In this document: piece by piece, positions 1 through 64,000 of the stretch
How positions within the stretch are numbered: position 1 is the stretch's first letter
Layout: every line of letters starts with the position of its first letter
Virus record (IMG/VR): IMGVR_UViG_3300036785_000488
Coordinates: 21,072 to 85,071 of that record
Direction: 5' to 3' (one strand)
Length of the DNA stretch: 64,000 nucleotides
DNA from: a virus
Made by a program: the position numbers and the translations under genes
The notes under the pieces: model-generated
What the model was told of the DNA's origin: nothing
What the model saw: the letters and a program-made list of their open reading frames with translations, nothing else
Databases searched by the model: none

Positions 1-426
1 GGCTTCGTCTACAAGTACGAGAACCGGGCAGTGGCTGTCCATGCCGTGATCGACGGCAAGCCACTGTGCGGCACCGAGGTGGATATGACATCCTTTGAGA
101 CCTACCTCGGACAGCCCGACGACATCACCTGTCGTCGGTGCAAGATGTCAGTCAGCCACCGTGGGCACACGGTCGAAGAGCCTGGCGCGCAGGCAAGTGC
201 TGACACAGTCCCGCAAACGCGTGAGCGGGACACCTTCACCGACCTCCTGGGGCACCTGCGTGCCTTCCATGGCATGCCCGACTGCTTCAGGGCGGTCGAC
301 GGCGTCGAGGACAACATCCGTGAGCTGCATGCCAAGTACCACCAGACACAGCCACCTGGGGCGAACTTTGGCAAGACCGCCCCTCCCCACTCTGCGGGAG
401 ATCTCACATATTTCTCTTCGCCCTGA
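1..426 (+). CDS. Hypothetical protein, 5' end outside window
   Basis: The reading frame is open from the first base of the window to the TGA at 424-426, so the gene very likely begins upstream. A GTG at 31 is possible but not required. The visible part has a Gly-Lys-Pro-Leu-Cys-Gly segment and a Cys-x-x-Cys pair (about residues 34-37 counted from the GTG), suggesting a small metal-binding or redox fold, then an acidic/His-rich tail. No function recognised. It ends just before the promoter of the ArdC-like gene, so it probably closes an upstream transcription unit. Confidence 0.7.
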   Translation, partial: GFVYKYENRAVAVHAVIDGKPLCGTEVDMTSFETYLGQPDDITCRRCKMSVSHRGHTVEEPGAQASADTVPQTRERDTFTDLLGHLRAFHGMPDCFRAVDGVEDNIRELHAKYHQTQPPGANFGKTAPPHSAGDLTYFSSP

Positions 427-463
427 CTTGCATCTGTCACAACCATCCTGTACCCTTATGGAC
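411..463 (+). promoter_or_regulatory. Leaderless promoter of the repeated T-rich/CCTGAC class (copy 1)
   Basis: T-rich box TTTCTCTTCGCCCTGAC at 411-427, -35 TTGCAT at 428-433, 17-nt spacer, -10 TACCCT at 451-456, then seven nucleotides to the ATG at 464. The start point predicted from the -10 falls on the start codon, so the mRNA should lack a 5' leader. The same layout recurs at 2171, 23162, 24915 and on both strands at 20045-20146. Confidence 0.8.
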
Positions 464-1402
464 ATGGCTACCACTACCAAAACCAAGAGCACCAGCTCTC
501 CCAGGGACACCTACGCCGACGTGACAGCACGAGTGCTTGAGGCTCTCGACGCTGGCACGGTCATGTGGCACAAGCCCTGGGTCAGCACCGACGGCGGGCC
601 GGTCAACATCGATTCCAACCGCCGGTACCGGGGCATCAACGTGTTCCTGCTTGAGTTCACCGCCATGGAGAAGGGCTACAGCTCGTCTCGCTGGGGCAGC
701 TACAAGCAGATCGCCGCTCGGGGCGGGCAGGTCCGCAAGGGCGAGAAGGGCACGCTGGTTGTGTTCTGGAAGATCCTTCGCAAGGAGGACAAGGTCGACG
801 GCGAGACGCAGGTCAAGAAGATCCCCTTCCTGCGCCACTACACCGTGTTCAACGAGGACCAGGCTGACTGGGACGACCCCGAGACCGACAAGCGGCGCAA
901 GCCTGCTGAGCGCGTCGAGCGCGACCCCATCGAGGCGGCGCAGGAGCTGCTCACTGAGTACCTCGCCACCGGCCCCTCGCTGAGCCACGGGGGCGACAGG
1001 GCCTTCTACGTGCCGTCGTCCGACAGCATCCGCCTGCCGCACATCGGTGACTTCAAGAGTGCTGAGCACTACCACAGCACCCTGTTCCACGAGGTGACGC
1101 ACAGCACCGGCCACAGCAAGCGGCTGGCGCGTGACGGCATCGCCCAGGGCAGCTTCGGACGGTTCGGGGACGCGGTCTACTCCAAGGAGGAGCTGATCGC
1201 TGAAATGGGTGCAGCCATGCTCTGCGGCGTCGCTGGGATCGACCAGGCGGCGACCATCCCCGAGACCGCCGCCTACTTGGCGCACTGGCGTGACGCCCTG
1301 CGGGCCGACAACAAGCTGATCGTGCAGGCGGCGGCGCAGGCGCAGAAAGCTGCGGACCTCGTCCTCGGCACCACGTTCGACACCAACAAGGAGGAGTCAT
1401 GA
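464..1402 (+). CDS. ArdC-like protein: ssDNA-binding N-domain plus zincin metallopeptidase domain
   Basis: 312 aa. The N-terminal half (roughly residues 10-130) has the ArdC/DUF1738 pattern, with a Trp-x-Lys-Pro-Trp segment near residue 40 and Gly-Gln-x-Arg-Lys-Gly-Glu-Lys-Gly near 90. The C-terminal half carries a zincin signature HEVTHSTGH with ligands His209 and His213, catalytic Glu210 and probable third ligand His217. ArdC proteins are antirestriction or ssDNA-protecting factors of plasmids and phages that act as DNA enters a cell; that role here is inferred from the family. I chose ATG 464 over the in-frame ATG 458 because the promoter -10 ends seven bases before it. It overlaps the next gene by four bases. 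Confidence 0.87.
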   Translation: MATTTKTKSTSSPRDTYADVTARVLEALDAGTVMWHKPWVSTDGGPVNIDSNRRYRGINVFLLEFTAMEKGYSSSRWGSYKQIAARGGQVRKGEKGTLVVFWKILRKEDKVDGETQVKKIPFLRHYTVFNEDQADWDDPETDKRRKPAERVERDPIEAAQELLTEYLATGPSLSHGGDRAFYVPSSDSIRLPHIGDFKSAEHYHSTLFHEVTHSTGHSKRLARDGIAQGSFGRFGDAVYSKEELIAEMGAAMLCGVAGIDQAATIPETAAYLAHWRDALRADNKLIVQAAAQAQKAADLVLGTTFDTNKEES

Positions 1403-1643
1403 ACACGATCCAGCGCGCCGTTCACATGATGGACTGCGAGGACAACGTCAAGCGTGCCGTCACCACCTGGGCTGAGCTGATCCCAACAACCCACACAAGC
1501 TCTTCACCTTCGGGACCGAGGGCGACCTCTGGCGTGCGCGCTGCTACTGCGGCTGGGACAGCGAGTGGTTCGACACCAAGAAGGAGGCCCGTGAGGCACA
1601 GGTCGAGCACGACCTCTCAGAGCGTCTGAAGGGTTGGACATGA
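1399..1643 (+). pseudogene. Small zinc-type protein split by an apparent frameshift
   Basis: Frame 1 starts at ATG 1399 (ATGA overlap with the ArdC-like gene) and gives a plausible N-terminus up to Trp-Ala-Glu-Leu-Ile near 1484. It then turns into Ser/Thr/Arg-rich shadow sequence ending at 1629. A second frame, opening after a TGA near 1474 and lacking a usable start codon, encodes a convincing C-terminus (HKLFTFGTEGDLWRARCYCG, then WDSEWFDTK) ending with TGA 1641-1643. That stop forms a normal ATGA overlap with the next gene. One extra C in the CCC run at about 1483 would join the frames as Ile-Pro-Asn-Asn-Pro-His. It could be a real mutation, a sequencing error, or recoding; the site is not a classic slippery heptamer. 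Confidence 0.72.
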
Positions 1644-2158
1644 GCACCAAGGTGGTGACTGCTGATGACCTGCGCCCCGGCGACCATGTGGTTGCCGTGG
1701 GCGACGAGGCCGTCGACTTCAAGGTGCTGACTGTCCACACGCACACGCACACCCGTGGCGGTGGGGTCACCATCGACCTGTACACCACCCGTGACCCGTG
1801 GCCCAACATCTACCTGGATGCGGAAGAGCTGGTGACCATCACAGTGAATGACCCGGTCCCAGTCGTACAGCACCAGGAACTGACCTGGCAGGAACGACAA
1901 CGGTGGGGCCGGGACTCGCAGTGGCGTTGGTGGTACCACCCACCGGGCAGCCAGACCGGCTACTTGGTGACCGGTGAAGGCAGCAAGGAGCGACTGCTCC
2001 CGAAGAAAGACTGGCGCAAGCTGCCTCCGGTCAGCACCGGCTTCCACCGCATCCCCGACGATCCTGAGACCGGCAACCGCATGTGCGCCTGCAACAAGTG
2101 CGGCAAGGAGATGACCACACTGTCCATCGGCTACCACCGACAGAACACAGGTCACTGA
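1640..2158 (+). CDS. Hypothetical protein with C-terminal zinc-finger-like Cys cluster
   Basis: 172 aa. ATG 1640 overlaps the preceding stop (ATGA). The N-terminal 60 residues look like a small beta barrel with Arg-Pro-Gly-Asp-His-Val and a His-Thr-His-Thr-His-Thr run. The middle is Trp-rich, and the C-terminus has Cys-Ala-Cys-Asn-Lys-Cys-Gly around residues 149-155, likely a metal site. No family recognised. It is the last gene of the unit that begins at 464. Confidence 0.75.
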   Translation: MSTKVVTADDLRPGDHVVAVGDEAVDFKVLTVHTHTHTRGGGVTIDLYTTRDPWPNIYLDAEELVTITVNDPVPVVQHQELTWQERQRWGRDSQWRWWYHPPGSQTGYLVTGEGSKERLLPKKDWRKLPPVSTGFHRIPDDPETGNRMCACNKCGKEMTTLSIGYHRQNTGH

Positions 2159-2170
2159 CATGACACATCT

Positions 2171-2221
2171 TTTCTTTCGTCCTGACTTGTATCCAGACCC
2201 CCAAGGTGGTATCTTCTAGAC
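2171..2221 (+). promoter_or_regulatory. Leaderless promoter of the repeated class (copy 2)
   Basis: T-rich box TTTCTTTCGTCCTGAC at 2171-2186, -35 TTGTAT at 2187-2192, 17-nt spacer, -10 TATCTT at 2210-2215, six nucleotides, then ATG 2222 (ATGGCTACT). The near identity to copy 1 across the box and -35 supports a common activator or sigma contact. Confidence 0.85.
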
Positions 2222-2608
2222 ATGGCTACTGACACCGAACACTGGTTCATCAATCACGACAACCTCGTCATCACGGCGAGCTGGATGGCCGACAACGGCT
2301 ACTCAGCCGGAGCCGTCGCACGCATGATCGAGAAGCCCTGGACGTACGAGGATGAGTTCAAGGCGGCTCGCATAGAGCTGGGCGAGAGTGCCGCCAAGCC
2401 GACACCTGGACAGGGGGACGAGCTGTTCCCTGAGGGTCGCCAGGTCTGGTACGAGGGCGATGACCCCAGGGGGTTCCTCGTCGCCATCAAAGAGCGTTTC
2501 GACCTTGAGCTGGAGCTGAAGGAAGACCAGTCGGGCTTCGCCTTCTTCTGCCCGCCTGGGTACGTCGATGCCATCGTCTACACCAATGAATGGCCTATCG
2601 GAACATGA
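2222..2608 (+). CDS. Hypothetical early-type protein
   Basis: 128 aa, first gene behind promoter copy 2 and starting exactly six bases after its -10, so probably translated from a leaderless mRNA. It opens Met-Ala-Thr like the other genes of this promoter class. The protein is acidic, with Trp and aromatic residues spread throughout and no membrane segment. No family recognised. It overlaps the next gene by 19 bases. Confidence 0.75.
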   Translation: MATDTEHWFINHDNLVITASWMADNGYSAGAVARMIEKPWTYEDEFKAARIELGESAAKPTPGQGDELFPEGRQVWYEGDDPRGFLVAIKERFDLELELKEDQSGFAFFCPPGYVDAIVYTNEWPIGT

Positions 2609-2859
2609 CCAAGAACGAGCGCAAGGCCCTGGAGCAGTGGCGCGAGTTCCTCGCCGGTCCCTGCGACGACAAGTGCCCGTCGCCGCCGCCGTACAACGGC
2701 CACAAGCACTACTCGGCGTGGTACGAGAACAACCGCTCGACGGTGGTTGGACTGAACCACCTCTTAGAAGGCTGGGATCTCAGCTACTTCGCCAGGCTGC
2801 GTGAGCTGCAACCCACGCTTGAAGAGATCGACGCTGAGAACAAGGAAGAGTACGCGTGA
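2590..2859 (+). CDS. Hypothetical protein
   Basis: 89 aa. Mostly helical and charged, with a Cys-Asp-Asp-Lys-Cys-Pro pair near residue 25 and an aromatic middle. The start at 2590 lies inside the end of the previous gene; an internal ATG at 2605 is an alternative. It ends in a GTGA overlap with the next gene, so it is part of the same operon. No function recognised. Confidence 0.65.
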   Translation: MAYRNMTKNERKALEQWREFLAGPCDDKCPSPPPYNGHKHYSAWYENNRSTVVGLNHLLEGWDLSYFARLRELQPTLEEIDAENKEEYA

Positions 2860-3029
2860 GCACCATCATCCGCTACACCAACCCAGAGCGTCGCCCCAAC
2901 GGTACGTACCGCTGCGTCGCCTGCCTGACCATCCACACCAACGCCGACGACGCCCGGAACTGCGCCGTCGCTGACCATGAGAAGAAAGCCAAGGCTGTGA
3001 AAGCAGCGAAGAGAGGAAAGAAGAAGTGA
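2856..3029 (+). CDS. Small Cys-rich basic protein (57 aa)
   Basis: GTG 2856 overlaps the preceding stop (GTGA) and TGA 3027-3029 overlaps the next GTG. The protein has Tyr-Arg-Cys-Val-Ala-Cys near residue 20 and a third Cys near residue 37. It ends in a Lys-rich tail (AKRGKKK), typical of a small zinc-finger nucleic-acid binder. Both tight junctions support it as a real gene. Function unknown. Confidence 0.7.
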   Translation: MSTIIRYTNPERRPNGTYRCVACLTIHTNADDARNCAVADHEKKAKAVKAAKRGKKK

Positions 3030-3325
3030 GGGAAGCAACTGACAACCACGTCTACGAGGTCGAGCCTCGCCTGGGGGACAAGCGTGCCCTCATGATCGAG
3101 GCGTCCAAGGGCAAGGGCCGCGGCAAGGACCAGGACACCAGCGCGCTGCTGCGCTCGGCGGTCGCCTTCGCCGTCGCGTTGATGGAGGACCCCACCCTCA
3201 ACCCCGAGTGGGACGACGACCCCGAGTGGACGAGCATGGGCGTGTACCACACGTACCCCAAGGCGGGGCCGGTGCGCCGCTACGTCGGTGAGGTCAAGGA
3301 CGGTCGTTTGGTGCGGCCCTCATGA
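3026..3325 (+). CDS. Hypothetical protein
   Basis: 99 aa from GTG 3026, coupled to both neighbours by four-base overlaps. A Lys/Gly-rich loop (KGKGRGKD) precedes a helical hydrophobic stretch (LLRSAVAFAVALM) and an Asp/Trp-rich segment. That stretch is too short and amphipathic to call a membrane anchor with confidence. No family recognised. Confidence 0.68.
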   Translation: MREATDNHVYEVEPRLGDKRALMIEASKGKGRGKDQDTSALLRSAVAFAVALMEDPTLNPEWDDDPEWTSMGVYHTYPKAGPVRRYVGEVKDGRLVRPS

Positions 3326-3582
3326 GCTTCGCCGTACAGCGGTTCACGATAGAAGGCAGGTGGGAGGACGCGGGGGAGTACCCCAACACGGCGTCCACCA
3401 CCATCACCCACGCCCGTGAATGCACCAAGCACTACGGCACGCCGTACCGTGCCATCGTGCGTGAGACCGACCAGGTGCTCGCTGCCTTTGAGAAGGTGGA
3501 GGTGTCTCCTGGGCACGAACGGCATACCGGCAAGGTCCGTCGCTGGAAGGACGAAGAGAACACAGAGGGTGAGGATCAGTGA
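3322..3582 (+). CDS. Hypothetical protein
   Basis: 86 aa, ATG 3322 overlapping the previous stop (ATGA). It starts as a compact alpha/beta-looking domain (residues 1-55) and ends in a charged Lys/Glu tail. No motif identifies it. It is coupled by ATGA to the DUF6283-like gene downstream. Confidence 0.68.
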   Translation: MSFAVQRFTIEGRWEDAGEYPNTASTTITHARECTKHYGTPYRAIVRETDQVLAAFEKVEVSPGHERHTGKVRRWKDEENTEGEDQ

Positions 3583-3962
3583 TCCGCAAACAACCATGCT
3601 CAAGCTGCCCCTATCGCCAGGACGCGCCATCGGGCCTGTGGTCCGCTGAGACCTACGACAAGCTCATCCCCTACGACGAACCGACCTGGGGGCAACCCGT
3701 GGCACCCTTCGCCTGCCATGCCACGCCGGAGCACGAGTGTCACGGCTGGGCCGTGTGCCACTCCAACCGGGGCGCTGAGAACGAGCTGCTCGCTCTGCGA
3801 TTCGCAGGAAGGGCGAACGAGGAGATCCCAGAGGCGGCTGTGCCGCTGTTCAGCTCGGGCACCGAGGCGGCAGAGCACGGCAAGCGTGACCTTGAGGAAC
3901 CCTCCCAGGACACCAAGGACGCCGCTGCCAAGCTCATGAACAAGTACGACAGGCTTCGCTGA
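3579..3962 (+). CDS. DUF6283-like Cys-rich protein
   Basis: 127 aa. The N-terminus CSSCPYRQDAPSG, followed by Tyr-Asp-Lys-Leu, Phe-x-Cys-His and an HECHGWAVCH segment, matches the four-Cys pattern of DUF6283 proteins common in actinobacteria and their phages. Their biochemical role is unknown, but the Cys/His spacing suggests a metal centre. The C-terminal third is acidic and helical. ATG 3579 overlaps the preceding stop, and its own TGA shares an A with the next ATG. Confidence 0.75.
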   Translation: MIRKQPCSSCPYRQDAPSGLWSAETYDKLIPYDEPTWGQPVAPFACHATPEHECHGWAVCHSNRGAENELLALRFAGRANEEIPEAAVPLFSSGTEAAEHGKRDLEEPSQDTKDAAAKLMNKYDRLR

Positions 3963-4066
3963 TGTGGTGGCAAGTAGTCGGATGGATCACGAGCACCACC
4001 GGTTTCGTCATTATCGGCTGGTGGCTGCGAGGCAAATGGGAGGGACGCAATGTCCAAGTTCACTGA
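3962..4066 (+). CDS. Tiny membrane protein (34 aa)
   Basis: ATG 3962 shares its A with the preceding TGA. The peptide begins Met-Trp-Trp, has one hydrophobic segment of about 20 residues (VVGWITSTTGFVIIGWWL) and a basic tail. This is the pattern of a single-pass inner-membrane peptide with its C-terminus in the cytoplasm. It overlaps the next gene by 17 bases. Function unknown. Confidence 0.6.
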   Translation: MWWQVVGWITSTTGFVIIGWWLRGKWEGRNVQVH

Positions 4067-4253
4067 TGCTCAGAACGACCCCGAGTTCCGGGCACGCGCC
4101 ATCGCACGGGGCAAGCGCACCGTCTTCCTGGACGTGTCATGCCCGTGCGGATCGAACCTCTTCGCTGAACCTGGGACCGGCGAGACTGTCTGCGACAAGT
4201 GTGGCCGACACTTCATCCGTTTCGGACGTCGCTGGGTCGTCCAGGAGAACTGA
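4050..4253 (+). CDS. Small zinc-ribbon protein
   Basis: 67 aa. Start chosen at ATG 4050, 4-8 bases after GGGAGGG. Two Cys pairs (CPCG near residue 31 and CDKCG near 48) form a zinc-ribbon layout, followed by Phe-Ile-Arg-Phe-Gly-Arg-Arg-Trp. It probably binds metal and possibly nucleic acid. Function unknown. Confidence 0.72.
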   Translation: MSKFTDAQNDPEFRARAIARGKRTVFLDVSCPCGSNLFAEPGTGETVCDKCGRHFIRFGRRWVVQEN

Positions 4254-4314
4254 CAACGACATCATGGACTGGTCGCAGAAGGTCAAACGGCTCACATCCC
4301 CAGGAGGACCCCCA

Positions 4315-4653
4315 ATGGACATCGACATCAAGCTGCAGTGGCACTCGCCTGAGGAGATGTTCGCCGCCATCTTCATGCGTGACGGCAAGGAGTGGTACCT
4401 CGACGGTGCGCTCGTGGGCTTGGACGGCGACCCAGGCGACGCTGTGAAGGATCTGATCGAACTCGCTATTCACCTGGTGACCGAGGGCGAGAACTTCCTC
4501 ACCAACGGACCCATCTCCCTGGAGGACCGTGTCTGGCTGTTCAAGCTGCTCGACCAGGGGACCATCGCAGCCTCGGACGAGAGCAAGATGTATCTCGCCA
4601 TACGCTATGCGTGCGGCGACATCGACCCCTACCAGTTCAGACTCGTCAAGTAG
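4315..4653 (+). CDS. Hypothetical protein, last gene of the left (+) block
   Basis: 112 aa. ATG 4315 is chosen over an upstream ATG at 4264 because a full AGGAGG lies seven bases before it. The protein is acidic and helical, with no Cys pairs or membrane segment. It ends eight bases inside the converging gene at 4646-4972. No recognised family. Confidence 0.72.
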   Translation: MDIDIKLQWHSPEEMFAAIFMRDGKEWYLDGALVGLDGDPGDAVKDLIELAIHLVTEGENFLTNGPISLEDRVWLFKLLDQGTIAASDESKMYLAIRYACGDIDPYQFRLVK

Positions 4654-4972
4654 CAGGCTCGTCGGTCACCAGGAGCACCGCCGTCTGGTCATCCTCGCTC
4701 AGCTCAGGCTCGCTGTCGCTCGCTGCTGACTGATCGCATGCCGTACACAGTGTGGACTCCGGCATCGAGTACGAGCCGACGAGCACCGGCACGACGAACT
4801 GACGGGCGCAGAGCAGGCAGGGCACGCTGATCGTCACGACCTCGCTCTGCAGATCCTCCAGGGAGAGCTTGAGAGCGTCGCAGGGGATGCCTGCGCTCTC
4901 CATGGAACTGCACGCGCGCTCCAGGTCGTACAGAGCATTGCGCCTACGAATCAGCTCGGACTTGGTCGTCAT
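4646..4972 (-). CDS. Hypothetical zinc-binding protein
   Basis: 108 aa, start ATG 4972 preceded by GGAGGATCG. The N-terminal half is a helical hairpin. The second half has CLLC and CTAC pairs about 26 residues apart, suggesting one four-Cys zinc site, then an acidic tail. It is the last gene of the minus-strand series running from 10019 to 4646. No function recognised. Confidence 0.7.
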   Translation of the reverse strand: MTTKSELIRRRNALYDLERACSSMESAGIPCDALKLSLEDLQSEVVTISVPCLLCARQFVVPVLVGSYSMPESTLCTACDQSAASDSEPELSEDDQTAVLLVTDEPAT

Positions 4973-5153
4973 CGATCCTCCTCACGTACACCTCGACGTG
5001 CTTGTCGGGACAGGGACACAGCTCTGAGTGGACGTCGCCGTAGCTCTTCTCGCCACGCTTGATCTTGCGGTCGGGGTAGGCGACGTCGGGCCGGTGGATG
5101 CCGATGATGCTGGCGTGCGTGTAGCCGATGAAGATCATGTGCCGCTTGATCAT
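4944..5153 (-). CDS. Hypothetical small protein
   Basis: 69 aa. I use ATG 5153 because it forms an ATGA overlap with the upstream gene and follows a GAGGGG-type site. It has an Asp-Val-His-Ser-Glu-Leu-Cys-Pro-Cys-Pro segment that may bind metal. It overlaps the next gene by 29 bases. No family recognised. Confidence 0.62.
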   Translation of the reverse strand: MIKRHMIFIGYTHASIIGIHRPDVAYPDRKIKRGEKSYGDVHSELCPCPDKHVEVYVRRIDDDQVRADS

Positions 5154-5500
5154 GGGAACCCCCTCACTTGTACCCAGTGCCACACCATCACTGCACTGGC
5201 TCGGTAGCTGCACCCACCGTCGGGGTCACACTTCTCGTTGCACCAGTAGTCGTGGTTCTCCAGGTGGCCGATCCCACCGATCACAGCTCGCAGCGAACAC
5301 TCGCGGTGCACCGGCCCGTAGTGCGGCTTGCCGTTGGCCGGGATCGCACCCATGAACGTGCCCTGGTCGCCGTCGTTGATCTTCTCGGTACAGAGCACGC
5401 AGGGATCACCCACAGGGGTCGGCACCTGGATGTTGTTCTCACAGATGTCCGACGGCCACGGTTCACCGAAGTACGTCTCCCACCATTCCAGGTCGCTCAC
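5150..5500 (-). CDS. Cys/His-rich hypothetical protein
   Basis: 116 aa, GTG 5500 overlapping the upstream stop (GTGA). It contains CVLC (about residue 34), then Pro-Val-His-Arg-Glu-Cys-Ser-Leu-Arg and GGIGH, and a final Cys-Asn-Glu-Lys-Cys...Cys group. This CxxC...HxxC arrangement is a treble-clef or RING-like metal site. Such proteins are common in actinophage accessory regions, but the activity is not known. Confidence 0.72.
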   Translation of the reverse strand: MSDLEWWETYFGEPWPSDICENNIQVPTPVGDPCVLCTEKINDGDQGTFMGAIPANGKPHYGPVHRECSLRAVIGGIGHLENHDYWCNEKCDPDGGCSYRASAVMVWHWVQVRGFP

Positions 5501-5838
5501 CGCAGCTCGGGCGACGCTGTTGACTCCATCAGCTCAATGCTCTGGATGGTGATGAGTGAGTACCTGTTCTTCTTGTCATGGTCGAGGATCAAGTACGCAG
5601 AGTCAGAGCTGGGGTGGCTGTTGATCTCGGTGAGCCTGCCAGCTACCGGCTCACGATCACCGTTGAACGTGAGCCGCACGAGCTTGCCCATGTATTGCGC
5701 CGCCTGGCCGACGTCAGGTTGTCCCATGGCGTCACGCGCTGCTTTGATGAACTCCTCCTGGAGACGAGGAGCCGCGACATTGCTGGCCCCACTGCGACGC
5801 ACTGGGGTGGCCTCGATAGGGACGATCTCGTCAGACAT
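5497..5838 (-). CDS. Hypothetical protein
   Basis: 113 aa. I use ATG 5838; the longer frame upstream lies antisense to coding sequence and looks like shadow. Residues 20-50 are helical. The second half is beta-rich (Gly-Lys-Leu-Val-Arg-Leu-Thr-Phe-Asn-Gly, then Tyr-Leu-Ile-Leu-Asp-His-Asp), resembling a small SH3-like barrel. Function unknown. Overlaps the upstream gene by eight bases. Confidence 0.68.
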   Translation of the reverse strand: MSDEIVPIEATPVRRSGASNVAAPRLQEEFIKAARDAMGQPDVGQAAQYMGKLVRLTFNGDREPVAGRLTEINSHPSSDSAYLILDHDKKNRYSLITIQSIELMESTASPELR

Positions 5839-6241
5839 CGGGTGTCTCACCGGAGTAGTCAGGGTGCTGTGTTGCCATGTGGCGCTCGACATTGGCGAAG
5901 TGGCGATTGCAGCACGGACACACTCCCTTGCCGATCCTTCGCTTGAGCTTGGTGATCTGTCCCTTGGTAGCGGAATGCGAACGACGTTCCCGTTCCACCT
6001 CTTCACGCAACCGTCGTGTGCGTGTCTGTTCAGCGTCGAGCTGAGCGGTAAGACGCTGGGCACGGCTTTGACCGGCTGGCGTGTGTTGATGGCCGAGAGG
6101 ACAATAGATGAAGTACGACCGTCCGTCATCGTGCTCTCGTTGTTGGAAGTTACGAAGATCACTCGGCACGGCGTGGTTGATCCCGCACCAACACGTCATC
6201 ACGACCAGAGTGTCGGTGAAACTTACGGTCAGTTCACTCAC
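5831..6241 (-). CDS. Zinc-finger/coiled-coil phage protein
   Basis: 136 aa from GTG 6241. The N-terminal part has CWCG followed by CPLGH, a likely zinc ribbon. The middle is a charged helix suited to coiled coil (about residues 60-95). The end has GVCPCCNRHF and HMATQHP, a C2H2-like finger. Such a pairing of zinc elements around a helix suggests nucleic-acid or protein binding. No function assigned. Confidence 0.75.
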   Translation of the reverse strand: MSELTVSFTDTLVVMTCWCGINHAVPSDLRNFQQREHDDGRSYFIYCPLGHQHTPAGQSRAQRLTAQLDAEQTRTRRLREEVERERRSHSATKGQITKLKRRIGKGVCPCCNRHFANVERHMATQHPDYSGETPDV

Positions 6242-6395
6242 TGGGCACCACCTCATGAATCACCGTCACGGCTCTGCGTAGCTCTTCCATGGCCTCCCAC
6301 AGGTCATTGGACGAGTGACTTTTTTCCGCTTGTAGTTCGGCGTCCCAGGCGTGCAGTACATGCCTGGCGGCAGCAAGCAGCTCTCGCTCACTCAT
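6234..6395 (-). CDS. Small helical protein (53 aa)
   Basis: ATG 6395 forms an ATGA overlap with the upstream gene. Almost entirely helical and charged; no Cys, no membrane segment. No function recognised. Confidence 0.6.
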   Translation of the reverse strand: MSERELLAAARHVLHAWDAELQAEKSHSSNDLWEAMEELRRAVTVIHEVVPSE

Positions 6396-6799
6396 GAAAA
6401 AACTACGTCTTGTCGGTACGACGCAGCAGTGCGAAGGCCGCGGGCGAACTGCTGAGTGAGCAGCAACCACGATGGCGATTTTTCTGGGCTGTGTTCAGAC
6501 ATCATCTTCATCTCCAGCTCCTCCAGCCGATGAGCCAAGAATGGACAGTGCGTGTGCTTGATGAGGCCCTTATGCTCCTCGTGCGCCAGCAAGATGATCA
6601 GCGGATCTTCTGGTGCACCGTTGGGCCATTCACCCAGGAGATCGGCATCACTGAAGAGGTCGTAACGAAGGTCTGGAAAGACCGGCCCACCGGTATTGCG
6701 ATAATCCAGTAGGTCGTACCCACCGTAGAGCGCCCACAGCAGTCGTAAGGCATCGAACTGCTTGGCGGGTCCGGTGAAGCAGCCATGACTGACGTTCAC
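6392..6799 (-). CDS. Hypothetical protein
   Basis: 135 aa from GTG 6799, directly after the upstream TAA. Aromatic and acidic, with a long helix near residues 85-120. No motif or family recognised. Its coupling to genes on both sides supports it as real. Confidence 0.65.
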   Translation of the reverse strand: MNVSHGCFTGPAKQFDALRLLWALYGGYDLLDYRNTGGPVFPDLRYDLFSDADLLGEWPNGAPEDPLIILLAHEEHKGLIKHTHCPFLAHRLEELEMKMMSEHSPEKSPSWLLLTQQFARGLRTAASYRQDVVFS

Positions 6800-6955
6800 T
6801 TATTTCCCCTCATAGTCTTCCCAATGTACCCCCACAAGCTGTGGTTGGGCAGGGTTAGGTTTCTCGGGGAAGAGCAGAGCGGCGAGAGCTGCCTTTAGGT
6901 CAGTCAGCTCCTCGCGCAACCGCGCGTTCTCAACAACAAGTTGCTGGTCGTTCAT
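6800..6955 (-). CDS. Small leucine-zipper-like protein (51 aa)
   Basis: ATG 6955 shares a base with the upstream stop (TGATG). The first 30 residues have a hydrophobic heptad pattern (LVVENARLREELTDLKAAL), consistent with a short coiled-coil dimer. The rest is Pro-rich and ends Trp-Glu-Asp-Tyr. Possible small adaptor; function unknown. Confidence 0.65.
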   Translation of the reverse strand: MNDQQLVVENARLREELTDLKAALAALLFPEKPNPAQPQLVGVHWEDYEGK

Positions 6956-7167
6956 CAATGCGCCAAGGGAGAGACCGTGATGCTGGCGACCTGTGAGTCG
7001 AGAAGGTCGACCCAACCGAACAGTGTCTGAATGTGATACGTCCCCCCGTTATACGGGTAGGGACTAGCCGGGACCGCAGGCGCTGGGGGGGCGTAGGACG
7101 CCATGCGGTAGCTCACTCCTTGGATCACACGACCATCGGTAGTGATGACAGTGGCTTGTACAGGCAT
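6955..7167 (-). CDS. Hypothetical small protein after the LamG gene
   Basis: 70 aa. Start ATG 7167 has a strong AGGAGG six bases upstream. The N-terminus looks beta-stranded (Ala-Thr-Val-Ile-Thr-Thr-Asp-Gly-Arg-Val-Ile), followed by a Pro/Ala/Tyr-rich linker. It lies two bases after the 949-aa surface protein, so it may be a companion protein. No family recognised. Confidence 0.68.
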   Translation of the reverse strand: MPVQATVITTDGRVIQGVSYRMASYAPPAPAVPASPYPYNGGTYHIQTLFGWVDLLDSQVASITVSPLAH

Positions 7168-7169
7168 AG

Positions 7170-10019
7170 TCAACCTCCTGTGGCTTTGAAGTGTGCGGCG
7201 AGTTCGTTGATCGACAGCGCACGGTTGTAGATAGCGACGTGCGCCAGGTCTCCGGTCATCCACTGCGTCGTGCGCGCGCCGCGGCCCATGCGCCAGTACA
7301 AGGCTGCTTGAGCTTGACGCGCTGTTAGCTGAGTAGTGGTTCTCAGTGCACCATCTCGGTAGATGTAGAGATTCGTACCGTCAAAGATGAAGGCACCGTG
7401 GTGCCAGTTACCGTCAGCGGTGCTTGCAACATCTTGAGGAGCGTTCTGCGGCCCGCCCCAACAGATTCCGTTCAACAAGCCAGTGGTCGGCCATGAACTC
7501 AGCGATGCGTTATACGTCCCCGTTGGAGTACCGGTGGTCGAACTGTTCAACTCCACCATAACGCCGCCTGTCGAAGTCGATTGAATGCGGTACCACAACT
7601 CGATGGTGAACGGCGTGCCGTAGACGACTGTCTCTGCGACTGTCTCGACCAGTGAACCACCCGTACCGTCGAAGTGCGCCGATCCAGGACTAGCTCCCCA
7701 GGGATCAGCACCACCGAAGATGACGACGCCGTACAACTGAGCCGTCTTGCTTGCACCCGAGGAGTCAGCAGCAGTGGTCGAGTGGAGTGCTTCGTTGAGC
7801 TTCCAGTACGCAGCAGGGGCTGACTGTAGGACGGCGGCACTGTACGAAGTGTTGAGGTTCGTCACCTGCATGCCCGCCTTGACGTTCATGGCAATCGAGT
7901 TCGTCGGGACCCCTCTGCCGGTGTTGTAGTGCTGTGCGATCTCAGTCGGAGTCAGAGGGCGGTTGTAGACAGCCATGTGCGACAGACTGCCGAGAAGTGA
8001 CCCCCACTGACGGTTTGAGTACCCGAGTCGCCAGTAGCCCATAGGCATCGTGAACGGTTGCTGACCGGCGAGAGCCTGCTGCGCCCGCAGTGATCCGTTC
8101 CGATAGATCTGTCCTGTTGTCGTCGCAGCGTTGTACACGTACACCAGGTGGTACCACTGATTGTCCGAGGAGACTTCACCCGCCCCAGCGATCCCTGAAC
8201 CGGTGGAACCGAAGATGTATCCGTAGGATCCTCCCGACCACAGACCAGTCGTGGCTGAACGTACAGCGTTATTGCTCGGGTTGTTGGCAGGGCTGGCGAC
8301 GGTCGGACCTTCGGGGAGGAAGTCCATGAACCCGGTACCGATTGTGTTGCTCCTGAACCAACACTCGATGCTGAACGAGTTGGGTATCTGTTCCTGGTAG
8401 TTCCTGACGATCTGGTTCGACGCAGCGGCACCTGTCCCAGTCACAGCGTCCGTTGTGCTCCAAGGATCGGTTGCGCCAATGGTGAGCGTTGAACCGATGA
8501 CCGTTGTGCCTCCAGGCGGCTGTGTATTGAGCCGCCAGTACAGATCGGGGTTCGATGACCGCACGGCGCTGGCGTAGAGCGCAGCGGTTGGGAGTGGGGG
8601 AGCAGCGGTGTAGTGGCTGATGATCTCGGCATACGGGAGCGCCCGACCGTACGCCGCCACGAAGCACAGGTTCCCCATGAACGGGTTCGCCGCTCCCTGA
8701 CTCACTCCCCGACCGACATGCCAGCAGCCCTGGAATGGGACAGGCACCGTGGCGTTCGTTGCCGAGGCAAGTACACCGTCGACATAGAACGACCACGTCT
8801 GAATACCGTCGTACGTGGCAGCAATGTGATGCCAGCCACCGTCACCCGCTGTGGCGGGGCCGATCTGAGGGCCGAGAACGGAAGCACCGCCACCACCTGT
8901 TCCAGACGGGGGATTAACGCGGGCGAACGTGTTCACTCCTACACCCGGTCCCTGGAGAAGGATCGACGGTCCATAACTGGGATTGCTGGTTGGGAATCCG
9001 GTGGTGTCCACGTTGAACTCCATCGGTACGGATGAGATTGACCCAGTAGTCGCCGGGTTGGTCTGCATCCAGAACTCCATGGTGTATGCGCCACCACGGG
9101 GCCAGGGCTGGGTCGGATTCTGGAGAAGGTGACTGATGTTGGGGGCGGCACCTGTCCCGTTGAAGTACGCCGCACGGTGACCGCCCCACGGGTCCAGGGC
9201 AGTACCGAAGGCCACGGTGCCGAACACCTTGGCGTCAGCCGGTGCGACGTTCAGGGGCCAGAACAACTGGTTCGGGTTCGACGCTTGCACCGCCGCCTGG
9301 TAGACCGACCAACCGTCGACCATTGCCACAGACAGGCTGGACGTGGCAGCCATGTTGGGACCGTTGGACCACCAGTCGTCCGGTTCGGGATCCAGGATCG
9401 ACTCACTGACGAGATCGACCTCGGGGAACCAGTCGGCCTGGGAGGTCACCACGGTCTCACCGGTCATGATGACTGTGGCCTGCACCAGGTCGTCGGCGGT
9501 GACACTCATGTCACCCTCTCCAACGAGAGTGACGCTCGGCGTGGTGGTGATCGGGATCGTGTCGGGCGTGAGCGTCGTGGTGGCCTGCATGCCGACCTGG
9601 ACGGCCACATCAGGTGTGAGCGGCGGCGGGGGCAGGGGCGAAGGCGCGGGGGTGTACACCTCCCCGGTGAACTCAAAGATCCAAGCAGTGTCCCAGGCGT
9701 CGGCTGGCCCAGCGACGAGCGGACTCTGGCCGACCAGTGCGTAAACCGCTTGGAGGCCCTGAGACAGCACAGTATCTGCCGGGGCGTTGGGATCGAAGTT
9801 CTGCCGAGACGGCACGTTGAAGAGCACCTCGGTGCCAGGAACCAGCGGCACCATCTCGACCACCTGACGCTCACCGTCGAGCGGGCCGTCCTGGAGGAGC
9901 ATCATCACCGGAGTGCCGACCGGGCCGACATGGGCGGCGGCGAAGAGCGTCGAGCTGGCAGCGAGGTTGACCGACACGACATTGAGAGCCGAGGTCGCAG
10001 CCAACGTGACCGTGGTCAT
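7170..10019 (-). CDS. Large surface protein with three LamG/concanavalin-like domains
   Basis: 949 aa. The N-terminus and residues about 130-230 contain repeated strands of the form TVTLAATSALNV, also seen in the proteins at 26523 and 54630. Three LamG-type jelly rolls follow (roughly 240-480, 480-705, 730-949). Each opens with Asn-Pro-x-x-x-(Tyr/Phe)-Trp-x-Leu-Asn and carries DPWG, EFW/ELWY, a Gly-x-Trp-His-His strand and a final AxYNRALxxxEIxxHY signature. Such domains bind sugars or glycoproteins, so a fibre or head-decoration role at the virion surface is likely. The start lies seven bases after a TACACT -10, suggesting a leaderless message. Confidence 0.82.
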   Translation of the reverse strand: MTTVTLAATSALNVVSVNLAASSTLFAAAHVGPVGTPVMMLLQDGPLDGERQVVEMVPLVPGTEVLFNVPSRQNFDPNAPADTVLSQGLQAVYALVGQSPLVAGPADAWDTAWIFEFTGEVYTPAPSPLPPPPLTPDVAVQVGMQATTTLTPDTIPITTTPSVTLVGEGDMSVTADDLVQATVIMTGETVVTSQADWFPEVDLVSESILDPEPDDWWSNGPNMAATSSLSVAMVDGWSVYQAAVQASNPNQLFWPLNVAPADAKVFGTVAFGTALDPWGGHRAAYFNGTGAAPNISHLLQNPTQPWPRGGAYTMEFWMQTNPATTGSISSVPMEFNVDTTGFPTSNPSYGPSILLQGPGVGVNTFARVNPPSGTGGGGASVLGPQIGPATAGDGGWHHIAATYDGIQTWSFYVDGVLASATNATVPVPFQGCWHVGRGVSQGAANPFMGNLCFVAAYGRALPYAEIISHYTAAPPLPTAALYASAVRSSNPDLYWRLNTQPPGGTTVIGSTLTIGATDPWSTTDAVTGTGAAASNQIVRNYQEQIPNSFSIECWFRSNTIGTGFMDFLPEGPTVASPANNPSNNAVRSATTGLWSGGSYGYIFGSTGSGIAGAGEVSSDNQWYHLVYVYNAATTTGQIYRNGSLRAQQALAGQQPFTMPMGYWRLGYSNRQWGSLLGSLSHMAVYNRPLTPTEIAQHYNTGRGVPTNSIAMNVKAGMQVTNLNTSYSAAVLQSAPAAYWKLNEALHSTTAADSSGASKTAQLYGVVIFGGADPWGASPGSAHFDGTGGSLVETVAETVVYGTPFTIELWYRIQSTSTGGVMVELNSSTTGTPTGTYNASLSSWPTTGLLNGICWGGPQNAPQDVASTADGNWHHGAFIFDGTNLYIYRDGALRTTTQLTARQAQAALYWRMGRGARTTQWMTGDLAHVAIYNRALSINELAAHFKATGG

Positions 10020-10083
10020 TGAACCGAGTGTACGAAGCCCTCAGTGCTCAACCGAGGACACGCGTGAAAAAAATTTCTCGGAG
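10020..10083 (-). promoter_or_regulatory. Putative leaderless promoter of the LamG gene
   Basis: On the minus strand TACACT is followed by seven nucleotides and the ATG at 10019. A weak TCGGTT lies near the expected -35 distance. An A/T-rich run (GAAATTTTTTTCA) lies further upstream. Spacing to the start codon matches the other leaderless promoters; the -35 is not convincing. Confidence 0.5.
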
Positions 10084-10167
10084 CTACCTACGCCGTCTGA
10101 TCATGAGCGTGCTCACCACAATCCAGACCGCCAGGCCCAGAGCAAGGATGACGATCAGGAGATGCGC
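10084..10167 (-). other. In-frame hydrophobic/RRRR tail after the TAA of the proline-rich gene
   Basis: Directly after TAA 10168-10170 the same frame stays open for 27 codons and encodes a strong membrane segment (LIVILALGLAVWIVVSTLM) followed by Ile and four Arg, ending at TAG 10084-10086. No ATG, GTG or TTG opens it. It looks like a C-terminal membrane anchor reached by stop-codon readthrough, a separate peptide with a CTG start, or a relic of a longer gene. Confidence 0.45.
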
Positions 10168-10710
10168 TTACTTGACCGGCGAGACGTACTCGGGTGGGCT
10201 GAACGGCGGCAGGTTGCCCGTCAGGAACGCCACCAGCTTCTCCTTCAACTCGTCGGTCCACTCACCGTCACCACCGTCGCCGCCCAGCGGCGGCAACACG
10301 ATGGGGTGCGCCGGAACGACCGGGATGTAGATCGGGTGCTCAGGGCTGAGTCCTGAGTCGGGCGGCGGCGGCACCGGGATGTAGATCGGCGGCGTCGGGA
10401 AAGGCTCGTTGGCCCCGCCCCAGGTGCCCAGTGGCGGCAAGCCACCAGGTGCAATCGGGTGCGACGGCCCCGGCTGTGGTCCCGGCCCACCGATGTCGAC
10501 GTACTCAGGAGGCTGACCACCCCAGGTACCCAGCGGCGGCAGCGTCGGGAAGTAGATGGGCGGTGTCGGGAACGGCTCGTTTCCACCACCCCAGATACCT
10601 GGAGGGAAGACATCAGGCGGCGGGTCTACCGGCAGATAGATCGGGGGCATGGGGTGGGCGTCAGCGGGGGCGGGGACGTACGCCTCAACGACTACGAACT
10701 GCTTGGGCAT
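10168..10710 (-). CDS. Proline-rich repeat protein
   Basis: 180 aa, about one quarter Pro. Repeated units such as PFPTPPIYFP, PPLGTWGG and SHPIAPGG occur at least three times and predict an extended polyproline rod. The C-terminus turns helical (WTDELKEKLVAFL). Similar Pro-rich HPIAPGG-type proteins occur in actinophages, usually near structural genes; their role is not established. AAGGA lies about 12 bases before the ATG. The in-frame membrane segment after its stop is annotated separately. Confidence 0.75.
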   Translation of the reverse strand: MPKQFVVVEAYVPAPADAHPMPPIYLPVDPPPDVFPPGIWGGGNEPFPTPPIYFPTLPPLGTWGGQPPEYVDIGGPGPQPGPSHPIAPGGLPPLGTWGGANEPFPTPPIYIPVPPPPDSGLSPEHPIYIPVVPAHPIVLPPLGGDGGDGEWTDELKEKLVAFLTGNLPPFSPPEYVSPVK

Positions 10711-10769
10711 GGGCTGGTCCTTTCGTTCAGGCTCAGTCTTACAGGCGTGGCTTAACGCAGCGTGACCAC

Positions 10770-12242
10770 TCAGTCCATGGTCCGACGAACCGCATCCTCG
10801 GCACGGTTGGGGTCCACTTTTCGGAGGCCCTCGGCCCGCTCGGCCCCGAAGAGCCGCGCCAGCACGCCCGCCTGGGTGCGTCCCTCGACGGTCACCTTCA
10901 AGAAGTCTCGGTTGTCCTGGATCTCCTTGACGCTCTGCGTCATCCGCATGAATCGGTCCAATTCGGACGACAGGTTGGCGTCGGGGTAGCCGCCCTGGAG
11001 CTGCTCGGAGAAGAAGCCGAAGGCGACCCGCTGGCCCTGCATCTCCAAGAGGCTGTGCAGAATCGACATCAGTTGATCACGATTCCGTATCTGAATCGGG
11101 ATCGAGTACTTGCACGACGAGCCAAGTTCAAAGAGAGGACACACTGCGGCGAGCGAGCACGAGTCGCATTGACGCAGCCCAGCTCCATTCATGACGGCGA
11201 CGTCGTTGGTGACCTCGACAGTGCCCGTCCCGTTCGGATTCTCCATGACGGTGGTGTGCGGGCGGAAATCGAACACCGGCAGAGGCCGGATGACGTCGGG
11301 CAGGTGCGACCCGTTTGAAGCGGGTTCAGGAGCTAAGTGATCAACTGCCTGTTCGGGCAGAGGCGCAGTTTCCGGGGGAGTCGGATGTCCATTTGCAGTT
11401 GATCCATTACGTCGTTTGAGCAGCTTGGCGCGTTGCGGCCCCTCCATGGACTGCTCCATTTGCCGCCAGGCCCATACCGTGTAGCGGGCGACCTCGTCGG
11501 AGTCGTCGTTGACAATTTTGTCAGCGTCGAACCCGGCGGCAGTGAAGTGGCTGCGGTGCCGACGGCGGATCTTCTCCTTGTCGTCAGCCGGATACCGGCG
11601 CAGCCGGTTCTCATCCCAGATCATGGTTTCTCCAAAGCGCGTAGGAGAAATCCACGAGGACGAGACGAGCGTCGAGTACAGCCCTCCTGGGGCGTCGTAA
11701 GGGTGCGAGAACGACAGCCCATGCAGGTTGATCTTGGTCCGACGCACGAGGGACGAGAGCACGTTCTGGGTCCGGTCCTCAACCGGCGGGACGCCGAGAT
11801 TGGGGTGCTTCTCGACCATGGTTCGGAGAAGAGGCGCGCCCCAGTCCTCGTGCCATACCGGGACGAACTTGTCGTCGGCCACACCCGCCCAGACCTCACG
11901 CTGGCGCAGCACCCAGTCCAGACCCAGGCTCCCGGCGTCGTATTCGGTGAAGAAGGCGATCCTCTCCAGGTTGTCCTGGACGAAGCCCAGGTAGGCCGAG
12001 AGGAACTCCTCGTGCTCGGTCTGGCTCCAGTTCTTGCGCTCGGTCGCAGAGCTGCCCGACATGACGAAGATCTTCTGCTCATCGGGGAAGACGTCAGCTA
12101 GTAACCAAGGTTGTTTAGTGATTCGTGGCTGGAGGTGGAGGTAGTTGACGGCGACGTGCGGCACGCCCTCGGCGGCGAGGAGCTTGCGCCAAGCCGGGGT
12201 CTCGGCCCCGGCGAAGTACAACTCAAGATGACGCAGGCTCAT
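10770..12242 (-). CDS. 490-aa protein of unknown function with C-terminal Cys cluster
   Basis: Residues 1-270 look like one alpha/beta domain with conserved-looking blocks (FVMSGSSATERKNW, FTEYDAG, PVWHEDWG, INLHGLSFSHPYDAP, RFGETMIWDENRLRRYP). The spacing is compatible with a TIM-barrel enzyme, but I cannot name the family. A linker (about 275-350) leads to a C-terminal domain beginning CDSCSLAAVCP...C, a probable four-Cys metal site, then a helical region with GGYPDANLSSELDRF. The second domain resembles segments found next to terminase or packaging genes in some actinophages; that is a weak impression. ATG 12242 overlaps the upstream stop. Confidence 0.72.
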   Translation of the reverse strand: MSLRHLELYFAGAETPAWRKLLAAEGVPHVAVNYLHLQPRITKQPWLLADVFPDEQKIFVMSGSSATERKNWSQTEHEEFLSAYLGFVQDNLERIAFFTEYDAGSLGLDWVLRQREVWAGVADDKFVPVWHEDWGAPLLRTMVEKHPNLGVPPVEDRTQNVLSSLVRRTKINLHGLSFSHPYDAPGGLYSTLVSSSWISPTRFGETMIWDENRLRRYPADDKEKIRRRHRSHFTAAGFDADKIVNDDSDEVARYTVWAWRQMEQSMEGPQRAKLLKRRNGSTANGHPTPPETAPLPEQAVDHLAPEPASNGSHLPDVIRPLPVFDFRPHTTVMENPNGTGTVEVTNDVAVMNGAGLRQCDSCSLAAVCPLFELGSSCKYSIPIQIRNRDQLMSILHSLLEMQGQRVAFGFFSEQLQGGYPDANLSSELDRFMRMTQSVKEIQDNRDFLKVTVEGRTQAGVLARLFGAERAEGLRKVDPNRAEDAVRRTMD

Positions 12243-12448
12243 GGCTTCTTCAGACTCTCAGACGCCTGGATGAACGCCTTGGACAGGTAGCGACGGGCGG
12301 TCTCCTTGGCTGAGACCCGCATCTCCTCACGGGCTGCCCGCACCGCTTCTCGGAGGTCCTTTGCCACCTGGTGGGCCTCCCTGGTGGCCTGCTCTAAGGC
12401 AAGCCGCTCTGTGGTGATCGCCATCACTTCTTCTGGGTCAGGACTCAT
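12239..12448 (-). CDS. Small coiled-coil protein
   Basis: 69 aa, almost wholly helical and charged, with heptad-like Leu/Ala/Val spacing from residue 10 to 60. It is coupled to the 490-aa protein by an ATGA overlap and overlaps the end of the upstream tagged gene by 11 bases. Possibly a partner of the 490-aa protein. No family recognised. Confidence 0.65.
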   Translation of the reverse strand: MSPDPEEVMAITTERLALEQATREAHQVAKDLREAVRAAREEMRVSAKETARRYLSKAFIQASESLKKP

Positions 12449-12899
12449 GGAGCGGATCCCGGTGTACGTCGGCCTTCACTGAAGGACCGTAATAGCCAAA
12501 TTCATTGAGGTCATCCCCGGCAAAGCGGACGTGGTGAGCGGGCACCTGGGCCTTGAGCGTGGGCAGATCCTGCTTCGGATCGTCGGGATGCTTGGCGTGC
12601 TCGGCGGCGTACCGGGCACTGAGCGTCACCCAGTCCCCGTGGTTAATGTGACCGACGCCCCTGGGGGCGGCTCGGTAGATGGTGGCGGTGTGGTCGGGGT
12701 TGCCGCGGGCGGCACGGATCTGGCGGATCGACTCCTGGGGGTGTGCTGTCCCGGTGAAGTGGTGGGGCTTCTCGTAGACATCGAGGCCATGCATGAAGTT
12801 GCCGGGTTCGGTCAGGTCGTGCAGTGGCGGGCCATCAGAGGTCGGGATGTGCCCGCCCTGGTAGTCCTCAAACTGCTCCCCTAGAGCTTCTCGGCTCAT
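12438..12899 (-). CDS. Tagged ADP-ribosyltransferase-like protein
   Basis: 153 aa. Begins with the cassette peptide in the variant form Met-Ser-Arg-Glu-Ala-Leu-Gly-Glu-Gln-Phe. The C-terminal domain (about 60-153) has the ART-like order: Arg-Gly-Asn-Pro-Asp...Thr-Ile-Tyr-Arg-Ala-Ala-Pro (NAD-binding Arg), GDWVTLSARYAAEH (STS-like strand), and a final FAGDDLNEFGYYG near where the catalytic Glu of such enzymes sits. The family transfers ADP-ribose from NAD to host targets, so this may be a host take-over effector. Activity is inferred. ATGA overlap with the upstream gene. Confidence 0.72.
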   Translation of the reverse strand: MSREALGEQFEDYQGGHIPTSDGPPLHDLTEPGNFMHGLDVYEKPHHFTGTAHPQESIRQIRAARGNPDHTATIYRAAPRGVGHINHGDWVTLSARYAAEHAKHPDDPKQDLPTLKAQVPAHHVRFAGDDLNEFGYYGPSVKADVHRDPLHES

Positions 12900-13240
12900 T
12901 CGTAATCCTCAGACCGAGGGCGTCTTCCTTCAGCCACAAGCGAGAGGCGCGAAGACTTCACAGGATCATGTGTCTTATAGCTCTTCCATCCCTGCTTTTC
13001 TGTCTGTGCCAATGCCAGATCCCCCTCCACCGTTTCAAAACCAGGATCACGATGAAGTTTCAGTCCTTGCGTGTGGACTTTCCAAACATCTACACCCGTA
13101 TGGCTTTTGAGCGGCTCCGTCGACATAAAGACAGCATCCCCCACTCCTTTGCGAAGACCCTGACGTTGAATGCTCTCTCGATTCGTCGGATAAGAGATGT
13201 GGTACATGAACTGCTGTGGACTGAGTGCTTCGTGACTCAT
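12896..13240 (-). CDS. Tagged ART/KptA-like protein
   Basis: 114 aa. Tag MSHEALSPQQF is followed at once by a domain starting HISYPTNRESIQRQGLRKG and then Val-Phe-Met-Ser-Thr-Glu-Pro. This His-x-Ser/Thr...Ile...Gly-Leu...Val-Phe-x-Ser pattern is seen in ADP-ribosyltransferase-fold proteins including RNA 2'-phosphotransferases. It is short, so the fold call is tentative. ATGA overlaps join it to both tagged neighbours. Confidence 0.68.
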   Translation of the reverse strand: MSHEALSPQQFMYHISYPTNRESIQRQGLRKGVGDAVFMSTEPLKSHTGVDVWKVHTQGLKLHRDPGFETVEGDLALAQTEKQGWKSYKTHDPVKSSRLSLVAEGRRPRSEDYE

Positions 13241-13617
13241 GCCGGTTCCCAGTCCCCTGCTGTGGCATCGATCCGCAGCCGTTTGGGCAACCGCTCACCC
13301 AATGAACGCGCCCAGGCTTCACCCTCCCCCGTCCGGTCGGACGAATGCCGAGGAGGGCGCACACCACGGGTCTCGGCGGCGATCCCCTGGGCATGACGGT
13401 ACACAGCGGTGGCGATGCCCTGGCGTCGCACCTCTGGGGAGGTCGCGATGTTGCCGATCTCCCCGGTCTTGTGATGCCACATGATCATGCCCACGTTCGT
13501 CGCACCGCCGCCACCGTACGCCCGCACCTCATGATGAGAGCTACCCCCCATCTCCCTGGGCGTGGCCTTCTTGAAGACGTAGTGAAACTGCTCCGGGTTC
13601 AGAGCACGGTGGCTCAC
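13237..13617 (-). CDS. Tagged GNAT-like acetyltransferase
   Basis: 126 aa from GTG 13617. Tag MSHRALNPEQF, then a compact N-acetyltransferase-like core: strand Met-Ile-Met-Trp-His, then GEIGNIATSPEVRRQGIATA (acetyl-CoA-binding motif A of the form Q/RxxGxA/G at about residues 70-80) and a helix of His-Ala-Gln-Gly-Ile. The family acetylates small molecules or proteins. The core is shorter than a full GNAT domain, so it may be a reduced version. Overlaps the membrane-protein gene upstream by four bases. Confidence 0.75.
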   Translation of the reverse strand: MSHRALNPEQFHYVFKKATPREMGGSSHHEVRAYGGGGATNVGMIMWHHKTGEIGNIATSPEVRRQGIATAVYRHAQGIAAETRGVRPPRHSSDRTGEGEAWARSLGERLPKRLRIDATAGDWEPA

Positions 13618-13817
13618 ACCGGCTGGCGCGGTCCCCGTGCCCTGCCGTCAACGAGGTAGAAGGCCCCGATGGCGATGTCGACCAGGAAGCTCAGGAACGC
13701 CGCCATGAACCATGTGTACCACCAAGTGCTCCAAAGCTGGCCGGTGGCCGACGCACTGGCGATGATGCCCAGGACGACGAGCACGATGGCTCCTACAATG
13801 AAAAGTCGGAAATACAT
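13614..13817 (-). CDS. Small two-pass membrane protein
   Basis: 67 aa with two hydrophobic segments (about residues 3-23 and 33-56) separated by a short Trp-rich loop, and a basic C-terminus. It sits inside the tagged-gene cassette but lacks the tag. It could be a small holin-like or accessory membrane protein; there is no family match I can name. Confidence 0.68.
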   Translation of the reverse strand: MYFRLFIVGAIVLVVLGIIASASATGQLWSTWWYTWFMAAFLSFLVDIAIGAFYLVDGRARGPRQPV

Positions 13818-13829
13818 CCCGGCTCCTTT

Positions 13830-14378
13830 CTATTTCTGCAATCGATGTACGACCGTGCGGTGGTGGCCCTCGGCCAGCCAGCGGGTGCCGCCGTGTTCAT
13901 AGTGCTCGGGCAGATACGGGATGCCTTCTGGGTGTTCCTCTACGGGCTGGGCGTAGAGGCTGCCACCGGCAGAGCGTTCCTCTCTCACCCGTCGAGCAGC
14001 CGGATGCCCGAAGTCTTCAAAATGCTCGGGCGGTCCCTCCTCGGCGTAACGGCGCAGCGTCGGCGTGTGCAGGTGGCGCTGCGAGGTCATCACCCGCCCA
14101 CGGGGATAGCTGAAGTCACTCTCCTGCTGCTCCTGGTAGCCCTCGGTGGCGATGTGTGGGGCGTCAACACCTCGTTTGGTTTGATGAATATCGGCCCGGT
14201 GCATGACGTGCTTGGCGACGCGTCCGGTGATCACCTTGGGCACCTCTGATCCTCCGAGGGAGGGATGCAGCCCCATCTCATGCGCCACCGGACCCAGGTG
14301 CTCCTTGCCCTCATCGATCTCTGAAATGTCCTTCATGATGAGGTGGAACTGCTCGGCGTTCAGTGCTCGATGACTCAT
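13830..14378 (-). CDS. Tagged protein with ParB/Srx-like C-terminus
   Basis: 182 aa. Tag MSHRALNAEQF. The middle is polar and low in obvious structure. The C-terminus has Gly-Gly-Thr-Arg-Trp-Leu-Ala-Glu-Gly-His-His-Arg, similar to the DGHHR phosphate-binding box of ParB/sulfiredoxin folds and to the last gene of this cassette (16416-16688). Function uncertain. ATGA overlap upstream. Confidence 0.66.
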   Translation of the reverse strand: MSHRALNAEQFHLIMKDISEIDEGKEHLGPVAHEMGLHPSLGGSEVPKVITGRVAKHVMHRADIHQTKRGVDAPHIATEGYQEQQESDFSYPRGRVMTSQRHLHTPTLRRYAEEGPPEHFEDFGHPAARRVREERSAGGSLYAQPVEEHPEGIPYLPEHYEHGGTRWLAEGHHRTVVHRLQK

Positions 14379-15001
14379 CGCAGATGCGGGTACTCCTTCC
14401 GCACATGCTCGGGGATCTGCTCCCCGCGCTGGTGAGCTTCGGTGACGTAGTCCTCATGCGTCTTGAAACCAGACCGGTGAGGGACGATGGCCGAGATGTG
14501 TTCTCGTTCGTCCTCGGGCTTGTATGCCCCCTCGGCGGCGTTGACGTAGAAGATGCCCCGGCGCATTTTCTGGCCTTTGGCCTTCAACCCTGCCTGCACC
14601 GCATTGGCCCGGACATCGGACATCGGCTCCGTGGAGCTACGGCGAGGCCAATCGGCCATCTCCCCGCGAGGGATTCCTTCTCGGATATTCCAGTCTGTCC
14701 CTGGTCCGCGAGAGGGATGAATGCGGGGAGTGTTCGTCATGGGGGCGGTGATGTGACCGCCGTAGAGTTCGGCAGTCGGGGAGTCTTTGATGCGTTGCTC
14801 TCGCGTCTCAGCCACATTGTGACCAGCGATGCGCGCCGAAAGAGCATCAACGGCTGCCTCACGGGTCCCCACATGGAAGGGCTGATCCTGGTGGCCGATG
14901 ATCCCCGTCGGTGTGCCGTGGAACCATGTACCGGGCTGCGACTCAAACTCCTGGCGAGTCATCTCATGGAACTGCTGAGGGCTAAGAGCGCGATGACTCA
15001 C
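14375..15001 (-). CDS. Tagged protein, possible ART-like fold
   Basis: 208 aa from GTG 15001. Tag MSHRALSPQQF, then TWFHGTPTG and FHVGTREAAVDALSARI (about residues 24-58). The His-Gly-Thr...His-x-Gly-Thr-x-x-Ala-Ala layout recalls the NAD-binding start of ADP-ribosyltransferase-fold proteins. The C-terminal half is polar, with RGIFYVNAAEGAY near residue 150. Function tentative. Overlaps both neighbours by four bases. Confidence 0.65.
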   Translation of the reverse strand: MSHRALSPQQFHEMTRQEFESQPGTWFHGTPTGIIGHQDQPFHVGTREAAVDALSARIAGHNVAETREQRIKDSPTAELYGGHITAPMTNTPRIHPSRGPGTDWNIREGIPRGEMADWPRRSSTEPMSDVRANAVQAGLKAKGQKMRRGIFYVNAAEGAYKPEDEREHISAIVPHRSGFKTHEDYVTEAHQRGEQIPEHVRKEYPHLR

Positions 15002-15156
15002 TTGTACCGCTCCGGGTCAAAGAGGGTTTGCTGCTCCTCGATGGGATGAAGAGGCCCAGCCTTTCTCAGCCATGGGGCTTCTTCGTAGAGATGGTGCTCC
15101 TCACAGTAAGGACAATGCTGCCCGAACTGCTCTGAACTAAGAGCGCGATGACTCAC
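14998..15156 (-). CDS. Tagged 52-aa Cys-rich protein
   Basis: GTG 15156 gives MSHRALSSEQF followed by CPYCEEHH, a single Cys-x-x-Cys...His-His metal-type group, and a polar tail. It is one of the clearest cases of the shared peptide on a minimal second part. At DNA level its first 18 bases after GTG match those of the 14375-15001 gene exactly, while the next codons differ. Confidence 0.7.
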   Translation of the reverse strand: MSHRALSSEQFGQHCPYCEEHHLYEEAPWLRKAGPLHPIEEQQTLFDPERYK

Positions 15157-15424
15157 GGTGCTTCTTCACGTTGTGACGCTGCATGCGCTGCTCTTGATGA
15201 CGGCGTGCCTCGGCCTTGATCGGCCTCAGAGCACGGTTCCCTTCTTCCTTGGAGTAGGCCAACGGAGGGTTATCGGGGTTGAACAGACGGCCCTGTCGGA
15301 GGCCCTCGTTCTCCTTCTCCGGTTCAACCACCTGAGGGTTGGTTTCACGCATACGTTGCTCAAGCGACGACCCCGGTACCGGCGTGGTGGCGAACTGCTT
15401 GGAGAGGACCCAGTGCTGTGTCAC
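15137..15424 (-). CDS. Tagged basic protein (variant tag)
   Basis: 95 aa. I use GTG 15424, giving Met-Thr-Gln-His-Trp-Val-Leu-Ser-Lys-Gln-Phe, which aligns with the cassette tag at Leu-Ser-x-x-Gln-Phe. The body is polar, then strongly basic (about residues 65-95). A GAAGG lies about seven bases upstream of the GTG. Function unknown. Confidence 0.6.
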   Translation of the reverse strand: MTQHWVLSKQFATTPVPGSSLEQRMRETNPQVVEPEKENEGLRQGRLFNPDNPPLAYSKEEGNRALRPIKAEARRHQEQRMQRHNVKKHRESSRS

Positions 15425-15431
15425 TGCGCCT

Positions 15432-15641
15432 TCACGCCTCTTCTTCTTCCTCACCAGGTTCAGTACCTGAGGGCTGCCGGTGCTCGGCGGTGTAGTCGTG
15501 AGAGAAAGCGGGCCGATACACGTTCGACGTCAGGTTCTGAATGCCACGCACGCGCGCTGCCAGCCCGTCCATGTTCCCCTGACCGATGATGTTCTGCTCG
15601 GTGTAGAACTGCTTGTTCGACAATGCTTCACTGGCGCTCAT
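15432..15641 (-). CDS. Tagged small protein (69 aa)
   Basis: ATG 15641 makes an ATGA overlap with the HAD-like gene and gives MSASEALSNKQF, a one-residue-longer form of the tag. The body is Asn/Gly/Gln-rich with a Glu5 C-terminus. No family recognised. Confidence 0.62.
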   Translation of the reverse strand: MSASEALSNKQFYTEQNIIGQGNMDGLAARVRGIQNLTSNVYRPAFSHDYTAEHRQPSGTEPGEEEEEA

Positions 15642-16159
15642 GATGTGTCTGGCTCCATTTCGTTGAGGCGCGGATCTGAGATCTTCAGCTCGCGCTGACG
15701 TGTCATCTCCGCATCGATGTCTTCCCAGGGCTTCGGCAAGCGTTTGCGGTCGGGCCGATATTCCGCCCAGCGATACGTCGGGTTGACGAAAAAAAGACAA
15801 GGGAATCCGTTGGCACTGACAGCAAGGACAGCCTCGGGATCCGAAGAGACCACCAGGTTCAGATCGTGTCCTGCAGCTCGGAGCTGACCGGCATGTGCCA
15901 CCAGGAGAGCCGGGTCCGAGTAGTCAGTCCGCTGAGTGTCCCGATGCAAGAGATCCTCGTAGAAGCCCGGACGGCCCATGCCGTTGATGCGGCACCAGAA
16001 CTCGACCGAATGCTCGTCCTTCTCGGTGGTGGAGAAGACGATCTGGTACCCGGAGCGCAGGGCCTTGGCGAGCCTGACGCCCTCGACCACCGGCTGAAAG
16101 CCGTGGACAGTGCTGTGTTCGCCCAGGACCCCCTCAACGGTGATCAGGGCGGTGCTCAT
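15638..16159 (-). CDS. HAD-like protein, catalytic motif degenerate
   Basis: 173 aa from ATG 16159, which shares its A with the upstream TGA. The N-terminus Ala-Leu-Ile-Thr-Val-Glu-Gly-Val-Leu-Gly fits HAD motif I by position but replaces the two catalytic Asp with Val/Glu. Ile-Val-Phe-Ser-Thr-Thr-Glu fits motif II. SSDPEAVLAVSANGFPCLFF fits the motif IV region, followed by Leu-Pro-Lys-Pro-Trp. It is therefore probably a non-phosphatase HAD relative. It has no cassette tag. Confidence 0.66.
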   Translation of the reverse strand: MSTALITVEGVLGEHSTVHGFQPVVEGVRLAKALRSGYQIVFSTTEKDEHSVEFWCRINGMGRPGFYEDLLHRDTQRTDYSDPALLVAHAGQLRAAGHDLNLVVSSDPEAVLAVSANGFPCLFFVNPTYRWAEYRPDRKRLPKPWEDIDAEMTRQRELKISDPRLNEMEPDTS

Positions 16160-16419
16160 CAGCTTGAGTACTGGGAAGCCCTGGCTCCCCGGTTCTGCAT
16201 GTTGTCGGGACCGTAGGGGGCGGGCTGCGTCGGCTCGTTCTCTCTCAGCTCCCATGCCTCCCTCAGGAGGGACGGCCACTGGCCGGGATCCCGACCGGCC
16301 AGGGTGCCGTCGAAAAATGACGACCAGTTGGTGGCCTTCGGCGTGCGGCCAGCCGCCTTGGTCGTCACGCGCAGCGCCGGAGCTGCGCTAGGGACCGCCG
16401 GAGGTCCTGAGCGCCTCAC
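16159..16419 (-). CDS. Hypothetical protein
   Basis: 86 aa. Ala/Pro-rich start, then Trp-Ser-Ser-Phe-Phe-Asp-Gly-Thr-Leu-Ala-Gly-Arg-Asp-Pro and a short helix. Coupled by ATGA to the ParB-like gene upstream and by TGATG to the HAD-like gene. No function recognised. Confidence 0.62.
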   Translation of the reverse strand: MRRSGPPAVPSAAPALRVTTKAAGRTPKATNWSSFFDGTLAGRDPGQWPSLLREAWELRENEPTQPAPYGPDNMQNRGARASQYSS

Positions 16420-16688
16420 TTCACCCTCTTGACCGTCATGTGGGTGTCCCCGCGCTCGATGGCCCCGGCCACCCGGTGATGGCCGTCACCGACGTAGTAC
16501 CGGCCCTGGTACGGGTGCACTAGGGGATCGGTGGAGATGTCACCGGGATCCTGGCGGGCGATATCGGCCACCTTGTCCTGGTTGACGTAATTCTGCGTGG
16601 CGACCACTTTGTCCAGGCGCACTTTTATGCGGGGCATGCGGGGGTTGGGTTTTTCTGCGAACTGCTTGGTCGACAGCGGCACTGACAC
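16416..16688 (-). CDS. Tagged ParB/sulfiredoxin-fold protein
   Basis: 90 aa from GTG 16688. Tag variant MSVPLSTKQF, then a compact ParB/Srx-like domain: Lys-Val-Arg-Leu-Asp-Lys-Val-Val-Ala-Thr-Gln, then Gly-Arg-Tyr-Tyr-Val-Gly-Asp-Gly-His-His-Arg-Val-Ala-Gly-Ala (DGHHR at 68-72). The box binds phosphate or NTP in this fold; some relatives are nucleases or kinases, and I cannot choose. First gene of the minus unit; a TAAGCT -10 lies six bases before the GTG. Confidence 0.76.
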   Translation of the reverse strand: MSVPLSTKQFAEKPNPRMPRIKVRLDKVVATQNYVNQDKVADIARQDPGDISTDPLVHPYQGRYYVGDGHHRVAGAIERGDTHMTVKRVK

Positions 16689-16743
16689 GCCACGAGCTTA
16701 GGTGGCTCGGGTTGGCGCACCTGGGCCACTTATGCTGGTCCCG
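16689..16743. promoter_or_regulatory. Divergent pair of leaderless promoters
   Basis: Minus strand: TAAGCT, six nucleotides, GTG 16688. Plus strand: TATGCT, seven nucleotides, ATG 16744. The plus promoter has ACCTGGGCCAC just upstream of its -10, the same 11-mer found upstream of the -10 for the gene starting at 29689. Neither has the T-rich/CCTGAC box, so they form a different class, perhaps late. Confidence 0.6.
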
Positions 16744-17037
16744 ATGACGACGACTACACCTCAGAAGGGCTTCTGCTTCCAGTGCGGGACCGAGGTCGAC
16801 GGCGACATCTTGGAGCACACCTCGACGCACTCACCGGCTGCAGAGAAGCCCAAGACGGCGATCAAGACACGACAGCAGCGTCTTGACGACGTCGTCGGGG
16901 CGATCAAGAGGGTGAGCGAGGAAACTGACGTAACCGTCCAGACCGAGATCCTGGACCGCGAGGTCATCATGGAGCTGTACATCGTCCGGGCGAGCCTCAC
17001 CCAGAGCAGGCGGCGCGCCGCCGAAACGGAGGAATAG
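16744..17037 (+). CDS. Small zinc-finger/coiled-coil protein
   Basis: 97 aa. ATG 16744 chosen because it lies seven bases after TATGCT. N-terminal Cys-Phe-Gln-Cys-Gly...His-Thr-Ser-Thr-His suggests one C2H2-like zinc site (about residues 11-28). The rest is helical with coiled-coil character. Similar small proteins sit beside structural genes in actinophages. Function unknown. Confidence 0.7.
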   Translation: MTTTTPQKGFCFQCGTEVDGDILEHTSTHSPAAEKPKTAIKTRQQRLDDVVGAIKRVSEETDVTVQTEILDREVIMELYIVRASLTQSRRRAAETEE

Positions 17038-17039
17038 AA

Positions 17040-17414
17040 ATGGGAGTTTCCGACTGGAGGGCCTGGACCACGCAGAACGGCGGCACCCTGCCCACCGCCC
17101 CGAACCCACCTGGTACGCCCTGGATCCCGAACTCACCGTTCCCTGGAGTGGGGCCGATTCCCGACCTCATCAGCGGCTCGACCTCGATCCCGACGTACCC
17201 GAACACCCCGACGACCGTGAATGCCGTCGACCCGTTCTACGTGGGCACGTACGCGACCGGCGGTGGCTGGGTGAACGTCATGGAGCGGTACATCGTCCCC
17301 TCCCCCGGCACCGCCGGGACCCAGACCGTTGCCTGCTGGCCTGCCGGGTCTCCTGGAGCGAGCGTGCCCGCAGGGCCGATCATGAGGCCGGTCGTAGCGG
17401 GGATCACCTCCTAG
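17040..17414 (+). CDS. Hypothetical Pro/Gly/Thr-rich protein
   Basis: 124 aa, ATG 17040 with GGAGGAA upstream, two bases after the preceding gene. Low-complexity Pro-rich first half, then a beta-rich segment (GTYATGGGWVNVMERYIVP). It may be a minor virion protein, but only composition supports that. Confidence 0.62.
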   Translation: MGVSDWRAWTTQNGGTLPTAPNPPGTPWIPNSPFPGVGPIPDLISGSTSIPTYPNTPTTVNAVDPFYVGTYATGGGWVNVMERYIVPSPGTAGTQTVACWPAGSPGASVPAGPIMRPVVAGITS

Positions 17415-17420
17415 CTCCAC

Positions 17421-17936
17421 ATGGCCCGAAATTACGCCGAGGAGTACCGCGCTCGGTCGGAACGCGCACAAGGACGGGGCTTCACCGGCTACACCCACCA
17501 GGAGCGTGAGCGTCGGCGGCTCCAGGCCATCGAGCAACACCCGCTGGGACACGCGCTGCGTCCAGGCTTCAGACGCCCCGGCGACATCCCAGTCGATCAT
17601 GGTCTCCAGGGGCCGTTCAGTCCCAGCCCGGACACCGACCCCACGACAAACATTCCGGACTGGGACTATTACTGGCCTACCAGAACGATCAACCCACCGC
17701 GACCCAGAACTCTCCAGGCGCGCTACTCAGCTCGGGCGCAACGGATCGAAGTCATCTTCCGTGCCGGATCACCGGCCAGTCCCGATGCCACCTGGCACTA
17801 CAACGACATCCCTCCGCAGATCTGGACGGCGTTCAAGCGCAATGAGTCACCAGGGCGGTTCATTAACGCAGTACTGAACGGTTGGGACGGGACCAACGGA
17901 GGTCCGGGGGGATGGGGAACCCTTGTCGGGCAGTAG
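17421..17936 (+). CDS. KTSC-domain-like protein
   Basis: 171 aa. The N-terminal 60 residues are charged and helical. Residues about 98-165 follow the KTSC pattern: Ala-Arg-Tyr-Ser...Ile-Glu-Val-Ile-Phe-Arg-Ala-Gly, Trp-His-Tyr-Asn-Asp-Ile-Pro, Trp-x-x-Phe and Ser-Pro-Gly-Arg-Phe-Ile-Asn. KTSC domains occur at the ends of phage and lysyl-tRNA synthetase-like proteins; their role is unclear. No clear ribosome site precedes ATG 17421. Confidence 0.72.
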   Translation: MARNYAEEYRARSERAQGRGFTGYTHQERERRRLQAIEQHPLGHALRPGFRRPGDIPVDHGLQGPFSPSPDTDPTTNIPDWDYYWPTRTINPPRPRTLQARYSARAQRIEVIFRAGSPASPDATWHYNDIPPQIWTAFKRNESPGRFINAVLNGWDGTNGGPGGWGTLVGQ

Positions 17937-18100
17937 AGCAAAAAGGCGAGAATCTCGTCGGGCGCATTGACGCTCTCATTGCCGACATCGATCAGTCCCT
18001 GAAAGAAAACACCCTCAATGTTCCTCGGAAGCGACTACGAAGACCCGGAGGAGAACGAGTGGGTACTACCCGAAGTTCCAAGCCCCGACTCGGTTCCTGA
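17912..18100 (+). CDS. Possible small helical protein
   Basis: 62 aa from ATG 17912, overlapping the end of the KTSC gene by 25 bases and the next gene by 83. The middle (NLVGRIDALIADIDQSLKEN) is a good amphipathic helix and looks coding; the Arg-rich C-terminus may be real or shadow. No ribosome site is obvious. Moderate support only. Confidence 0.5.
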   Translation: MGNPCRAVEQKGENLVGRIDALIADIDQSLKENTLNVPRKRLRRPGGERVGTTRSSKPRLGS

Positions 18101-18359
18101 CAACACCACTTGCCACGGGCCTCTGTATTTTTGGCGAGGCGAAGCCAACCCGAGGCAGACCCTATTCTCGGTGGCGATCACCCGAGAGATCACAGCTCCC
18201 TGGCGGCGAGGACTGGGGCTGACCCTGCGTAAGGGAGCAACTGCCAAGGCAGTCGGGCTGTGGTTCCGGGGCCGACCTCCTCGGATTCTGGGTGAAGCCC
18301 CAGTTGAGAAGGACTGGAAAAAGGTCGTAAAACGCTCTGGAGAGCTAAGCGAGCTGTAG
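18018..18359 (+). CDS. Hypothetical protein
   Basis: 113 aa. The N-terminal 35 residues are acidic and Pro-rich, the remainder basic (LTLRKGATAKAVGLWFRGRPPRIL). It starts inside the preceding small frame, which weakens the exact start. No family recognised. Confidence 0.6.
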   Translation: MFLGSDYEDPEENEWVLPEVPSPDSVPDNTTCHGPLYFWRGEANPRQTLFSVAITREITAPWRRGLGLTLRKGATAKAVGLWFRGRPPRILGEAPVEKDWKKVVKRSGELSEL

Positions 18360-18372
18360 TATTTTTCCTGGG

Positions 18373-19275
18373 GTGGCTCACAAGTGTGAGATCCCTCATC
18401 ATCCGAACCTCGTCAGTTTTCTGTGTAGCTGCGGACAGCATTTTGTGCGTGATGACACCGGAGCGATGGTCAAAGAAAGCAGGAAGACAGCAGTGGCGAC
18501 TGAAGCCGTAGAGAAGGTCTGGGACAAAATTCAGCCGGATCATCGAAGCGGGAGCATTCCCGTCTACAACGGAAGTGAGTGGAGGGTTTTCCGGAACACT
18601 CAGACGATCTATGCCGGTGCCGAGACTGCCATCGACCCGGCTAAGGCCGATGTACTACGTCAGAACGTCGTAGACCTCCTCGGTCATTACCCCAAGACCG
18701 TTCAACAGCTAGAAAAACTGGGGGTCCGAGTCCGATCACTCCTGAACCACCGCATCGAGAGCTGCGACGATGTCGTTGCCTGGGGCGAGTCATTCTTCAA
18801 CTACGGGCCTCCTGGCATTCGACCGGCACACGCCCAGGACACCATGGACCTGGCGTACGACGACATCATCATCGAGGTCAAGAGAGGCAGAGATCCCTTC
18901 TACGTAGTGCCTGCAACTACGAGAGGAACTGGAGTCTCAGAGACGGTCGACTTCTCCTGGCCGGGGGCGAAGAGACGGTACGGCTCTCGTCACCCCTTCA
19001 CAGAGCGGGCCTTCTCCATCCAAGAGCCGAAGGCACCCAAGCCACCCCGGTACCGGGGCAAGACGGCAGAAGGCGAACCACAACGTCCTCGTGGGCGTCC
19101 GCGCAAGGACGGACTGGCAGCCGGATCCAAAGAGGCCAGAGCTGCCGACCGCAAGAAGGAGCGCGAGCGTCAGGCCAAGCGCAAGACACGTCAGGCCAAG
19201 AAGGAGGCGACCATCACCGAGTTGCCCCGGCGGCGGCTCGTGCGGATCAGGGACGAGCGCAAAGAGGCGTGGTGA
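18373..19275 (+). CDS. AT-hook-bearing DNA-binding protein candidate
   Basis: 300 aa from GTG 18373, seven bases after TATTTT. N-terminal His/Cys group (HKCEIPHH...CSCGQHF) may bind zinc. A central helical region (about 80-130) precedes a 180-residue basic tail. The tail contains Arg-Pro-Arg-Gly-Arg-Pro-Arg-Lys-Asp, a classic AT-hook core, at about residues 239-247, and then long Lys/Arg-rich helices. It probably binds AT-rich or distorted DNA; whether it is regulatory or packaged is unknown. The next gene starts directly after its stop. Confidence 0.7.
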   Translation: MAHKCEIPHHPNLVSFLCSCGQHFVRDDTGAMVKESRKTAVATEAVEKVWDKIQPDHRSGSIPVYNGSEWRVFRNTQTIYAGAETAIDPAKADVLRQNVVDLLGHYPKTVQQLEKLGVRVRSLLNHRIESCDDVVAWGESFFNYGPPGIRPAHAQDTMDLAYDDIIIEVKRGRDPFYVVPATTRGTGVSETVDFSWPGAKRRYGSRHPFTERAFSIQEPKAPKPPRYRGKTAEGEPQRPRGRPRKDGLAAGSKEARAADRKKERERQAKRKTRQAKKEATITELPRRRLVRIRDERKEAW

Positions 19276-19524
19276 GTGGCCTCAGCTCTGAAGACCTGGC
19301 GGCAGTCCAGACGTGAAGCTCAGTTCTGGCAGAAGGCTCAGGCGAGATCGGTCAGCCTGGCGAAGGGCGAGGTGGTCAACAGCATCGACCTCACTCTCAT
19401 GTCTGCCGGTCAAGCGATCAGCCGGTACCGAACACTGGTCGATCCAGAGATGAAGACCGACCAGCTCTTTGAGCTGAGAATGCAGCTAGAGGCAGCTCTC
19501 GGAATGCTCGACAATCTTCTCTGA
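19276..19524 (+). CDS. Small helical protein
   Basis: 82 aa from GTG 19276, no gap after the AT-hook gene. Helical throughout, with leucine-rich C-terminus. Its last 39 bases overlap the converging gene at 19486. Function unknown. Confidence 0.62.
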   Translation: MASALKTWRQSRREAQFWQKAQARSVSLAKGEVVNSIDLTLMSAGQAISRYRTLVDPEMKTDQLFELRMQLEAALGMLDNLL

Positions 19525-19722
19525 CTGCTGCCTACCCCAGCTCTGGGCGTGCAGCACAGCTCGACGCTTAGCGACGTCCTCGGTCTCGTAGGGCTTGGCG
19601 AGGATGCCGCACACCGTGCAGCGTGCGACCCAGCGAGGGCCTGACTCCTTATTCACCAGGCGGGCGCGCTGAACAGAGCAAGCGTGCGGTACTACCTCAG
19701 TCACCTCAGACACCTTGCTCAT
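19486..19722 (-). CDS. Small zinc-type protein
   Basis: 78 aa from ATG 19722, which lies inside the end of the upstream gene. One Cys-Thr-Val-Cys pair plus an upstream His-Ala-Cys suggest a metal site. The C-terminal half is helical. The same Trp-Val-Ala-Arg-Cys-x-x-Cys-Gly pattern is found in other small phage proteins of unknown role. Confidence 0.62.
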   Translation of the reverse strand: MSKVSEVTEVVPHACSVQRARLVNKESGPRWVARCTVCGILAKPYETEDVAKRRAVLHAQSWGRQQSEKIVEHSESCL

Positions 19723-20044
19723 CTTCGACCACTCCCTCGATGCCGGAGAAACACTCCTGGCACAGCGAGGTGGGCGTGTCACCCAGCGTCACCGCACGAG
19801 CGACGGGGCGCTTGTGGCAGTTGTCACAGAGCTGCTGTTCCTTCGGGGTCACTCTGATGCTCCACACCAGTTCGATACCGCTCCCTTTGGACACAGGTCT
19901 CATGTCCCAGTCGACGTTGACGAGGCCAGCAGCCTCCAATGCCTCGATGGGTCGACGGGCGATTCCGTTGTACTTGCGTCCCTTGGAGCCTGCTTCAGTC
20001 ACCTGCTCCAAGATCCGCTTCTGTGCTGTGGTCAATGTAGCCAT
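19706..20044 (-). CDS. Winged-helix plus zinc-ribbon protein, possible regulator
   Basis: 112 aa from ATG 20044, six bases after a perfect TATAAT. Residues 1-55 look like a small helix-turn-helix or winged helix (ILEQVTEAG, ARRPIEALEAAGLVNVDWDM). Residues 75-105 hold CDNCHKRP and CQECF, a four-Cys zinc ribbon. Its position at a divergent promoter shared with the GHKL gene makes an autoregulatory repressor role attractive, but that is inference. Confidence 0.7.
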   Translation of the reverse strand: MATLTTAQKRILEQVTEAGSKGRKYNGIARRPIEALEAAGLVNVDWDMRPVSKGSGIELVWSIRVTPKEQQLCDNCHKRPVARAVTLGDTPTSLCQECFSGIEGVVEDEQGV

Positions 20045-20097
20045 GGAGTAATTATACACCCTCCACAGAGCAATGCAAGTCAGGTCGAAGGAAAATG
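20045..20097 (-). promoter_or_regulatory. Leaderless promoter of the repeated class (copy 3, minus strand)
   Basis: On the minus strand: T-rich box TTTTCCTTCGACCTGAC, -35 TTGCAT (78 to 73 of 20073-20078), 16-nt spacer, -10 TATAAT at 20051-20056, six nucleotides, ATG 20044 (ATGGCTACA). Best -10 of the set. Confidence 0.87.
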
Positions 20098-20146
20098 TGT
20101 GACATAGGTGACTGGCATTCTGCTGTGCATGGTGTATACTCTTCCC
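20098..20146 (+). promoter_or_regulatory. Leaderless promoter of the repeated class (copy 4, divergent partner)
   Basis: GGTGACTGGCAT with -35 TGGCAT at 20113-20118, 16-nt spacer, -10 TATACT at 20135-20140, six nucleotides, ATG 20147 (ATGGCTACC). It lacks the T-rich box of the other copies, perhaps because the divergent promoter occupies that space. Confidence 0.75.
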
Positions 20147-21604
20147 ATGGCTACCAACCCAACCAGCTCGACCACCGGCCAGCCGTGGATCGAGATCGAC
20201 ATCAAGGGCTTCGCCCAGATCCTTCGCAACAAAGGGATCGCACGCATCGCCCTGGAACCCATCAGCAATGCCTTCGACACCGAGGCAACCGAGATCAACG
20301 TGACCTTCTCCCAGCGGGATGGCAAGGCGTTGCTCATCGTCATCGATGACGACCCGAACGGCTTCGCTGACCTGCGCGACGCTTACATGCTGTTCGCCCC
20401 GTCAAACCGACGGGAGGACCCCAGCAAGCGCGGTCGCTTCGGTCAAGGCGAGAAGGAACTGATTGCCGTCTGCTTCGACGGCGGTCACGTCCACGTGATC
20501 TCCACCACCGGAGCAATCCACTTCGACCAAACCGGTCGAAGCAAGTCGAACAAGAAGACGAAGACCGGTACCGAACTCGCCGCCGGGTTCAAGTGCAACA
20601 AGACCCAGGCGGCTGAGTTCGAGTCGCTGGTCCGCTCGCTGATCGTCCCCGACGGGGTGAAGCTCACCTTCAACGGCGAGGTGATCGAGCAGCCGACGCC
20701 GGTCAAGATCGTCCGCGAGACCCTGCCCACCAAGATCGTGGACGACGAGGGGAACCTGGCCGACACCCGGCGGCTCACCTTCGTTGAGCTGTACGAGCCA
20801 GCCTCCGGTGAGGCTGCCTTCATCTACGAACTGGGCGTGCCTGTGGTCGAGCACGACGGGCGCTGGCACATCAATGTCATGCAGAAGGTGCCGCTCAACA
20901 CGGCCCGTGACAACGTGACTCCCAGCTACCTCAGGAGACTCCGGGAGATCATGCTGAACGAGACGCACGACCTCCTCACCTCTGTCGACATGAAGTCGGC
21001 CTGGGTGACCGAGGCTCTGCCTGGGGCGAACGAGGAGGCTCTCACGAACGTGGTCACCTCCATCCACGGCAAGAACGCCGTCATCGCAGACCCGTCCAAC
21101 CCCGAGGCGACCAAGCGTGCCATCGATCAAGGTCGCACCATCATCCAGGGCAGGCAGTTCACCACCGACACCTGGAGCCGGATCCGCGAGCACAGCATCT
21201 TCAAGCCCGCCGGTCAGGTCATCGAGACCGGGATCCCGTCGTCACCAGGCGGCGTGCCGCCAATGTCCAGAGACAAGTGGACTCCTGAGATGAAGCACTT
21301 GGAGAGCTACGTCCACAAACTGGGCAACCATCTTCTCGGGTTCCCAACTACCGTCGAGTTCATGAACGTGCCCGTCCAGGGGGCGAGGCGGGCTGCAGCC
21401 TGGTGGGGCGTCGGGACGATCACGTTCAACCTGTGCCGCCTGGGCAAGAACTGGCCTGCCACTGCCTCCCAGGAGAAGGTCGACGCTCTGGTGATCCATG
21501 AGTTCAGCCACCACACCGACGAGGATCACTTCTCGGACGGGTTCATCCACAAGCTGGCCGAACTCGGGGCGAAGCTACGGTCATGCAAAGCGAGGTTGCG
21601 CTGA
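20147..21604 (+). CDS. GHKL (HSP90-type) ATPase fused to a HExxH zinc-peptidase-like end
   Basis: 485 aa. N-terminal Bergerat fold: Glu37-Pro-Ile-Ser-Asn41-Ala-Phe-Asp (motif N, Mg/ATP), Asp67-Asp-Asp...Asn-Gly-Phe (motif G1) and Gly-Arg-Phe-Gly-Gln-Gly-Glu-Lys-Glu near 96-104 (lid/G2). A transducer-like region follows (about 160-300). Near the C-terminus VIHEFSHH (His451, Glu452, His455) is a zincin signature, followed by Asp-Glu-Asp-His. GHKL ATPases use ATP-driven clamp closure in repair, topoisomerases and antiphage systems; joining one to a metallopeptidase suggests a signal-activated protease. Activity untested. First gene of a leaderless unit. Confidence 0.8.
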   Translation: MATNPTSSTTGQPWIEIDIKGFAQILRNKGIARIALEPISNAFDTEATEINVTFSQRDGKALLIVIDDDPNGFADLRDAYMLFAPSNRREDPSKRGRFGQGEKELIAVCFDGGHVHVISTTGAIHFDQTGRSKSNKKTKTGTELAAGFKCNKTQAAEFESLVRSLIVPDGVKLTFNGEVIEQPTPVKIVRETLPTKIVDDEGNLADTRRLTFVELYEPASGEAAFIYELGVPVVEHDGRWHINVMQKVPLNTARDNVTPSYLRRLREIMLNETHDLLTSVDMKSAWVTEALPGANEEALTNVVTSIHGKNAVIADPSNPEATKRAIDQGRTIIQGRQFTTDTWSRIREHSIFKPAGQVIETGIPSSPGGVPPMSRDKWTPEMKHLESYVHKLGNHLLGFPTTVEFMNVPVQGARRAAAWWGVGTITFNLCRLGKNWPATASQEKVDALVIHEFSHHTDEDHFSDGFIHKLAELGAKLRSCKARLR

Positions 21605-22014
21605 TGAGTACCAAGAAGATTGACGAACTGAGAGAGGTTCTCAACGCTGCCTGCGACGTCGTGACGGCCCCAACCATTGCGGCGTACAAAGCAGGCAGTT
21701 ACGAGAAGCGTGTGCCACGGCCCCGCATGAAGCGGCTCATTAAGGCACTCATCAACTCCGGTGCGTTCACCGAGGAGTACCAACAGACACTGATCCAACG
21801 CTTGCGTGCGGTCGAGGCAGCCGAGCAGCGCAGCAGAGAGTGGGCTGAGGGTGAGGAAGAGCGAGTACAACAGCGCAGAGCCGCAGTCGATGCACAGCGC
21901 CACCCGTTCACTGCGAAAGAGGGTCCTGGGTACATGCTCTGCACTGTCTGCAACTCCACGATAAGCAGCACCCTCCATTACGACCGGCAAGGGAACCTGC
22001 TGACCAATGACTGA
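21604..22014 (+). CDS. Helical protein with C-terminal Cys pair
   Basis: 136 aa from ATG 21604 (sharing its A with the preceding stop). Long charged helix (about 60-100) and a C-terminal Cys-Thr-Val-Cys. It is translationally coupled to the GHKL fusion, so may act with it. No family recognised. Confidence 0.68.
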   Translation: MSTKKIDELREVLNAACDVVTAPTIAAYKAGSYEKRVPRPRMKRLIKALINSGAFTEEYQQTLIQRLRAVEAAEQRSREWAEGEEERVQQRRAAVDAQRHPFTAKEGPGYMLCTVCNSTISSTLHYDRQGNLLTND

Positions 22015-22867
22015 AGAGCTGACCGAGACAGACCTGGACCTCATGGCCCGGATGCACTGCACGATCCCGCCCAAGAAGGCGGGACGGCTGGAGCTGGTGA
22101 AGTTCACCATCACCGACGAACCCGACCCCGCCGCTGAGTTGCACTACGGCGTCCGGTCAGCCACACCGGGTGAGTACACCAAGCTCCAAGAGCGCGTCTC
22201 CGGTAAACCCCTAGAGGGCACGCTGTGGATGAGCGACACGCCTGCCGAGCTGAAGGACCACCTGCCGGTGGCCCGGAAGATCGCAGACCCGAACTGCAAG
22301 CGTGTGCTGATCATGGGACTGGGTCTCGGCTGCATCATCAAACTGGCGGCGAGCTTCGACCATGTCGAGGACATCTACGTGGTCGAGCAGGACTCCAGGG
22401 TGATCAAGCTCGTCGGGCGTTGGTTCGACAAGGAGTACGCCGGTCGCGTGCACGTCATCGAGGGCGATGCGTACGAGCAGCCCGTCGGTCCCCGTGAACA
22501 CTGGGACGTGGTCTGGCACGACATCTGGCCGGACATGGGCGAAGACAACCTGGCCCCCATGCACTTCCTCCACCAGAGGTACCGGGACCACTGCACCTGG
22601 CAGGGACTGTGGGCCTTGGAGTTCTGCATGATGCAGCAGGACGTGACGCGCGAGCTGGTGCAGCGCGTCGAGAGAGTGGACGGCAAGAAGATCGACGTCA
22701 CGCACACCCTGTGGAAGGAGTACAACGAGTTCCTCGACCTGGAACCGCACTACAAGTACTTCGCGCAGCAGGGTTACGTCGCTGCCTCTCGTCACGGACA
22801 CAACACAGTCCTGGATGAGCTGGACGGCAAAATCCCGAAGAACAAGACGATTTTCGGGGTGCTATAA
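22007..22867 (+). CDS. Class I SAM methyltransferase / spermidine synthase-like
   Basis: 286 aa. Motif I VLIMGLGLGC at residues 100-109, acidic end of strand 2 (Tyr-Val-Val-Glu-Gln-Asp, Glu127), then DVVWHDIWPDMG (motif IV region). The Trp-Pro-Asp form and the surrounding layout resemble spermidine-synthase-like folds. It may modify a small molecule, nucleic acid or protein; the substrate cannot be inferred. Overlaps the previous gene by eight bases. Confidence 0.75.
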   Translation: MTEELTETDLDLMARMHCTIPPKKAGRLELVKFTITDEPDPAAELHYGVRSATPGEYTKLQERVSGKPLEGTLWMSDTPAELKDHLPVARKIADPNCKRVLIMGLGLGCIIKLAASFDHVEDIYVVEQDSRVIKLVGRWFDKEYAGRVHVIEGDAYEQPVGPREHWDVVWHDIWPDMGEDNLAPMHFLHQRYRDHCTWQGLWALEFCMMQQDVTRELVQRVERVDGKKIDVTHTLWKEYNEFLDLEPHYKYFAQQGYVAASRHGHNTVLDELDGKIPKNKTIFGVL

Positions 22868-22925
22868 ACCAGCGCGAGCACCAGGAGATGGAGCGCCTGA
22901 TGGCAGAGGAGGAGCAGGCCCAGCA

Positions 22926-23147
22926 ATGAGGGGGTTCTGGGGCATGCACTGCTTCAACGGACTCAGCCCTGCCCAGCAGGTGAGGCTGATCGGCTGGGGC
23001 AACCTGCCCCTGGGCTTCCAGCCCGAGGGGAAGTGCCAGGAGCCAGCGGCGGTCGCCATCGAGACCGAGGCCGACGCTGCTCCTGGTCCCCGGTTCTACT
23101 GCTGGGACTGTGCCCTGCTACCTGGGAGAACTCCGGGATGGAGTTGA
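22926..23147 (+). CDS. Small Cys-rich protein
   Basis: 73 aa. ATG 22926 chosen; a GAGGAGGAG run lies about 14 bases upstream. HCFNGL near the start, GKCQEP in the middle and FYCWDCALLPG at the end give four Cys that could hold zinc. A 13-codon frame (22889-22930) between this and the methyltransferase is too short to call. No function recognised. Confidence 0.66.
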   Translation: MRGFWGMHCFNGLSPAQQVRLIGWGNLPLGFQPEGKCQEPAAVAIETEADAAPGPRFYCWDCALLPGRTPGWS

Positions 23148-23161
23148 TCAGTTACCGCAGA

Positions 23162-23213
23162 TTTCTCCTCGTCCTGACGTGTCACACACCTGAGTTCCCG
23201 CTATACTGATGTC
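23162..23213 (+). promoter_or_regulatory. Leaderless promoter of the repeated class (copy 5)
   Basis: T-rich box TTTCTCCTCGTCCTGAC at 23162-23178, -35 GTGTCA at 23179-23184, 17-nt spacer, -10 TATACT at 23202-23207, six nucleotides, ATG 23214 (ATGGCTACT). Confidence 0.85.
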
Positions 23214-23717
23214 ATGGCTACTTACAACGAACCTCAACTAGATGCGGCAGGGCCACCACCCCTCGACGCAGCTCCCCCACCCGAGGCGGATCCCTTTGAG
23301 GATCTGCGGATCGCATCCCAGAACTACTGGGCTGGGCGCACAGGGCGGGAACGTCCTCCGGCACCCACGTTTCGCCTGGTAGGGGACAAAAAGCTCCTGG
23401 GCCGGTACATGGATCCCTACGGCTGCCAGGCCCACATGCAGGCACGGCGGCAGCTCTGGGAGAAGTGGTACACCGGCTTCTTCATCTCCTGTGGGGTGAC
23501 CCTGATCTTTGCCGAGGTCGACTGGGTGCTGATCTTTCTCGCACTCCCGGCCTATGCCATCTGGTACTTCTCGGTCAAGGCGAAGCACCGCAGGCAGTAT
23601 GACCTGTACTACGGAGTGCAGGAAAAGATCCTCACCACCGGGGAACCAGAGTGGGTCCCCTACGACAAGGAGCGGCTCAAACTGCTCGACCGCAATCCCA
23701 TGGCAGTCTGGCCGTGA
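23214..23717 (+). CDS. Membrane protein with hydrophobic hairpin
   Basis: 167 aa. The N-terminal 55 residues are Pro/Ala/Asp-rich and soluble. A hydrophobic region (about 88-122: FFISCGVTLIF and VLIFLALPAYAIWYF) can form a two-pass hairpin, followed by a cytoplasmic basic/aromatic tail. Expressed from a leaderless promoter of the early-type class, so it could alter the host membrane. No family recognised. Confidence 0.72.
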   Translation: MATYNEPQLDAAGPPPLDAAPPPEADPFEDLRIASQNYWAGRTGRERPPAPTFRLVGDKKLLGRYMDPYGCQAHMQARRQLWEKWYTGFFISCGVTLIFAEVDWVLIFLALPAYAIWYFSVKAKHRRQYDLYYGVQEKILTTGEPEWVPYDKERLKLLDRNPMAVWP

Positions 23718-23743
23718 CACCGACGACAAACAGAAAGGAACCC

Positions 23744-23962
23744 GTGGCCCCCAAGACCCTGACCACCAAGACCCTGAAGAGGGTGAAGCTAGACGACAAC
23801 CGAGAGGTCAGGATCTCCCGGATTCCGACCGGCTTCGGTGAGCATCTGATCCGCGTGGGCATCAACACCCTGCCCGACGGCGACAACATGAGCGGCGCTG
23901 TCTTCCCTGAGAGCAAGCTGAATGACGTGATCACCGCCCTCCAGGGGGCCAGGAATGCCTGA
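23744..23962 (+). CDS. Hypothetical small protein
   Basis: 72 aa. GTG 23744 follows AAAGGA; an alternative GTG at 23714 would overlap the preceding stop (GTGA). Basic N-terminus followed by a beta-rich segment (REVRISRIPTGFGEHLIRVG). Function unknown. Overlaps the next gene by eight bases. Confidence 0.62.
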   Translation: MAPKTLTTKTLKRVKLDDNREVRISRIPTGFGEHLIRVGINTLPDGDNMSGAVFPESKLNDVITALQGARNA

Positions 23963-24251
23963 CGACGACGAGCTGATGGAGATGCGGTGCCGCACGTGCG
24001 GCATCCTCCTGGGCGTCCGCAAGCGTCAGGGACCCTTCGTCTTCTGGTGCTCCGACGAGTGCGCCGACACGGTCAACGCCAAGTCCGAGCGGGACCAGGT
24101 GAGGGACGAAGTCGCCGTCGAGCTGTACCTGGGCGGCGTCGGCATCATGGAGGTCGCCCGGTTCACCGAGACCCCGTACACCAGGATCCAGCAGCTCCTG
24201 TACCGGCGGAACATCCCCCTGGTCCGACCGGCCAGGAAGGTGCCTGCCTGA
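23955..24251 (+). CDS. Zinc-finger/HTH protein, candidate regulator
   Basis: 98 aa. Residues 10-36 hold Cys-Arg-Thr-Cys-Gly and Cys-Ser-Asp-Glu-Cys, a four-Cys zinc site. Residues 60-90 look like a helix-turn-helix of the type used to read sites next to integrase genes (YLGGVGIMEVARFTETPYTR). Its place in the unit upstream of the integrase would suit an excisionase or promoter regulator, but I cannot show it. Confidence 0.68.
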   Translation: MPDDDELMEMRCRTCGILLGVRKRQGPFVFWCSDECADTVNAKSERDQVRDEVAVELYLGGVGIMEVARFTETPYTRIQQLLYRRNIPLVRPARKVPA

Positions 24252-24375
24252 GCGGTACCCTGGGGCTGCAGACGGCCCCCAACGTCCACACCTTTCTCAC
24301 ACTGGGTTCACATAGTGGACGGGGACCACACTGTTGCGATGGGGCCGTCTGCCACCATCCTCAAGATCTCCTGGG
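24252..24375. other. Intergenic nested inverted repeats
   Basis: GCAGACGGCCCC at 24268-24279 is perfectly complementary to GGGGCCGTCTGC at 24341-24352. Inside, GTCCAC at 24284-24289 pairs with GTGGAC at 24315-24320. It lies between converging genes and may be a structured RNA, a terminator or a protein-binding site. No coding frame is supported here. Confidence 0.6.
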
Positions 24376-24720
24376 TTATCCTGGGACCTCATCCTCCTCT
24401 CGGCTTGGTAACCCGGTTGGAGCGCAGTAGCCATGTGATCGAGGCCCCCCTTCGTGGGGGGCCTCGACGCGTCCAGTGGCATACATGGTGATGTGCTGGT
24501 GGCCGAGCCGCTGGTGGGTGTCGACGTCGCAGCTCCAGGTGATGCCCCGACCCTGGAACCACGAGACCGCCCAGGCGACGGCCCGATACGGCGTGCGCTC
24601 ATAGTGGATGGTCTTGGGGAACGCATCGTCCCCGATGTAGAGGTCGACGGGGACCCAGCCCCCGTGGGCGTCTGCGAGGCCCCAGTCGACCCGCAGTCTG
24701 AATGGTGGTAGTGGTTCCAT
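24376..24720 (-). CDS. Hypothetical protein, C-terminus runs through a hairpin
   Basis: 114 aa from ATG 24720. Residues 1-75 look coding (VDWGLADAHGGWVPVDLYIG). The last 35 residues are read through the 24441-24465 hairpin and may be non-essential. A TTGACA lies upstream at about 24747-24752, with TTATAT near the ATG, but the spacer is long (19). No function recognised. Confidence 0.6.
   Translation of the reverse strand: MEPLPPFRLRVDWGLADAHGGWVPVDLYIGDDAFPKTIHYERTPYRAVAWAVSWFQGRGITWSCDVDTHQRLGHQHITMYATGRVEAPHEGGPRSHGYCAPTGLPSREEDEVPG
24441..24465. terminator. Strong GC hairpin
   Basis: GAGGCCCCCC, loop TTCGT, GGGGGGCCTC: a perfect 10-bp stem. There is no T-tract on either strand, so it fits the tract-less terminators proposed for actinobacteria rather than a classic intrinsic terminator. 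Confidence 0.6.
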
Positions 24721-24914
24721 ACCTCATATAAGGACGACACCATCCCGATGTGTCAAAAATAATTCGGGTATTGTGGCGACGTTCACGGTCCCGGCGTCAG
24801 TCACGATGACAAGCCCGTTGGCGGTTAATGACCGGGGGAAACCGCTCCCGTAATCGGTCGCGGAAACTACGCCCGCAGGGGACCGGGCAAGAGCCGGTCA
24901 AGTCCCCGAGCTAC
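24721..24914. other. Long intergenic region before the integrase
   Basis: No gene supported. It contains several GC-rich inverted segments, for example GGGGAC near 24878-24883 facing GTCCCC near 24902-24907. It ends in promoter copy 6. The position just upstream of a phage integrase makes it the best place to look for attP, but no core can be named without a host sequence. Confidence 0.5.
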
Positions 24915-24969
24915 ATTTTTCTCCTCGCCCTGACATGCGGCATGGCCCCAAGGCCGGTACAATGGGGCC
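24915..24969 (+). promoter_or_regulatory. Leaderless promoter of the repeated class (copy 6)
   Basis: T-rich box ending CTCCTCGCCCTGAC, -35 ATGCGG at 24935-24940 (weak), 17-nt spacer, -10 TACAAT at 24958-24963, six nucleotides, ATG 24970. The box is well kept although the -35 is not, which argues that the box itself is the conserved regulatory element. Confidence 0.8.
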
Positions 24970-25902
24970 ATGCCACGAGCCAAGACCTACACCACCGGGG
25001 GGTGGATCGACCACTGGCTGGCCCAGGTCAAGCGGAAGGTCGAGCTGTCCACGCACACCGACTACACCCGATGGACGAGGCTCTACGTCAAGCCCACGGT
25101 GGGGGCGATCCCGCTCGATACCCTCGACGCCGACGACGTGGACGACATGATGAACGACTTGGCTGAGCGGGGCCTGTCCCCGTCCACGGTGCGCCTGGCC
25201 CGCACCCTGCTGATCTCAGCCCTCGACGCCGCCGTCAAGCGGAAGAAGATCCCGTCCAACGAGGCCCGCCTGACCGACCTGCCCAAAAAGACCAAGGCCC
25301 GGATCAACGACCGGCTCGACGCGGAGCAGGCCAAGGCCGTGCTCGATGCCCTCTCAGAGGACCGGCTCTCTGCCCTCGCCGTCGTCGCCCTCTCCCTGGG
25401 GGTGCGTCCCGGCGAGCTGTTCGCTCTCAAGTGGAGCGCCGTCGACCTGGAGGCCAAGACGATCCGGATCCAGGCCGGTCTCAAACGGAACGCCGACGGG
25501 TGGTATCTCAAAGGCCCGAAGACCGATGCGGGCAAGCGCACGCTGCCACTCCCCGAGTTCGTCGTCACCGCTCTCCAGGCCCACCAGGACCAGATGATCG
25601 CTGAAGATCTGCATGGCCCAGACAGCTTCGTCTTCTGTGACACAGCCGGGGAGCCGCTCAAGGCCCGTGACGTCCTCACCTGGTGGCACAAGGCCACGCT
25701 ACGAGCTGGCGTGGGGCGGCGACGGTTCTACTGCTCCCGGCACACTGCGGCCACGCTCATGCTGAACAACGGGGTCGCCCTGGAGGTGGTCTCCAAGATC
25801 CTGGGGCACTCCGGCTATGCCATCACCTCGGACGTGTACGCCGAGGTCCAAGAGGAGCTGCAGCGCGACGCCGCCGACGTCATGGACGGTGTCCTGGGGT
25901 AA
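24970..25902 (+). CDS. int: Tyrosine recombinase (phage integrase)
   Basis: 310 aa. N-terminal SAM-like core-binding domain (about 1-95), then catalytic domain with Arg146 (LGVRPGEL), Lys184 (KGPKTDAGKRTL), Arg257 in YCSRHTAAT, His280 (LGHSG) and nucleophile Tyr290 (SDVYAEV). The first His of the usual HxxR box is Tyr254 here. It should catalyse site-specific recombination of phage and host att sites; partner attP not identified. Leaderless start six bases after TACAAT. The next unit begins 27 bases downstream. Confidence 0.92.
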   Translation: MPRAKTYTTGGWIDHWLAQVKRKVELSTHTDYTRWTRLYVKPTVGAIPLDTLDADDVDDMMNDLAERGLSPSTVRLARTLLISALDAAVKRKKIPSNEARLTDLPKKTKARINDRLDAEQAKAVLDALSEDRLSALAVVALSLGVRPGELFALKWSAVDLEAKTIRIQAGLKRNADGWYLKGPKTDAGKRTLPLPEFVVTALQAHQDQMIAEDLHGPDSFVFCDTAGEPLKARDVLTWWHKATLRAGVGRRRFYCSRHTAATLMLNNGVALEVVSKILGHSGYAITSDVYAEVQEELQRDAADVMDGVLG

Positions 25903-25916
25903 GGGGCCGGGGCCGG

Positions 25917-25929
25917 TAAGACTCAAGGT
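25917..25929 (+). promoter_or_regulatory. Leaderless start with TAAGACT box
   Basis: GGTAAGACT with TAAGACT at 25917-25923, six nucleotides, GTG 25930. The same GGTAAGACT plus six-base spacing occurs before the ATG at 29747. Probably the -10 of a second promoter class serving structural genes. Confidence 0.6.
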
Positions 25930-26526
25930 GTGCCCCAGGACAAGTACAACCCCTACGAGTTGCCCGCCGACACGCTGGCCTACCTAAGCATCACCAAGAT
26001 CAGCCCCCAGATAGTGGACGAAACCGTTGTGCTACCCGACCTCACCCAGGCTGTCGCCATAGAGCACATCCAACAGGCTGTCGCCTGGCATGCCTCTCTA
26101 GGTACGACCGTGGTGGACCCACGACTTGGTCCTCCTGGCAGTCCCATGTTCACCAGCTTCGACCCGCTGTTCAGTGACGGGCTGGCCGACACCTCGCTCT
26201 GGATCTACGGGAACGGTCTCACTGCGCCCTACCCAGCCGCTCCCTTCGTATTAGAGACAGCAGAATGTGCGCCGGGGTTCAGCGCAGGGAGGGGCGGCGG
26301 GACCATCAACATCACGGGTACCGATTTTCTGGATCCCAACACGCCAGTGAGTGTCTTCATCATCAATGATGAGTATTTCTACAACCTCGTCGGCTCAACG
26401 ATCACCGACACGACGTGTGCCTTGGTAATCGCGCCTCCTATTCCTGTCGGAGAAACCACGATTAGAGGACAAGACGGCCCCGGCGTGTGGTCCTCCAACG
26501 CGATCCCACTGGTGATCCCGCAATGA
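25930..26526 (+). CDS. Virion-type protein with NPYELP motif and IPT/TIG-like domain
   Basis: 198 aa from GTG 25930. N-terminus Lys-Tyr-Asn-Pro-Tyr-Glu-Leu-Pro-Ala-Asp-Thr-Leu-Ala resembles segments in the genes at 29747 and 30249. C-terminal region (about 105-198) has the IPT/TIG pattern: Gly-Gly-Thr-Ile-Asn-Ile-Thr-Gly-Thr-Asp-Phe, then a Thr-rich strand and Gly-Gln-Asp-Gly-Pro-Gly. Such Ig-like domains decorate capsids and tails. Coupled by ATGA to the next, similar gene. Confidence 0.72.
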   Translation: MPQDKYNPYELPADTLAYLSITKISPQIVDETVVLPDLTQAVAIEHIQQAVAWHASLGTTVVDPRLGPPGSPMFTSFDPLFSDGLADTSLWIYGNGLTAPYPAAPFVLETAECAPGFSAGRGGGTINITGTDFLDPNTPVSVFIINDEYFYNLVGSTITDTTCALVIAPPIPVGETTIRGQDGPGVWSSNAIPLVIPQ

Positions 26527-28190
26527 ACACAGTGATCCCCGGCAACGAGTACTGCTTGGTGCGGCAGATCGCCATCGCCAACTATCCAGGAGCCAAGTGG
26601 CTCCCGACGATGTTCGGACAGACCGGAGCGCCGCCCGCAGTACCGGACGATCTCCTCTACGTCACAACGCAACCGGACACAACCGACTGGCCGTTCGACT
26701 CCACCCATTTCACTTGTTTCATGCCGACATGGAGTAACGACTTCCCGATGGACTGTTACGTCACGGCGATCTGGTTGATGCCCGACAAGTACGGGAGCCA
26801 GGATCCGAACGACACTCAGTTCACCGACATACCAGGCACCTTCACCTGGACCGGCAACAACCTGCCACCTCCACCCATTCCGGTTGAGTTCACCATCGTC
26901 GGTCATCTTCCAGCCACCGGAGGAACCGTCACACTCGTAGCGCAGACAAACGACTTCACACAAGTAACGGGGTCCATCGGCTGGGGTGCTGGATCCACCA
27001 GTGGAGGAGCATTGTCGTGGGCGCTCATTGACCCTTGGGACATCTCGGCCACCTTTGATGACTTCACACAGTTCGGATTCGACACCGGAACGACGGTGAC
27101 CATCTATCTCTACGACCAGTACAACCAAGAGATCGGTCAGCAAGACACGGTGTTGTCCTATGGAACCCTCCCAGGAACAGTCACGTTGGCGGCGACATCA
27201 TCCCTGACGTTGGCAACGACAACAACGCCGGGACCAAAGGTGACGATGGCTGCGTCAGCCGGTCTCATGATGGCTGCGACAACAGCGCCACCACCCCCTA
27301 TCTTCACGGCGACACCGACGACGATGCCGATGGGCGGCGGCACGATGACACTGACAGCAACAGGCGGGAACGACTTCAATGCGGTGAACTGGGTCGGCTA
27401 CAGCAGTACCCCCGACGACACCGGATCAAAGGGAGCCATGGTGTCGTGGCAGTACATCGACACAACACACATCACTTGCGTCCTACCGAACCTCGGTTAC
27501 ACCACGACACTGTGGGTGGAGGTGGAGGGTCTCGGTTGGAACGAGGCGTTCTCAGTAAACCAGGTGGCAGTGACAAGTGATGCGGTCAAACTGAGTTCCA
27601 TCTCACCAACCATCGGTCAGGAAGGCGACGCCCTCACACTCACCGGTACCGGGTTTCTCAGCTTGCCACTCGATGCTGGTGGCAAGCCGCTCGTCTACTT
27701 CCTATCCGGTTACGGCTATCCAGAGACCAGTCCGGATGATGTGACCGTAGTCGAGGTCAACGACACCACGATCACATGCATAATCCCGTATCTGGATCCG
27801 TTCTACGACACACCGAACACCTATTACGTCGGCCTGCTATCCGCTCAGTGGGATGGTGTTGGACCGCCACCGGTTATTCCTTCTCCACAGCCACTGATAC
27901 CAACTGCCTTCACGGTCTCACCGACGACGATGTCCGCTGCTGCTGGCGGCACGTTCACTCTCAGCGCAAACCTAAACGTAGGCAACTTCACTCAGGTCAC
28001 CGACGTGCAGTGGATCGGCGTTTCAGTGTCGGGTGAGGGTGCACCGTCGAACTGGACGCTCGTCAACCCAACGACGATCACAGCGTCGTTCAATAACTTG
28101 CACATCCTCAGCCCAGGAGCCGTGATCGCTCTCCAAGTAACGATCAGCGGTCAAACGATTATTGGTGAGCCGTACGTGATACTGACGTAG
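26523..28190 (+). CDS. Large IPT/TIG-repeat structural protein
   Basis: 555 aa; start ATG 26523 (ATGA overlap). At least four Ig-like modules, seen as repeated Gly-Gly-Thr-x-Thr-Leu...Gly...Phe strands (around 140, 275, 380 and 475). Two short TVTLAATSSL-type repeats lie around 220-260, linking it to the proteins at 7170 and 54630. Thr-rich and low in charge, as in surface decoration or fibre proteins. No catalytic motif. Confidence 0.75.
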   Translation: MNTVIPGNEYCLVRQIAIANYPGAKWLPTMFGQTGAPPAVPDDLLYVTTQPDTTDWPFDSTHFTCFMPTWSNDFPMDCYVTAIWLMPDKYGSQDPNDTQFTDIPGTFTWTGNNLPPPPIPVEFTIVGHLPATGGTVTLVAQTNDFTQVTGSIGWGAGSTSGGALSWALIDPWDISATFDDFTQFGFDTGTTVTIYLYDQYNQEIGQQDTVLSYGTLPGTVTLAATSSLTLATTTTPGPKVTMAASAGLMMAATTAPPPPIFTATPTTMPMGGGTMTLTATGGNDFNAVNWVGYSSTPDDTGSKGAMVSWQYIDTTHITCVLPNLGYTTTLWVEVEGLGWNEAFSVNQVAVTSDAVKLSSISPTIGQEGDALTLTGTGFLSLPLDAGGKPLVYFLSGYGYPETSPDDVTVVEVNDTTITCIIPYLDPFYDTPNTYYVGLLSAQWDGVGPPPVIPSPQPLIPTAFTVSPTTMSAAAGGTFTLSANLNVGNFTQVTDVQWIGVSVSGEGAPSNWTLVNPTTITASFNNLHILSPGAVIALQVTISGQTIIGEPYVILT

Positions 28191-28199
28191 TCTCTGGGT
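28188..28199 (+). promoter_or_regulatory. Leaderless start with TAGTCT box
   Basis: TAGTCT at 28188-28193, overlapping the stop of the previous gene, then six nucleotides and ATG 28200. Same spacing as the other leaderless starts; no clear -35. Confidence 0.5.
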
Positions 28200-29465
28200 A
28201 TGCCCCGCTTCAGTGTCTTCACCCCCAGCCACCGCCCCCAGTACCTAGACGAGTGCCTCGACAGTCTCCGACAGCAGACCGAGCAGGACTGGGAATGGGT
28301 GGTGATACTCGACGGGACGGTGTGGCGTCCCCCCTATACCGACCAACGAATCCGGGTGATGCGCGCACCGGGCAATGTCGAGGGAGTCGGGGCGCTCAAG
28401 CGACTGGCGTGTGAGGAGGCACACGGTGAGATCCTGGTCGAGCTGGATCACGACGACATCCTGGCTTCCTCAGCTCTAGAGGACATCGGAACGGCGTTCA
28501 ACAATGAACCCGATGTCTCGCTGGTGTACAGCCACACCGCACAGATCAGCCCAGACGGCACCCGTGACGACTCACGCTTTGACGAAGCACACGGCTGGGT
28601 CTACGAGGACATGACTGTCGATGAGCTAGAGGTGCTGTGCTTCAAGGCGATGAACCCGACTCCGCACAACGTCAGCTACATCTGGTACGCCCCCAACCAT
28701 GTGCGCGCCTTCCGCAAGAGTGCGTACGAGAAGGCGGGCGGCTACGACGCCGACCGGCGTGTACTAGACGACCAAGACCTCATGTGTCGGCTGTATCAGG
28801 TCGGGCCGTTCAAGCTGATCGACAAGTGCTTGTACCTCCAGCGGATCCATCCGACGAACACGCAGAGCGAACCGGACACCAACGCCTTCATCCAAGAGGA
28901 GACCGTGCGGCTCTACGACCTCTACATGGAGGCCAACTGCCTCGCCTGGGCGAAGCACTGGGGCCTCGCTGCACTGGACCTGGGGGCGGCACACAACCAC
29001 CCCGACGGATACCTCGGTGTCGACAAGGTGCGCGGACCCGACACCGACATCGTGGCTCAGTTGCCGTGTGGATTGAGCGAAATACCAAGCAGTTCCGTTG
29101 GCGTCATCCGTGCCGTCGATTTTCTTGAGCACGTAGGCGAGAAGGTGGCTCTGATGAACGAGATCTACCGACTCCTCGCCCCAGGTGGACTGCTGCTGTC
29201 ACAGACACCGAGCACCGATGGCCGGGGCGCATTCCAGGACCCGACACACGTCAGCTTCTGGAACGAGAACTCCTTCTGGTATTACACCGACCTCAACTAC
29301 CGGAACTTCGTCCCCGAGATCGAGGCCAGATTTCAGACCTCCCGACTGGTGACATATTTCCCCACTGAGTGGCACCAGGAGCACGACATCTCCTACGTAG
29401 CGGCGAATTTGATCGCGCTGAAGGATCCAATGCCCCGCAACGGCGGGCAGATTTTCTGGGGTTAG
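28200..29465 (+). CDS. Family-2 glycosyltransferase fused to a SAM methyltransferase-like domain
   Basis: 421 aa. Residues 1-230 form a GT-A fold: Phe-Ser-Val-Phe-Thr-Pro-Ser at the start, Val-Ile-Leu-Asp-Gly, and the metal/UDP-sugar box Asp83-His-Asp-Asp86. GGYDADRRVLDDQDLMCRL supplies the acceptor-side ED-type motif. Residues about 245-420 resemble a methyltransferase (ALDLGAA, YLGVDK, VDFLEHVGEKVALMNEIYR, LLAPGGLLLSQTPS). The two steps together would add and cap a sugar, on virion proteins, host surface or DNA; the target is unknown. Confidence 0.83.
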   Translation: MPRFSVFTPSHRPQYLDECLDSLRQQTEQDWEWVVILDGTVWRPPYTDQRIRVMRAPGNVEGVGALKRLACEEAHGEILVELDHDDILASSALEDIGTAFNNEPDVSLVYSHTAQISPDGTRDDSRFDEAHGWVYEDMTVDELEVLCFKAMNPTPHNVSYIWYAPNHVRAFRKSAYEKAGGYDADRRVLDDQDLMCRLYQVGPFKLIDKCLYLQRIHPTNTQSEPDTNAFIQEETVRLYDLYMEANCLAWAKHWGLAALDLGAAHNHPDGYLGVDKVRGPDTDIVAQLPCGLSEIPSSSVGVIRAVDFLEHVGEKVALMNEIYRLLAPGGLLLSQTPSTDGRGAFQDPTHVSFWNENSFWYYTDLNYRNFVPEIEARFQTSRLVTYFPTEWHQEHDISYVAANLIALKDPMPRNGGQIFWG

Positions 29466-29689
29466 CCCCAGGAGCTGACGGGCACGCCACCTTCTGATCC
29501 AGTCGTCTGAGGGGTCGTGGCGTCGTTGAAATCACGCACCGCATTTCTGACTGGCTTGGTCACGACCTCGGCACCGTGGGCGACGCTCGCGGCCCGACCG
29601 ATCCCTCCCAGAGTCCCGGCAAGACCACCGGCCTCACCAGCCTCGGCACCGATGCCCAGGATCTCGGGTAACGCTGCAAGAAATACCAT
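29462..29689 (-). CDS. Small Gly/Ala-rich protein
   Basis: 75 aa from ATG 29689, six bases after TACTCT. Hydrophobic, Gly/Ala-rich N-terminal half (LAALPEILGIGAEAGEAGGL) followed by a polar Thr/Ser tail. It resembles short virion or membrane-active proteins, but there is no recognised family. It sits alone on the minus strand between two plus-strand units. Confidence 0.66.
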   Translation of the reverse strand: MVFLAALPEILGIGAEAGEAGGLAGTLGGIGRAASVAHGAEVVTKPVRNAVRDFNDATTPQTTGSEGGVPVSSWG

Positions 29690-29746
29690 GCCCCGAGAGT
29701 ACCGGGTGGCCCAGGTTGGCCCCTGCCACCGGGTAAGACTTTGGGC
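29690..29746. promoter_or_regulatory. Divergent pair of leaderless promoters
   Basis: Minus strand: ACCTGGGCCAC, then TACTCT, six nucleotides, ATG 29689. Plus strand: TAAGACT at 29734-29740, six nucleotides, ATG 29747. The first 11-mer recurs at 16720-16738 and the TAAGACT box recurs at 25917. Confidence 0.62.
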
Positions 29747-30259
29747 ATGCCTGAAGACACAGATGACACATATGAGGCGTTTACCGTCGAGGAGCTGCGC
29801 GAGGAACTCCGAGCCAGGGATCTCCACACGTCTGGCAACAAGGACGAGTTGATCACCAGGCTGGAGGAAGACGACGCTGCTGCCGAGGGGGGCGAAGCCG
29901 GAGCCACCGAGACCTCCACCGAACTCGCTGAGGTCGAGCAGACCGACGAAGAGGAGGCCCCGCTCATCGATCCGCCCAGGGTGTACAGCCCCTACGAGCT
30001 GCCGTCGAACACCGCAGCCGCCCAGGCGTTCGTCGCCGCCCACCCTGACGCTGTCGACCCCGAGTTGGTCCTCGACCCGCCTGAGCGCCACGAAATGGCC
30101 CAGGCCAACATCCAGGACCACGTCGACCAGATGGCCGAACTGGGCGTGACGGTCGAAGACGTTCGCCTGGAGGGGTACACGCCCCCGCCACCACCTCCTG
30201 AGGAGGAGCCTGCCGCCGTACAGACCGAGACTGAGGAGGAACAACCCAGTGCCGTATAA
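29747..30259 (+). CDS. SAP-domain protein
   Basis: 170 aa. Residues about 11-42 are a SAP motif (FTVEELREELRARDLHTSGN then Lys-Asp-Glu-Leu-Ile-Thr-Arg-Leu), a helix-loop-helix that binds DNA. An acidic linker leads to Tyr-Ser-Pro-Tyr-Glu-Leu-Pro-Ser-Asn-Thr-Ala (about 81-92), shared with the genes at 25930 and 30249, then a Pro/Glu-rich tail. SAP modules on phage virion proteins may contact packaged DNA or guide assembly. The ATG is six bases after TAAGACT. Confidence 0.78.
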   Translation: MPEDTDDTYEAFTVEELREELRARDLHTSGNKDELITRLEEDDAAAEGGEAGATETSTELAEVEQTDEEEAPLIDPPRVYSPYELPSNTAAAQAFVAAHPDAVDPELVLDPPERHEMAQANIQDHVDQMAELGVTVEDVRLEGYTPPPPPPEEEPAAVQTETEEEQPSAV

Positions 30260-30848
30260 CCCGCTCGCCAACCCGTACATCATCAATCCAAGAGAGCTGC
30301 CCGCCAACCAGACAGCGGCGGCAGCGGTTCCGGCCTGGAACATCGGCACGGCGAACCAATGGTGCCAGTCACCGTTCACCACACCGAACTGGAGCGATGA
30401 ATCCCAGCCGGTGGGATCGGTTGCCGCACAGTCGAAGAGTCCAAGCTCTGTGCCTTCGGTGAACGATCCGGACGCTGTTGTTGCCGCCCGTGACGTGAAC
30501 GCACAGAACAACCTCGCCGCTGAGAAAACACGGCAGACAGCGATCCAGACAGCGGCGACGAACGCCATCACCGCCATCAACAACTTGACCGGCGGCGCAC
30601 CTGGTGTCTTCTCGGTCAACCCGGCGTCTGTTGTCCACGGTGTCGCCACACCCGTCACGATCATGGGTTCTGGTTTCACCGGGGCGAGCAGCGTCACCAT
30701 CGGCGTGGCCTGCACAGGCGTCACCGTCGTCAACGACGGCGAGATCACCTGCACCACCGCAGCCACGACAGTGGCCGGGACGTTCAACGTCGTGGTCGTG
30801 GCGACGGGTGGCACCGGTACCGGCGTGGGATTGATGACGTATACGTGA
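30249..30848 (+). CDS. Structural protein with INPRELPAN motif and IPT/TIG domain
   Basis: 199 aa from GTG 30249. N-terminal Tyr-Ile-Ile-Asn-Pro-Arg-Glu-Leu-Pro-Ala-Asn-Gln-Thr-Ala is the third copy of the motif in 25930 and 29747. A helical stretch follows (about 75-112). The C-terminal IPT/TIG domain (115-199) has VFSVNPASVVHG and Ile-Met-Gly-Ser-Gly-Phe. Likely a decoration or minor virion protein. Confidence 0.74.
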   Translation: MPYNPLANPYIINPRELPANQTAAAAVPAWNIGTANQWCQSPFTTPNWSDESQPVGSVAAQSKSPSSVPSVNDPDAVVAARDVNAQNNLAAEKTRQTAIQTAATNAITAINNLTGGAPGVFSVNPASVVHGVATPVTIMGSGFTGASSVTIGVACTGVTVVNDGEITCTTAATTVAGTFNVVVVATGGTGTGVGLMTYT

Positions 30849-31069
30849 GCGTCCAGCGCGGTGTCACGACACCGCAGCAAATCCCTATGTCACCTCGACG
30901 CTTCCTGATCGACGGCAGTCCCCCACCGTGTTATCGCGACCGGTGGGGGGACTGGCAGTGCGGGCACAATCACGATGAGCTAGACCTTGTGCCGCTCCAG
31001 GACATCTACCACTGGGTGGAAGGCTGGACAACACAGAGAGAGGAAGGAACGCCTATCGAGATTCAATAG
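30845..31069 (+). CDS. Hypothetical small protein
   Basis: 74 aa from GTG 30845 (GTGA overlap). Trp/Pro-rich with Cys-Tyr-Arg-Asp and Cys-Gly-His-Asn-His, which could bind a metal. No family recognised. Confidence 0.62.
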   Translation: MSVQRGVTTPQQIPMSPRRFLIDGSPPPCYRDRWGDWQCGHNHDELDLVPLQDIYHWVEGWTTQREEGTPIEIQ

Positions 31070-31132
31070 GGTTCGGGTCGCTGACACAGACCTGTTCCCG
31101 CTCCGCAAGTCGCCTCGCAAAAAAGGAGACCC

Positions 31133-31765
31133 ATGAAGCGACGAACAAGCCTGACATTTTTTATCGGGTGTGCCGCACTCTGCGGCACTTTTCTTTTATT
31201 GACCAGCAGTACCGGCGAAGAGGAGATCAAGGGCGTCAGCCCTCGGTTGGTTCCGGCCAGTGGTACTCCCCCGAGAGTTGTCCATACGCCGGTCGGCAGG
31301 GTGACCGACACCCTCGTACCGACCAGCGCACAGACCTCCCGGACGCAGCTACCACATCCGAATCTGATTCACGACATGAATCAGGTCATCACTATCGCGC
31401 CAGCGCCAACGCCTGTGCCGCCACCGGCAGCCCCTGTGGCCGCACCAGCACCGCCGCCGCCTCCTCCCGCTCCAATACCCACCACCACTACCACGACACA
31501 GCCGCCTGCTCCAGCAGCGCCCGTTGTCAACGACGGTGGCTGGCAGCAGGTGGCGATCTGCGAGGAGGGCGGGTCGAACAGCCCGACCTACGGCTACTTC
31601 GGCATCATGCCGTCAAGCTGGGCTGCCTACGGTGGCACGGCGTACTCAGCGACGGCAGGCGGGTCAAGCTGGGCTACCCAGGTGATGATTGGTGACAAGA
31701 TCAATGGAGGCAACGCCCCCTACGCACCTTCCGGGTGCGCTGCCGCGGGCTACGGGGGCTGGTGA
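31133..31765 (+). CDS. Secreted/membrane-anchored Rpf-like transglycosylase
   Basis: 210 aa, AGGAG five bases before ATG. Residues 1-25 are a signal or anchor (basic start, then hydrophobic FFIGCAALCGTFLLL). A 75-residue Pro/Ala/Thr linker spans the wall. Residues about 135-210 match the resuscitation-promoting-factor lysozyme-like fold: Trp-Gln-Gln-Val-Ala-Ile-Cys-Glu-Glu-Gly-Gly (Cys-Glu with catalytic Glu), Tyr-Gly-Tyr-Phe-Gly-Ile-Met-Pro, and Ala-Pro-Tyr-Ala-Pro-Ser-Gly-Cys. It probably cuts actinobacterial peptidoglycan. Confidence 0.82.
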   Translation: MKRRTSLTFFIGCAALCGTFLLLTSSTGEEEIKGVSPRLVPASGTPPRVVHTPVGRVTDTLVPTSAQTSRTQLPHPNLIHDMNQVITIAPAPTPVPPPAAPVAAPAPPPPPPAPIPTTTTTTQPPAPAAPVVNDGGWQQVAICEEGGSNSPTYGYFGIMPSSWAAYGGTAYSATAGGSSWATQVMIGDKINGGNAPYAPSGCAAAGYGGW

Positions 31766-31904
31766 CGTAAGCTGTCGATGTCCATTGAGTGTGGGCATCT
31801 CGCTTGTGGAGTGGCCCCCTGGTTGTCAGCCAGCCAGGGGGTCGCTTCGCGAATACCGGGTCAGTCTGGAGGGGGAATCAAGAGACTGACCCGGCCCTTG
31901 AATT
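31766..31904. terminator. Two hairpins between converging genes
   Basis: Hairpin A: CCCCCTGG 31815-31822 with CCAGGGGG 31834-31841. Hairpin B: CCGGGTCAGTCT 31856-31867 with AGACTGACCCGG 31883-31894, a perfect 12-bp stem with a 15-nt loop. They separate the plus unit ending at 31765 from the minus unit ending at 31905 and probably terminate transcription from both sides. No T-tract follows. No coding frame is supported. Confidence 0.65.
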
Positions 31905-32180
31905 CTACTGAGCCTTCTCAGGCTCCCCTTGATGCTGGAGCTGATGGGCGATCTGGGCCTGGAAGCTCAAGATGGCCTCGGCTGTCTTGATCGCCTGGTA
32001 GTCGGCCAGGGCATTCGCCAGGGCGGGGTACACGTCCGCTGAAGTGGCGAGCCGCTGGGCCGTGAAGCGGGCCTCAGGATCGAGCACGACCCGACTCTGG
32101 CCGTTCTGGTCGAGCACCACGATGAAGAGGCACTGGACCTCGTGGCCCTGCTGTGCTTCGTTGCCGTTCGTCTCGGTCAA
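31905..32180 (-). CDS. Hypothetical protein
   Basis: 91 aa. N-terminal polar segment, then a beta-strand pair (CLFIVVLDQNGQSRVVLD) and a helix (DVYPALANALADYQAIKTAE). Coupled to the HNH gene by ATGA. No family recognised. Confidence 0.66.
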   Translation of the reverse strand: MTETNGNEAQQGHEVQCLFIVVLDQNGQSRVVLDPEARFTAQRLATSADVYPALANALADYQAIKTAEAILSFQAQIAHQLQHQGEPEKAQ

Positions 32181-32572
32181 TCTGTCCTCCTACGACACCT
32201 CAGACGGTTGCACTCCCGGCACTCCCGGCGTCCGTGGTGGATGAGCGCGTCTTCCAGGCTGTGACCGTGCTTGCAGTGAGTCTTCGACCCCAGCGCCCCT
32301 CTCCGAACGTTCTCACGGCGGGTGACCGGCTCCAGGTGATCAGGACGGCAACAAGCCCTGTTCCGGCACAGGTGATCCAGCTCCAGGCCATCCGGCACCG
32401 GCTGTACTAGCAGCTCGTAGAGAACCACATGAGCAAGGAGATCCTTCCCAAGGTGATTGAGGTGACCATAACCATTGGGGTACCTAGCGGCAGTCCAGGG
32501 CCAGCAGTCGTCAGCGACGAGGAACTTGTCCTCCAGTCGCTCAAGAAGTGATTTGGCATCACTCCTAGTCAA
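32177..32572 (-). CDS. HNH endonuclease (homing-type)
   Basis: 131 aa. DCWPWTAARYPNGYGHL at 22-38 and the HNH core Leu-Glu-Leu-Asp66-His67-Leu-Cys-Arg-Asn71...Cys-Arg-Pro-Asp-His79-Leu-Glu-Pro are typical of free-standing phage HNH enzymes. A C-terminal zinc group (HCKHGHSLED then ECRECNRLR) should bind DNA. It cuts DNA and may promote its own spread. No intron or disrupted gene lies next to it. Overlaps the upstream stop by eight bases. Confidence 0.86.
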   Translation of the reverse strand: MTRSDAKSLLERLEDKFLVADDCWPWTAARYPNGYGHLNHLGKDLLAHVVLYELLVQPVPDGLELDHLCRNRACCRPDHLEPVTRRENVRRGALGSKTHCKHGHSLEDALIHHGRRECRECNRLRCRRRTD

Positions 32573-33128
32573 CCTCGCCTGGCTCCTTTTTGTACATGCC
32601 TTTTCTGTGTCGGATCTCGGTGACCACAGTACTCGTCACGACGCAGAAATCGCAGAGATAGACCTCCTGGCCCTTCCAGCTTTCGGGAGTGAGTCGCTTG
32701 CGATCAGCTCGCCAGTCGATGCAGTCGGTGCCCTTGGGTCGACGGTGCAGGTTGTAGCACTTCCCGGCATCCTCTTTGTACGTGTCCTTGGTGGCGTAGA
32801 ACTCGGGGTGGAAGCCGGTCCAACGCTCCCTCAGACCCTTGAGGATCTCGTCACGGTGGCCCTCCCAGAAGGTGTGCGGACCCCGGATCGTGGAGCGCCC
32901 CACGCGCTTGCCCTGGGCGTTGACCGCATCCTTCTCACCACAATGACAGGGGTCCTCCGGCGCGACGAGGAGAGCTGCCGAGTCAGACTTGACGTTCCCG
33001 TGCTTCTGGACGTGACGCCGCACGAGCTGGTCGAGGATCGGGTCCTGAGCCTCAAGCTCCTTGGGGCCGTCGTAGAGCGGCAGCTCCTCGATGGTCTGAC
33101 ACTCTCTACATACAAGAAGCCGAGGCAC
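32565..33128 (-). CDS. Cys-rich hypothetical protein
   Basis: 187 aa. CRECQT near residue 7, PCHCGEKD near 61 and CDFC near 159 suggest zinc sites. The middle has TFWEGHRDEILKGLRERWTG. It looks like a soluble multi-zinc protein found in actinophage accessory regions; function unknown. One base shared with the upstream gene. Confidence 0.68.
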   Translation of the reverse strand: MPRLLVCRECQTIEELPLYDGPKELEAQDPILDQLVRRHVQKHGNVKSDSAALLVAPEDPCHCGEKDAVNAQGKRVGRSTIRGPHTFWEGHRDEILKGLRERWTGFHPEFYATKDTYKEDAGKCYNLHRRPKGTDCIDWRADRKRLTPESWKGQEVYLCDFCVVTSTVVTEIRHRKGMYKKEPGEVD

Positions 33129-33355
33129 TACCGGCAGTAGCGTCCATCCGGTGTTCTCTTCTCACCGCCGTCGATGCCAGCCTCAAACACGCCGTACCCG
33201 TTGCCGCCCCGATTCAGGTTGCGCCGGTCGGCCAACTGGAGGAGGTGGTCAGGGTCGGGGTAGTTGGAGCGGTCGATGCAGATGCGCTTGTAGGTCCCGT
33301 CGACCGTCCCCTCAAGCAGCTCAGATTCCATCGAGCGGTCCTTGATTGCCGTCAT
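33128..33355 (-). CDS. Hypothetical small protein
   Basis: 75 aa. The C-terminal half has Gly-Gly-Asn-Gly-Tyr-Gly-Val-Phe-Glu-Ala-Gly. GGAGAG lies just before ATG 33355. No function recognised. Confidence 0.62.
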   Translation of the reverse strand: MTAIKDRSMESELLEGTVDGTYKRICIDRSNYPDPDHLLQLADRRNLNRGGNGYGVFEAGIDGGEKRTPDGRYCR

Positions 33356-33364
33356 GGCTCTCCT

Positions 33365-33610
33365 TTAGACCTGGACAGGCTGGCCCTGATCGGACCCCTG
33401 CGTGGTCATGGTCGCGCTGTCGTCGTAGTCCTTCGCCGCCTTCTGCTGGTTCTCCCAGCGTCTGATCAGTCCACTAGCGACCACAGGACCAGCGTCAGCG
33501 GCGATGCTGGTGGCGGCTCTGAAACCAGGCACGTACGCCTGGAAGCCCCCCCAGTGACCGATCTGCACACCACCAGTACTGACCGGCTGAGGCCCTTGCT
33601 GCTCTGCCAT
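33365..33610 (-). CDS. Hypothetical small protein
   Basis: 81 aa; ATG 33610 chosen with GGAGAG about six bases upstream; upstream residues of the longer frame look like shadow. Gln/Gly/Ala-rich, with one central helix. Its place next to tail genes suggests a minor structural role only by position. Confidence 0.62.
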   Translation of the reverse strand: MAEQQGPQPVSTGGVQIGHWGGFQAYVPGFRAATSIAADAGPVVASGLIRRWENQQKAAKDYDDSATMTTQGSDQGQPVQV

Positions 33611-33620
33611 GGCGACTCTC

Positions 33621-33998
33621 CTACCAGACGTCTTCCACGCCCACGTTACGCGCCGAGGACTGTGCGCCTGCGACACCCCCGGACAGCTCGTAGCGAGCGT
33701 TGGGGTAGAACCGGTCGACTTTGAAGGCCATGTCGATACCGGGCTGGCGGTCGGGGTAGTCGGGGTAGCCGAACCGGGGCGGGAAGGGGATGATCTGGGG
33801 GAGCGGGGGGCGCACCGTGGCCTGGATGACGTCGCCTGGAATCGTGGCCGTCATGAGCGAGGCCGTGACCAGAGCCTCCTGGGAGGCGTAGGTTGGGCCA
33901 GCCTCGTAGTAGACGTCGCCGCTCGATATTTGCTCCTGGTTGTCCGGTGGGATCACCGGCATGTACGGCTGGTTGCCGAGGGTCCTCCGAGGAGCCAT
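33621..33998 (-). CDS. Hypothetical Pro/Tyr-rich protein
   Basis: 125 aa from ATG 33998. A CATAAT sits five bases upstream, so a local leaderless start is possible. Pro/Tyr/Gln-rich with QIIPFPPRFGYPDYPDRQPG in the middle. Probably a minor virion component by composition and position. No family recognised. Confidence 0.62.
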   Translation of the reverse strand: MAPRRTLGNQPYMPVIPPDNQEQISSGDVYYEAGPTYASQEALVTASLMTATIPGDVIQATVRPPLPQIIPFPPRFGYPDYPDRQPGIDMAFKVDRFYPNARYELSGGVAGAQSSARNVGVEDVW

Positions 33999-34014
33999 GC
34001 TCAATTATGCCCCG

Positions 34015-34515
34015 CTACGCGATCTGGATTGCGACGTAGCCGGTTCCAATCGCCCCGCCAACGACACCACGCCTGAGGTATCCGCTCGATCCCCCCACTC
34101 CAATAGCCTGGAGAGCAAGCGCCCCAGGAGCCGTGATGTTTGCGAAGCATGTAAACGACAGGGGGTAGGTATTCGCTGCGATCTGACCAGCCGCGCCCCA
34201 CAATATCTGCGTACCGGTGGGACCAGAGAAAGAACCCGCAGCAGTCCCGATGACAACCTGGACAGTAAGGGATGAGTTTTGGCCCAAAGGCATATATCCC
34301 TGACCGGTGAAGGTGACCATCCACAGACCTACCGCCAGTGAGCCGGTCGAGAGAAAGGTCTGCATTGCTGTTGTTACGTTGAAGTCGGCACCGATAACGC
34401 CCGCCACCTGATTTATCCCTATCCCTGGCGGTCCCTGAGGCCCGGCGGGACCGGGGACACCAGTCACAGCAACGTAAGCACTCGTTCCTACATCCCAATA
34501 CTTGAGAACAGCCAT
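34015..34515 (-). CDS. KYWDV-family fibre protein (paralogue 1)
   Basis: 166 aa. N-terminus LKYWDVGTSAYV followed by a very short collagen-like run ([10 protein letters not shown]), then a beta-rich C-terminal domain of about 130 residues. The same KYWD start and collagen run occur in three tandem genes at 56169-57476. It lies one base downstream of the giant collagen fibre. Likely a receptor-contacting or decoration fibre. Confidence 0.75.
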   Translation of the reverse strand: MAVLKYWDVGTSAYVAVTGVPGPAGPQGPPGIGINQVAGVIGADFNVTTAMQTFLSTGSLAVGLWMVTFTGQGYMPLGQNSSLTVQVVIGTAAGSFSGPTGTQILWGAAGQIAANTYPLSFTCFANITAPGALALQAIGVGGSSGYLRRGVVGGAIGTGYVAIQIA

Positions 34516-37500
34516 TAGCCCGTCCCTAAGTAATCCACGAATACGAATGTGATGTTACGGCCAGTTTGCCCAGCCCAAGCCGCAGAAGCCGAGCTTGCTA
34601 TCCGAAACTGATCACCGGCATTAGCTCTCACACTCTGATTGACTACGTGTGAGACCCCTCCTCCGCTATTAGTGTTTGAAATGGTGTATTGCTGAAAAAT
34701 AGTGGCTCCGTTCCCCGACTCCATGTTAAGCCATCCTTGTTGAGCTGCCCCCGTCGTAACACCACGTACTTGTGCTCCGATACGCCAAACTCCTGCTATA
34801 GGTGCCGTGATCAAACCGTTGGCGATGTTGTAAAGGTTGTAGTCGTCGTACACCTCAGTGTCGAAGGTGACTAAGCCATTGGTGGTGGGCCACGTAAAAG
34901 CGGCGTTGCGGTAAGCACTGGCATGTAAAACATCGCGAGCCTTTTTCCACGCACCACCGTTCAAAGACACCCAGACCTCACCTGATGTGTCCGTGAAGAA
35001 GTTGACCCCGGAGGGTGGCGGTACTTGTGGCGGAATGTATGGAACGCTCCCCGGTGTCGGTGTGCTGGTATCAACCCAGAGCAAACCTGCGGGCGGGGCG
35101 ATGGTCGGTGCGTTCGACGGTGGTGCAGTCGAGGCCACCTCTGCGTAGGCCACTGATGTAGCAAGAGGCCAAGGAAGATTCGCTATCCAGTTCGGTGAGA
35201 TCAACAACGCATTGTTGGCCCATGCCGTAGTGGGCATGGCGCTCTGATTCGCGATGTAAGCACCAGTGCCGAAGAGAAGCGTGACGTGACCACCAGGAGA
35301 GTTGACGTTTGACGCCTGAGTTTGAATGCCAACCGTGGCACCCGCCGGGGAGGATGGACTCCAAATCGTGAACATATACGGATGATTTGCCAACACGTTG
35401 ATCGGAGTCTGGAGTGTGATCGTGTTCCACGCACCAGGCGTCACCGATGCCGGGTTACCTACTGCAAGCTGAGTGGTAGTTGCCGGGTCCCACACCTGTA
35501 CTTGCCAGCCAGCCGTTGTCAAACCACCAGTGTTTGCAGCATCGCAATACCAGTCGACACTGCTCACCCAACCAGCAGTACTGAACTGAAACCGAAGTCC
35601 GATGTTGTAGCCCGATAGCTGCTGGCCGGAACCCTCTGTCAGATGGATGTTGTCAGCCGCTGCTGCAACACCTTTGGGGCCGTAAAGCAGGTCGTTCTGG
35701 GTATTTAAGTAGAAATCACCCGTTACTCCCTGATTGGCTGGTAACCCCGCTCCGCTCCAGACCGTGCCACCACCACTACCCGAAGATCCCTGGGCACCCT
35801 GTGCTCCTGCTGCTCCTTGCGCGCCAGCGGCTCCCTGAGCACCAACATTGCCTGCGATGCCAAGAGTCCAAGCGGCATACGTTCCGCTGCCTGCCACGGT
35901 GTCGATGTTGATCGTGAGCGAGGTGCCTGAATATGCCGTAACGGCACCTTCCATGTAGTTGGTCGGCGTGGTCGTATAAGCGGCACGTACACGCGCACCG
36001 ACCCCATAAGCGAGACCGGCTTGAGTTACGAAGACTTTTGATCCGACGCCAATCGCGAAAGAAGTTGCCGATGTAGCGGTGTAACCCGCACCTTGTGCGC
36101 CTTGCGCTCCTGTCGTCCCCTGAGCACCTGCTGCGCCTTGAGGACCCGTACTACCGGTTGCTCCAGCCGCACCCTGTGCTCCTGTTGTTCCTGGAGCACC
36201 GGTCGCGCCTTGTGCGCCTTGTGCTCCTGTCCCCGTCGCTCCTTGCGGACCTTGCGGTCCCGTGCTACCCGCAGCACCAGTAGCGCCCTGAGGCCCTGCA
36301 CCCCCAGTCGCTCCTGTTGCGCCTTGCGGACCTGCCACACCAGTCGCACCGGTAACACCTTGTGTACCTTGTGGTCCCTGTGCTCCTGTCCCTGTTGCAC
36401 CTTGAGTACCTGTTGCTCCTTGCGCTCCTGTCGAACCTTGGGCACCAGTTGCTCCCTGCGCTCCCGCTGCTCCTTGCGTCCCCTGTGGGCCGCGCAGCGT
36501 CGTGATGTACGTCACCGTCACCGAGGTCTGTGACTGCACCGAGGTCACGTTGCCGTAGAAGCCCAACGAGTTGGCGTTGGTCGACATCACGTTGTCGCCA
36601 ACCTTGATCGTGCGACCGGCGACAGCAGTGGGCACGATGGCTGCGGTGGTACCCGAGCCGTTCATCTGCGTGACGGTGGTCCAGTTGTCCAGGCCCTCTA
36701 GACCCTGCGGTCCTTGTGCTCCAGCGGCTCCCTGCGCGCCCGCCGCCCCTTGTGCCCCAGCAGCACCTTGAGCACCAACAGAACCCTGGGCACCCGTCGC
36801 TCCTTGAGCACCAGTACCCGTCGCACCCTGAGCACCTTGCGGACCCGTACCGCCGGTAGCTCCCGTCGATCCCTGCGGACCTATACTGCCAGTCGCTCCG
36901 ACTGCGCCCTGCGCTCCTTGAGCACCCTGCGCTCCTGTACCGGTCGCGCCCTGAAAACCTTGCGGGCCTTGAGCACCCGTCGAACCGGGAGCACCGGCTG
37001 CACCTTGTGCCCCAGCAGCACCTTGTGGTCCGGTAACGCTTGCGCCTTGAGCGCCCTGAGGCCCAGTGCTACCAGTCGCACCAGTTGCACCCTGAGGTCC
37101 AGCGCCACCAGTGGCACCGGTTACGCCTTGAGTACCCGTCGCTCCTTGCGCTCCTTGCGCTCCTGTACCTGTGACTCCCTGGGGACCTTGAGCACCCGTT
37201 GCGCCCTGCGTGCCCTGAAGACCCTGAGGGCCTTGGACTCCAACCTGGCCCGCGATCCCAATGTTCCATGAGACAAAGGTGCCGGTACCCATGGTCGTGT
37301 CGACATTGATCGTCAGCGTCGTACCCGAGTACGCCGTGACGGCACCCTCCATCCAGACAATCGCTGTATTGCTCGCGCGTGCTCGATCACCGACCAAGTA
37401 CGCCAGTCCAGCTTGCGTCGTGAACGTCTTCGATCCGGTACCGATGACGTTGCTCGTAGTCGAAGTAGCGGTGTAGCCAGCCCCCTGCGGACCCTGTGTA

Positions 37501-38921
37501 CCGGTCGCACCTTGCGCGCCCGTGGTTCCTTGTGCCCCGGTGGAACCTTGCGCTCCAACAGCGCCCTGCGGACCTGTGCCACCAACGGCACCCGTAGCTC
37601 CTTGCACGCCCTGAGGACCCGTCGATCCAGTTGCCCCCGTCGATCCCTGGGCACCGGGCGATCCCTGGGGGCCGGTTACCGATGCGCCCTGTGCTCCCTG
37701 TGGTCCTTGCGTGCCGGTGGCACCTGCGGCCCCAGTCGTACCTTGCGGACCCGCCGCTCCTATGACGCCCTGGGTACCCTGTGGGCCGGTCGATCCGGTT
37801 GCCCCGGTGACTCCCTGGGTCCCTTGGGGACCGGTCGACCCCTGGGGACCGGCGGAACCCTGTGGTCCCGGCACCGAGGACGGCGCACCCTGAGCGCCCT
37901 GAGCACCAGGCGCACCGGTTGCTCCCTGCACCCCTTGGGGACCAGTCGAACCAGTCGTGCCGGTGGCACCTTGCGGACCCGCTGCACCTTGTGGTCCCGT
38001 GCCCCCGGTCGCACCGACTGCTCCCTGCACACCCTGCGGTCCCGGCACAGTCGAAGCTGCACCCTGCACACCCTGAGGACCGGTCGCACCGACAACTCCC
38101 TGTGTCCCCTGAGGACCGGTCGGGCCGGTTGCCCCGACGACGCCCTGCGTCCCCTGGAGGCCCTGAGGCCCCTGGGTGCCAGTAGCTCCCGTGGCACCCT
38201 GTGTGCCGGTCGAGCCTTGCGGGCCTGCTACACCCTGAGTGCCCTGGGGGCCAGCAGCCCCGGTCGTTCCAGTTGATCCGGTGAGTCCCTGGAAGCCCTG
38301 CGGACCCTGACTACCCTGCGCCCCGGTGACTCCCGGTGGACCCTGCGCGCCCTGCGCCCCGGTCCCCGGCGGTCCCTGGGGACCTTGTGATCCGGTCGCT
38401 CCCTGCGGGCCTGCTGCGCCCTGAGCGCCGGTCCCTGATGGCCCCTGCGGCCCGGTTCCTCCCGTCGCACCTTGAGAACCCTGGGGGCCTGCTGGTCCCT
38501 GTGCTCCGGTCCCCGCCGGTCCCTGGACACCCTGAGTTCCCTGCGGACCCTGAGTCCCTACAGCTCCACTATTGCCCTGCGGACCCTGTGTTCCAGGTGA
38601 GCCAATGGCACCCTGGGCACCCGGAGATCCCTGAGCGCCTTGAGGGCCTTGGGTACCACCGCCGCTGCCCTGGGGAGTGGGCGGGAGGTACGTCGGGTAG
38701 GCCGGATCACCGCCCTGAAAGATGCACCAGACGACGGCACCGACAGCCGGTGTCGAACTCGTCGTCGTGAGCGGAGGTGCCCAGATCTTGACCGGCATGG
38801 TCCCGTAGATCTGGGGGATATACATCTGAATGCGATGCGTCTTGGACGGATCATTGGTCGCGTAGACCTTGGCCGGGTAGACGCCGGGGTACTGCGAGCT
38901 GCCGTTCGTACTAACAGACAT
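34515..38921 (-). CDS. Giant collagen-like tail fibre with baseplate N-domain and C1q-like tip
   Basis: 1468 aa; ATG 38921 chosen, since the longer frame is antisense-like sequence. Residues 1-80 resemble an OB-fold baseplate or spike domain ([35 protein letters not shown]). Residues about 89-1055 are Gly-x-Gln/Gly-x-x collagen triplets broken by three folded inserts, two of which are near copies (GYTAT...GSK...QAGLAY). A DUF4082-like jelly roll follows (about 1095-1240), then an APTIxPPxGLLWxDTSTPTP module and a C1q-like tip. It should form a trimeric fibre of the tail or baseplate. Confidence 0.85.
35785..38657 (-). repeat. Collagen-triplet repeat tract
   Basis: Nine-base periodic DNA encoding Gly-Pro-Gln/Gly-Ala-Gln/Gly-Ala-Thr triplets inside the fibre gene, interrupted by folded inserts at about 37240-37490, 36485-36715 and 35840-36090. 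The first and third inserts are diverged duplicates. The tract gives long false open frames on the other strand. Confidence 0.9.
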
Positions 38922-40101
38922 CGATGTTGGAGGCGTATGCCGCCCGCCAACGATTGTTGACCAAGGTGGTGGGCGGGGCGTTGGAGATCGAGTAGGCGAA
39001 CGGATTGGTGGGGGAAAAGGCGACAGCAGTGCCTTGGATGGCGCGCACTCCTTTGTCCCCAGTGGAATCGCGCCCAAGAGAAAGGTCGAGGGAGTAGCTC
39101 CACGACTCGATCTTGTGGACCACACACTGCACCCACCAGATACCGTCGTTGACGGCATCGATGCCGGAGATCACTACGGGCACCCCCTGGCGCACGGTGG
39201 TGAGACCACTGACGGTAGCGATGGCCTGGTAGACCCAGCGGTTGGAGTCAGCTATGCCCTGAAGAGTGGCCTGAGCTGCACCCTGGTTGACGACCACGGT
39301 GTCGGAGATCTGTTGACCGAAGAACGGGTAGTTCTGGTCCCGACCCAGAGGGATGGAGTTCGTGGCGTCGTTGTTGGCGCTGAAGATCTGACCGGTTCGG
39401 AGATCCAACCCACCGATGTTCCGCACTGCCTTGGTACCTCCGGCGTAGCTAGAGTTCGACTCACCGGTCAAGGAATGGAACACACTCATGGTCTGTTGCA
39501 GTCCATTCGGAGCAGCATTACGAGACACGAAGATCGGCATGGTGGACCAATACCGCTGCATGGAGAGATCGACCGACACAAAGCGAATTCTGGTCTTGTT
39601 GCACGCCAGGGAGTAGCCGGTCTTCGCAGACAACTGTGTCAGATAAGACCACGCCGAATCACCAGTACAAGAAAGTTGCGGCCATATTGGATCATCGTCC
39701 TGAACAACCGAGGCCAAGAAGTACTGACTCGCAATCTGTTCCACCAAGGATGATGCCTGGACGGTCGACCATGCTCCGATGAAGGGGTCCTTGAGGGTAT
39801 AGCTGGCTCCGATACAAACCACATCCTCAAGAGCTGAGAGGTCGGAGATGGTGCGGTCGTAATGGTTTTCAATGTGATCGACGTATCCATAGAAGTAGTC
39901 GAGATCGAGAGGTTGCCAGCCGTACTGCATCTTCACCGGAGTACCAGGCTGCAGCTCAGGAACCGAAGTGTTCTCGCCGCGCAGTGTGATGATGGCGGTG
40001 TCGTGCATCCCCTCAGTCTGGACGACCTTGACATTGCTCACCGTCTTGATGGCAGCACGGCCCGCAGGGTCGAAGATCGGTAGGGCGTACGCCTTGATCA
40101 T
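38911..40101 (-). CDS. Baseplate hub protein, gp27/phage late control D-like
   Basis: 396 aa. N-terminal strand ([20 protein letters not shown]), [13 protein letters not shown] and [10 protein letters not shown] are the usual start of gp27/gpD hub proteins. Asn/Gly-rich middle loops and [26 protein letters not shown] match the later hub strands. The hub joins the tail tube to the spike and baseplate. It ends 11 bases inside the fibre gene and begins next to a LysM-like gene, the normal order of tail genes. Confidence 0.82.
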
Positions 40102-40376
40102 TGGGATGGGAGCCTGATGATCGAGCCGACGACGAGGTTGTCGGGATAGAAAATCTCGGGGTTGGCGTAGGCGATCTTGTACCAGTAATCGGGGATGCCG
40201 TAGAGATCACTGGCGATGGTGTCCAGGCGATCACCCTCGACCACGGTGTAGTACACGAAGTTGACCACGGGTGCGGGAGGTGGACCGTAGACAGCGGCGG
40301 CGTACGCCTGTTCGTCAGGATCGTTGAGGACCGTGACCACCGGCTGACCCATATAGCGAGATCCGTTGACGATCAT
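40098..40376 (-). CDS. LysM-domain tail protein (gpX/gp53-like)
   Basis: 92 aa. Residues about 43-92 are a LysM module: YYTVVEGDRLDTIASDLYG, Trp-Tyr-Lys-Ile-Ala-Tyr-Ala-Asn-Pro-Glu, and GSIIRLP. In contractile tails this small LysM protein binds the baseplate hub, and it may touch peptidoglycan. Coupled by four-base overlaps on both sides. Confidence 0.87.
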   Translation of the reverse strand: MIVNGSRYMGQPVVTVLNDPDEQAYAAAVYGPPPAPVVNFVYYTVVEGDRLDTIASDLYGIPDYWYKIAYANPEIFYPDNLVVGSIIRLPSQ

Positions 40377-41704
40377 TTCGTGAACGGCTTTCCGTTGGGG
40401 AGCTTCTGTGGACCACCCTGACCCGACGTGGTGATCAGTTGGCTGACGAGGTCGGCACCAGACTCCGAAGGGTTCCAGACACGCATGACCTGGATCTGCG
40501 CCCAGGCTTCAACCGGGATCATGTCGGAGGAGAACAGAGTGAAGGCGTAGTTCAAGCTCGTCATGAAGCCCTGGAACTGAATGGAGTTGCCAGCTCCGAA
40601 GACAACCTGTACCGGCAGCATGGATGCGGCGTAGCCACCCCACCCGTTCGATCCGAGACCTGTAGCACCGCCACCTTTCACCGATGCATCGAAGAGACCA
40701 TATAGTCGCTCTAAAGCGCGGATGTCCCAACGAGTTCCTTCATCGGATGGCCCAGGGATGTTCCCCTGCCATACCTCGTACATCCGGTTGAAGTAGATGG
40801 TGAAGTTGATGGTCTGGTTCTGTGCCATGTACCCGCCAGATTGGAACATCTCATTGGACTGCATCTGGAACGGATTCAGATGTGCCTGGTCGATCTGGAG
40901 GTTCATGTCAATCTCCAGAGGGTTCATCATGAAGTAGCACTTGAACTGTTTCGCCACCAGCTCGCCTATTCCTCCGCGCACGAGGTGCGTGATCGGGGCA
41001 AACTCCGGTGCTGAACCGAAAGGGGCGACCCTCATGCTGCCACTGCCTTTGACCGAGGGAACATTCTGTCCCTGGAAGAGAGCAGAGAAGGGGAGGTTGT
41101 TGCGAGGGTCTTTCAGGGCCTCGATGTTCTTCTTCAGGTCGGCCATCTGCTGCGGGTTGAGTCCCGTGTTCGTGCTGCTGCTGTTGCCGCTGCCGCTACC
41201 TGACCCCGACCCAGGGGAAATAGTGGCGCTGCCAGAGGCACCGGTCACCCGCTTCACACCTCGGAAGGGTTCAGATGCGTCACCGATGAGGTCAACTTGC
41301 GCCATCTTGACCACATCACCGCTGTGCGGTGCTTCGATGGTCTGCCCACCTCCGGCGTACATCTTGACGTGCGCGTTCTGCCCACTGTTCCCAGGCTGGA
41401 AATACAACAACAGATCACCGACGACTAGGTCACCAGCGGTAAGGCCCGACTGCTTCAGGGCGTCGTACGCCGTCGTCAAGGTGGTGTTGTTGCCCCACTC
41501 GGTGTCTGTGGTCCAGCCGACATCGATGTGCGGGCCATTGAGATAGGAGTAGTTCATCAACCCGGAACAGTCGAAAGCGCCCGGTCCATGTGCCCCGTAG
41601 ACGTATGGCTTGCCGAGCTGTCGCTTGGCAACCGCGAGAGCTGCATCACCGGGTCCCGTCGTCTGGGACGTGACGTTCTCCATGGGGCTGAGGAAGTCAG
41701 CCAT
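40373..41704 (-). CDS. Tail protein with N-terminal NlpC/P60 peptidase
   Basis: 443 aa. Residues 18-130 form an NlpC/P60 domain: GKPYVYGAHGPGAFDCSG with catalytic Cys46, catalytic-region His112 in NAHVKMY, and APHSGD at 125-130. A Gly/Ser linker (about 145-165) leads to a tail-structural domain (about 225-430; FKCYFMMNPLEIDMNLQID, TINFTIYFNRMYEV). It would cut peptide bonds in peptidoglycan during tail penetration. One base shared with the tape measure gene. Confidence 0.87.
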   Translation of the reverse strand: MADFLSPMENVTSQTTGPGDAALAVAKRQLGKPYVYGAHGPGAFDCSGLMNYSYLNGPHIDVGWTTDTEWGNNTTLTTAYDALKQSGLTAGDLVVGDLLLYFQPGNSGQNAHVKMYAGGGQTIEAPHSGDVVKMAQVDLIGDASEPFRGVKRVTGASGSATISPGSGSGSGSGNSSSTNTGLNPQQMADLKKNIEALKDPRNNLPFSALFQGQNVPSVKGSGSMRVAPFGSAPEFAPITHLVRGGIGELVAKQFKCYFMMNPLEIDMNLQIDQAHLNPFQMQSNEMFQSGGYMAQNQTINFTIYFNRMYEVWQGNIPGPSDEGTRWDIRALERLYGLFDASVKGGGATGLGSNGWGGYAASMLPVQVVFGAGNSIQFQGFMTSLNYAFTLFSSDMIPVEAWAQIQVMRVWNPSESGADLVSQLITTSGQGGPQKLPNGKPFTK

Positions 41705-44382
41705 TACGTGGACCTCACTCCTGCGATGATGGTGCGCTTGGATACTGCACCAACAAACTGAGTGGCGAGATTCTCCATGTCCTGTGCTGACGCGCCACTC
41801 GGAACTTGCAGCACGACCGATCCCTGGTTGAAGTTCAAGTGTGTGACCGGAGCACCTCCACCACCCATGCCGCCGCCACGGTTATAGGGGGAGCGGGAGT
41901 AGTTGTCCGCTGCCGGAAGCACAGCTTCGCCTTGGTGGAGGAGAGCGAGCTGGGTGCGAGCGACGAGCTGGGAACCACGCGCCAGTGAGCTGTAGCCACC
42001 GCCCGACCATGTGCTCAGACCCTTGTACGAGGCACCGGACAGACCCTTCCCGGCCTGGAGAGCACCGACGATGTCGCTATAGGAACTGGATTTCAACGTG
42101 TCGACTGTGGCTTCCAGTCCCTGCTGCCAGCTCGTGTATGCCTGGACGCCTTGTCCCCCGCCCAGATTGTTCATGTTGGAGGACCCTGGCATCGGGTACG
42201 TCGTGTTCAGTGGGTTGTACTTCGCCGTGTTGTGCCAGTTGCCGCCCTCGCGGTTCTCCCACGTCACGATGGAGTTGACGTTGGAGGAACTGGTAGGCGC
42301 ACCGATGGCGGCCAGGAGGGCCTGCGCCCAGGTGGTCTGGTTGTAGTCACCACCCGCCGGGATGGTCCCGGAGAAGGCACCGGTATTCCCCGCACCAGAA
42401 GCGGAGCCAGCGTTACCACCACCGGTTGAGCTTGAACCTCCTGAGGAACCTCCTGAGGTCTGCGTTACCTTGAACATTCCGGATGCATCAGAAGTGGTGG
42501 ACAGATTGCCGCGAGTGAGGAACCCAGTTATTGGGCCTCCCACACCACCACCAGCTCCTGGCATACCAGTGCCGGATCCTTTGCCACCAGTGAGTCCAAA
42601 AACCAGAGCAGCGGCGAGCGTGTTCTGCCCCTTTTGAACTGGTTGGGTGAGAGCGTAGAGAACGCTGTCGCGGGGCGGCTTCTCCAACAGATGGTGTGCC
42701 GAGGTCTTTTCCGCCGTCTTGGGCTGGCTGTGCTTCGGTTCCGCAGCACCAGCAGGCGTACCTCCGAGGAGACCACCAAGGAAGCCACCGATGTGACCAC
42801 CAATGCTGCCGAGCATGTGACCAGCACCGCCAAGGAGGTGACCGGCACCCCCACCACCGAGAAGTCCCATAGGGCTGAGTTTGAGAAGACTGCCAAGTCC
42901 ACCGCCGCCGCCGAAAAGGCTGCCAAGTCCACCGAGTCCCCCGAATCCATGGAGGAGACCACCGAGCTGACCGAGACCGCCACCACCGAGGAGACCGCCG
43001 ATACTGCCCAGCCCCCCTCCTCCACCGAGTCCACCCATCGGACTGAGGAGCTTGCCGAGAATCCCACCTCCGGGAAGGAACCCACTCAGCGGACTCCATC
43101 CACCGGGACCACCGCCACCAGTGAGTGGACTGAGAACCGAGGCAGCAGCCCCCCACCCAGCCTGGCCCAGCACACTGAGATCTCTAGCGGTCTGACCGAG
43201 AGCTGGGAAGAACTGAGACTCCGCTCGACCCTTGGCACTCTGTGCCTTCAGTTGCTGCATGTAGGTCGAACCGGCAGCCGGTGTACCAGAGATGTCGGTT
43301 CCACCCCTGCCGAGTTTCTTGCCCTGATTCTGCATGGCGATGCGCTGAGTGGCGTAACTCCAGAACGCTTCGTAGCCCGCGCTCCCAGGTGCGAGGCCGA
43401 ATACCTGCTCAAGGTTGGCTGCCCATGGGTGACCCGGCTTCATCCATTCTTCAAACTGGGCGTACGACGGCTTCCCCCCGACATTGCGCGACATGAAATC
43501 GAAGATCTGTACGTACTGTGCCGTGCCGGTGAGCTGCTTCCCGCCGGGGCTGAAGTTGAAGCCGTAGGCCATCTCTTGGTTGAGAGTCTGCGGGGCCATC
43601 GACTGGAGTTGCGTCTGCATGGCCTGCTGTGGACTCATGTTCGGCACCAACGTCATCAGGTTGCCTGCTTGACGCCATGCGTTCGCCCCTTGTGCCGATC
43701 CTGGAACGATGCCCATGTTCATCGCCATGTAGAGATTGCTCTGGGCGAAGTCCGAAGGCTGTTGTGTGAGGACCCCCGCTGGCTGCTGATACAGGCTGCG
43801 CTGACTGACACCAGCAGCGGGAGCGATCATCTGGGCGATGGTCTGACCCTGTACTGCTTGGGAAACCAGGCCCTGGGCGTACTTCGCTCCTGCACCGACA
43901 GCCGCTGGAATCATGGAGTCTGCAGCTCGCTGAGCCATCGCGGCTGTGCCCGATTGCTGTTGAGGGAACGAGGAACCGGTCCCTCTACTGGCGGTGCCCT
44001 GGTCCATACTCGGCGTGCCCTTGAACCCTTGGTCACCCGGCTGAGTCGCGTTCGGCATCTGCATCGTGGTGTCGGCGGCATCACCGGTCTTGCCGGAGGG
44101 TCCACCCGGACTAGGTGCACCCATCCCGCCGCCACCACCACCGCCCAGTCCACCCAGAGTGCTGATCGCACCCTGCAGGTTGTTCTGCATGTTCTGCATG
44201 CTCTTGTTGAGCGTGTCTACGGCACTGCTGATGTCACCCAGGATCTGCTTGGCAGTGGTGCCGAAGTTGGTGAAGGCCGACTGGACACCGGACACCGCGC
44301 CAGAGATCTTGCCGACCTCCTCCCCGAATCTCTTCGGACCTTCGGAGTCGAAGAGACCAGCTCCATATCCGCCGTCAGGCAT
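41704..44382 (-). CDS. Tape measure protein with Gly-rich core and lysozyme-like domain
   Basis: 892 aa. The N-terminal 80 residues have alternating helices (QSAFTNFGTTAKQILGDISS). The centre (about 400-560) is Gly/Leu-rich (GGLGGLGSLFGGGGGLGSLL). A lysozyme/transglycosylase-like domain lies at about 690-800 (ALLAAIGAPTSSSNVNSIVTW, Glu-Asn-Arg-Glu-Gly-Gly-Asn-Trp, YNPLNTT, QGVQAYTSW). Length sets tail length, and the domain may help the tail cross the wall. Position between chaperone-like genes and the NlpC/P60 gene fits a tape measure. Confidence 0.82.
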   Translation of the reverse strand: MPDGGYGAGLFDSEGPKRFGEEVGKISGAVSGVQSAFTNFGTTAKQILGDISSAVDTLNKSMQNMQNNLQGAISTLGGLGGGGGGGMGAPSPGGPSGKTGDAADTTMQMPNATQPGDQGFKGTPSMDQGTASRGTGSSFPQQQSGTAAMAQRAADSMIPAAVGAGAKYAQGLVSQAVQGQTIAQMIAPAAGVSQRSLYQQPAGVLTQQPSDFAQSNLYMAMNMGIVPGSAQGANAWRQAGNLMTLVPNMSPQQAMQTQLQSMAPQTLNQEMAYGFNFSPGGKQLTGTAQYVQIFDFMSRNVGGKPSYAQFEEWMKPGHPWAANLEQVFGLAPGSAGYEAFWSYATQRIAMQNQGKKLGRGGTDISGTPAAGSTYMQQLKAQSAKGRAESQFFPALGQTARDLSVLGQAGWGAAASVLSPLTGGGGPGGWSPLSGFLPGGGILGKLLSPMGGLGGGGGLGSIGGLLGGGGLGQLGGLLHGFGGLGGLGSLFGGGGGLGSLLKLSPMGLLGGGGAGHLLGGAGHMLGSIGGHIGGFLGGLLGGTPAGAAEPKHSQPKTAEKTSAHHLLEKPPRDSVLYALTQPVQKGQNTLAAALVFGLTGGKGSGTGMPGAGGGVGGPITGFLTRGNLSTTSDASGMFKVTQTSGGSSGGSSSTGGGNAGSASGAGNTGAFSGTIPAGGDYNQTTWAQALLAAIGAPTSSSNVNSIVTWENREGGNWHNTAKYNPLNTTYPMPGSSNMNNLGGGQGVQAYTSWQQGLEATVDTLKSSSYSDIVGALQAGKGLSGASYKGLSTWSGGGYSSLARGSQLVARTQLALLHQGEAVLPAADNYSRSPYNRGGGMGGGGAPVTHLNFNQGSVVLQVPSGASAQDMENLATQFVGAVSKRTIIAGVRST

Positions 44383-44539
44383 GTTCGCTCACCACGACGT
44401 CTACCCAGTGCTTGCGCTCGTAGTAAGGCATGGCCTTGATCTCGGACAGGCTCCAACCAGTGAACTTCTCTGAGATGCGGCGGTACTCCAGGAAGAGGAG
44501 ATCGAAGGGGGAGAGAGTGTTAGCGAAATAAGTCGACAA
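44375..44539 (-). CDS. Small overlapping frame upstream of the tape measure, tail-chaperone candidate
   Basis: 54 aa from TTG 44539, overlapping the last 20 bases of the preceding gene and ending eight bases inside the tape measure gene. The peptide is coding-like (FDLLFLEYRRISEKFTGWSL). Tail assembly chaperones are often encoded as two frames joined by ribosomal frameshifting just before the tape measure gene; here a +1 shift near TTT-C-GCT (about 44525-44531) would join the frames. A TTG start is the alternative. Confidence 0.6.
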   Translation of the reverse strand: MSTYFANTLSPFDLLFLEYRRISEKFTGWSLSEIKAMPYYERKHWVDVVVSEHA

Positions 44540-45338
44540 GGCTGAGGGTGTAGTCGGCCTCCCGTCCGCATTCGGTGCATGTCACCATCACCTCCTCCAT
44601 GCGGGGGCCAGGTTGCGCCTCAGCCAGAGCGTTCACGACAGTACGTCGGTCGGCCATACTCATCCGCTGAGCGGCAGGACCGGCCACCGGTAAGCCGTCG
44701 AGCTTGCGAAGACAGCGATCAATAGCGATGGTGGCTTCCTCCGGACCCGTGCGGTTGCCGTCGCCCACCATCTCAAGCTGGACAGCACCGGTTATGAGGG
44801 CGAGGGTCGCCGTGTGCCCATTGCGAAGCTCGACCTCGATCTCCTGAACCATCGGGTTGTCGAGTTTCTTGGTGGGAATCGAGTCCAACTCCACGATGGT
44901 GCCGAAGGTCTCACCGCAGAGACGACAGGGGAAATCAGGCACCTCCCAGTCATGACCGAAGGTGAGCATCCGCACCTCAAGCATGAGCTGGGCGCGATCT
45001 CCAGTCAGCATCCCGGCCAAGACGTTGGCCGGGACGGGATCGATGGTGCCGACTGCCTCCACCGTGCGCTTGAGCAACAGGTCGACCACCCTGGGGACAT
45101 TGATGGTCGGGTTGCGTAGCTCGCGCGCCATGGCCTCCTCATCGGAGCCATTGATCTCGCGGATCCGGGCGTCGGTGTGCAGGTTGCCCTCGGGATCGAT
45201 GTAGCCACCAGGCAACGGGAAGCGGTTGGACGGCGGTGCGTCCAGGAGAGGAACCTCCGGCTTTGTGAGCGCGTTGACCTGAGCCGCTGCCTTTTCCGGC
45301 TCAGCGAGCGGATCGATCTCCGAGTCGAAGACGGTCAT
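44520..45338 (-). CDS. T4-type baseplate/tail-assembly protein
   Basis: 272 aa. N-terminal Pro-rich part, helices from 60 to 130, then CRLCGE near 140 and CTECG near 256, likely one zinc site. The layout (alpha helical with a tail-end Cys pair, ahead of the tape measure) resembles the T4 baseplate-protein family (gp26/gp51-like). Probably an assembly factor of the baseplate or tail tube. Overlaps the tail-tube gene stop by four bases (ATGA). Confidence 0.68.
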   Translation of the reverse strand: MTVFDSEIDPLAEPEKAAAQVNALTKPEVPLLDAPPSNRFPLPGGYIDPEGNLHTDARIREINGSDEEAMARELRNPTINVPRVVDLLLKRTVEAVGTIDPVPANVLAGMLTGDRAQLMLEVRMLTFGHDWEVPDFPCRLCGETFGTIVELDSIPTKKLDNPMVQEIEVELRNGHTATLALITGAVQLEMVGDGNRTGPEEATIAIDRCLRKLDGLPVAGPAAQRMSMADRRTVVNALAEAQPGPRMEEVMVTCTECGREADYTLSLVDLFR

Positions 45339-45946
45339 ATGCTGGCCGAGGGAGAGAGGAAGTTGGTCGGGTCCTGACTGGCGGTGAGCATGCCCCAGCC
45401 CTCGTGCGCCAGGGTGAGGTTCTCGATGAAGACGGCATTACCTCCAGCCTCCAGGTCAGCGAAGGAGTAGCCCATCGGCCAGGCGTTGTAGAGGAGGAAC
45501 CGCACCTTGATGGGGGGCGGATTGTCCACCCCGGCTGCCCACCCCGTCGTGGTGATCGGGTGAGCCATCACATCGATGGTCACTCCGACCCGGAAGTTCG
45601 TGGAGGGAGTCCCGAACCCCCTCCCGACATTGACGGCGAAGATCTGGCTCAGCCAGTTGTAGACCTCGTTGGTTCCGACGTTGGTACCCGAGGCTCCCGG
45701 CGTCATGACCGGCGCCGCCATCATCCCTCTGGTGAGCGTGATGGGACCGAACTCGGACTGACCGGGCATCTTGCGCGTGGTTGTGTTGTTCCCACCCTCG
45801 CGGTATGGGATGACCTCGTTGTTGACGGCCAGGCCAGACATCGCCATGAAGCCCATGCGGGCCAGCGTGGGGATGTTCGGGTGGTTGATGTTGACGTTGA
45901 AGCGGAAGTTCCTCAGGGGGTCTGAGTTCAGTGGTCGACTGGTCAT
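45335..45946 (-). CDS. Tail tube protein, T4 gp19-like
   Basis: 203 aa; ATG 45946 with AGGAG five bases upstream. Residues 9-80 show the gp19 pattern: LRNFRFNVNI, Gly-Phe-Met-Ala-Met-Ser-Gly-Leu, VIPYREGGNNTTTRKMPGQ, and ITLTRG. The final strand ENLTLAHEGW matches the C-terminal hairpin. It stacks as hexamers into the inner tube of a contractile tail. Eight bases downstream of the sheath gene. Confidence 0.9.
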   Translation of the reverse strand: MTSRPLNSDPLRNFRFNVNINHPNIPTLARMGFMAMSGLAVNNEVIPYREGGNNTTTRKMPGQSEFGPITLTRGMMAAPVMTPGASGTNVGTNEVYNWLSQIFAVNVGRGFGTPSTNFRVGVTIDVMAHPITTTGWAAGVDNPPPIKVRFLLYNAWPMGYSFADLEAGGNAVFIENLTLAHEGWGMLTASQDPTNFLSPSASI

Positions 45947-45954
45947 GTGTACTC

Positions 45955-47571
45955 CTATCCGGTAGTGACCGACACGCTCTGCCCACCGGCCCACTGACCG
46001 ATGCTGATGACGACGAACTCGGCGGGGTACTGAAGGGCCACACCGACCTCGACGTTGACGATGCCCTGCTGGATGGTCATCGGCTGGTTGTTGCTGGCAT
46101 CACAGGTGACGTAGAAAGCGTCTGCAGCATTCTGACCACGTAGCCCGCCGCTCTGCCAGAACGACGTCAAGAACTGATTGAGCACCGAAGTGATCTGGTT
46201 CCACAGCACCCAATCGTTCGGCTCAAACACGGCGAACCGGGAGAGCGACACCAGTTCTGTTCTGAGGTAGATGATGGTGCGCTCGACTGAGACGTAGCGC
46301 GTGACGAGATAGGGCGACAGTGTGCGTGCCCCCCAGACCACAATCCCCGAACCGGGGACAGAAATGAGGCAGTTCACATTCCCCTGGGTCAGGATGCCCT
46401 GGTCGCTGTTGGTGAGTGTGAACTCCAGTCCCGTGACACCCTGAAGAGATGCGCCCAACCCGGCTGGGGCCTTGGCGACACCTCTCGCCAGATCGGTAGC
46501 GATGTACTGACCGACCACGAACCCACCCGGCGGAATAGTCCGAGTACGACCTGGAACCGGCGAATAAGGGTCGGAGATTTGAGTCTGCGGGTAGTACACC
46601 GCGGCCTGAGCTGTAGCTCCCAGACCCTGAACAGAGGGCAGGATACTGCTACCAGGATTCTGTGATGGAGGAGCTACTCCCGGAGGGCAGTCAACCACGA
46701 TGAAGATGTCACCGCGATTCGTCGCGTAGGTGATGACCATGCCGAACGTGGTGGCATCGCTGGCACTGATGCCGGGGAGGTTGAGCACGAACGGCTGATC
46801 CGGGAACTGATCAAGGCGATTCACCGCATTCTGGATGTCGGTGAACGTGAGCGCACTGCCATCCGATCCAGGCGGGACGTTCAACTGCTGACTCGCTGTC
46901 GTTGCAGCCGGGTTGTTGTGGGGAGCTGGAGTCGGTGTGCCGTGGGTCTTGGCGAGGTCCACGACATTGATGAAGTTCGACCCGCTAAACGAACTGTTGA
47001 TGACATCGACGGCGTAGTTGTTCACCCCGGCGTTGGTCGAGCCAGGGACCATCGATACGTCCTGCCAACGCTCCACCGTGTTGACCGCTGCGTTGCCCAG
47101 GTACTTGACCACCAAGGTGAAGGTCAGCGGCGTCATGTCAGGCGAATTAGGGGGCGGCAGGACCGTACCGGGCAAGATGTCGATCCAGATGTTGTTACCC
47201 CACTGCCCTGGGTTGTCTGCCTGCACCTGGAGTGAGGACTGAGGTGTCGTAGTGCTCTGGTCCTGGAAGGTGAACGCCGAGATCGTCGGACCCGATGTGT
47301 CCATCCGGTAGGCCCGGATGATGAGAGCGTTCGTACCACCTGCGGAGAAGTAGGAGAAGACCGCCAGATGAAGCGCACTGGGCGGGTAGGCCGTCTCAAA
47401 GCCACCGTAGGAGTAGGTGAAGTCCTTCCACGAGGAGACGACAGTGGGCACAAGCGGACCCCTGGGGCAGGCCCCGACGAAGCACGCTGAGGCAGCCCCC
47501 GGCGAAGAACCGGCATAGGCGGGGAACGACGAGAGGTCGACGTAGACGCCGGGACGGGTGAGAGTTGCCAT
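45955..47571 (-). CDS. Contractile tail sheath protein
   Basis: 538 aa. The start TRPGVYVDLSSFP, then FVGACPRGPLVPTVVSSWKDF and NALIIRAYRM are typical of sheath subunits. The C-terminal region has VSVERTIIYLRTELVSLSRFAVFEPND and Val-Ala-Leu-Gln-Tyr-Pro-Ala-Glu-Phe-Val-Val, the handshake strands joining subunits. It contracts to drive the tube through the envelope. AGGAGGAG precedes ATG 47571 by two bases. This gene defines the phage as a myovirus type. Confidence 0.95.
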   Translation of the reverse strand: MATLTRPGVYVDLSSFPAYAGSSPGAASACFVGACPRGPLVPTVVSSWKDFTYSYGGFETAYPPSALHLAVFSYFSAGGTNALIIRAYRMDTSGPTISAFTFQDQSTTTPQSSLQVQADNPGQWGNNIWIDILPGTVLPPPNSPDMTPLTFTLVVKYLGNAAVNTVERWQDVSMVPGSTNAGVNNYAVDVINSSFSGSNFINVVDLAKTHGTPTPAPHNNPAATTASQQLNVPPGSDGSALTFTDIQNAVNRLDQFPDQPFVLNLPGISASDATTFGMVITYATNRGDIFIVVDCPPGVAPPSQNPGSSILPSVQGLGATAQAAVYYPQTQISDPYSPVPGRTRTIPPGGFVVGQYIATDLARGVAKAPAGLGASLQGVTGLEFTLTNSDQGILTQGNVNCLISVPGSGIVVWGARTLSPYLVTRYVSVERTIIYLRTELVSLSRFAVFEPNDWVLWNQITSVLNQFLTSFWQSGGLRGQNAADAFYVTCDASNNQPMTIQQGIVNVEVGVALQYPAEFVVISIGQWAGGQSVSVTTG

Positions 47572-48293
47572 TACTCCTCCTGTGAGCGGTATTGGCCGGT
47601 GGAAATGAGTGACTGATCGGCGGTGCGGGAAATGAGGTCAGGACCGATCACCGTCTTTTCACTGGTGGTGTCGATGACGGTGAGGAGCACGTTACGAACG
47701 CGGGTGTTGGCGACAGCAATGATGTCCTCGACCTCGGTCGGAATGCGGACCCGGTAGATCTGGCGGAAGAGCCGCTTGTCGGCTTCCATCCCGTTGGCTC
47801 TGGTGGTGCCGAGCATGTCGACGCGTCGCACGGTGCCGCCAGGACAAGTCATCTGAGCGAAGCGAGGATGCAGACGGCTCTGCAGCAGGGCGGCGCTCAT
47901 CTGGGAAATGTGCTGGTTGATCCGTGCGCTGGCCGTGATGGTGTAGTCGAAATCCATCGGAATGGGGTAGTTGATCGAGGGAGGGACCTCTGTGGTCCAA
48001 GGGATGTTCTGGAGGTAGCGGTACCCGACCTGGACCCAGCCCCGGTGCTCACGCTCGTGGGCTATCCGCTCCCCGGTGAAGTTGATCGTGATGTTCGGGT
48101 AGGTAATCCGGCGCTCCTCCCGCTCCGGATTGTGGAACCACACCGGTACGGGCCGGGGAGCTTCATCGGTGGCGTTCAGGTCTCTCACGGTGATGCCGGT
48201 GAGAAGGTTCTTCAGACCCATGTCCTCCTCGGTGTACTGGCCGAGGAAGGGATCGTTCGGAGCCTGGTCGTTGATCGGGTTGACGAGAGTCAC
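47571..48293 (-). CDS. Tail/neck completion protein candidate
   Basis: 240 aa. Beta-rich with PNITINFTGERIAHEREHRG, YPIPMDFDYTITASARINQHISQM and FRQIYRVRIPTEVEDI. Position directly upstream of the sheath, and its similarity to a tail-completion layout, suggest a tail terminator or sheath initiator. No decisive motif. It shares one base with the sheath start. Confidence 0.68.
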   Translation of the reverse strand: MTLVNPINDQAPNDPFLGQYTEEDMGLKNLLTGITVRDLNATDEAPRPVPVWFHNPEREERRITYPNITINFTGERIAHEREHRGWVQVGYRYLQNIPWTTEVPPSINYPIPMDFDYTITASARINQHISQMSAALLQSRLHPRFAQMTCPGGTVRRVDMLGTTRANGMEADKRLFRQIYRVRIPTEVEDIIAVANTRVRNVLLTVIDTTSEKTVIGPDLISRTADQSLISTGQYRSQEE

Positions 48294-48730
48294 CTGAACA
48301 CCGCTTCCGCCAGTGCGTCACGGAACTTGGCGACGGTGTCGCCCGACTGACGAGTCAGGTCCATTGCCGCCTGGGTGACGGGATAGATCTGCTCCATCTC
48401 CTGGGCGCGGCCGTGCAGCTCGTGCGACTCGGGGAGACCCACATGCATGTTGCGGGGGAAGGCTCGACGCCCAACGACAGCCGCAGCCGCCCGCCGGTAC
48501 CACGCCGCCGGGGACTCGTAGACCTGGAGGGCATCGGCAACGTCGTGGTACTGCGACAGCGACGACTCGCCCTTGATGGTTTGCTGCATCGAACCCTTGA
48601 GGTGTTCGCCTGCCTTCGTCGCCGCGTCTGTGATCACCCGAGCACTGGACATTTTCTTGTAGCCCTGGGCGACTTTGGCGAGCTTGTCCAGGTCTGACGT
48701 CTTCACGCAGGTGAACGAAGAGGAAGGCAT
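48290..48730 (-). CDS. Head-tail connector-type protein candidate
   Basis: 146 aa from ATG 48730 after GAGGA; ATG 48775 is possible and would add 15 residues. Entirely helical, with LKGSMQQTIKGESSLSQYHD and a C-terminal helix. First gene of the minus tail unit, ending in ATGA with the next. Only position and size suggest a neck role. Confidence 0.62.
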   Translation of the reverse strand: MPSSSFTCVKTSDLDKLAKVAQGYKKMSSARVITDAATKAGEHLKGSMQQTIKGESSLSQYHDVADALQVYESPAAWYRRAAAAVVGRRAFPRNMHVGLPESHELHGRAQEMEQIYPVTQAAMDLTRQSGDTVAKFRDALAEAVFR

Positions 48731-48841
48731 TTTCCTCAGATCTATGGGCGATTTTTCAAGCGTGTTACAACTCATCCGGCGTTAGCGGGCCGAACGAGTC
48801 AAGCGTACGCCGGGTGGCTCCGGAACCCTGACCACCCGTCG

Positions 48842-48854
48842 TAGCCTGGTCGCT
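48842..48854 (+). promoter_or_regulatory. Leaderless start with TAGCCT box
   Basis: TAGCCT at 48842-48847, seven nucleotides, GTG 48855. Spacing matches the other leaderless starts; no clear -35. The divergent minus gene has no equally clear box. Confidence 0.5.
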
Positions 48855-50015
48855 GTGTCGATGACCGGGTCCGGGAAAACAGGGCTGACCGTCACTCCAA
48901 CTGTCATCCCTCCACAGGTCTCGGGGCTGCCCAATCCGTACGACATCACTGCTGGACAATCTGGGCAATACCCCGACACAGACCAGGCGCTGTCGTATCC
49001 GCCGGTTGACCCCTCGTCCACCCAGCGCATCGCTCAGATGACCCGGCTGCGTCTGCGCGACCTACCGCGCCCATTCCTGGCGCGGCAGACGTGCTCCGGA
49101 GTGGCCTGGCGGTTTGAGCTACCGGTGGAGAACATCCTGCGCGACACCCTCCAGGTCGTCCTCACGGACACCACGGCGGGGGGCACCACGGGCCTGGTCA
49201 TCGACCGAGATTTCATCTGCGACGACCACGGAGGCGTCCTCACGTTCTTCCAGGCCCCGCCCCAGGGGATCCTGATGGTCTGCCAGGGGACCTTCTACCG
49301 GGACTTCCTCCCCGCCGAGCTTGACCTCTATATCCGCACGGCGTACATCCAGCACACCTACGGGATGGAACCGGCGGGCACCGTCGACATGGGCTACCCG
49401 CCCCCGGAGGGGCCTCCTCCCCTGGGGACCACCGGCCAGCCCATCGAGTACGGCACCCCGATGCCCATGCAGATCTCCGAGGTCGAGGAGTACCCGATCT
49501 CGATCCTGGTGACGATCATGGCCCTGTGGGACATGGCCGTGGGGGCGGCACAGCAGCACGACGTACATACGCCCGACGGGGTGACCATCCCCATCGGTCA
49601 GACCTTCCAACAGATCACCGCCATGATCGGTCAGCTCCAGCAGCAGTACCTCATGCTGTCCTCAGCTCTAGGCGTGGGTCTGTACCGCATCACCATGAGC
49701 AAGCTCCGGCGCACGTCCCGCACGACGAAGAGGTTGGTGCCCGTGTTCAGGTCCAAGGAGTACGACGACATCACCTGGCCGCAACGAGAGATGCCACCCA
49801 TCGACGTCACCCAGCAGATGTACACGTACCAAGGCACCTGGACACCGGATCGTCCTTTCGCCAAGAACGACCTCATCGACTACGAGAGCCACCGTTACGT
49901 CTGCCTGCAGCCGAACACCAACATCGACCCGACGAGGGACGTGGATCCGAAGACAGGGCAGGGGTACTACTGGCAGTACACGACCATCAACACAGGTTGG
50001 GTGGGCTGGTGGTGA
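48855..50015 (+). CDS. Neck/adaptor-type structural protein
   Basis: 386 aa from GTG 48855. Pro-rich start with Leu-Pro-Asn-Pro-Tyr-Asp-Ile-Thr. Residues 60-160 are beta-rich (FLARQTCSGVAWRFELPV...LVIDRDFICDDHGG). A helical middle follows (about 205-290), and the C-terminal module (TYQGTWTPDRPFAKNDLIDY, HRYVCLQ, TGQGYYWQYT) resembles carbohydrate-binding loops. It opens the neck/fibre/lysis unit. No exact family named. Confidence 0.66.
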   Translation: MSMTGSGKTGLTVTPTVIPPQVSGLPNPYDITAGQSGQYPDTDQALSYPPVDPSSTQRIAQMTRLRLRDLPRPFLARQTCSGVAWRFELPVENILRDTLQVVLTDTTAGGTTGLVIDRDFICDDHGGVLTFFQAPPQGILMVCQGTFYRDFLPAELDLYIRTAYIQHTYGMEPAGTVDMGYPPPEGPPPLGTTGQPIEYGTPMPMQISEVEEYPISILVTIMALWDMAVGAAQQHDVHTPDGVTIPIGQTFQQITAMIGQLQQQYLMLSSALGVGLYRITMSKLRRTSRTTKRLVPVFRSKEYDDITWPQREMPPIDVTQQMYTYQGTWTPDRPFAKNDLIDYESHRYVCLQPNTNIDPTRDVDPKTGQGYYWQYTTINTGWVGWW

Positions 50016-50018
50016 CCG

Positions 50019-50225
50019 ATGAGAAACATCGACTGGCGCTCCATCGCCGCACTGATCCTCGCCATCGGGGCGGCATTCGCCATTGTCATCCTGGCGTGGT
50101 CCGAAGCCGACCATCAGGTTGCCGGTCACATCTCCGAGGCCGAGTCCACATTGCTCGCCACTGTTCTCGGGGCGATGGTCGGCGCTGTCGCCACCTACCT
50201 CGGCATGCGTGAGAAGAACGATTAG
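50019..50225 (+). CDS. Small two-pass membrane protein
   Basis: 68 aa with hydrophobic segments at about 8-27 and 42-61 separated by a polar acidic loop, and a charged C-terminus. The layout suits a class II holin, and a lysis amidase lies in the same unit, but it is also directly between neck genes. Function tentative. Confidence 0.66.
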   Translation: MRNIDWRSIAALILAIGAAFAIVILAWSEADHQVAGHISEAESTLLATVLGAMVGAVATYLGMREKND

Positions 50226-50732
50226 ATGCCGCTCTATACCCCCGCCTGGTACCCCAAGGACCGCTTGCTTCGCATGAACGAGGTCATGCGGAACTACCAA
50301 CGCGTCTGGGGCGAGAACGTGTTGTGGTTTGAATTCGACCAGATGGCGACGACCAAGCACGAGGTCTATGACGAGGGTCCGAGCCGCGCCTGGTACCCGC
50401 CCGTGGTACTGCCGGTCATGTTCATCGATTTTCGCCAGGACGATCCCATCGACAGCGAGCAAGGTTTTTACGTTCTGTCGACCGCCAGCGTCTGCTTCCA
50501 GGTGACCGAGGCCACCGACCGGTTCCGCTTCACTCCACTCGCCACAGCCAACCACTTCCGGGATCGCTTCCAATATGGAGACATCGTTTTTCGCGTGACC
50601 AAATACGAGAAGCAGGGCTTCGTCAACGGCACCTACCTGACAGTCTCGGCCTTGGGCGAACAGGTCAAGGGCGAGGAGGTCGTCAATGACGCCCAGCAGG
50701 CCGATTTTTTCTCGCAGACCCTGGTTTGGTGA
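50226..50732 (+). CDS. Head-tail joining/neck protein candidate
   Basis: 168 aa, directly abutting the previous stop. Beta-rich with DRLLRMNEVMRNYQRVWGEN and FRDRFQYGDIVFRVTKYEKQG. The last segment resembles the distal strands of head-closure or neck-barrel proteins. Position between a probable adaptor and fibres supports it. Confidence 0.64.
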   Translation: MPLYTPAWYPKDRLLRMNEVMRNYQRVWGENVLWFEFDQMATTKHEVYDEGPSRAWYPPVVLPVMFIDFRQDDPIDSEQGFYVLSTASVCFQVTEATDRFRFTPLATANHFRDRFQYGDIVFRVTKYEKQGFVNGTYLTVSALGEQVKGEEVVNDAQQADFFSQTLVW

Positions 50733-51172
50733 TGATCAAGTACAACTTCCAACTCAGCGCCGGGGCCGATTGGCAGTTCGTCGTCCGATTACGTGATCCG
50801 AACACGGGCAACCTCGTCCCCCTGACATCAGCGGTGATGGACATCCGCAACTCCAACGGGGTCCTCGCTCTGCACATGGACGGCCCCTCCAGCCGCTGCG
50901 TGATCTTGCCCGATGATTGCTCGATCCAACTCCACATCACCCCCGAGGACAGCCTGACCTACTTCCAGTGGGGGAACTACCCAGGGTCGGTGCAAGCGGT
51001 CGGGTACTGGGGCATCGGACGGTCGTACAACTACGACCTCTTCGCCCTCTACGAGACCGGAGTGCAAGACCGCATCATGCGCGGCTTCTTCCACGTCGAT
51101 CCGAACATCACCCGGTTCGATGGCATGGTCAATCCAGAACTCACCGTCGCCACCAGAGGTTCATATGACTGA
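50732..51172 (+). CDS. Hypothetical beta-rich structural protein
   Basis: 146 aa; ATG 50732 shares its A with the preceding TGA. YNFQLSAGADWQFVVRLRDP, then a Pro/Asp-rich sequence and YNYDLFALYETGVQDRIMRG. This pattern (strand-rich start, DRIMRG near the end) is seen in small phage proteins next to fibres. Role in capsid or fibre attachment is inferred. Confidence 0.66.
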   Translation: MIKYNFQLSAGADWQFVVRLRDPNTGNLVPLTSAVMDIRNSNGVLALHMDGPSSRCVILPDDCSIQLHITPEDSLTYFQWGNYPGSVQAVGYWGIGRSYNYDLFALYETGVQDRIMRGFFHVDPNITRFDGMVNPELTVATRGSYD

Positions 51173-52445
51173 CACCTCCCTTGTCTTTTCCGAAACCGAG
51201 AACCTGGTCGAGATCTTGGTGCCCGGTTTGCCGGGACCCCCTGGGCCTCCGGGACCAACTGGGCCTGGTGGAGTCCAGGGCATCCGCGGTCAACAGGGTC
51301 CTGTCGGACCCGCAGGACTCCAGGGTCCTCCGGGCGGCTTCGTCGTCGCTGGCATAGTGCCTGACCCAAGCCATCTCCCCGCCCTTCCCGCAGATGCTCA
51401 GTTCGGCATGGTGTGGTTGGTCGGCACGACGAGCTACACCGTGTACTACTACCTCGTAGGACACGGGTGGCAGACCCTCGCCATCGCTGCGGGACCGCAG
51501 GGACCACCAGGTGCTTCTGGACAACCGGGCGCTCCAGGAATTCAGGGCGTCGTGGGACCGACCGGTCCAGCAGGAGCCGTTGGGCCTGCTGGCGCACCCG
51601 GCGGGATGCAGGATCTCGTCCCACCAACCTGGAACGACCTGACGCCTTACATCGCAGGGGCATGGAGTCCGGTACCGGGTTCAAACGTGCAGTACTTGAT
51701 CGACGCCTGGGGCCGAGTGCAACTCGCTGGCGAGATTTTCTATCCGGGTGCAAACCCGATGGATGGCTCTGTCATACTCCAGTGCCCACCGCTGACATAC
51801 CCGGCTAACCCGGTAACAGTGTTGGCGGTGGAGGACGTGATCCCGGCCCGCTTCTATCGGATCGACATCCTCCCCAACGGATCCATCGAGCTGAGATTCC
51901 CTGCAACCAACACGACCGGACAAGTCTTCTTGGACAGCATTTCTTGGATGACCGCAGCAGTCCAGCCCCAAGGCAGCACGGGCAGCACTCCTCCTCCTGC
52001 GGTTCCTCAGACCGCTTCATACCTCTGGCTAACTGGTCCACCAGCAGACCTGGCGGTGCCGGTTGGCACGAATGTGTCCCTTCCTTGGACTGTCTTTGGG
52101 TCCACTGGGAATGACATCGCCGTAAAGGCTGACACCCAGACGATCATCTTCAATACAACGGGCGTCTACGGGATCAACTGGGACATCCGTATGACCAGTA
52201 CAGGCGGCTCAGTCCTGCCGTCATTCTCCACGAACGCCACGGGGTTCAACGCAGGCATCACCGACATAGGCAGCACACCCTCAGTGAACGTGGGTGGAAC
52301 AGTCTGGAGAAGTAAGGGATCGGCGGTCGTAGAAGCGACAGCCGGTGCCCAGATGAAGTGGCAGGCGTTCTTCGGTTCACCCGCTGGCGCTAGTGAAACG
52401 ATGAAGTCGAAGCAGTCCAGTCTGACCGTCGTGAAGACCCAATAA
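51165..52445 (+). CDS. Collagen-like fibre protein with C-terminal beta domain
   Basis: 426 aa; ATG 51165. Two collagen-like runs (about 18-58 and 108-146) flank a folded segment. The distal region has AWSPVPGSNVQYLIDAWGRV and a C1q-like sandwich (TQTIIFNTTGVYGINWDIRM, GAQMKWQAFFGS) near 300-420. A trimeric fibre or tip protein is likely. Overlaps the previous gene by eight bases. Confidence 0.76.
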   Translation: MTDTSLVFSETENLVEILVPGLPGPPGPPGPTGPGGVQGIRGQQGPVGPAGLQGPPGGFVVAGIVPDPSHLPALPADAQFGMVWLVGTTSYTVYYYLVGHGWQTLAIAAGPQGPPGASGQPGAPGIQGVVGPTGPAGAVGPAGAPGGMQDLVPPTWNDLTPYIAGAWSPVPGSNVQYLIDAWGRVQLAGEIFYPGANPMDGSVILQCPPLTYPANPVTVLAVEDVIPARFYRIDILPNGSIELRFPATNTTGQVFLDSISWMTAAVQPQGSTGSTPPPAVPQTASYLWLTGPPADLAVPVGTNVSLPWTVFGSTGNDIAVKADTQTIIFNTTGVYGINWDIRMTSTGGSVLPSFSTNATGFNAGITDIGSTPSVNVGGTVWRSKGSAVVEATAGAQMKWQAFFGSPAGASETMKSKQSSLTVVKTQ

Positions 52446-52455
52446 GGAGAAGCAA

Positions 52456-52638
52456 ATGACACCAGAGGAAAAGGGCATCATCGACCCAGTGACCGGACGG
52501 ACGCTCAGCGACCTGGAGCGGGCACCTAACGAAGATGAGGTTGGCACCGAGGCCGATCAGTACGGCTCAGCCGAGGGCCTGGGAGACGAGGATGCCGGTC
52601 CCGATGACGAAGACGAGCACGAACGAGGTCGGGAGTAG
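52456..52638 (+). CDS. Small acidic protein
   Basis: 60 aa, AAGGAG seven bases before ATG. Strongly acidic (Glu/Asp over a third of residues), disordered. It lies between the fibre and the amidase genes. Function unknown. Confidence 0.65.
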   Translation: MTPEEKGIIDPVTGRTLSDLERAPNEDEVGTEADQYGSAEGLGDEDAGPDDEDEHERGRE

Positions 52639-53535
52639 GTGGCCTGGTTCGCCTGTGCCAACCATCGCCCGATAGGAGCGAACACGGGAGGCACACTGGG
52701 ACCGAATCTCGGCCTGGTGCTGCACCATGCGGTGATGAACGGGAGTCTGTTCAACTTCTTCAACTCGCCCAGTGCTGAAGTCTCGGCGCACTTCTGGGTC
52801 TCCCAGGACGGCAGGATCGAGCAATACGCTTCAACAGACACGGTCACGTGGCATGGCAAGTCACTGAATAGTCGGTACGTGGGCGTCGAGACCGAGGGCT
52901 GTACATCGCCAGCCAACGGCTACGCCGACCCGATGTCTGAGGCCATGACAGCCGCACTGGCACGCATCTACCAAGAGGGCGCTCGCGTCCATGGTTGGAA
53001 GAACGCCAAAGCCAACGCTGACGGCCAAGCTGGCTTTGGCTACCACCGCATGGCGGTGCAGACCGCATGCCCATGCGATGTACGACTCAACAAGCGCGAC
53101 GAAATCCTGAGCCGTGCCTTCGGATCAGCACCCATCTCACCACCACCTCAGACAAGGAAGGGAGCCGTGGCTATCGTCTCTAAGAAAAATGCAACCGGCT
53201 ACTGGATCTTCGGCAGCGACGGAGGAGTGTTCAGCTTCGGTGACGCCCAGTTCTACGGCTCGCTGCCTGGCCTCAACGTCAAGCCGAACGCACCGGTCGT
53301 AGGTGGTGCTGTCACTGACAGTGGCCGCGGGTACTGGATGTGCTCCTCCGATGGCGGGATCTTCTGCTTCGGGGATGCACAGTTCCACGGCTCGATGGGC
53401 GGTAAGCCGATGAACGGCGAATGCACCGGTATGGACGCCGCTGGCGGCGGCTACTGGCTGTTGGGTCGTGACGGGGGGGTGTTCGCCTTCGGCGTACCGT
53501 TCTACGGCTCAGCCGCCGGGATGGTCGCCACCTGA
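52639..53535 (+). CDS. Endolysin: N-acetylmuramoyl-L-alanine amidase with three GYW/DGGxFxFGD repeats
   Basis: 298 aa from GTG 52639, no gap after the previous stop. Residues 22-150 are an Amidase_2-type domain: LGLVLHHAVMNG (zinc ligand His29 or His30), HFWVSQDGRIEQYAS, Tyr-His136 and Cys144-Pro-Cys146. The C-terminal half holds three repeats of about 40 residues (Gly-Tyr-Trp...Asp-Gly-Gly-Val-Phe-Ser-Phe-Gly-Asp-Ala...Phe-Tyr-Gly-Ser), a likely wall-binding domain. It should cut the amide bond in peptidoglycan at lysis. Confidence 0.9.
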   Translation: MAWFACANHRPIGANTGGTLGPNLGLVLHHAVMNGSLFNFFNSPSAEVSAHFWVSQDGRIEQYASTDTVTWHGKSLNSRYVGVETEGCTSPANGYADPMSEAMTAALARIYQEGARVHGWKNAKANADGQAGFGYHRMAVQTACPCDVRLNKRDEILSRAFGSAPISPPPQTRKGAVAIVSKKNATGYWIFGSDGGVFSFGDAQFYGSLPGLNVKPNAPVVGGAVTDSGRGYWMCSSDGGIFCFGDAQFHGSMGGKPMNGECTGMDAAGGGYWLLGRDGGVFAFGVPFYGSAAGMVAT

Positions 53536-53541
53536 GATGGA

Positions 53542-53745
53542 GTGGAGCTTTCGATCATCGCTCTGGTGTCCGGAGTAGCGGGCATCATCACTGCCTGGGC
53601 GGCGGTAATCAGGGCGAAGGGAGAAGGCAGCAAGCAGTGCGAGGAAAAGTTGGCAGCAGCACGTAAGGAGGCCGAGGAGGCCACCGCCGAACTGCACCGA
53701 ATACGAATGCAGCACGGGCTTATCATCCCTGAACATGGCGACTGA
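53542..53745 (+). CDS. Spanin/holin-like small membrane protein
   Basis: 67 aa from GTG 53542. One membrane segment (about 3-22) followed by a charged coiled-coil helix ([21 protein letters not shown]). This N-terminal anchor plus coil fits an i-spanin or holin partner, next to the amidase. Overlaps the next gene by 11 bases. Confidence 0.68.
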
Positions 53746-54385
53746 GAAGAAACCCTTCTTCAGCTTCACACGGCTGGCAATAATTTCGACAGCGTTCCTC
53801 ATCCTGGCCTTGATCCTCGGCAGCCTTTCCATCAGCAACGCTGCGAACAAACCTGGACCACCAGGCCCACCTGGGAAGGAGGGACCGGCTGGCCCCGCAG
53901 GCCCTCAGGGACCAACGAGTGGTACAACTACGACCGGCACAACGGCGGCAGGCGGCACGACCACAACAGGCCCGGTCACTGGGCAGGCGGGTCCCGAAGG
54001 CGAGAGGGGTGTGGTGGGTGCCACAGGGGCGACCGGTGCAACCAGCACCGGGGGCGTGGGAGCGACTGGTGCCGTGGGTGCTCCTGGCGCTACAGGCGCA
54101 AATGGAGTCGGCACGGCGGGAGCGACAGGAGCCACGGGCGCTGTGGGTTCGGCGGGCGCAACAGGATCGACGGGGAAAACGGGCGCGACCGGAGCCACAG
54201 GCGCGACCGGCGGCGTCGGTGCAACAGGAGCACAAGGCCCGCCAGGAGCACGGGGCGCAACAGGACTAACCGGTCCCCCCGGTCCATCTGGCACGTTCTC
54301 CTGTCCAGCGGGGTCGAGCATGCAGGAAGTCACCCTCAATGGCAAAGGCGGGCAGACCAACGTGTTCGCCTGCGTGATCGGTTAG
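53735..54385 (+). CDS. Membrane-anchored collagen-like protein
   Basis: 216 aa. Residues 1-12 are basic, 13-36 are a hydrophobic anchor ([20 protein letters not shown]), then about 145 residues of Gly-x-x triplets with a Thr/Gly-rich break, and a small C-terminal domain with two Cys (SCPAGS and VFACVIG). It may be placed in the membrane or displayed. Unusual among lysis-adjacent genes. Confidence 0.77.
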
Positions 54386-54618
54386 GCATCCTCCACCCTG
54401 GGGGGCCGGTCCCAGTCGTAATGACCATGGGGGCGATTCTGCTCTGTGACGTGTTTTACCGTCTTGCGGGCCAGTGAAGTCGCCGCCGTGCGGTAGCTCT
54501 TCGACGGTGAGGACTCGGTGAAGACCTGACCACACGAACACACAGCGGTCAGCCAATGGACGGTGGCACTCTCAGTGAAGGCGCAGTGCGTCGAGATCCC
54601 CGTGATCCAGTGCTCCAT
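54382..54618 (-). CDS. Hypothetical small protein
   Basis: 78 aa. Cys-Ser-Cys-Gly at 28-31 and an upstream His-Cys (12) suggest a metal site. Converges with the collagen-like gene, sharing four bases. No function recognised. Confidence 0.63.
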
Positions 54619-54629
54619 GTCGCAGGAGA

Positions 54630-56165
54630 CTATTCAGAATCACTCACCAGGCGCGAGGTATAGATGTTGTCCACGTATCCCGTGGCACCAAGGAGGATGG
54701 GGTCCAGCCCAATAACTGCGAGTATCTGATCCTCCAGGGAGGGAACCGTTGGAGCTTCATAGCTCTCCACCAACATGAGCGACGATGCTGTCAGGTGGAC
54801 CCGTGGTGGAGTAGATAGAGAGGCAGTAACAACCAGGCGACCATTGGCCGAAAGGGCGACTCGCGCCAGCACGGTATGCGCCCCCGCCATCACCCTCATC
54901 GAGGCGGATGCCACCATGTGAATGACTGGCGGCGGATGTGTCACAGCAGCAACGACGAGACCCGTCTGGGGAGCCATCTGGACCACACCGGATACCGGGA
55001 CGTATGTCGAGATATTGGTGACGGTCAGGCGAGCCGTTGGAGCGAAGGGAGAAACAACAGCGTTGTGCGTCGCCACCGACGACACCGTCATCCCGGCATG
55101 GGCAGCCATGGAGACCTGGCCGGTCACCTGAGGTGCAACGTGGAGAGCAGCCCTGGGAGCCAAGGTGAACGTGGCGATAATGCTCACTGGAGCAGCATCC
55201 ACACGCATGTAGGCGAAAGCCTGGTGCCTGATGATCACGGCAACCGACGGGACCACCATCATCGAGGTTGTTCCGGCGAGAGCAACCTGACCGACCAACG
55301 TGGTCCTGCCTGTCACCATGAGAGTGGTCGTCGGCTTCAGTACTACGGCACCGCGCTGTGTTACCTGTGTAGCTACCGCCAACGCAGCCGTCGCTGTCGG
55401 ATGGACAGTGACGACCTGAGTGGTCTTGCCACTGACGGTCAGCTTGGCCGTGCCCGTCATGACCGTTCCAATGCCGCCTTGAATCAAGAAGGCTGTCACC
55501 GACATAGACGCAGTGGGAGCGAGAGTGACAGGAGTGCCAAATACGGTGCGTAGAACAGCGACGGCCAGCGAGGTACTACTGGCGAACGTGACGGTGGCGA
55601 CTTCGGTGTTCGACCCACTCGCTGTCATCCCAGCCGTGGCTGACTGGATGACTCCTGAGACCTGCTGCACACCCCCAGTAAGAGTCGCCCCCGCCGTAGC
55701 GGACATCGGGACTACCCCGAGGGGACCCGGCGCTCCAGCCACTGCCATGGCGGCACCAGCGGCGAAACTGACCGACCCGGTATAGATGAGGCCGCCGATT
55801 GGAAGGAGTGAGCCAGCAGCAATCATGGACACCGACGAGGCGACGGTGCCCAAGGTCGTGACAATCATGGATGCGGTGGCATGCAAGCTCACACTGGAGA
55901 GTTGGGTGACCTTGGCGGTGGTAGTGAGAGCCGCGGTGGCGGCTTGGTTGACCGCGGCGAGTTCGGTCACCGCAGGCGACACGTTCAGTGCCGCTCCACC
56001 AGCGAGGGTGACGAAGGAAAGCTGCTTGACCGTGGCAGCTACGACCAGGCCACCGGTCGCCACATGATTGACGTTCCCGGCCTGACCGGCGACGTACTTC
56101 CAGTTGTACAACTTGTTGTAAAGACGTATCGGTGTGGTCCCGGCGGCGGGCGAAATATCAGTCAT
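54630..56165 (-). CDS. Ala/Thr/Val beta-repeat structural protein
   Basis: 511 aa. The protein is built from about twenty repeats of roughly 23 residues of the form Val-x-Leu-x-Ala-x-Ala-x-Leu-x-Val, as in SFVTLAGGAALNV and SSVSLHATASMIV. No Cys, almost no charge. This predicts a beta-solenoid or fibrous stalk. The same unit appears at low copy in the proteins at 7170 and 26523. C-terminal 40 residues differ and are polar. Confidence 0.77.
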   Translation of the reverse strand: MTDISPAAGTTPIRLYNKLYNWKYVAGQAGNVNHVATGGLVVAATVKQLSFVTLAGGAALNVSPAVTELAAVNQAATAALTTTAKVTQLSSVSLHATASMIVTTLGTVASSVSMIAAGSLLPIGGLIYTGSVSFAAGAAMAVAGAPGPLGVVPMSATAGATLTGGVQQVSGVIQSATAGMTASGSNTEVATVTFASSTSLAVAVLRTVFGTPVTLAPTASMSVTAFLIQGGIGTVMTGTAKLTVSGKTTQVVTVHPTATAALAVATQVTQRGAVVLKPTTTLMVTGRTTLVGQVALAGTTSMMVVPSVAVIIRHQAFAYMRVDAAPVSIIATFTLAPRAALHVAPQVTGQVSMAAHAGMTVSSVATHNAVVSPFAPTARLTVTNISTYVPVSGVVQMAPQTGLVVAAVTHPPPVIHMVASASMRVMAGAHTVLARVALSANGRLVVTASLSTPPRVHLTASSLMLVESYEAPTVPSLEDQILAVIGLDPILLGATGYVDNIYTSRLVSDSE

Positions 56166-56168
56166 GGC

Positions 56169-56603
56169 TCACGCCCCCAGAGCAATCAGATTGACCCGCA
56201 TCTGAGCGTTCTGAACGGCGGTCCCTCCATGCCAAATCATCACGCCGACCTGCGTGAGTGAGCACTGACCCTGCTGGAGCGTAAGTCCAAGCTGGTTGTA
56301 AGGCGTGGCATCAGCCATCATCGCCATTGCGACGTACCCGGTACTGAACATATTGGACGGGAGAGTCAAGGCAATGGTCGCAAACACCGTGCTGGTGGCG
56401 ACATAAGTCTGTGCGAATAGTTTGAGCGTCGTTCCCGCTGTCGGTGTCGTTCCTACCTTGACCGAGGCATAGCGTCCGAACGGATCGTCGGTCGGCACCG
56501 TACCGGACGGACCCTGAGGTCCCGTCGATCCCGGCGGTCCTGGTGCCCCAGAAATGGGCACGTACGCCCCCTGGGCAACATCCCAGTACTTCAGAATGGG
56601 CAT
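56169..56603 (-). CDS. KYWDV-family fibre protein (paralogue 2)
   Basis: 144 aa; ATG 56603, three codons after a possible GGGGGC run. LKYWDVAQGAYVPI, then [16 protein letters not shown], then a beta-rich domain of about 110 residues with YASVKVGTTPTAGTTLKLF. First of three tandem copies. Confidence 0.78.
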   Translation of the reverse strand: MPILKYWDVAQGAYVPISGAPGPPGSTGPQGPSGTVPTDDPFGRYASVKVGTTPTAGTTLKLFAQTYVATSTVFATIALTLPSNMFSTGYVAMAMMADATPYNQLGLTLQQGQCSLTQVGVMIWHGGTAVQNAQMRVNLIALGA

Positions 56604-56604
56604 C

Positions 56605-57045
56605 TCACGCCCCCACAACCCAGAGCATGAAATGAACCGCCGTCGTGATAGCCCCACCGGACCCGTTAAAGGCGTAGACCGTCAACTGGGTAGGAGAACT
56701 CCCGGTCTCAACAGCCGTGAACCCGGTCGCAGTTCCTCCGGGAAGGATCGCTCCCGTGAGGACAGGAATGTAACCGTACTGGAACGTCCAACCGTAGGTG
56801 GAGAAGGTAATGATGAACTTCCCAGTCGAGTCCGGGGTCGCAGTACCGTGCGTGAAGCAGAACTTGATGCGGGTCCCAGCGGGAGGCATCGCTCCCGTAA
56901 AGACATTCTGTAACGCTGGATTGATCGTGTCGACCGGGAACAATCCTAAGGCACCTTGTGTGCCGACAGGACCCTGGGCACCCTGAATAGCTGGAGCCTG
57001 TATGTATGCCCCTTGCACCTTGTCCCAGTACCGAAGCGTCGGCAT
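56605..57045 (-). CDS. KYWDV-family fibre protein (paralogue 3)
   Basis: 146 aa. LRYWDKVQGAYI then a short collagen run (GAQGPVGTQG), then the same beta-rich domain (GAMPPAGTRIKFCF). Divergent from its neighbours, so the duplication is not recent. One base shared with the upstream copy. Confidence 0.78.
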   Translation of the reverse strand: MPTLRYWDKVQGAYIQAPAIQGAQGPVGTQGALGLFPVDTINPALQNVFTGAMPPAGTRIKFCFTHGTATPDSTGKFIITFSTYGWTFQYGYIPVLTGAILPGGTATGFTAVETGSSPTQLTVYAFNGSGGAITTAVHFMLWVVGA

Positions 57046-57476
57046 CAGGCCCCCACCAGCAAATAATCAAACCGCACAGTCCCACTCGTGACCCATGCAC
57101 TGGCGTAAAAAGCCCAAACGATAAGTGTGGTGAGGGTGCTGTTGTAGTCGACTGAACAGCCGGTGTTGTTACCGCCAGCAGTAGTGCTATCCCCAACAAC
57201 CACCATCGCAACGTATCCATACTGGAATCCGGCAGCGGTGATGTCGATTGAGTTTTGCGCTGTACTGGGGGCAGTCACCGTGATCGAACCACACCACGTC
57301 TTGAGCTTCGTTCCTACGGGTGGTGCCGCACCGATCCAACCCCCACCGGGAACGACTTGGACTGAGTCAGTGGGCGACAGTCCCTGCGACCCTTGCGGAC
57401 CCGGCGGTCCCTGCGCTCCCGTGTAGAAGGACAGATACGCCCCCTGTGCAACGTCCCAGTACTTCAGTACAGCCAT
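57045..57476 (-). CDS. KYWDV-family fibre protein (paralogue 4)
   Basis: 143 aa; ATG 57476. LKYWDVAQGAYLSFYTGAQG then GPPGPQGSQG and the beta-rich domain (GAAPPVGTKLKTWCGS, AAGFQYGYVAMVVVGD). The last eight codons before its start belong to noncoding or shadow sequence of the longer frame. Confidence 0.78.
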   Translation of the reverse strand: MAVLKYWDVAQGAYLSFYTGAQGPPGPQGSQGLSPTDSVQVVPGGGWIGAAPPVGTKLKTWCGSITVTAPSTAQNSIDITAAGFQYGYVAMVVVGDSTTAGGNNTGCSVDYNSTLTTLIVWAFYASAWVTSGTVRFDYLLVGA

Positions 57477-57483
57477 GAGGCAT

Positions 57484-58605
57484 TTACCCCGTGCCCAAGT
57501 ACTTGATCGCCAGGAAATTATTGGAGGCGTCGGCAAACGTGGTGGACACCCCTGCGAGAGTACAAATCGCTTGATACAAGATGATGTCTCCAACAGCACA
57601 ACGCTGAACGTCAGTCAGCGTGCAACGAGTACCAACATTCGCCCAGTTGGTCTCCATTGTGCCGCGAGACACAGGAGTGCCGTTCTTCACCAAGTTGGTC
57701 TGAATACTCTGGGGACCAGTGGTGAGGTTCGTAAACGGTGCATAGTTGGATCCAGCAAACAACCAGAGACCAGCTACCGGGATAGTCATCTGCTGCGAAG
57801 TCCGCGCCCACACCCCGTACGGATCATCAAATCCGTCCCAGGGGAAGTTGGTGAACGCCGTGGGGAAGGTGTAAACCGCTCCCCGTTGCAGCCTGACGAA
57901 GAGAGCTTGTATCGCCCTCTTCCAAACACTCCCATTGTTGGATACCCACACCTCGCCCGCCTCGTCAGTGAAGGTGTTGAACCCCGTGGCCGGTGGAGCA
58001 GTCGGTGGGGAGTAGGCCACAGCCGATGGCGTGGGCGTGCTGGTGTCGAGCCAGAGGAGACCCTCTGGGGGCGTGATCGTGGGGGCGGCTGGCGGCGGGG
58101 CGGTCGAGGACACGTCGAGGTACGCCGCCCCCGAAGCCAGGCCACTCGCGACCGTGTTGATCGTCGCCGTGTTCAGGTTCGTCATGCCCGAGGCCACGGT
58201 GATCTGTGCCATGGAGTAGGCGTTCGCTGGCGTGGCCGGAGGAGTCGGACTCGCCGCCGCAGTCCCGGTTACGAAGGTGAATACGAAGTCGTTGTTGCTT
58301 CCAGCATCCAGTTGGTTGTCCCGAACTTGGCAGACGATGAGATCGATCCGACTGTTACTGGCCGGAGCAGCAGCCAGGGGACCGACGACCTCGGCGGCGT
58401 CCCAGCGACACAGTGCAGCACCTTGGCCCGTCGCCAGCGGTACTATCACCGTCCCTGGGGCGACGCTCACGGTCATGGTGTTGTTGACCGCCGTCACGGC
58501 ACCACCGGTCGTACCACCGGTCGGCCAGACCGTGCCGATCAGGGAGCGATCAAGTGTTGCCGTGTAGGTACCAGCCTGTTGCCATAACGGCCCGTACCGT
58601 GTCAT
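57484..58605 (-). CDS. Fibre protein with shared stalk module and C1q-like tip
   Basis: 373 aa. Residues 1-160 are beta-rich (YTATLDRSLIGTVWPTG, MTVSVAPGTVIVPL). Residues about 175-230 repeat the module APTIxPPxGLLWxDTSTPTP...GEVWVSxNGxxWK seen in the giant fibre. The C-terminal C1q-like jelly roll (about 235-373) ends Phe-Leu-Ala-Ile-Lys-Tyr-Leu-Gly-Thr-Gly, close to the giant fibre end (Tyr-Leu-Gly-Thr-Gly). A receptor-binding or head-fibre role is likely. Confidence 0.8.
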   Translation of the reverse strand: MTRYGPLWQQAGTYTATLDRSLIGTVWPTGGTTGGAVTAVNNTMTVSVAPGTVIVPLATGQGAALCRWDAAEVVGPLAAAPASNSRIDLIVCQVRDNQLDAGSNNDFVFTFVTGTAAASPTPPATPANAYSMAQITVASGMTNLNTATINTVASGLASGAAYLDVSSTAPPPAAPTITPPEGLLWLDTSTPTPSAVAYSPPTAPPATGFNTFTDEAGEVWVSNNGSVWKRAIQALFVRLQRGAVYTFPTAFTNFPWDGFDDPYGVWARTSQQMTIPVAGLWLFAGSNYAPFTNLTTGPQSIQTNLVKNGTPVSRGTMETNWANVGTRCTLTDVQRCAVGDIILYQAICTLAGVSTTFADASNNFLAIKYLGTG

Positions 58606-58609
58606 GGCG

Positions 58610-58993
58610 TTAGCTCAAGGTCTTGGTGTACGACCCCGAGGCGATGGAGAAGGTGTCACCAGCGTTGACGGTCTTGGACGCCGAGAGTGCGCCGAACCAA
58701 CGGCGTACCGGCGTCCCTGCCGAGTCGTACTCGTCCACTCCAGTCACGGTGCAGGCGGGCATGTTGGTGTAGGTGAGCGCCACGTTGGACGAGATCGAGC
58801 CACCAGAGGCAGCAGCGAAGGTGATCGTCTGGCGGGCGTAGCTGCCGCCGGTCACCTCCGTGCCAGCGGCGGTCGCCGTACCAGTAGCGGTCACGAGAGC
58901 CACCTTGATCGGGGCGACCGGGGCGACGTATGCCGCCTGACCCGATGACGCACCCAGCATCGCATTGGCCTCTACGGTTACAAGGTTCGCCAT
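58610..58993 (-). CDS. Capsid decoration-type protein candidate
   Basis: 127 aa; ATG 58993 has GGAGG four bases upstream. Small, beta-rich, low-charge protein (PIKVALVTATGTATAAG, YARQTITFAAASGGSIS) placed between capsid genes and fibres. Its strand pattern fits a capsid decoration or minor head protein; no decisive motif. Confidence 0.68.
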   Translation of the reverse strand: MANLVTVEANAMLGASSGQAAYVAPVAPIKVALVTATGTATAAGTEVTGGSYARQTITFAAASGGSISSNVALTYTNMPACTVTGVDEYDSAGTPVRRWFGALSASKTVNAGDTFSIASGSYTKTLS

Positions 58994-59319
58994 TACGCCT
59001 CCTCGGACGTGGTAGGAATCTGAAATTCGGGCGTCTCCACCGCCCATGCTTCAAACAGCTCCTGCTTGAGTTCCTCAGGTTCGTTCTGCAAGAAGTTCCT
59101 GAGCGCGTCGTCCTTGCCGACGCCTGCCTCCCCGACTGCCTGCATCGTGGTGGTGCAGATGGGGCAACCGTCCTCAGCACAACAGTCGACGTGCTTGGAG
59201 ACAGAGAGGTCGGTGCCCTCCCCGGTGACGGGGTGAGAAAAGGCGACGTACTGAACGTGACGAGGTGCAGTGTCGGTCTGACCGCACTTGTCGCAGGTTC
59301 TCGTTTCCAGGTCAACCAT
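58993..59319 (-). CDS. Cys-rich hypothetical protein in head module
   Basis: 108 aa; ATG 59319 shares a base with the preceding stop. CDKCGQTD near residue 9, then His-Val-Asp-Cys-Cys-Ala-Glu-Asp-Gly-Cys-Pro-Ile-Cys (about 46-58) form likely zinc sites. The C-terminal half is helical and acidic. Possible regulator or assembly factor; function unknown. Confidence 0.67.
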   Translation of the reverse strand: MVDLETRTCDKCGQTDTAPRHVQYVAFSHPVTGEGTDLSVSKHVDCCAEDGCPICTTTMQAVGEAGVGKDDALRNFLQNEPEELKQELFEAWAVETPEFQIPTTSEEA

Positions 59320-59858
59320 CAGTGGTACACCAGCTCTCTGCTCTCCAGCCACTCGTAGAGACCCTTGGGGACACGGTACTTACGTCCACGCAGGAACGTG
59401 TAGTTCGTACCGGCCCCGTAGGTCATGTCCTCGACATCGGTGTTGACCCGGATGACCCGCCATTCGTCTTCGACGGTGATCGGTTCCATCCCGAGGTCCA
59501 CCACCTCCAGAGGATTCGGAGCTGGCTCCTGAGCCTGTTGCTGGGTCTGCACCTCGCGGAAGTCCTTCATGGGGTTAGCAGCGACCTGAGGCTGTGACGG
59601 GTCAAGGATCTCATCGTCATCCACCGTGATCGGCGCGTCCTTGATCTGGTCGACCTTTTCCTGGGCGCTCTCGGGCAACTCCTCAAGCTCCCCAGTGATG
59701 GGGTCGAAGATCCCCTCCTGCTCGACCACGATGTCGACCTGGTTGACGAGACCAATCTCTTTCTGACGATCAGCCAATTCCTTGGCCTTTTCGTTGGTCA
59801 GACGCTGACGTTCTCGACCGGTGTGGTCGCCGCGTTGTGGTCCTCCGCGTGCTGGCAT
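59319..59858 (-). CDS. Head-module hypothetical protein
   Basis: 179 aa; ATG 59858 overlaps the last base of the capsid gene. Acidic N-terminal helix, Glu/Pro-rich linker, then a compact C-terminal domain (VIRVNTDVEDMTYG, FLRGRKYRVPKGLYEWLESREL). That end resembles small head proteins next to capsids of other actinophages. Function unknown. Confidence 0.68.
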   Translation of the reverse strand: MPARGGPQRGDHTGRERQRLTNEKAKELADRQKEIGLVNQVDIVVEQEGIFDPITGELEELPESAQEKVDQIKDAPITVDDDEILDPSQPQVAANPMKDFREVQTQQQAQEPAPNPLEVVDLGMEPITVEDEWRVIRVNTDVEDMTYGAGTNYTFLRGRKYRVPKGLYEWLESRELVYH

Positions 59859-61099
59859 CAGTTCGTCTGGGCGATGCAAACAGCCTGGTCAGTCACCAAG
59901 CCGAACCCCCATATCGCATACCAGCAGAGGGCGTGCTCACGTCCGAAGTCGAGGACGCCACCGTCACGCAGCTCGACCGGCAACGCGATGGCGTGACCGA
60001 AAGCGTTGTCACCGAGGTACATGGCCCAGTGCACAACCGGCGTACCGGCACCCGCAGGTTGGGTCTGCCGAATCTGCGTGGTCTCGATGTAGACCGTGTC
60101 GTTCAGGCGACCGATCTCTCCGAGCATGAAGTTCCCCGGTGCCGAGTACTTCGTGATTTCAATAAATTCTGGATTATCGCGAAGACGCCGGGACTGGTGC
60201 GGGTCGATGAAGCAGACGTACGTCTCACCGATGCGCGGCACGTTCTTCGTCGCCAACGTCTCGACCGCGTCCTTGGTCACCGACACGCTCATGTAGTACG
60301 TGCCCTTGTTGGTGCCCGTGGTCAGGTCGGTCTGCTGGGTGCCGACGGTACCGGCGTCGTAAGGCGACAGCGGAGTACGTGTCGCAGCCGGAGCCGGGAG
60401 GGCGTAGCCCCACAGCACCGACGAAGCGTTGTAGAGCGTGTCCCGCGCGGAGCCGTCAAGGTACTTCGCCATGTTGCGGCCCAGGAGCCGTGAGGACGAA
60501 GCCATGACGTCGTCAAAGGACGCGTTCAGAAGCAGCTCTGAGACTGCGACTGCGTAGCCCTGCTCTGCCACCGTGATGGCGTACTGGCTGGCGGTGAGCG
60601 CAGCGGTCTGCATACGCACACCTTCGACCAACTGTGTTGCGTCTCCGAGGTTGTTGTCATTCTGTTACCCCACCGGTTTCCCGGTGTGGGGCGGTCATTT
60701 CTGCCGCCCTCTGCATCTTTACCATCGATGCAGATCGGACTGTATCTTCACCTCCCGAGGGAGGGCTTCGCGTGCAGTCTCTACGGACTCGCCGGTTTCC
60801 CGGATTGCCTCGGTATTCCCCTGGTTTTGGGGGGGTTCACCGATACAGCGAAGTGGTGATCCTGCCAGTCACCCGACAGGACGGCCCATCGACCTCATGA
60901 AGTTGATCTGGAGACCTGGCTGGATGCCAAGCTCAGTCTTCTTCACGGCGAACTGCTCGAAACGCAACACCGGCATGCTCTGGAAGAGGATCTCCTTCGA
61001 CCAGATCACCTGGATAGCCGGGGACAACTGGGAGTTGGTCCCTGGATATCCGGTAGGTGAAGCACTCAGAAGGGGAGTGCCGGTGATGCTGGAAGGCAT
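59858..61099 (-). CDS. Major capsid protein (N4-gp56-like, HK97 fold), interrupted by group I intron
   Basis: Exon 1 61099-60892 and exon 2 60657-59858, together 1008 nt (335 aa) in frame. Exon 1 encodes an N-arm and IQVIWSKEILFQSMPVLRFE followed by FAVKKTELGIQPGLQINFMR. Exon 2 resumes Tyr-Asn-Asn-Leu-Gly-Asp...Leu-Val-Glu-Gly-Val-Arg-Met-Gln. The order (FMRYNNL...EGVRMQT, then VSELLLNASFDDVM, and the late FIDPHQSRRLRDNPEFIE) matches the N4-gp56-type capsid family. Without splicing, exon 1 ends at a TGA 21 bases after the junction. A weak AGAGG precedes ATG 61099. Confidence 0.92.
60658..60891 (-). ncRNA. Group I intron in the major capsid gene
   Basis: 234 nt, no ORF. Core seen on the minus strand: P3 CUUCGC (60853-60848) with GCGAAG (60771-60766); P4 UCGGU (60843-60839) with ACCGA (60814-60810); P7 GACU (60779-60776) with AGUC (60741-60738). 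An S-like GAAGAUACAGUCC lies at 60749-60737. P2 is CCUGUC/GGCAGG; P9 is UCUGCAUC (60734-60727)/GAUGCAGA (60717-60710), followed by two more GC hairpins, the last with a GAAA loop. P1 places exon-end U60892 opposite G60885. The intron ends with G60658. Subtype not assigned. Confidence 0.95.
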
Positions 61100-61157
61100 T
61101 GTGCCTACCTCTCTTTCCTCTCAATAACGGCCTGAGACTTTCCGGCCTCCTTTTCCT

Positions 61158-61955
61158 CTATTGCCTGCGACTCGCTGAAGCCGCCCGCAACAATGCGTCA
61201 CGTTGGTCAGCGTACTCCTCGGGCGTCAGCGCCTTGAGGTCATCTGGCGTCAAGGTACGCGTCTGCGTCGCCGTCTCTGCTGGACCTATCGGAGGGGCGG
61301 TCACGCCGACGGTCGGACGAGACGCACTTACCTGCTGCAAAAATGCTTGCGTGTCGCCCACAATGCTCCCGGATATTTCCTGGAGTTCCTTGATCTTGAC
61401 GTCGATCTCCGCTTCGCTGTTACCGCCGACGAGTCCACGCAACTGCGGAACGATGGTCTCGCCTTCCTCCATCATGCGCTGGGCGAGATAGCTCTGGAGA
61501 CCAGCATGACGGCGCTCCTGCTCAAGCAGTGCGAGTGCCTTCTCCCGGTCCTGGTGCTCCTGCTCCAGCTTGGCTTCCCATTCCTGGTCCTTCTTCGCGA
61601 TTAAATCGCGCAGCTCCATCTCGTCTTCCTGCTTCTTTTTTTCAGCCTTCTCAAGCTCCCGCTGCGCCTTGGCTTCCGCCTTCTGCCGTTCCTCGTCCTG
61701 CTGGCGGAACCGGGCGAGTTCGGCGTTGGCCTCATCGATCTGGGTGGAGAGGGTGCTGAACCGGGCACGCTCTTCCTGGCGAACCTTCTCGATGTCCTCG
61801 GTGCTGAAGGTCTGAGGGTCGGTACCACTGCGGGGCTGACGCGGTGGTTGGGCCGGTGGGGCCGGTTCCTGTACCTCGACCGTGATGTTGTTCGGGTCAT
61901 TCGGATCCGGCGGCGGTGCTGCCTCTGGGTCCTGCTGTGTCGATGTGTCTGCCAT
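61158..61955 (-). CDS. Scaffolding protein
   Basis: 265 aa; ATG 61955 chosen with AAAGGCAGG upstream. Pro-rich N-terminal 60 residues, then a long coiled coil (about 68-175; EKAEKKKQEDEMELRDLI). A polar C-terminal tail with LTPDDLKALTPEEYADQRDALL resembles the helix-turn-helix of scaffold proteins that grips the capsid subunit. It lies between portal and capsid genes, the normal scaffold position. Confidence 0.82.
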   Translation of the reverse strand: MADTSTQQDPEAAPPPDPNDPNNITVEVQEPAPPAQPPRQPRSGTDPQTFSTEDIEKVRQEERARFSTLSTQIDEANAELARFRQQDEERQKAEAKAQRELEKAEKKKQEDEMELRDLIAKKDQEWEAKLEQEHQDREKALALLEQERRHAGLQSYLAQRMMEEGETIVPQLRGLVGGNSEAEIDVKIKELQEISGSIVGDTQAFLQQVSASRPTVGVTAPPIGPAETATQTRTLTPDDLKALTPEEYADQRDALLRAASASRRQ

Positions 61956-61965
61956 GCCTGCCTTT

Positions 61966-63726
61966 CTACTCATCCTCTTCTGGGACTCGACGCTGGGGCA
62001 GCACAGCCCCGTGAGCGAGAGCAACGATGCGGCTCTGCATCTTCTTCACATCGTCGGAATCGGTCAGATCGATGCCGGGGAGCACGCCGAGCTTGGGCAC
62101 AGCTCCTGGGCCACTCGTCACACCCTGACCACCGGCAGACTTGACGCCACCACCGTTGCCCTTGCTTCCATTACCGTCGCCGCCCTGGGGCGGTGGCGGG
62201 TTCGGCACTGGGCCGTCGGGCGGGATCATGCCGGTCATGTTCACGGTGAAGCTCGCCGCCTGGGACTTGAGGAACTCCAGGGCGGCTTGCTGTTCAGTGT
62301 CATCGACCAGTTCGTGGAACAGCTCTTGGAGCTTCTCGTCGGGCTGCTCCTCGCCCAGCTCCATCAGCGCACCACGCTTGGACTCCAGGCCGAGGGCCAT
62401 CTTCACTTGCAGCTCGTTGAGCTTGACGAGTTGGTCGACAGGCAGCGGCGGCTGGAAATGGACCGTGTTCTCGTAGGTGATGTGGTCCATCGGGTCCAGC
62501 ATCGGCATCTGGTCGTCTTGGAGCGGCGGGTCGATCAGATCGTTGTACGTCAGCATCTCTGGCTCTTTCATGAAGAGCGTCTTGAGCGCCAACTTGTTGA
62601 CAGCGGCGAATCCCTCGCCGTACTGAGTGGCCTTGAGGTGGAACCGGTTCATCAACGGCTGGTACTGAATCGCCAAGGCGACACCGCTGGTATTGGAGAT
62701 CGCCTGCTCCTCACCGAGGGCCGTGACGGGCACGCCAGTCATCTCATGCATGGCCCTCTTCACGACCTCCAGGTACTTGATCGACATCTCGATCCCCTGG
62801 GGGTCGAAGAGAAGGTTGGAGATCTTGGCCTCCTTGTTGGGCACGCTCCAGGTCTGGTGCGTGCCCTTCTCCAGGTTGGCCGCACGCGCTCCGATGATCA
62901 CCGTCACCGGGGCGGCGTGGTAGTTGATGATGTCGCTGATGTCGGTGGCCTTCTCGTTGTACTCCCGGTTAAGGACAGTGATGTCCTGGATGTCAGGCAT
63001 GCCCCAGGGCGACGACGGGATCGGCAGGTTGGAGATGTGGACGATGGGGATCTCGCCCAGTGGGTTCTGCCTGGAGTCGATCAGTTCGTCGTTGACGTAC
63101 TCCTCGATCACGCTCTCGGTGAGCAACTCGGTGTACGTGAAAACTTGGCGGGTCCCCTCTTGAGTTGTCCCCCAGAAGCGGTACTTGAGTTTGAAGCGAA
63201 TTAGGCGATTTCGGTCGTGGGGATGCCACTCCGGGAAGCAGTACGCGGAGTTCAGAGGAAGGATGCGGACCTTCCCCGGATGTGGCATCCCTGACGGATC
63301 AGTCCACGGCTCCTCATAGGCCACTTTGATGAAGCAGTCCCCCGTGACCGATCCCATTGCACCGCACTCCCACAGCAGAGAGTCCTTCTTGTTGTCGATC
63401 TCCCAGATGCGCTGGAGCCGGGTAGGAACAATGGCACCCGTCGCGTCGGGGGAGCGGAAGCCGACGCCCTTGCCGAACACGAAGTTGGTGGTGAAGTCAG
63501 ACAGCGCGCGCGTGTAGTTGAACGTGAGCTGCGGGTCACCGAGGTCGGGGCGCTGCGCCCAGTGGTAGCCCAAGTAGAAAGCCCAGTTCATTGCGTATCT
63601 GTTCAAACGCGGCCCGTGTACCTCAAATTCTTCGTCGGCAAGCTCGACCAGCCCCAGCGGACTGATCTGGATAGTGAGGTCTGAGCTAGCGGCTCTATAG
63701 CTGGGCGACTGAAACTGGATTGCCAT
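61966..63726 (-). CDS. Portal protein
   Basis: 586 aa. YAMNWAFYLGYHWAQRPD near residue 44, LTFNYTRALSDFTTNFVFGKGVGF, CGAMGSVTGDCFIKVAYEEPW, and Ala-Ile-Ser-Asn-Thr-Ser-Gly-Val-Ala-Leu-Ala-Ile-Gln-Tyr-Gln-Pro-Leu (about 340-360) are the usual portal landmarks: clip, stem and crown with a long helix (about 420-460). Gly/Pro-rich C-terminus. The portal forms the dodecameric vertex for DNA packaging and tail joining. Its ATG follows directly after the preceding TAA. Confidence 0.9.
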   Translation of the reverse strand: MAIQFQSPSYRAASSDLTIQISPLGLVELADEEFEVHGPRLNRYAMNWAFYLGYHWAQRPDLGDPQLTFNYTRALSDFTTNFVFGKGVGFRSPDATGAIVPTRLQRIWEIDNKKDSLLWECGAMGSVTGDCFIKVAYEEPWTDPSGMPHPGKVRILPLNSAYCFPEWHPHDRNRLIRFKLKYRFWGTTQEGTRQVFTYTELLTESVIEEYVNDELIDSRQNPLGEIPIVHISNLPIPSSPWGMPDIQDITVLNREYNEKATDISDIINYHAAPVTVIIGARAANLEKGTHQTWSVPNKEAKISNLLFDPQGIEMSIKYLEVVKRAMHEMTGVPVTALGEEQAISNTSGVALAIQYQPLMNRFHLKATQYGEGFAAVNKLALKTLFMKEPEMLTYNDLIDPPLQDDQMPMLDPMDHITYENTVHFQPPLPVDQLVKLNELQVKMALGLESKRGALMELGEEQPDEKLQELFHELVDDTEQQAALEFLKSQAASFTVNMTGMIPPDGPVPNPPPPQGGDGNGSKGNGGGVKSAGGQGVTSGPGAVPKLGVLPGIDLTDSDDVKKMQSRIVALAHGAVLPQRRVPEEDE

Positions 63727-64000
63727 TTATCGTTGCGTCAACCGTCGTGCGTAAAAATCCATCTGGGTACGAGGGAGCCGGTTTCGCAGGGCGGCAGACC
63801 TGGCGGCGCGAGCTACAGCGGACTGATACTGATTGGCTGAGGAGACTGTCGCCGCCACCGCATGGCGGGGGTGATGATGGTGGTGGAACGAGTGATCCAC
63901 TACGCGTGGGGGCGGCGTCGCAGACACGCCATCAACGCCCATACCGGCATGAGCATGATGGCGAACCACGACTGCACCGAGCAAACCACTACTGGCGTCG
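63727..64000 (-). CDS. His-rich hypothetical protein, 5' end outside window
   Basis: The frame is open from the window edge to TAA 63727-63729, which touches the portal ATG. A TTG at 63984 is available but the frame stays open beyond it. A His-rich run (FHHHHHPRH) is followed by an Ala/Arg helix. The gene just upstream of a portal is often a terminase or small head gene; this end alone does not show which. Confidence 0.6.
   Translation of the reverse strand, partial: DASSGLLGAVVVRHHAHAGMGVDGVSATPPPRVVDHSFHHHHHPRHAVAATVSSANQYQSAVARAARSAALRNRLPRTQMDFYARRLTQR

Follow-up and report, generated by a model that had tools for sequence, protein, structure and literature searches.

Group I introns have been described in capsid and tail genes of the Cluster J mycobacteriophages (Pope et al. 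2013, PMC3706429). In that work, splicing of the BAKA tail intron was shown by RT-PCR, splicing of the LittleE capsid intron was shown by RT-PCR and by N-terminal sequencing of the capsid, and both introns were found to be spliced during late expression. In other phages, a single gene can hold more than one intron: up to three occur in polymerase and terminase genes of the Bastillevirinae (PMC11878797), one gene of Twort has three, as cited in PMC11878797, and the tape measure gene of ICP1 has several group I introns (PMC10448857). The Jug phages carry many introns per genome (PMC12363816).

The locus considered here lies in a 64,000-nucleotide stretch of a viral record (the window), from a tailed soil phage with relatives among the Streptomyces phages (BRock, for example). 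On the strength of its sequence, it is very probably an ORF-less group I intron of the Cluster J type, inserted within the major capsid gene, inside codon 70, and expected to self-splice. The gene is on the minus strand. Exon 1 (60892–61099) begins with an ATG at 61099 and ends with codon 69 (AGG) and T60892, the first base of codon 70; read on without splicing, it would add SMGRPVG before a TGA, 21 nt past codon 69. There follow 234 nt (60658–60891) that hold no Pfam-matching ORF, and the capsid frame picks up again at A60657, with exon 2 (59858–60657) running from the rest of codon 70 to the stop at 59858. This is the break and resumption that a sequence-only reading of the DNA had described, and the joining of U60892 to A60657 that it proposed does yield, as a computed splice, a 335-aa protein through RYNNL. 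The junction is fixed because the neighboring bases differ, so that a slide by one base alters the product. Both halves match PHROG 1357, a phage major head protein family, in consecutive regions of the profile (24–72 for exon 1; 90–344, E 2.3e-43, for exon 2). A portal gene of the SPP1 type (63726–61966, minus strand) lies upstream, and the ORF in the scaffold position (61961–61158) has no family match.

The relatives compared at this junction are uninterrupted there. With the exon 2 protein as the query, 46 loci were recovered from IMG/VR, and in every one of the 43 full-length relatives, the capsid gene is unbroken, with R-Y-N-N at the junction point and no insert. These relatives are 75–96% identical to the spliced window protein, the nearest of them at 96%, and are collinear with it across the junction. 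Six cultured Streptomyces phage records (e.g. BRock and LuckySocke) match all 335 aa as a single unbroken alignment at 66–67%. The leave-out covariance model described below finds no intron in the 46 loci. As in a group I insertion, then, the flanks join into a continuous product and intron-less alleles exist.

The identity of the insert was addressed by several searches. By blastn, it matches 29 Mycobacterium phage records, comprising the Cluster J tail-gene introns and the LittleE capsid intron; 41% of the 271-nt query aligns to the tail-gene introns, at 86% identity. The exact 31-base intron pattern matched no viral contig, and a search of plasmids gave no intron match. Folding of the insert gives z = -4.4, beyond what chance would produce. 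Run along the insert, the Rfam model RF00028 scores 26.4 bits (E 8.5e-5 in a 451-nt search) and does not reach its curated cut-off of 50; over the whole window, it returns nothing at E<=1 and nothing at the curated cut-off. The splice-proven introns of BAKA (28.6 bits) and LittleE (30.7 bits) also fall below 50, and the low score thus belongs to the subfamily and not to the window intron in particular: the RF00028 cut-off misses introns of the Cluster J type, even the experimentally proven members.

A family search pattern, CGGTGAACCCC N3-25 GGGGAATACCGAGG, matched 65 stretches in IMG/VR. We aligned 54 introns, taking the structure from that of the window, and made a covariance model of 44 relatives from which the window was left out. 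This model matches the window intron at 60864–60735 with 122.5 bits (E 4.5e-29), in the range of the BAKA tail intron (134.7 bits), whose near-identical copy in Wanda is part of the model, and of the LittleE capsid intron (119.7 bits), which is not. There is no other credible match in the window or in the 85-kb record; a second one, at 52251–52219 (5.6 bits, E 5.6), was rejected as chance. Hence the compact group I intron that the sequence-only reading had placed in the major capsid gene is upheld by its core (P3 to P8 and J8/7) and by the family model, and the covariance-model search that it had named as a check comes out in two ways, clearly positive with that model and negative at the curated RF00028 cut-off. 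Because the same model takes in the splice-proven BAKA and LittleE introns, the window intron is not a new class. In bacterial genomes, the P4–P5 pattern has matches in two metagenome-assembled genomes of candidate phyla only. There, introns in or near this family lie at positions 72–236 of L114 and 3438–3597 of L115 (Microgenomates and Uhrbacteria).

The predicted structure can be followed element by element, all on the minus strand. P2 (60859–60882, from the fold) is a hairpin with a GUGA tetraloop. P3 is formed by CUUCGC (60848–60853) and GCGAAG (60766–60771) and shows compensatory changes in 5 of its 6 pairs, with 95% of cells paired in the 54-intron alignment. P4 (UCGGU/ACCGA) and P5 (CCCC/GGGG), with J4/5 GAA and J5/4 AAU, occupy 60810–60843 by alignment; they are invariant across the relatives, but both belonged to the search pattern. 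P6 and P6a (CCGG-GAAA-CCGG) follow at 60785–60809, from the alignment and the structure. The 5' strand of P7, GACU (60776–60779), lies outside the search pattern and is invariant in the 54 introns. P8 is a compact hairpin (60751–60764; fold and covariance model), and 60738–60750 hold J8/7, UGAAGAUAC, and the 3' strand of P7, AGUC, as placed by the 54-intron alignment. Three stacked hairpins, P9, P9.1, and P9.2 (60670–60734, fold z -6.5), make up the 3' part, which then ends in GGUAACAGAAUG with its terminal G. For the structure as a whole, the covariation score is 0.176; shuffled controls score 0.070, and slid ones reach no more than 0.092. The window intron keeps every core position that is invariant in the 54 introns, including P7 and J8/7. 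P3 through P8, J8/7 (GAAGAUAC), and the P9 stems lie where the sequence-only reading had put them.

The terminal G (omega-G) is G60658, both by the spliced frame and by the splice-site search, and it closes the intron as had been proposed. At the 5' splice site, U60892, the last exon base, is predicted by folding to pair with a G in P1 (60880–60896), which joins exon GAGGU/C (the slash marks the exon end) to intron GGCC-G-UC around a GAUG loop. The proposed U-G pair is to this extent reproduced, but P1 is short and carries one bulge, and with a z of 0.0, it does no better than shuffled sequence. The bulge is needed because the exon codon AGG puts an A where most relatives have a C. By eye, we recognized no P10 pairing. 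The IA2 subgroup is common in T4-like phages; here, it is unlikely because P7.1 and P7.2 seem by inspection to be absent.

Compared with the described introns, that of the window is close in sequence to the one in the minor tail gene of BAKA, Optimus, and Wanda. The two are about 86% identical over core pieces, and they share a 3' end of the form GUAACA...G, a U closing exon 1, and the lack of an ORF. They differ in that the mycobacteriophage intron sits in a tail gene, has 265 nt, and has a longer P8, whereas that of the window sits in a capsid gene, has 234 nt, and has a compact P8. With LittleE, the likeness is one of setting, as a major capsid gene is split in both and the same covariance model matches. 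However, the LittleE intron is about 820 nt long, its opposite strand carries a LAGLIDADG-type ORF, and it lies in a different capsid gene at a different site.

Could the interrupted frame arise otherwise? One possibility is that the intron is inactive, the capsid gene being dead or the contig coming from a defective genome. The weak P1 would fit with this. Yet none of the core positions invariant in 54 introns has been lost, the exons are intact and encode a protein 96% identical to its nearest relatives, and a dead insert should not last in an essential gene when the rest of the head operon is intact; we consider loss of activity distinctly improbable. Less probable still, indeed barely credible, is that the RNA stays unspliced and ribosomes cross the gap by bypassing or frameshifting, in the style of T4 gene 60. 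Such a mechanism would accommodate a broken frame with both exons in order, but it would have no need of an insert that matches a ribozyme family (E 4.5e-29) with a covarying P3, and it would have to span 234 nt as against the about 50 nt bypassed in T4 gene 60.

Finally, because the source is an 85-kb virus record of the IMG/VR type, one may ask whether the insert is an assembly artefact or a chimera in a metagenomic contig. An error of assembly would hardly be placed so exactly, with a U before the insert, a G at its end, and the frame kept, and in a separate contig, L081, the identical position holds another intron; this explanation, too, we regard as extremely unlikely. The preferred reading is thus a group I intron in the capsid message. 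We infer that it is catalytic and is spliced in infected cells. By this mechanism, an exogenous G would attack after U60892, the freed U would then attack after G60658, and the exons would join to give a capsid mRNA for the uninterrupted 335-aa protein. Splicing might also serve to control capsid production, as the sequence-only reading suggested. The intron itself may have come by homing, or it may have moved ectopically from a different site in the capsid gene.

Regarding its mobility, the window intron has no nuclease of its own by the searches we made. None of the ORFs over the intron matched Pfam, and the two long ORFs that run antisense across it have no match either. In the whole record, there is no match to LAGLIDADG_3, GIY-YIG, HNH, or Endonuclease_7, and by the families tried, the only homing-type nuclease is a free-standing HNH_3 ORF of 131 aa at 32177–32572 of the window (minus strand), ~28 kb from the intron. 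By these searches, the intron is not one that encodes a homing endonuclease, and the earlier statement that it has no ORF and no nearby homing gene holds in the sense that no ORF in it matches Pfam and no homing gene adjoins it. The corresponding capsid gene of another contig, L052, has at site 33 an intron of 727 nt (3703–2977, minus strand) that does carry an Endonuclease VII-type ORF (3680–3057; PF02945, E 5.8e-23), so introns in this set are able to encode a nuclease themselves.

A large share of these related introns sit in the same capsid family as the window gene. A constrained splice-site search (exon ending in U, intron ending in G, frame kept) resolved 11 sites in environmental relatives, given as completed codons/phase: 33/1, 37/2, 46/1, 51/2, 69/1, 98/2, 129/0, 138/0, 244/0, 308/0, and 314/1. 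Several contigs have two to five introns in one capsid gene. The fullest case is L086 (7914–5663, minus strand), with five, at sites 33, 46, 98, 138, and 314; the Rfam group I model matches all five, two of them above its cut-off, and their removal gives a 332-aa capsid protein 68% identical to that of the window. Five introns in a gene compares with three at most in the genes of Twort, ICP1, and the Bastillevirinae (PMC10448857, PMC11878797), and we found no description of a multi-intron capsid gene in the open-access literature. A sample of 67 full-length genes, which was picked by the C-terminal exon and not by introns but still favors close relatives, contained 5 split by one to three introns.

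Several other arrangements were observed. The fourth and fifth introns of L086 (6768–6483 and 5962–5663) have a different, Rfam-typical core, and their 3' part is 73–79% like the window intron over about 95 nt; to judge from sequence, they look like products of an exchange of parts between introns. In the capsid region of L067 (minus strand), there are introns at 37, near 138, and at 314 and a 459-nt gap near codon 258–278, so that this gene possibly holds five introns. Four more contigs (L064, L068, L092, and L057) have capsid-gene introns at 46 and 129 and, when their gene is complete, at 308 as well.

In a maximum-likelihood tree of 20 introns, the window intron groups with those at site 33 of L086, site 33 of L052, and site 51 of L050; the L086 site-33 intron is 86% identical to it over the aligned columns. 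The intron of L081, which occupies the exact site of the window intron (69/1) in the same gene, is of a different lineage and groups in this tree with that at site 33 of L083. For this small set, the simplest reading is that introns would have arrived twice at site 69, each time from an intron resembling the site-33 ones. A single origin of the two site-69 introns was also tried as a grouping and rejected (AU p 0.0003 against it, the group having been named after a first tree). More broadly, we lean toward the idea that group I introns have a hot spot in this capsid gene, with the compact family and a second type occupying at least 11 resolved sites, up to five in a gene, and with jumps between sites.

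With the window intron, a family already proven to splice is represented in a capsid gene of a phage other than the mycobacteriophages. Automatic annotation will fragment capsid genes of this kind and miss them. A capsid-type structural gene usually ranks with the most strongly expressed genes of a phage, and because so highly expressed a gene repeatedly accepts introns, splicing must be efficient. The multi-intron capsid genes form a ready-made series in which the movement of ORF-less introns from site to site can be tested. If the hot-spot reading is true, virion production in these phages would need several splicing events per capsid message.
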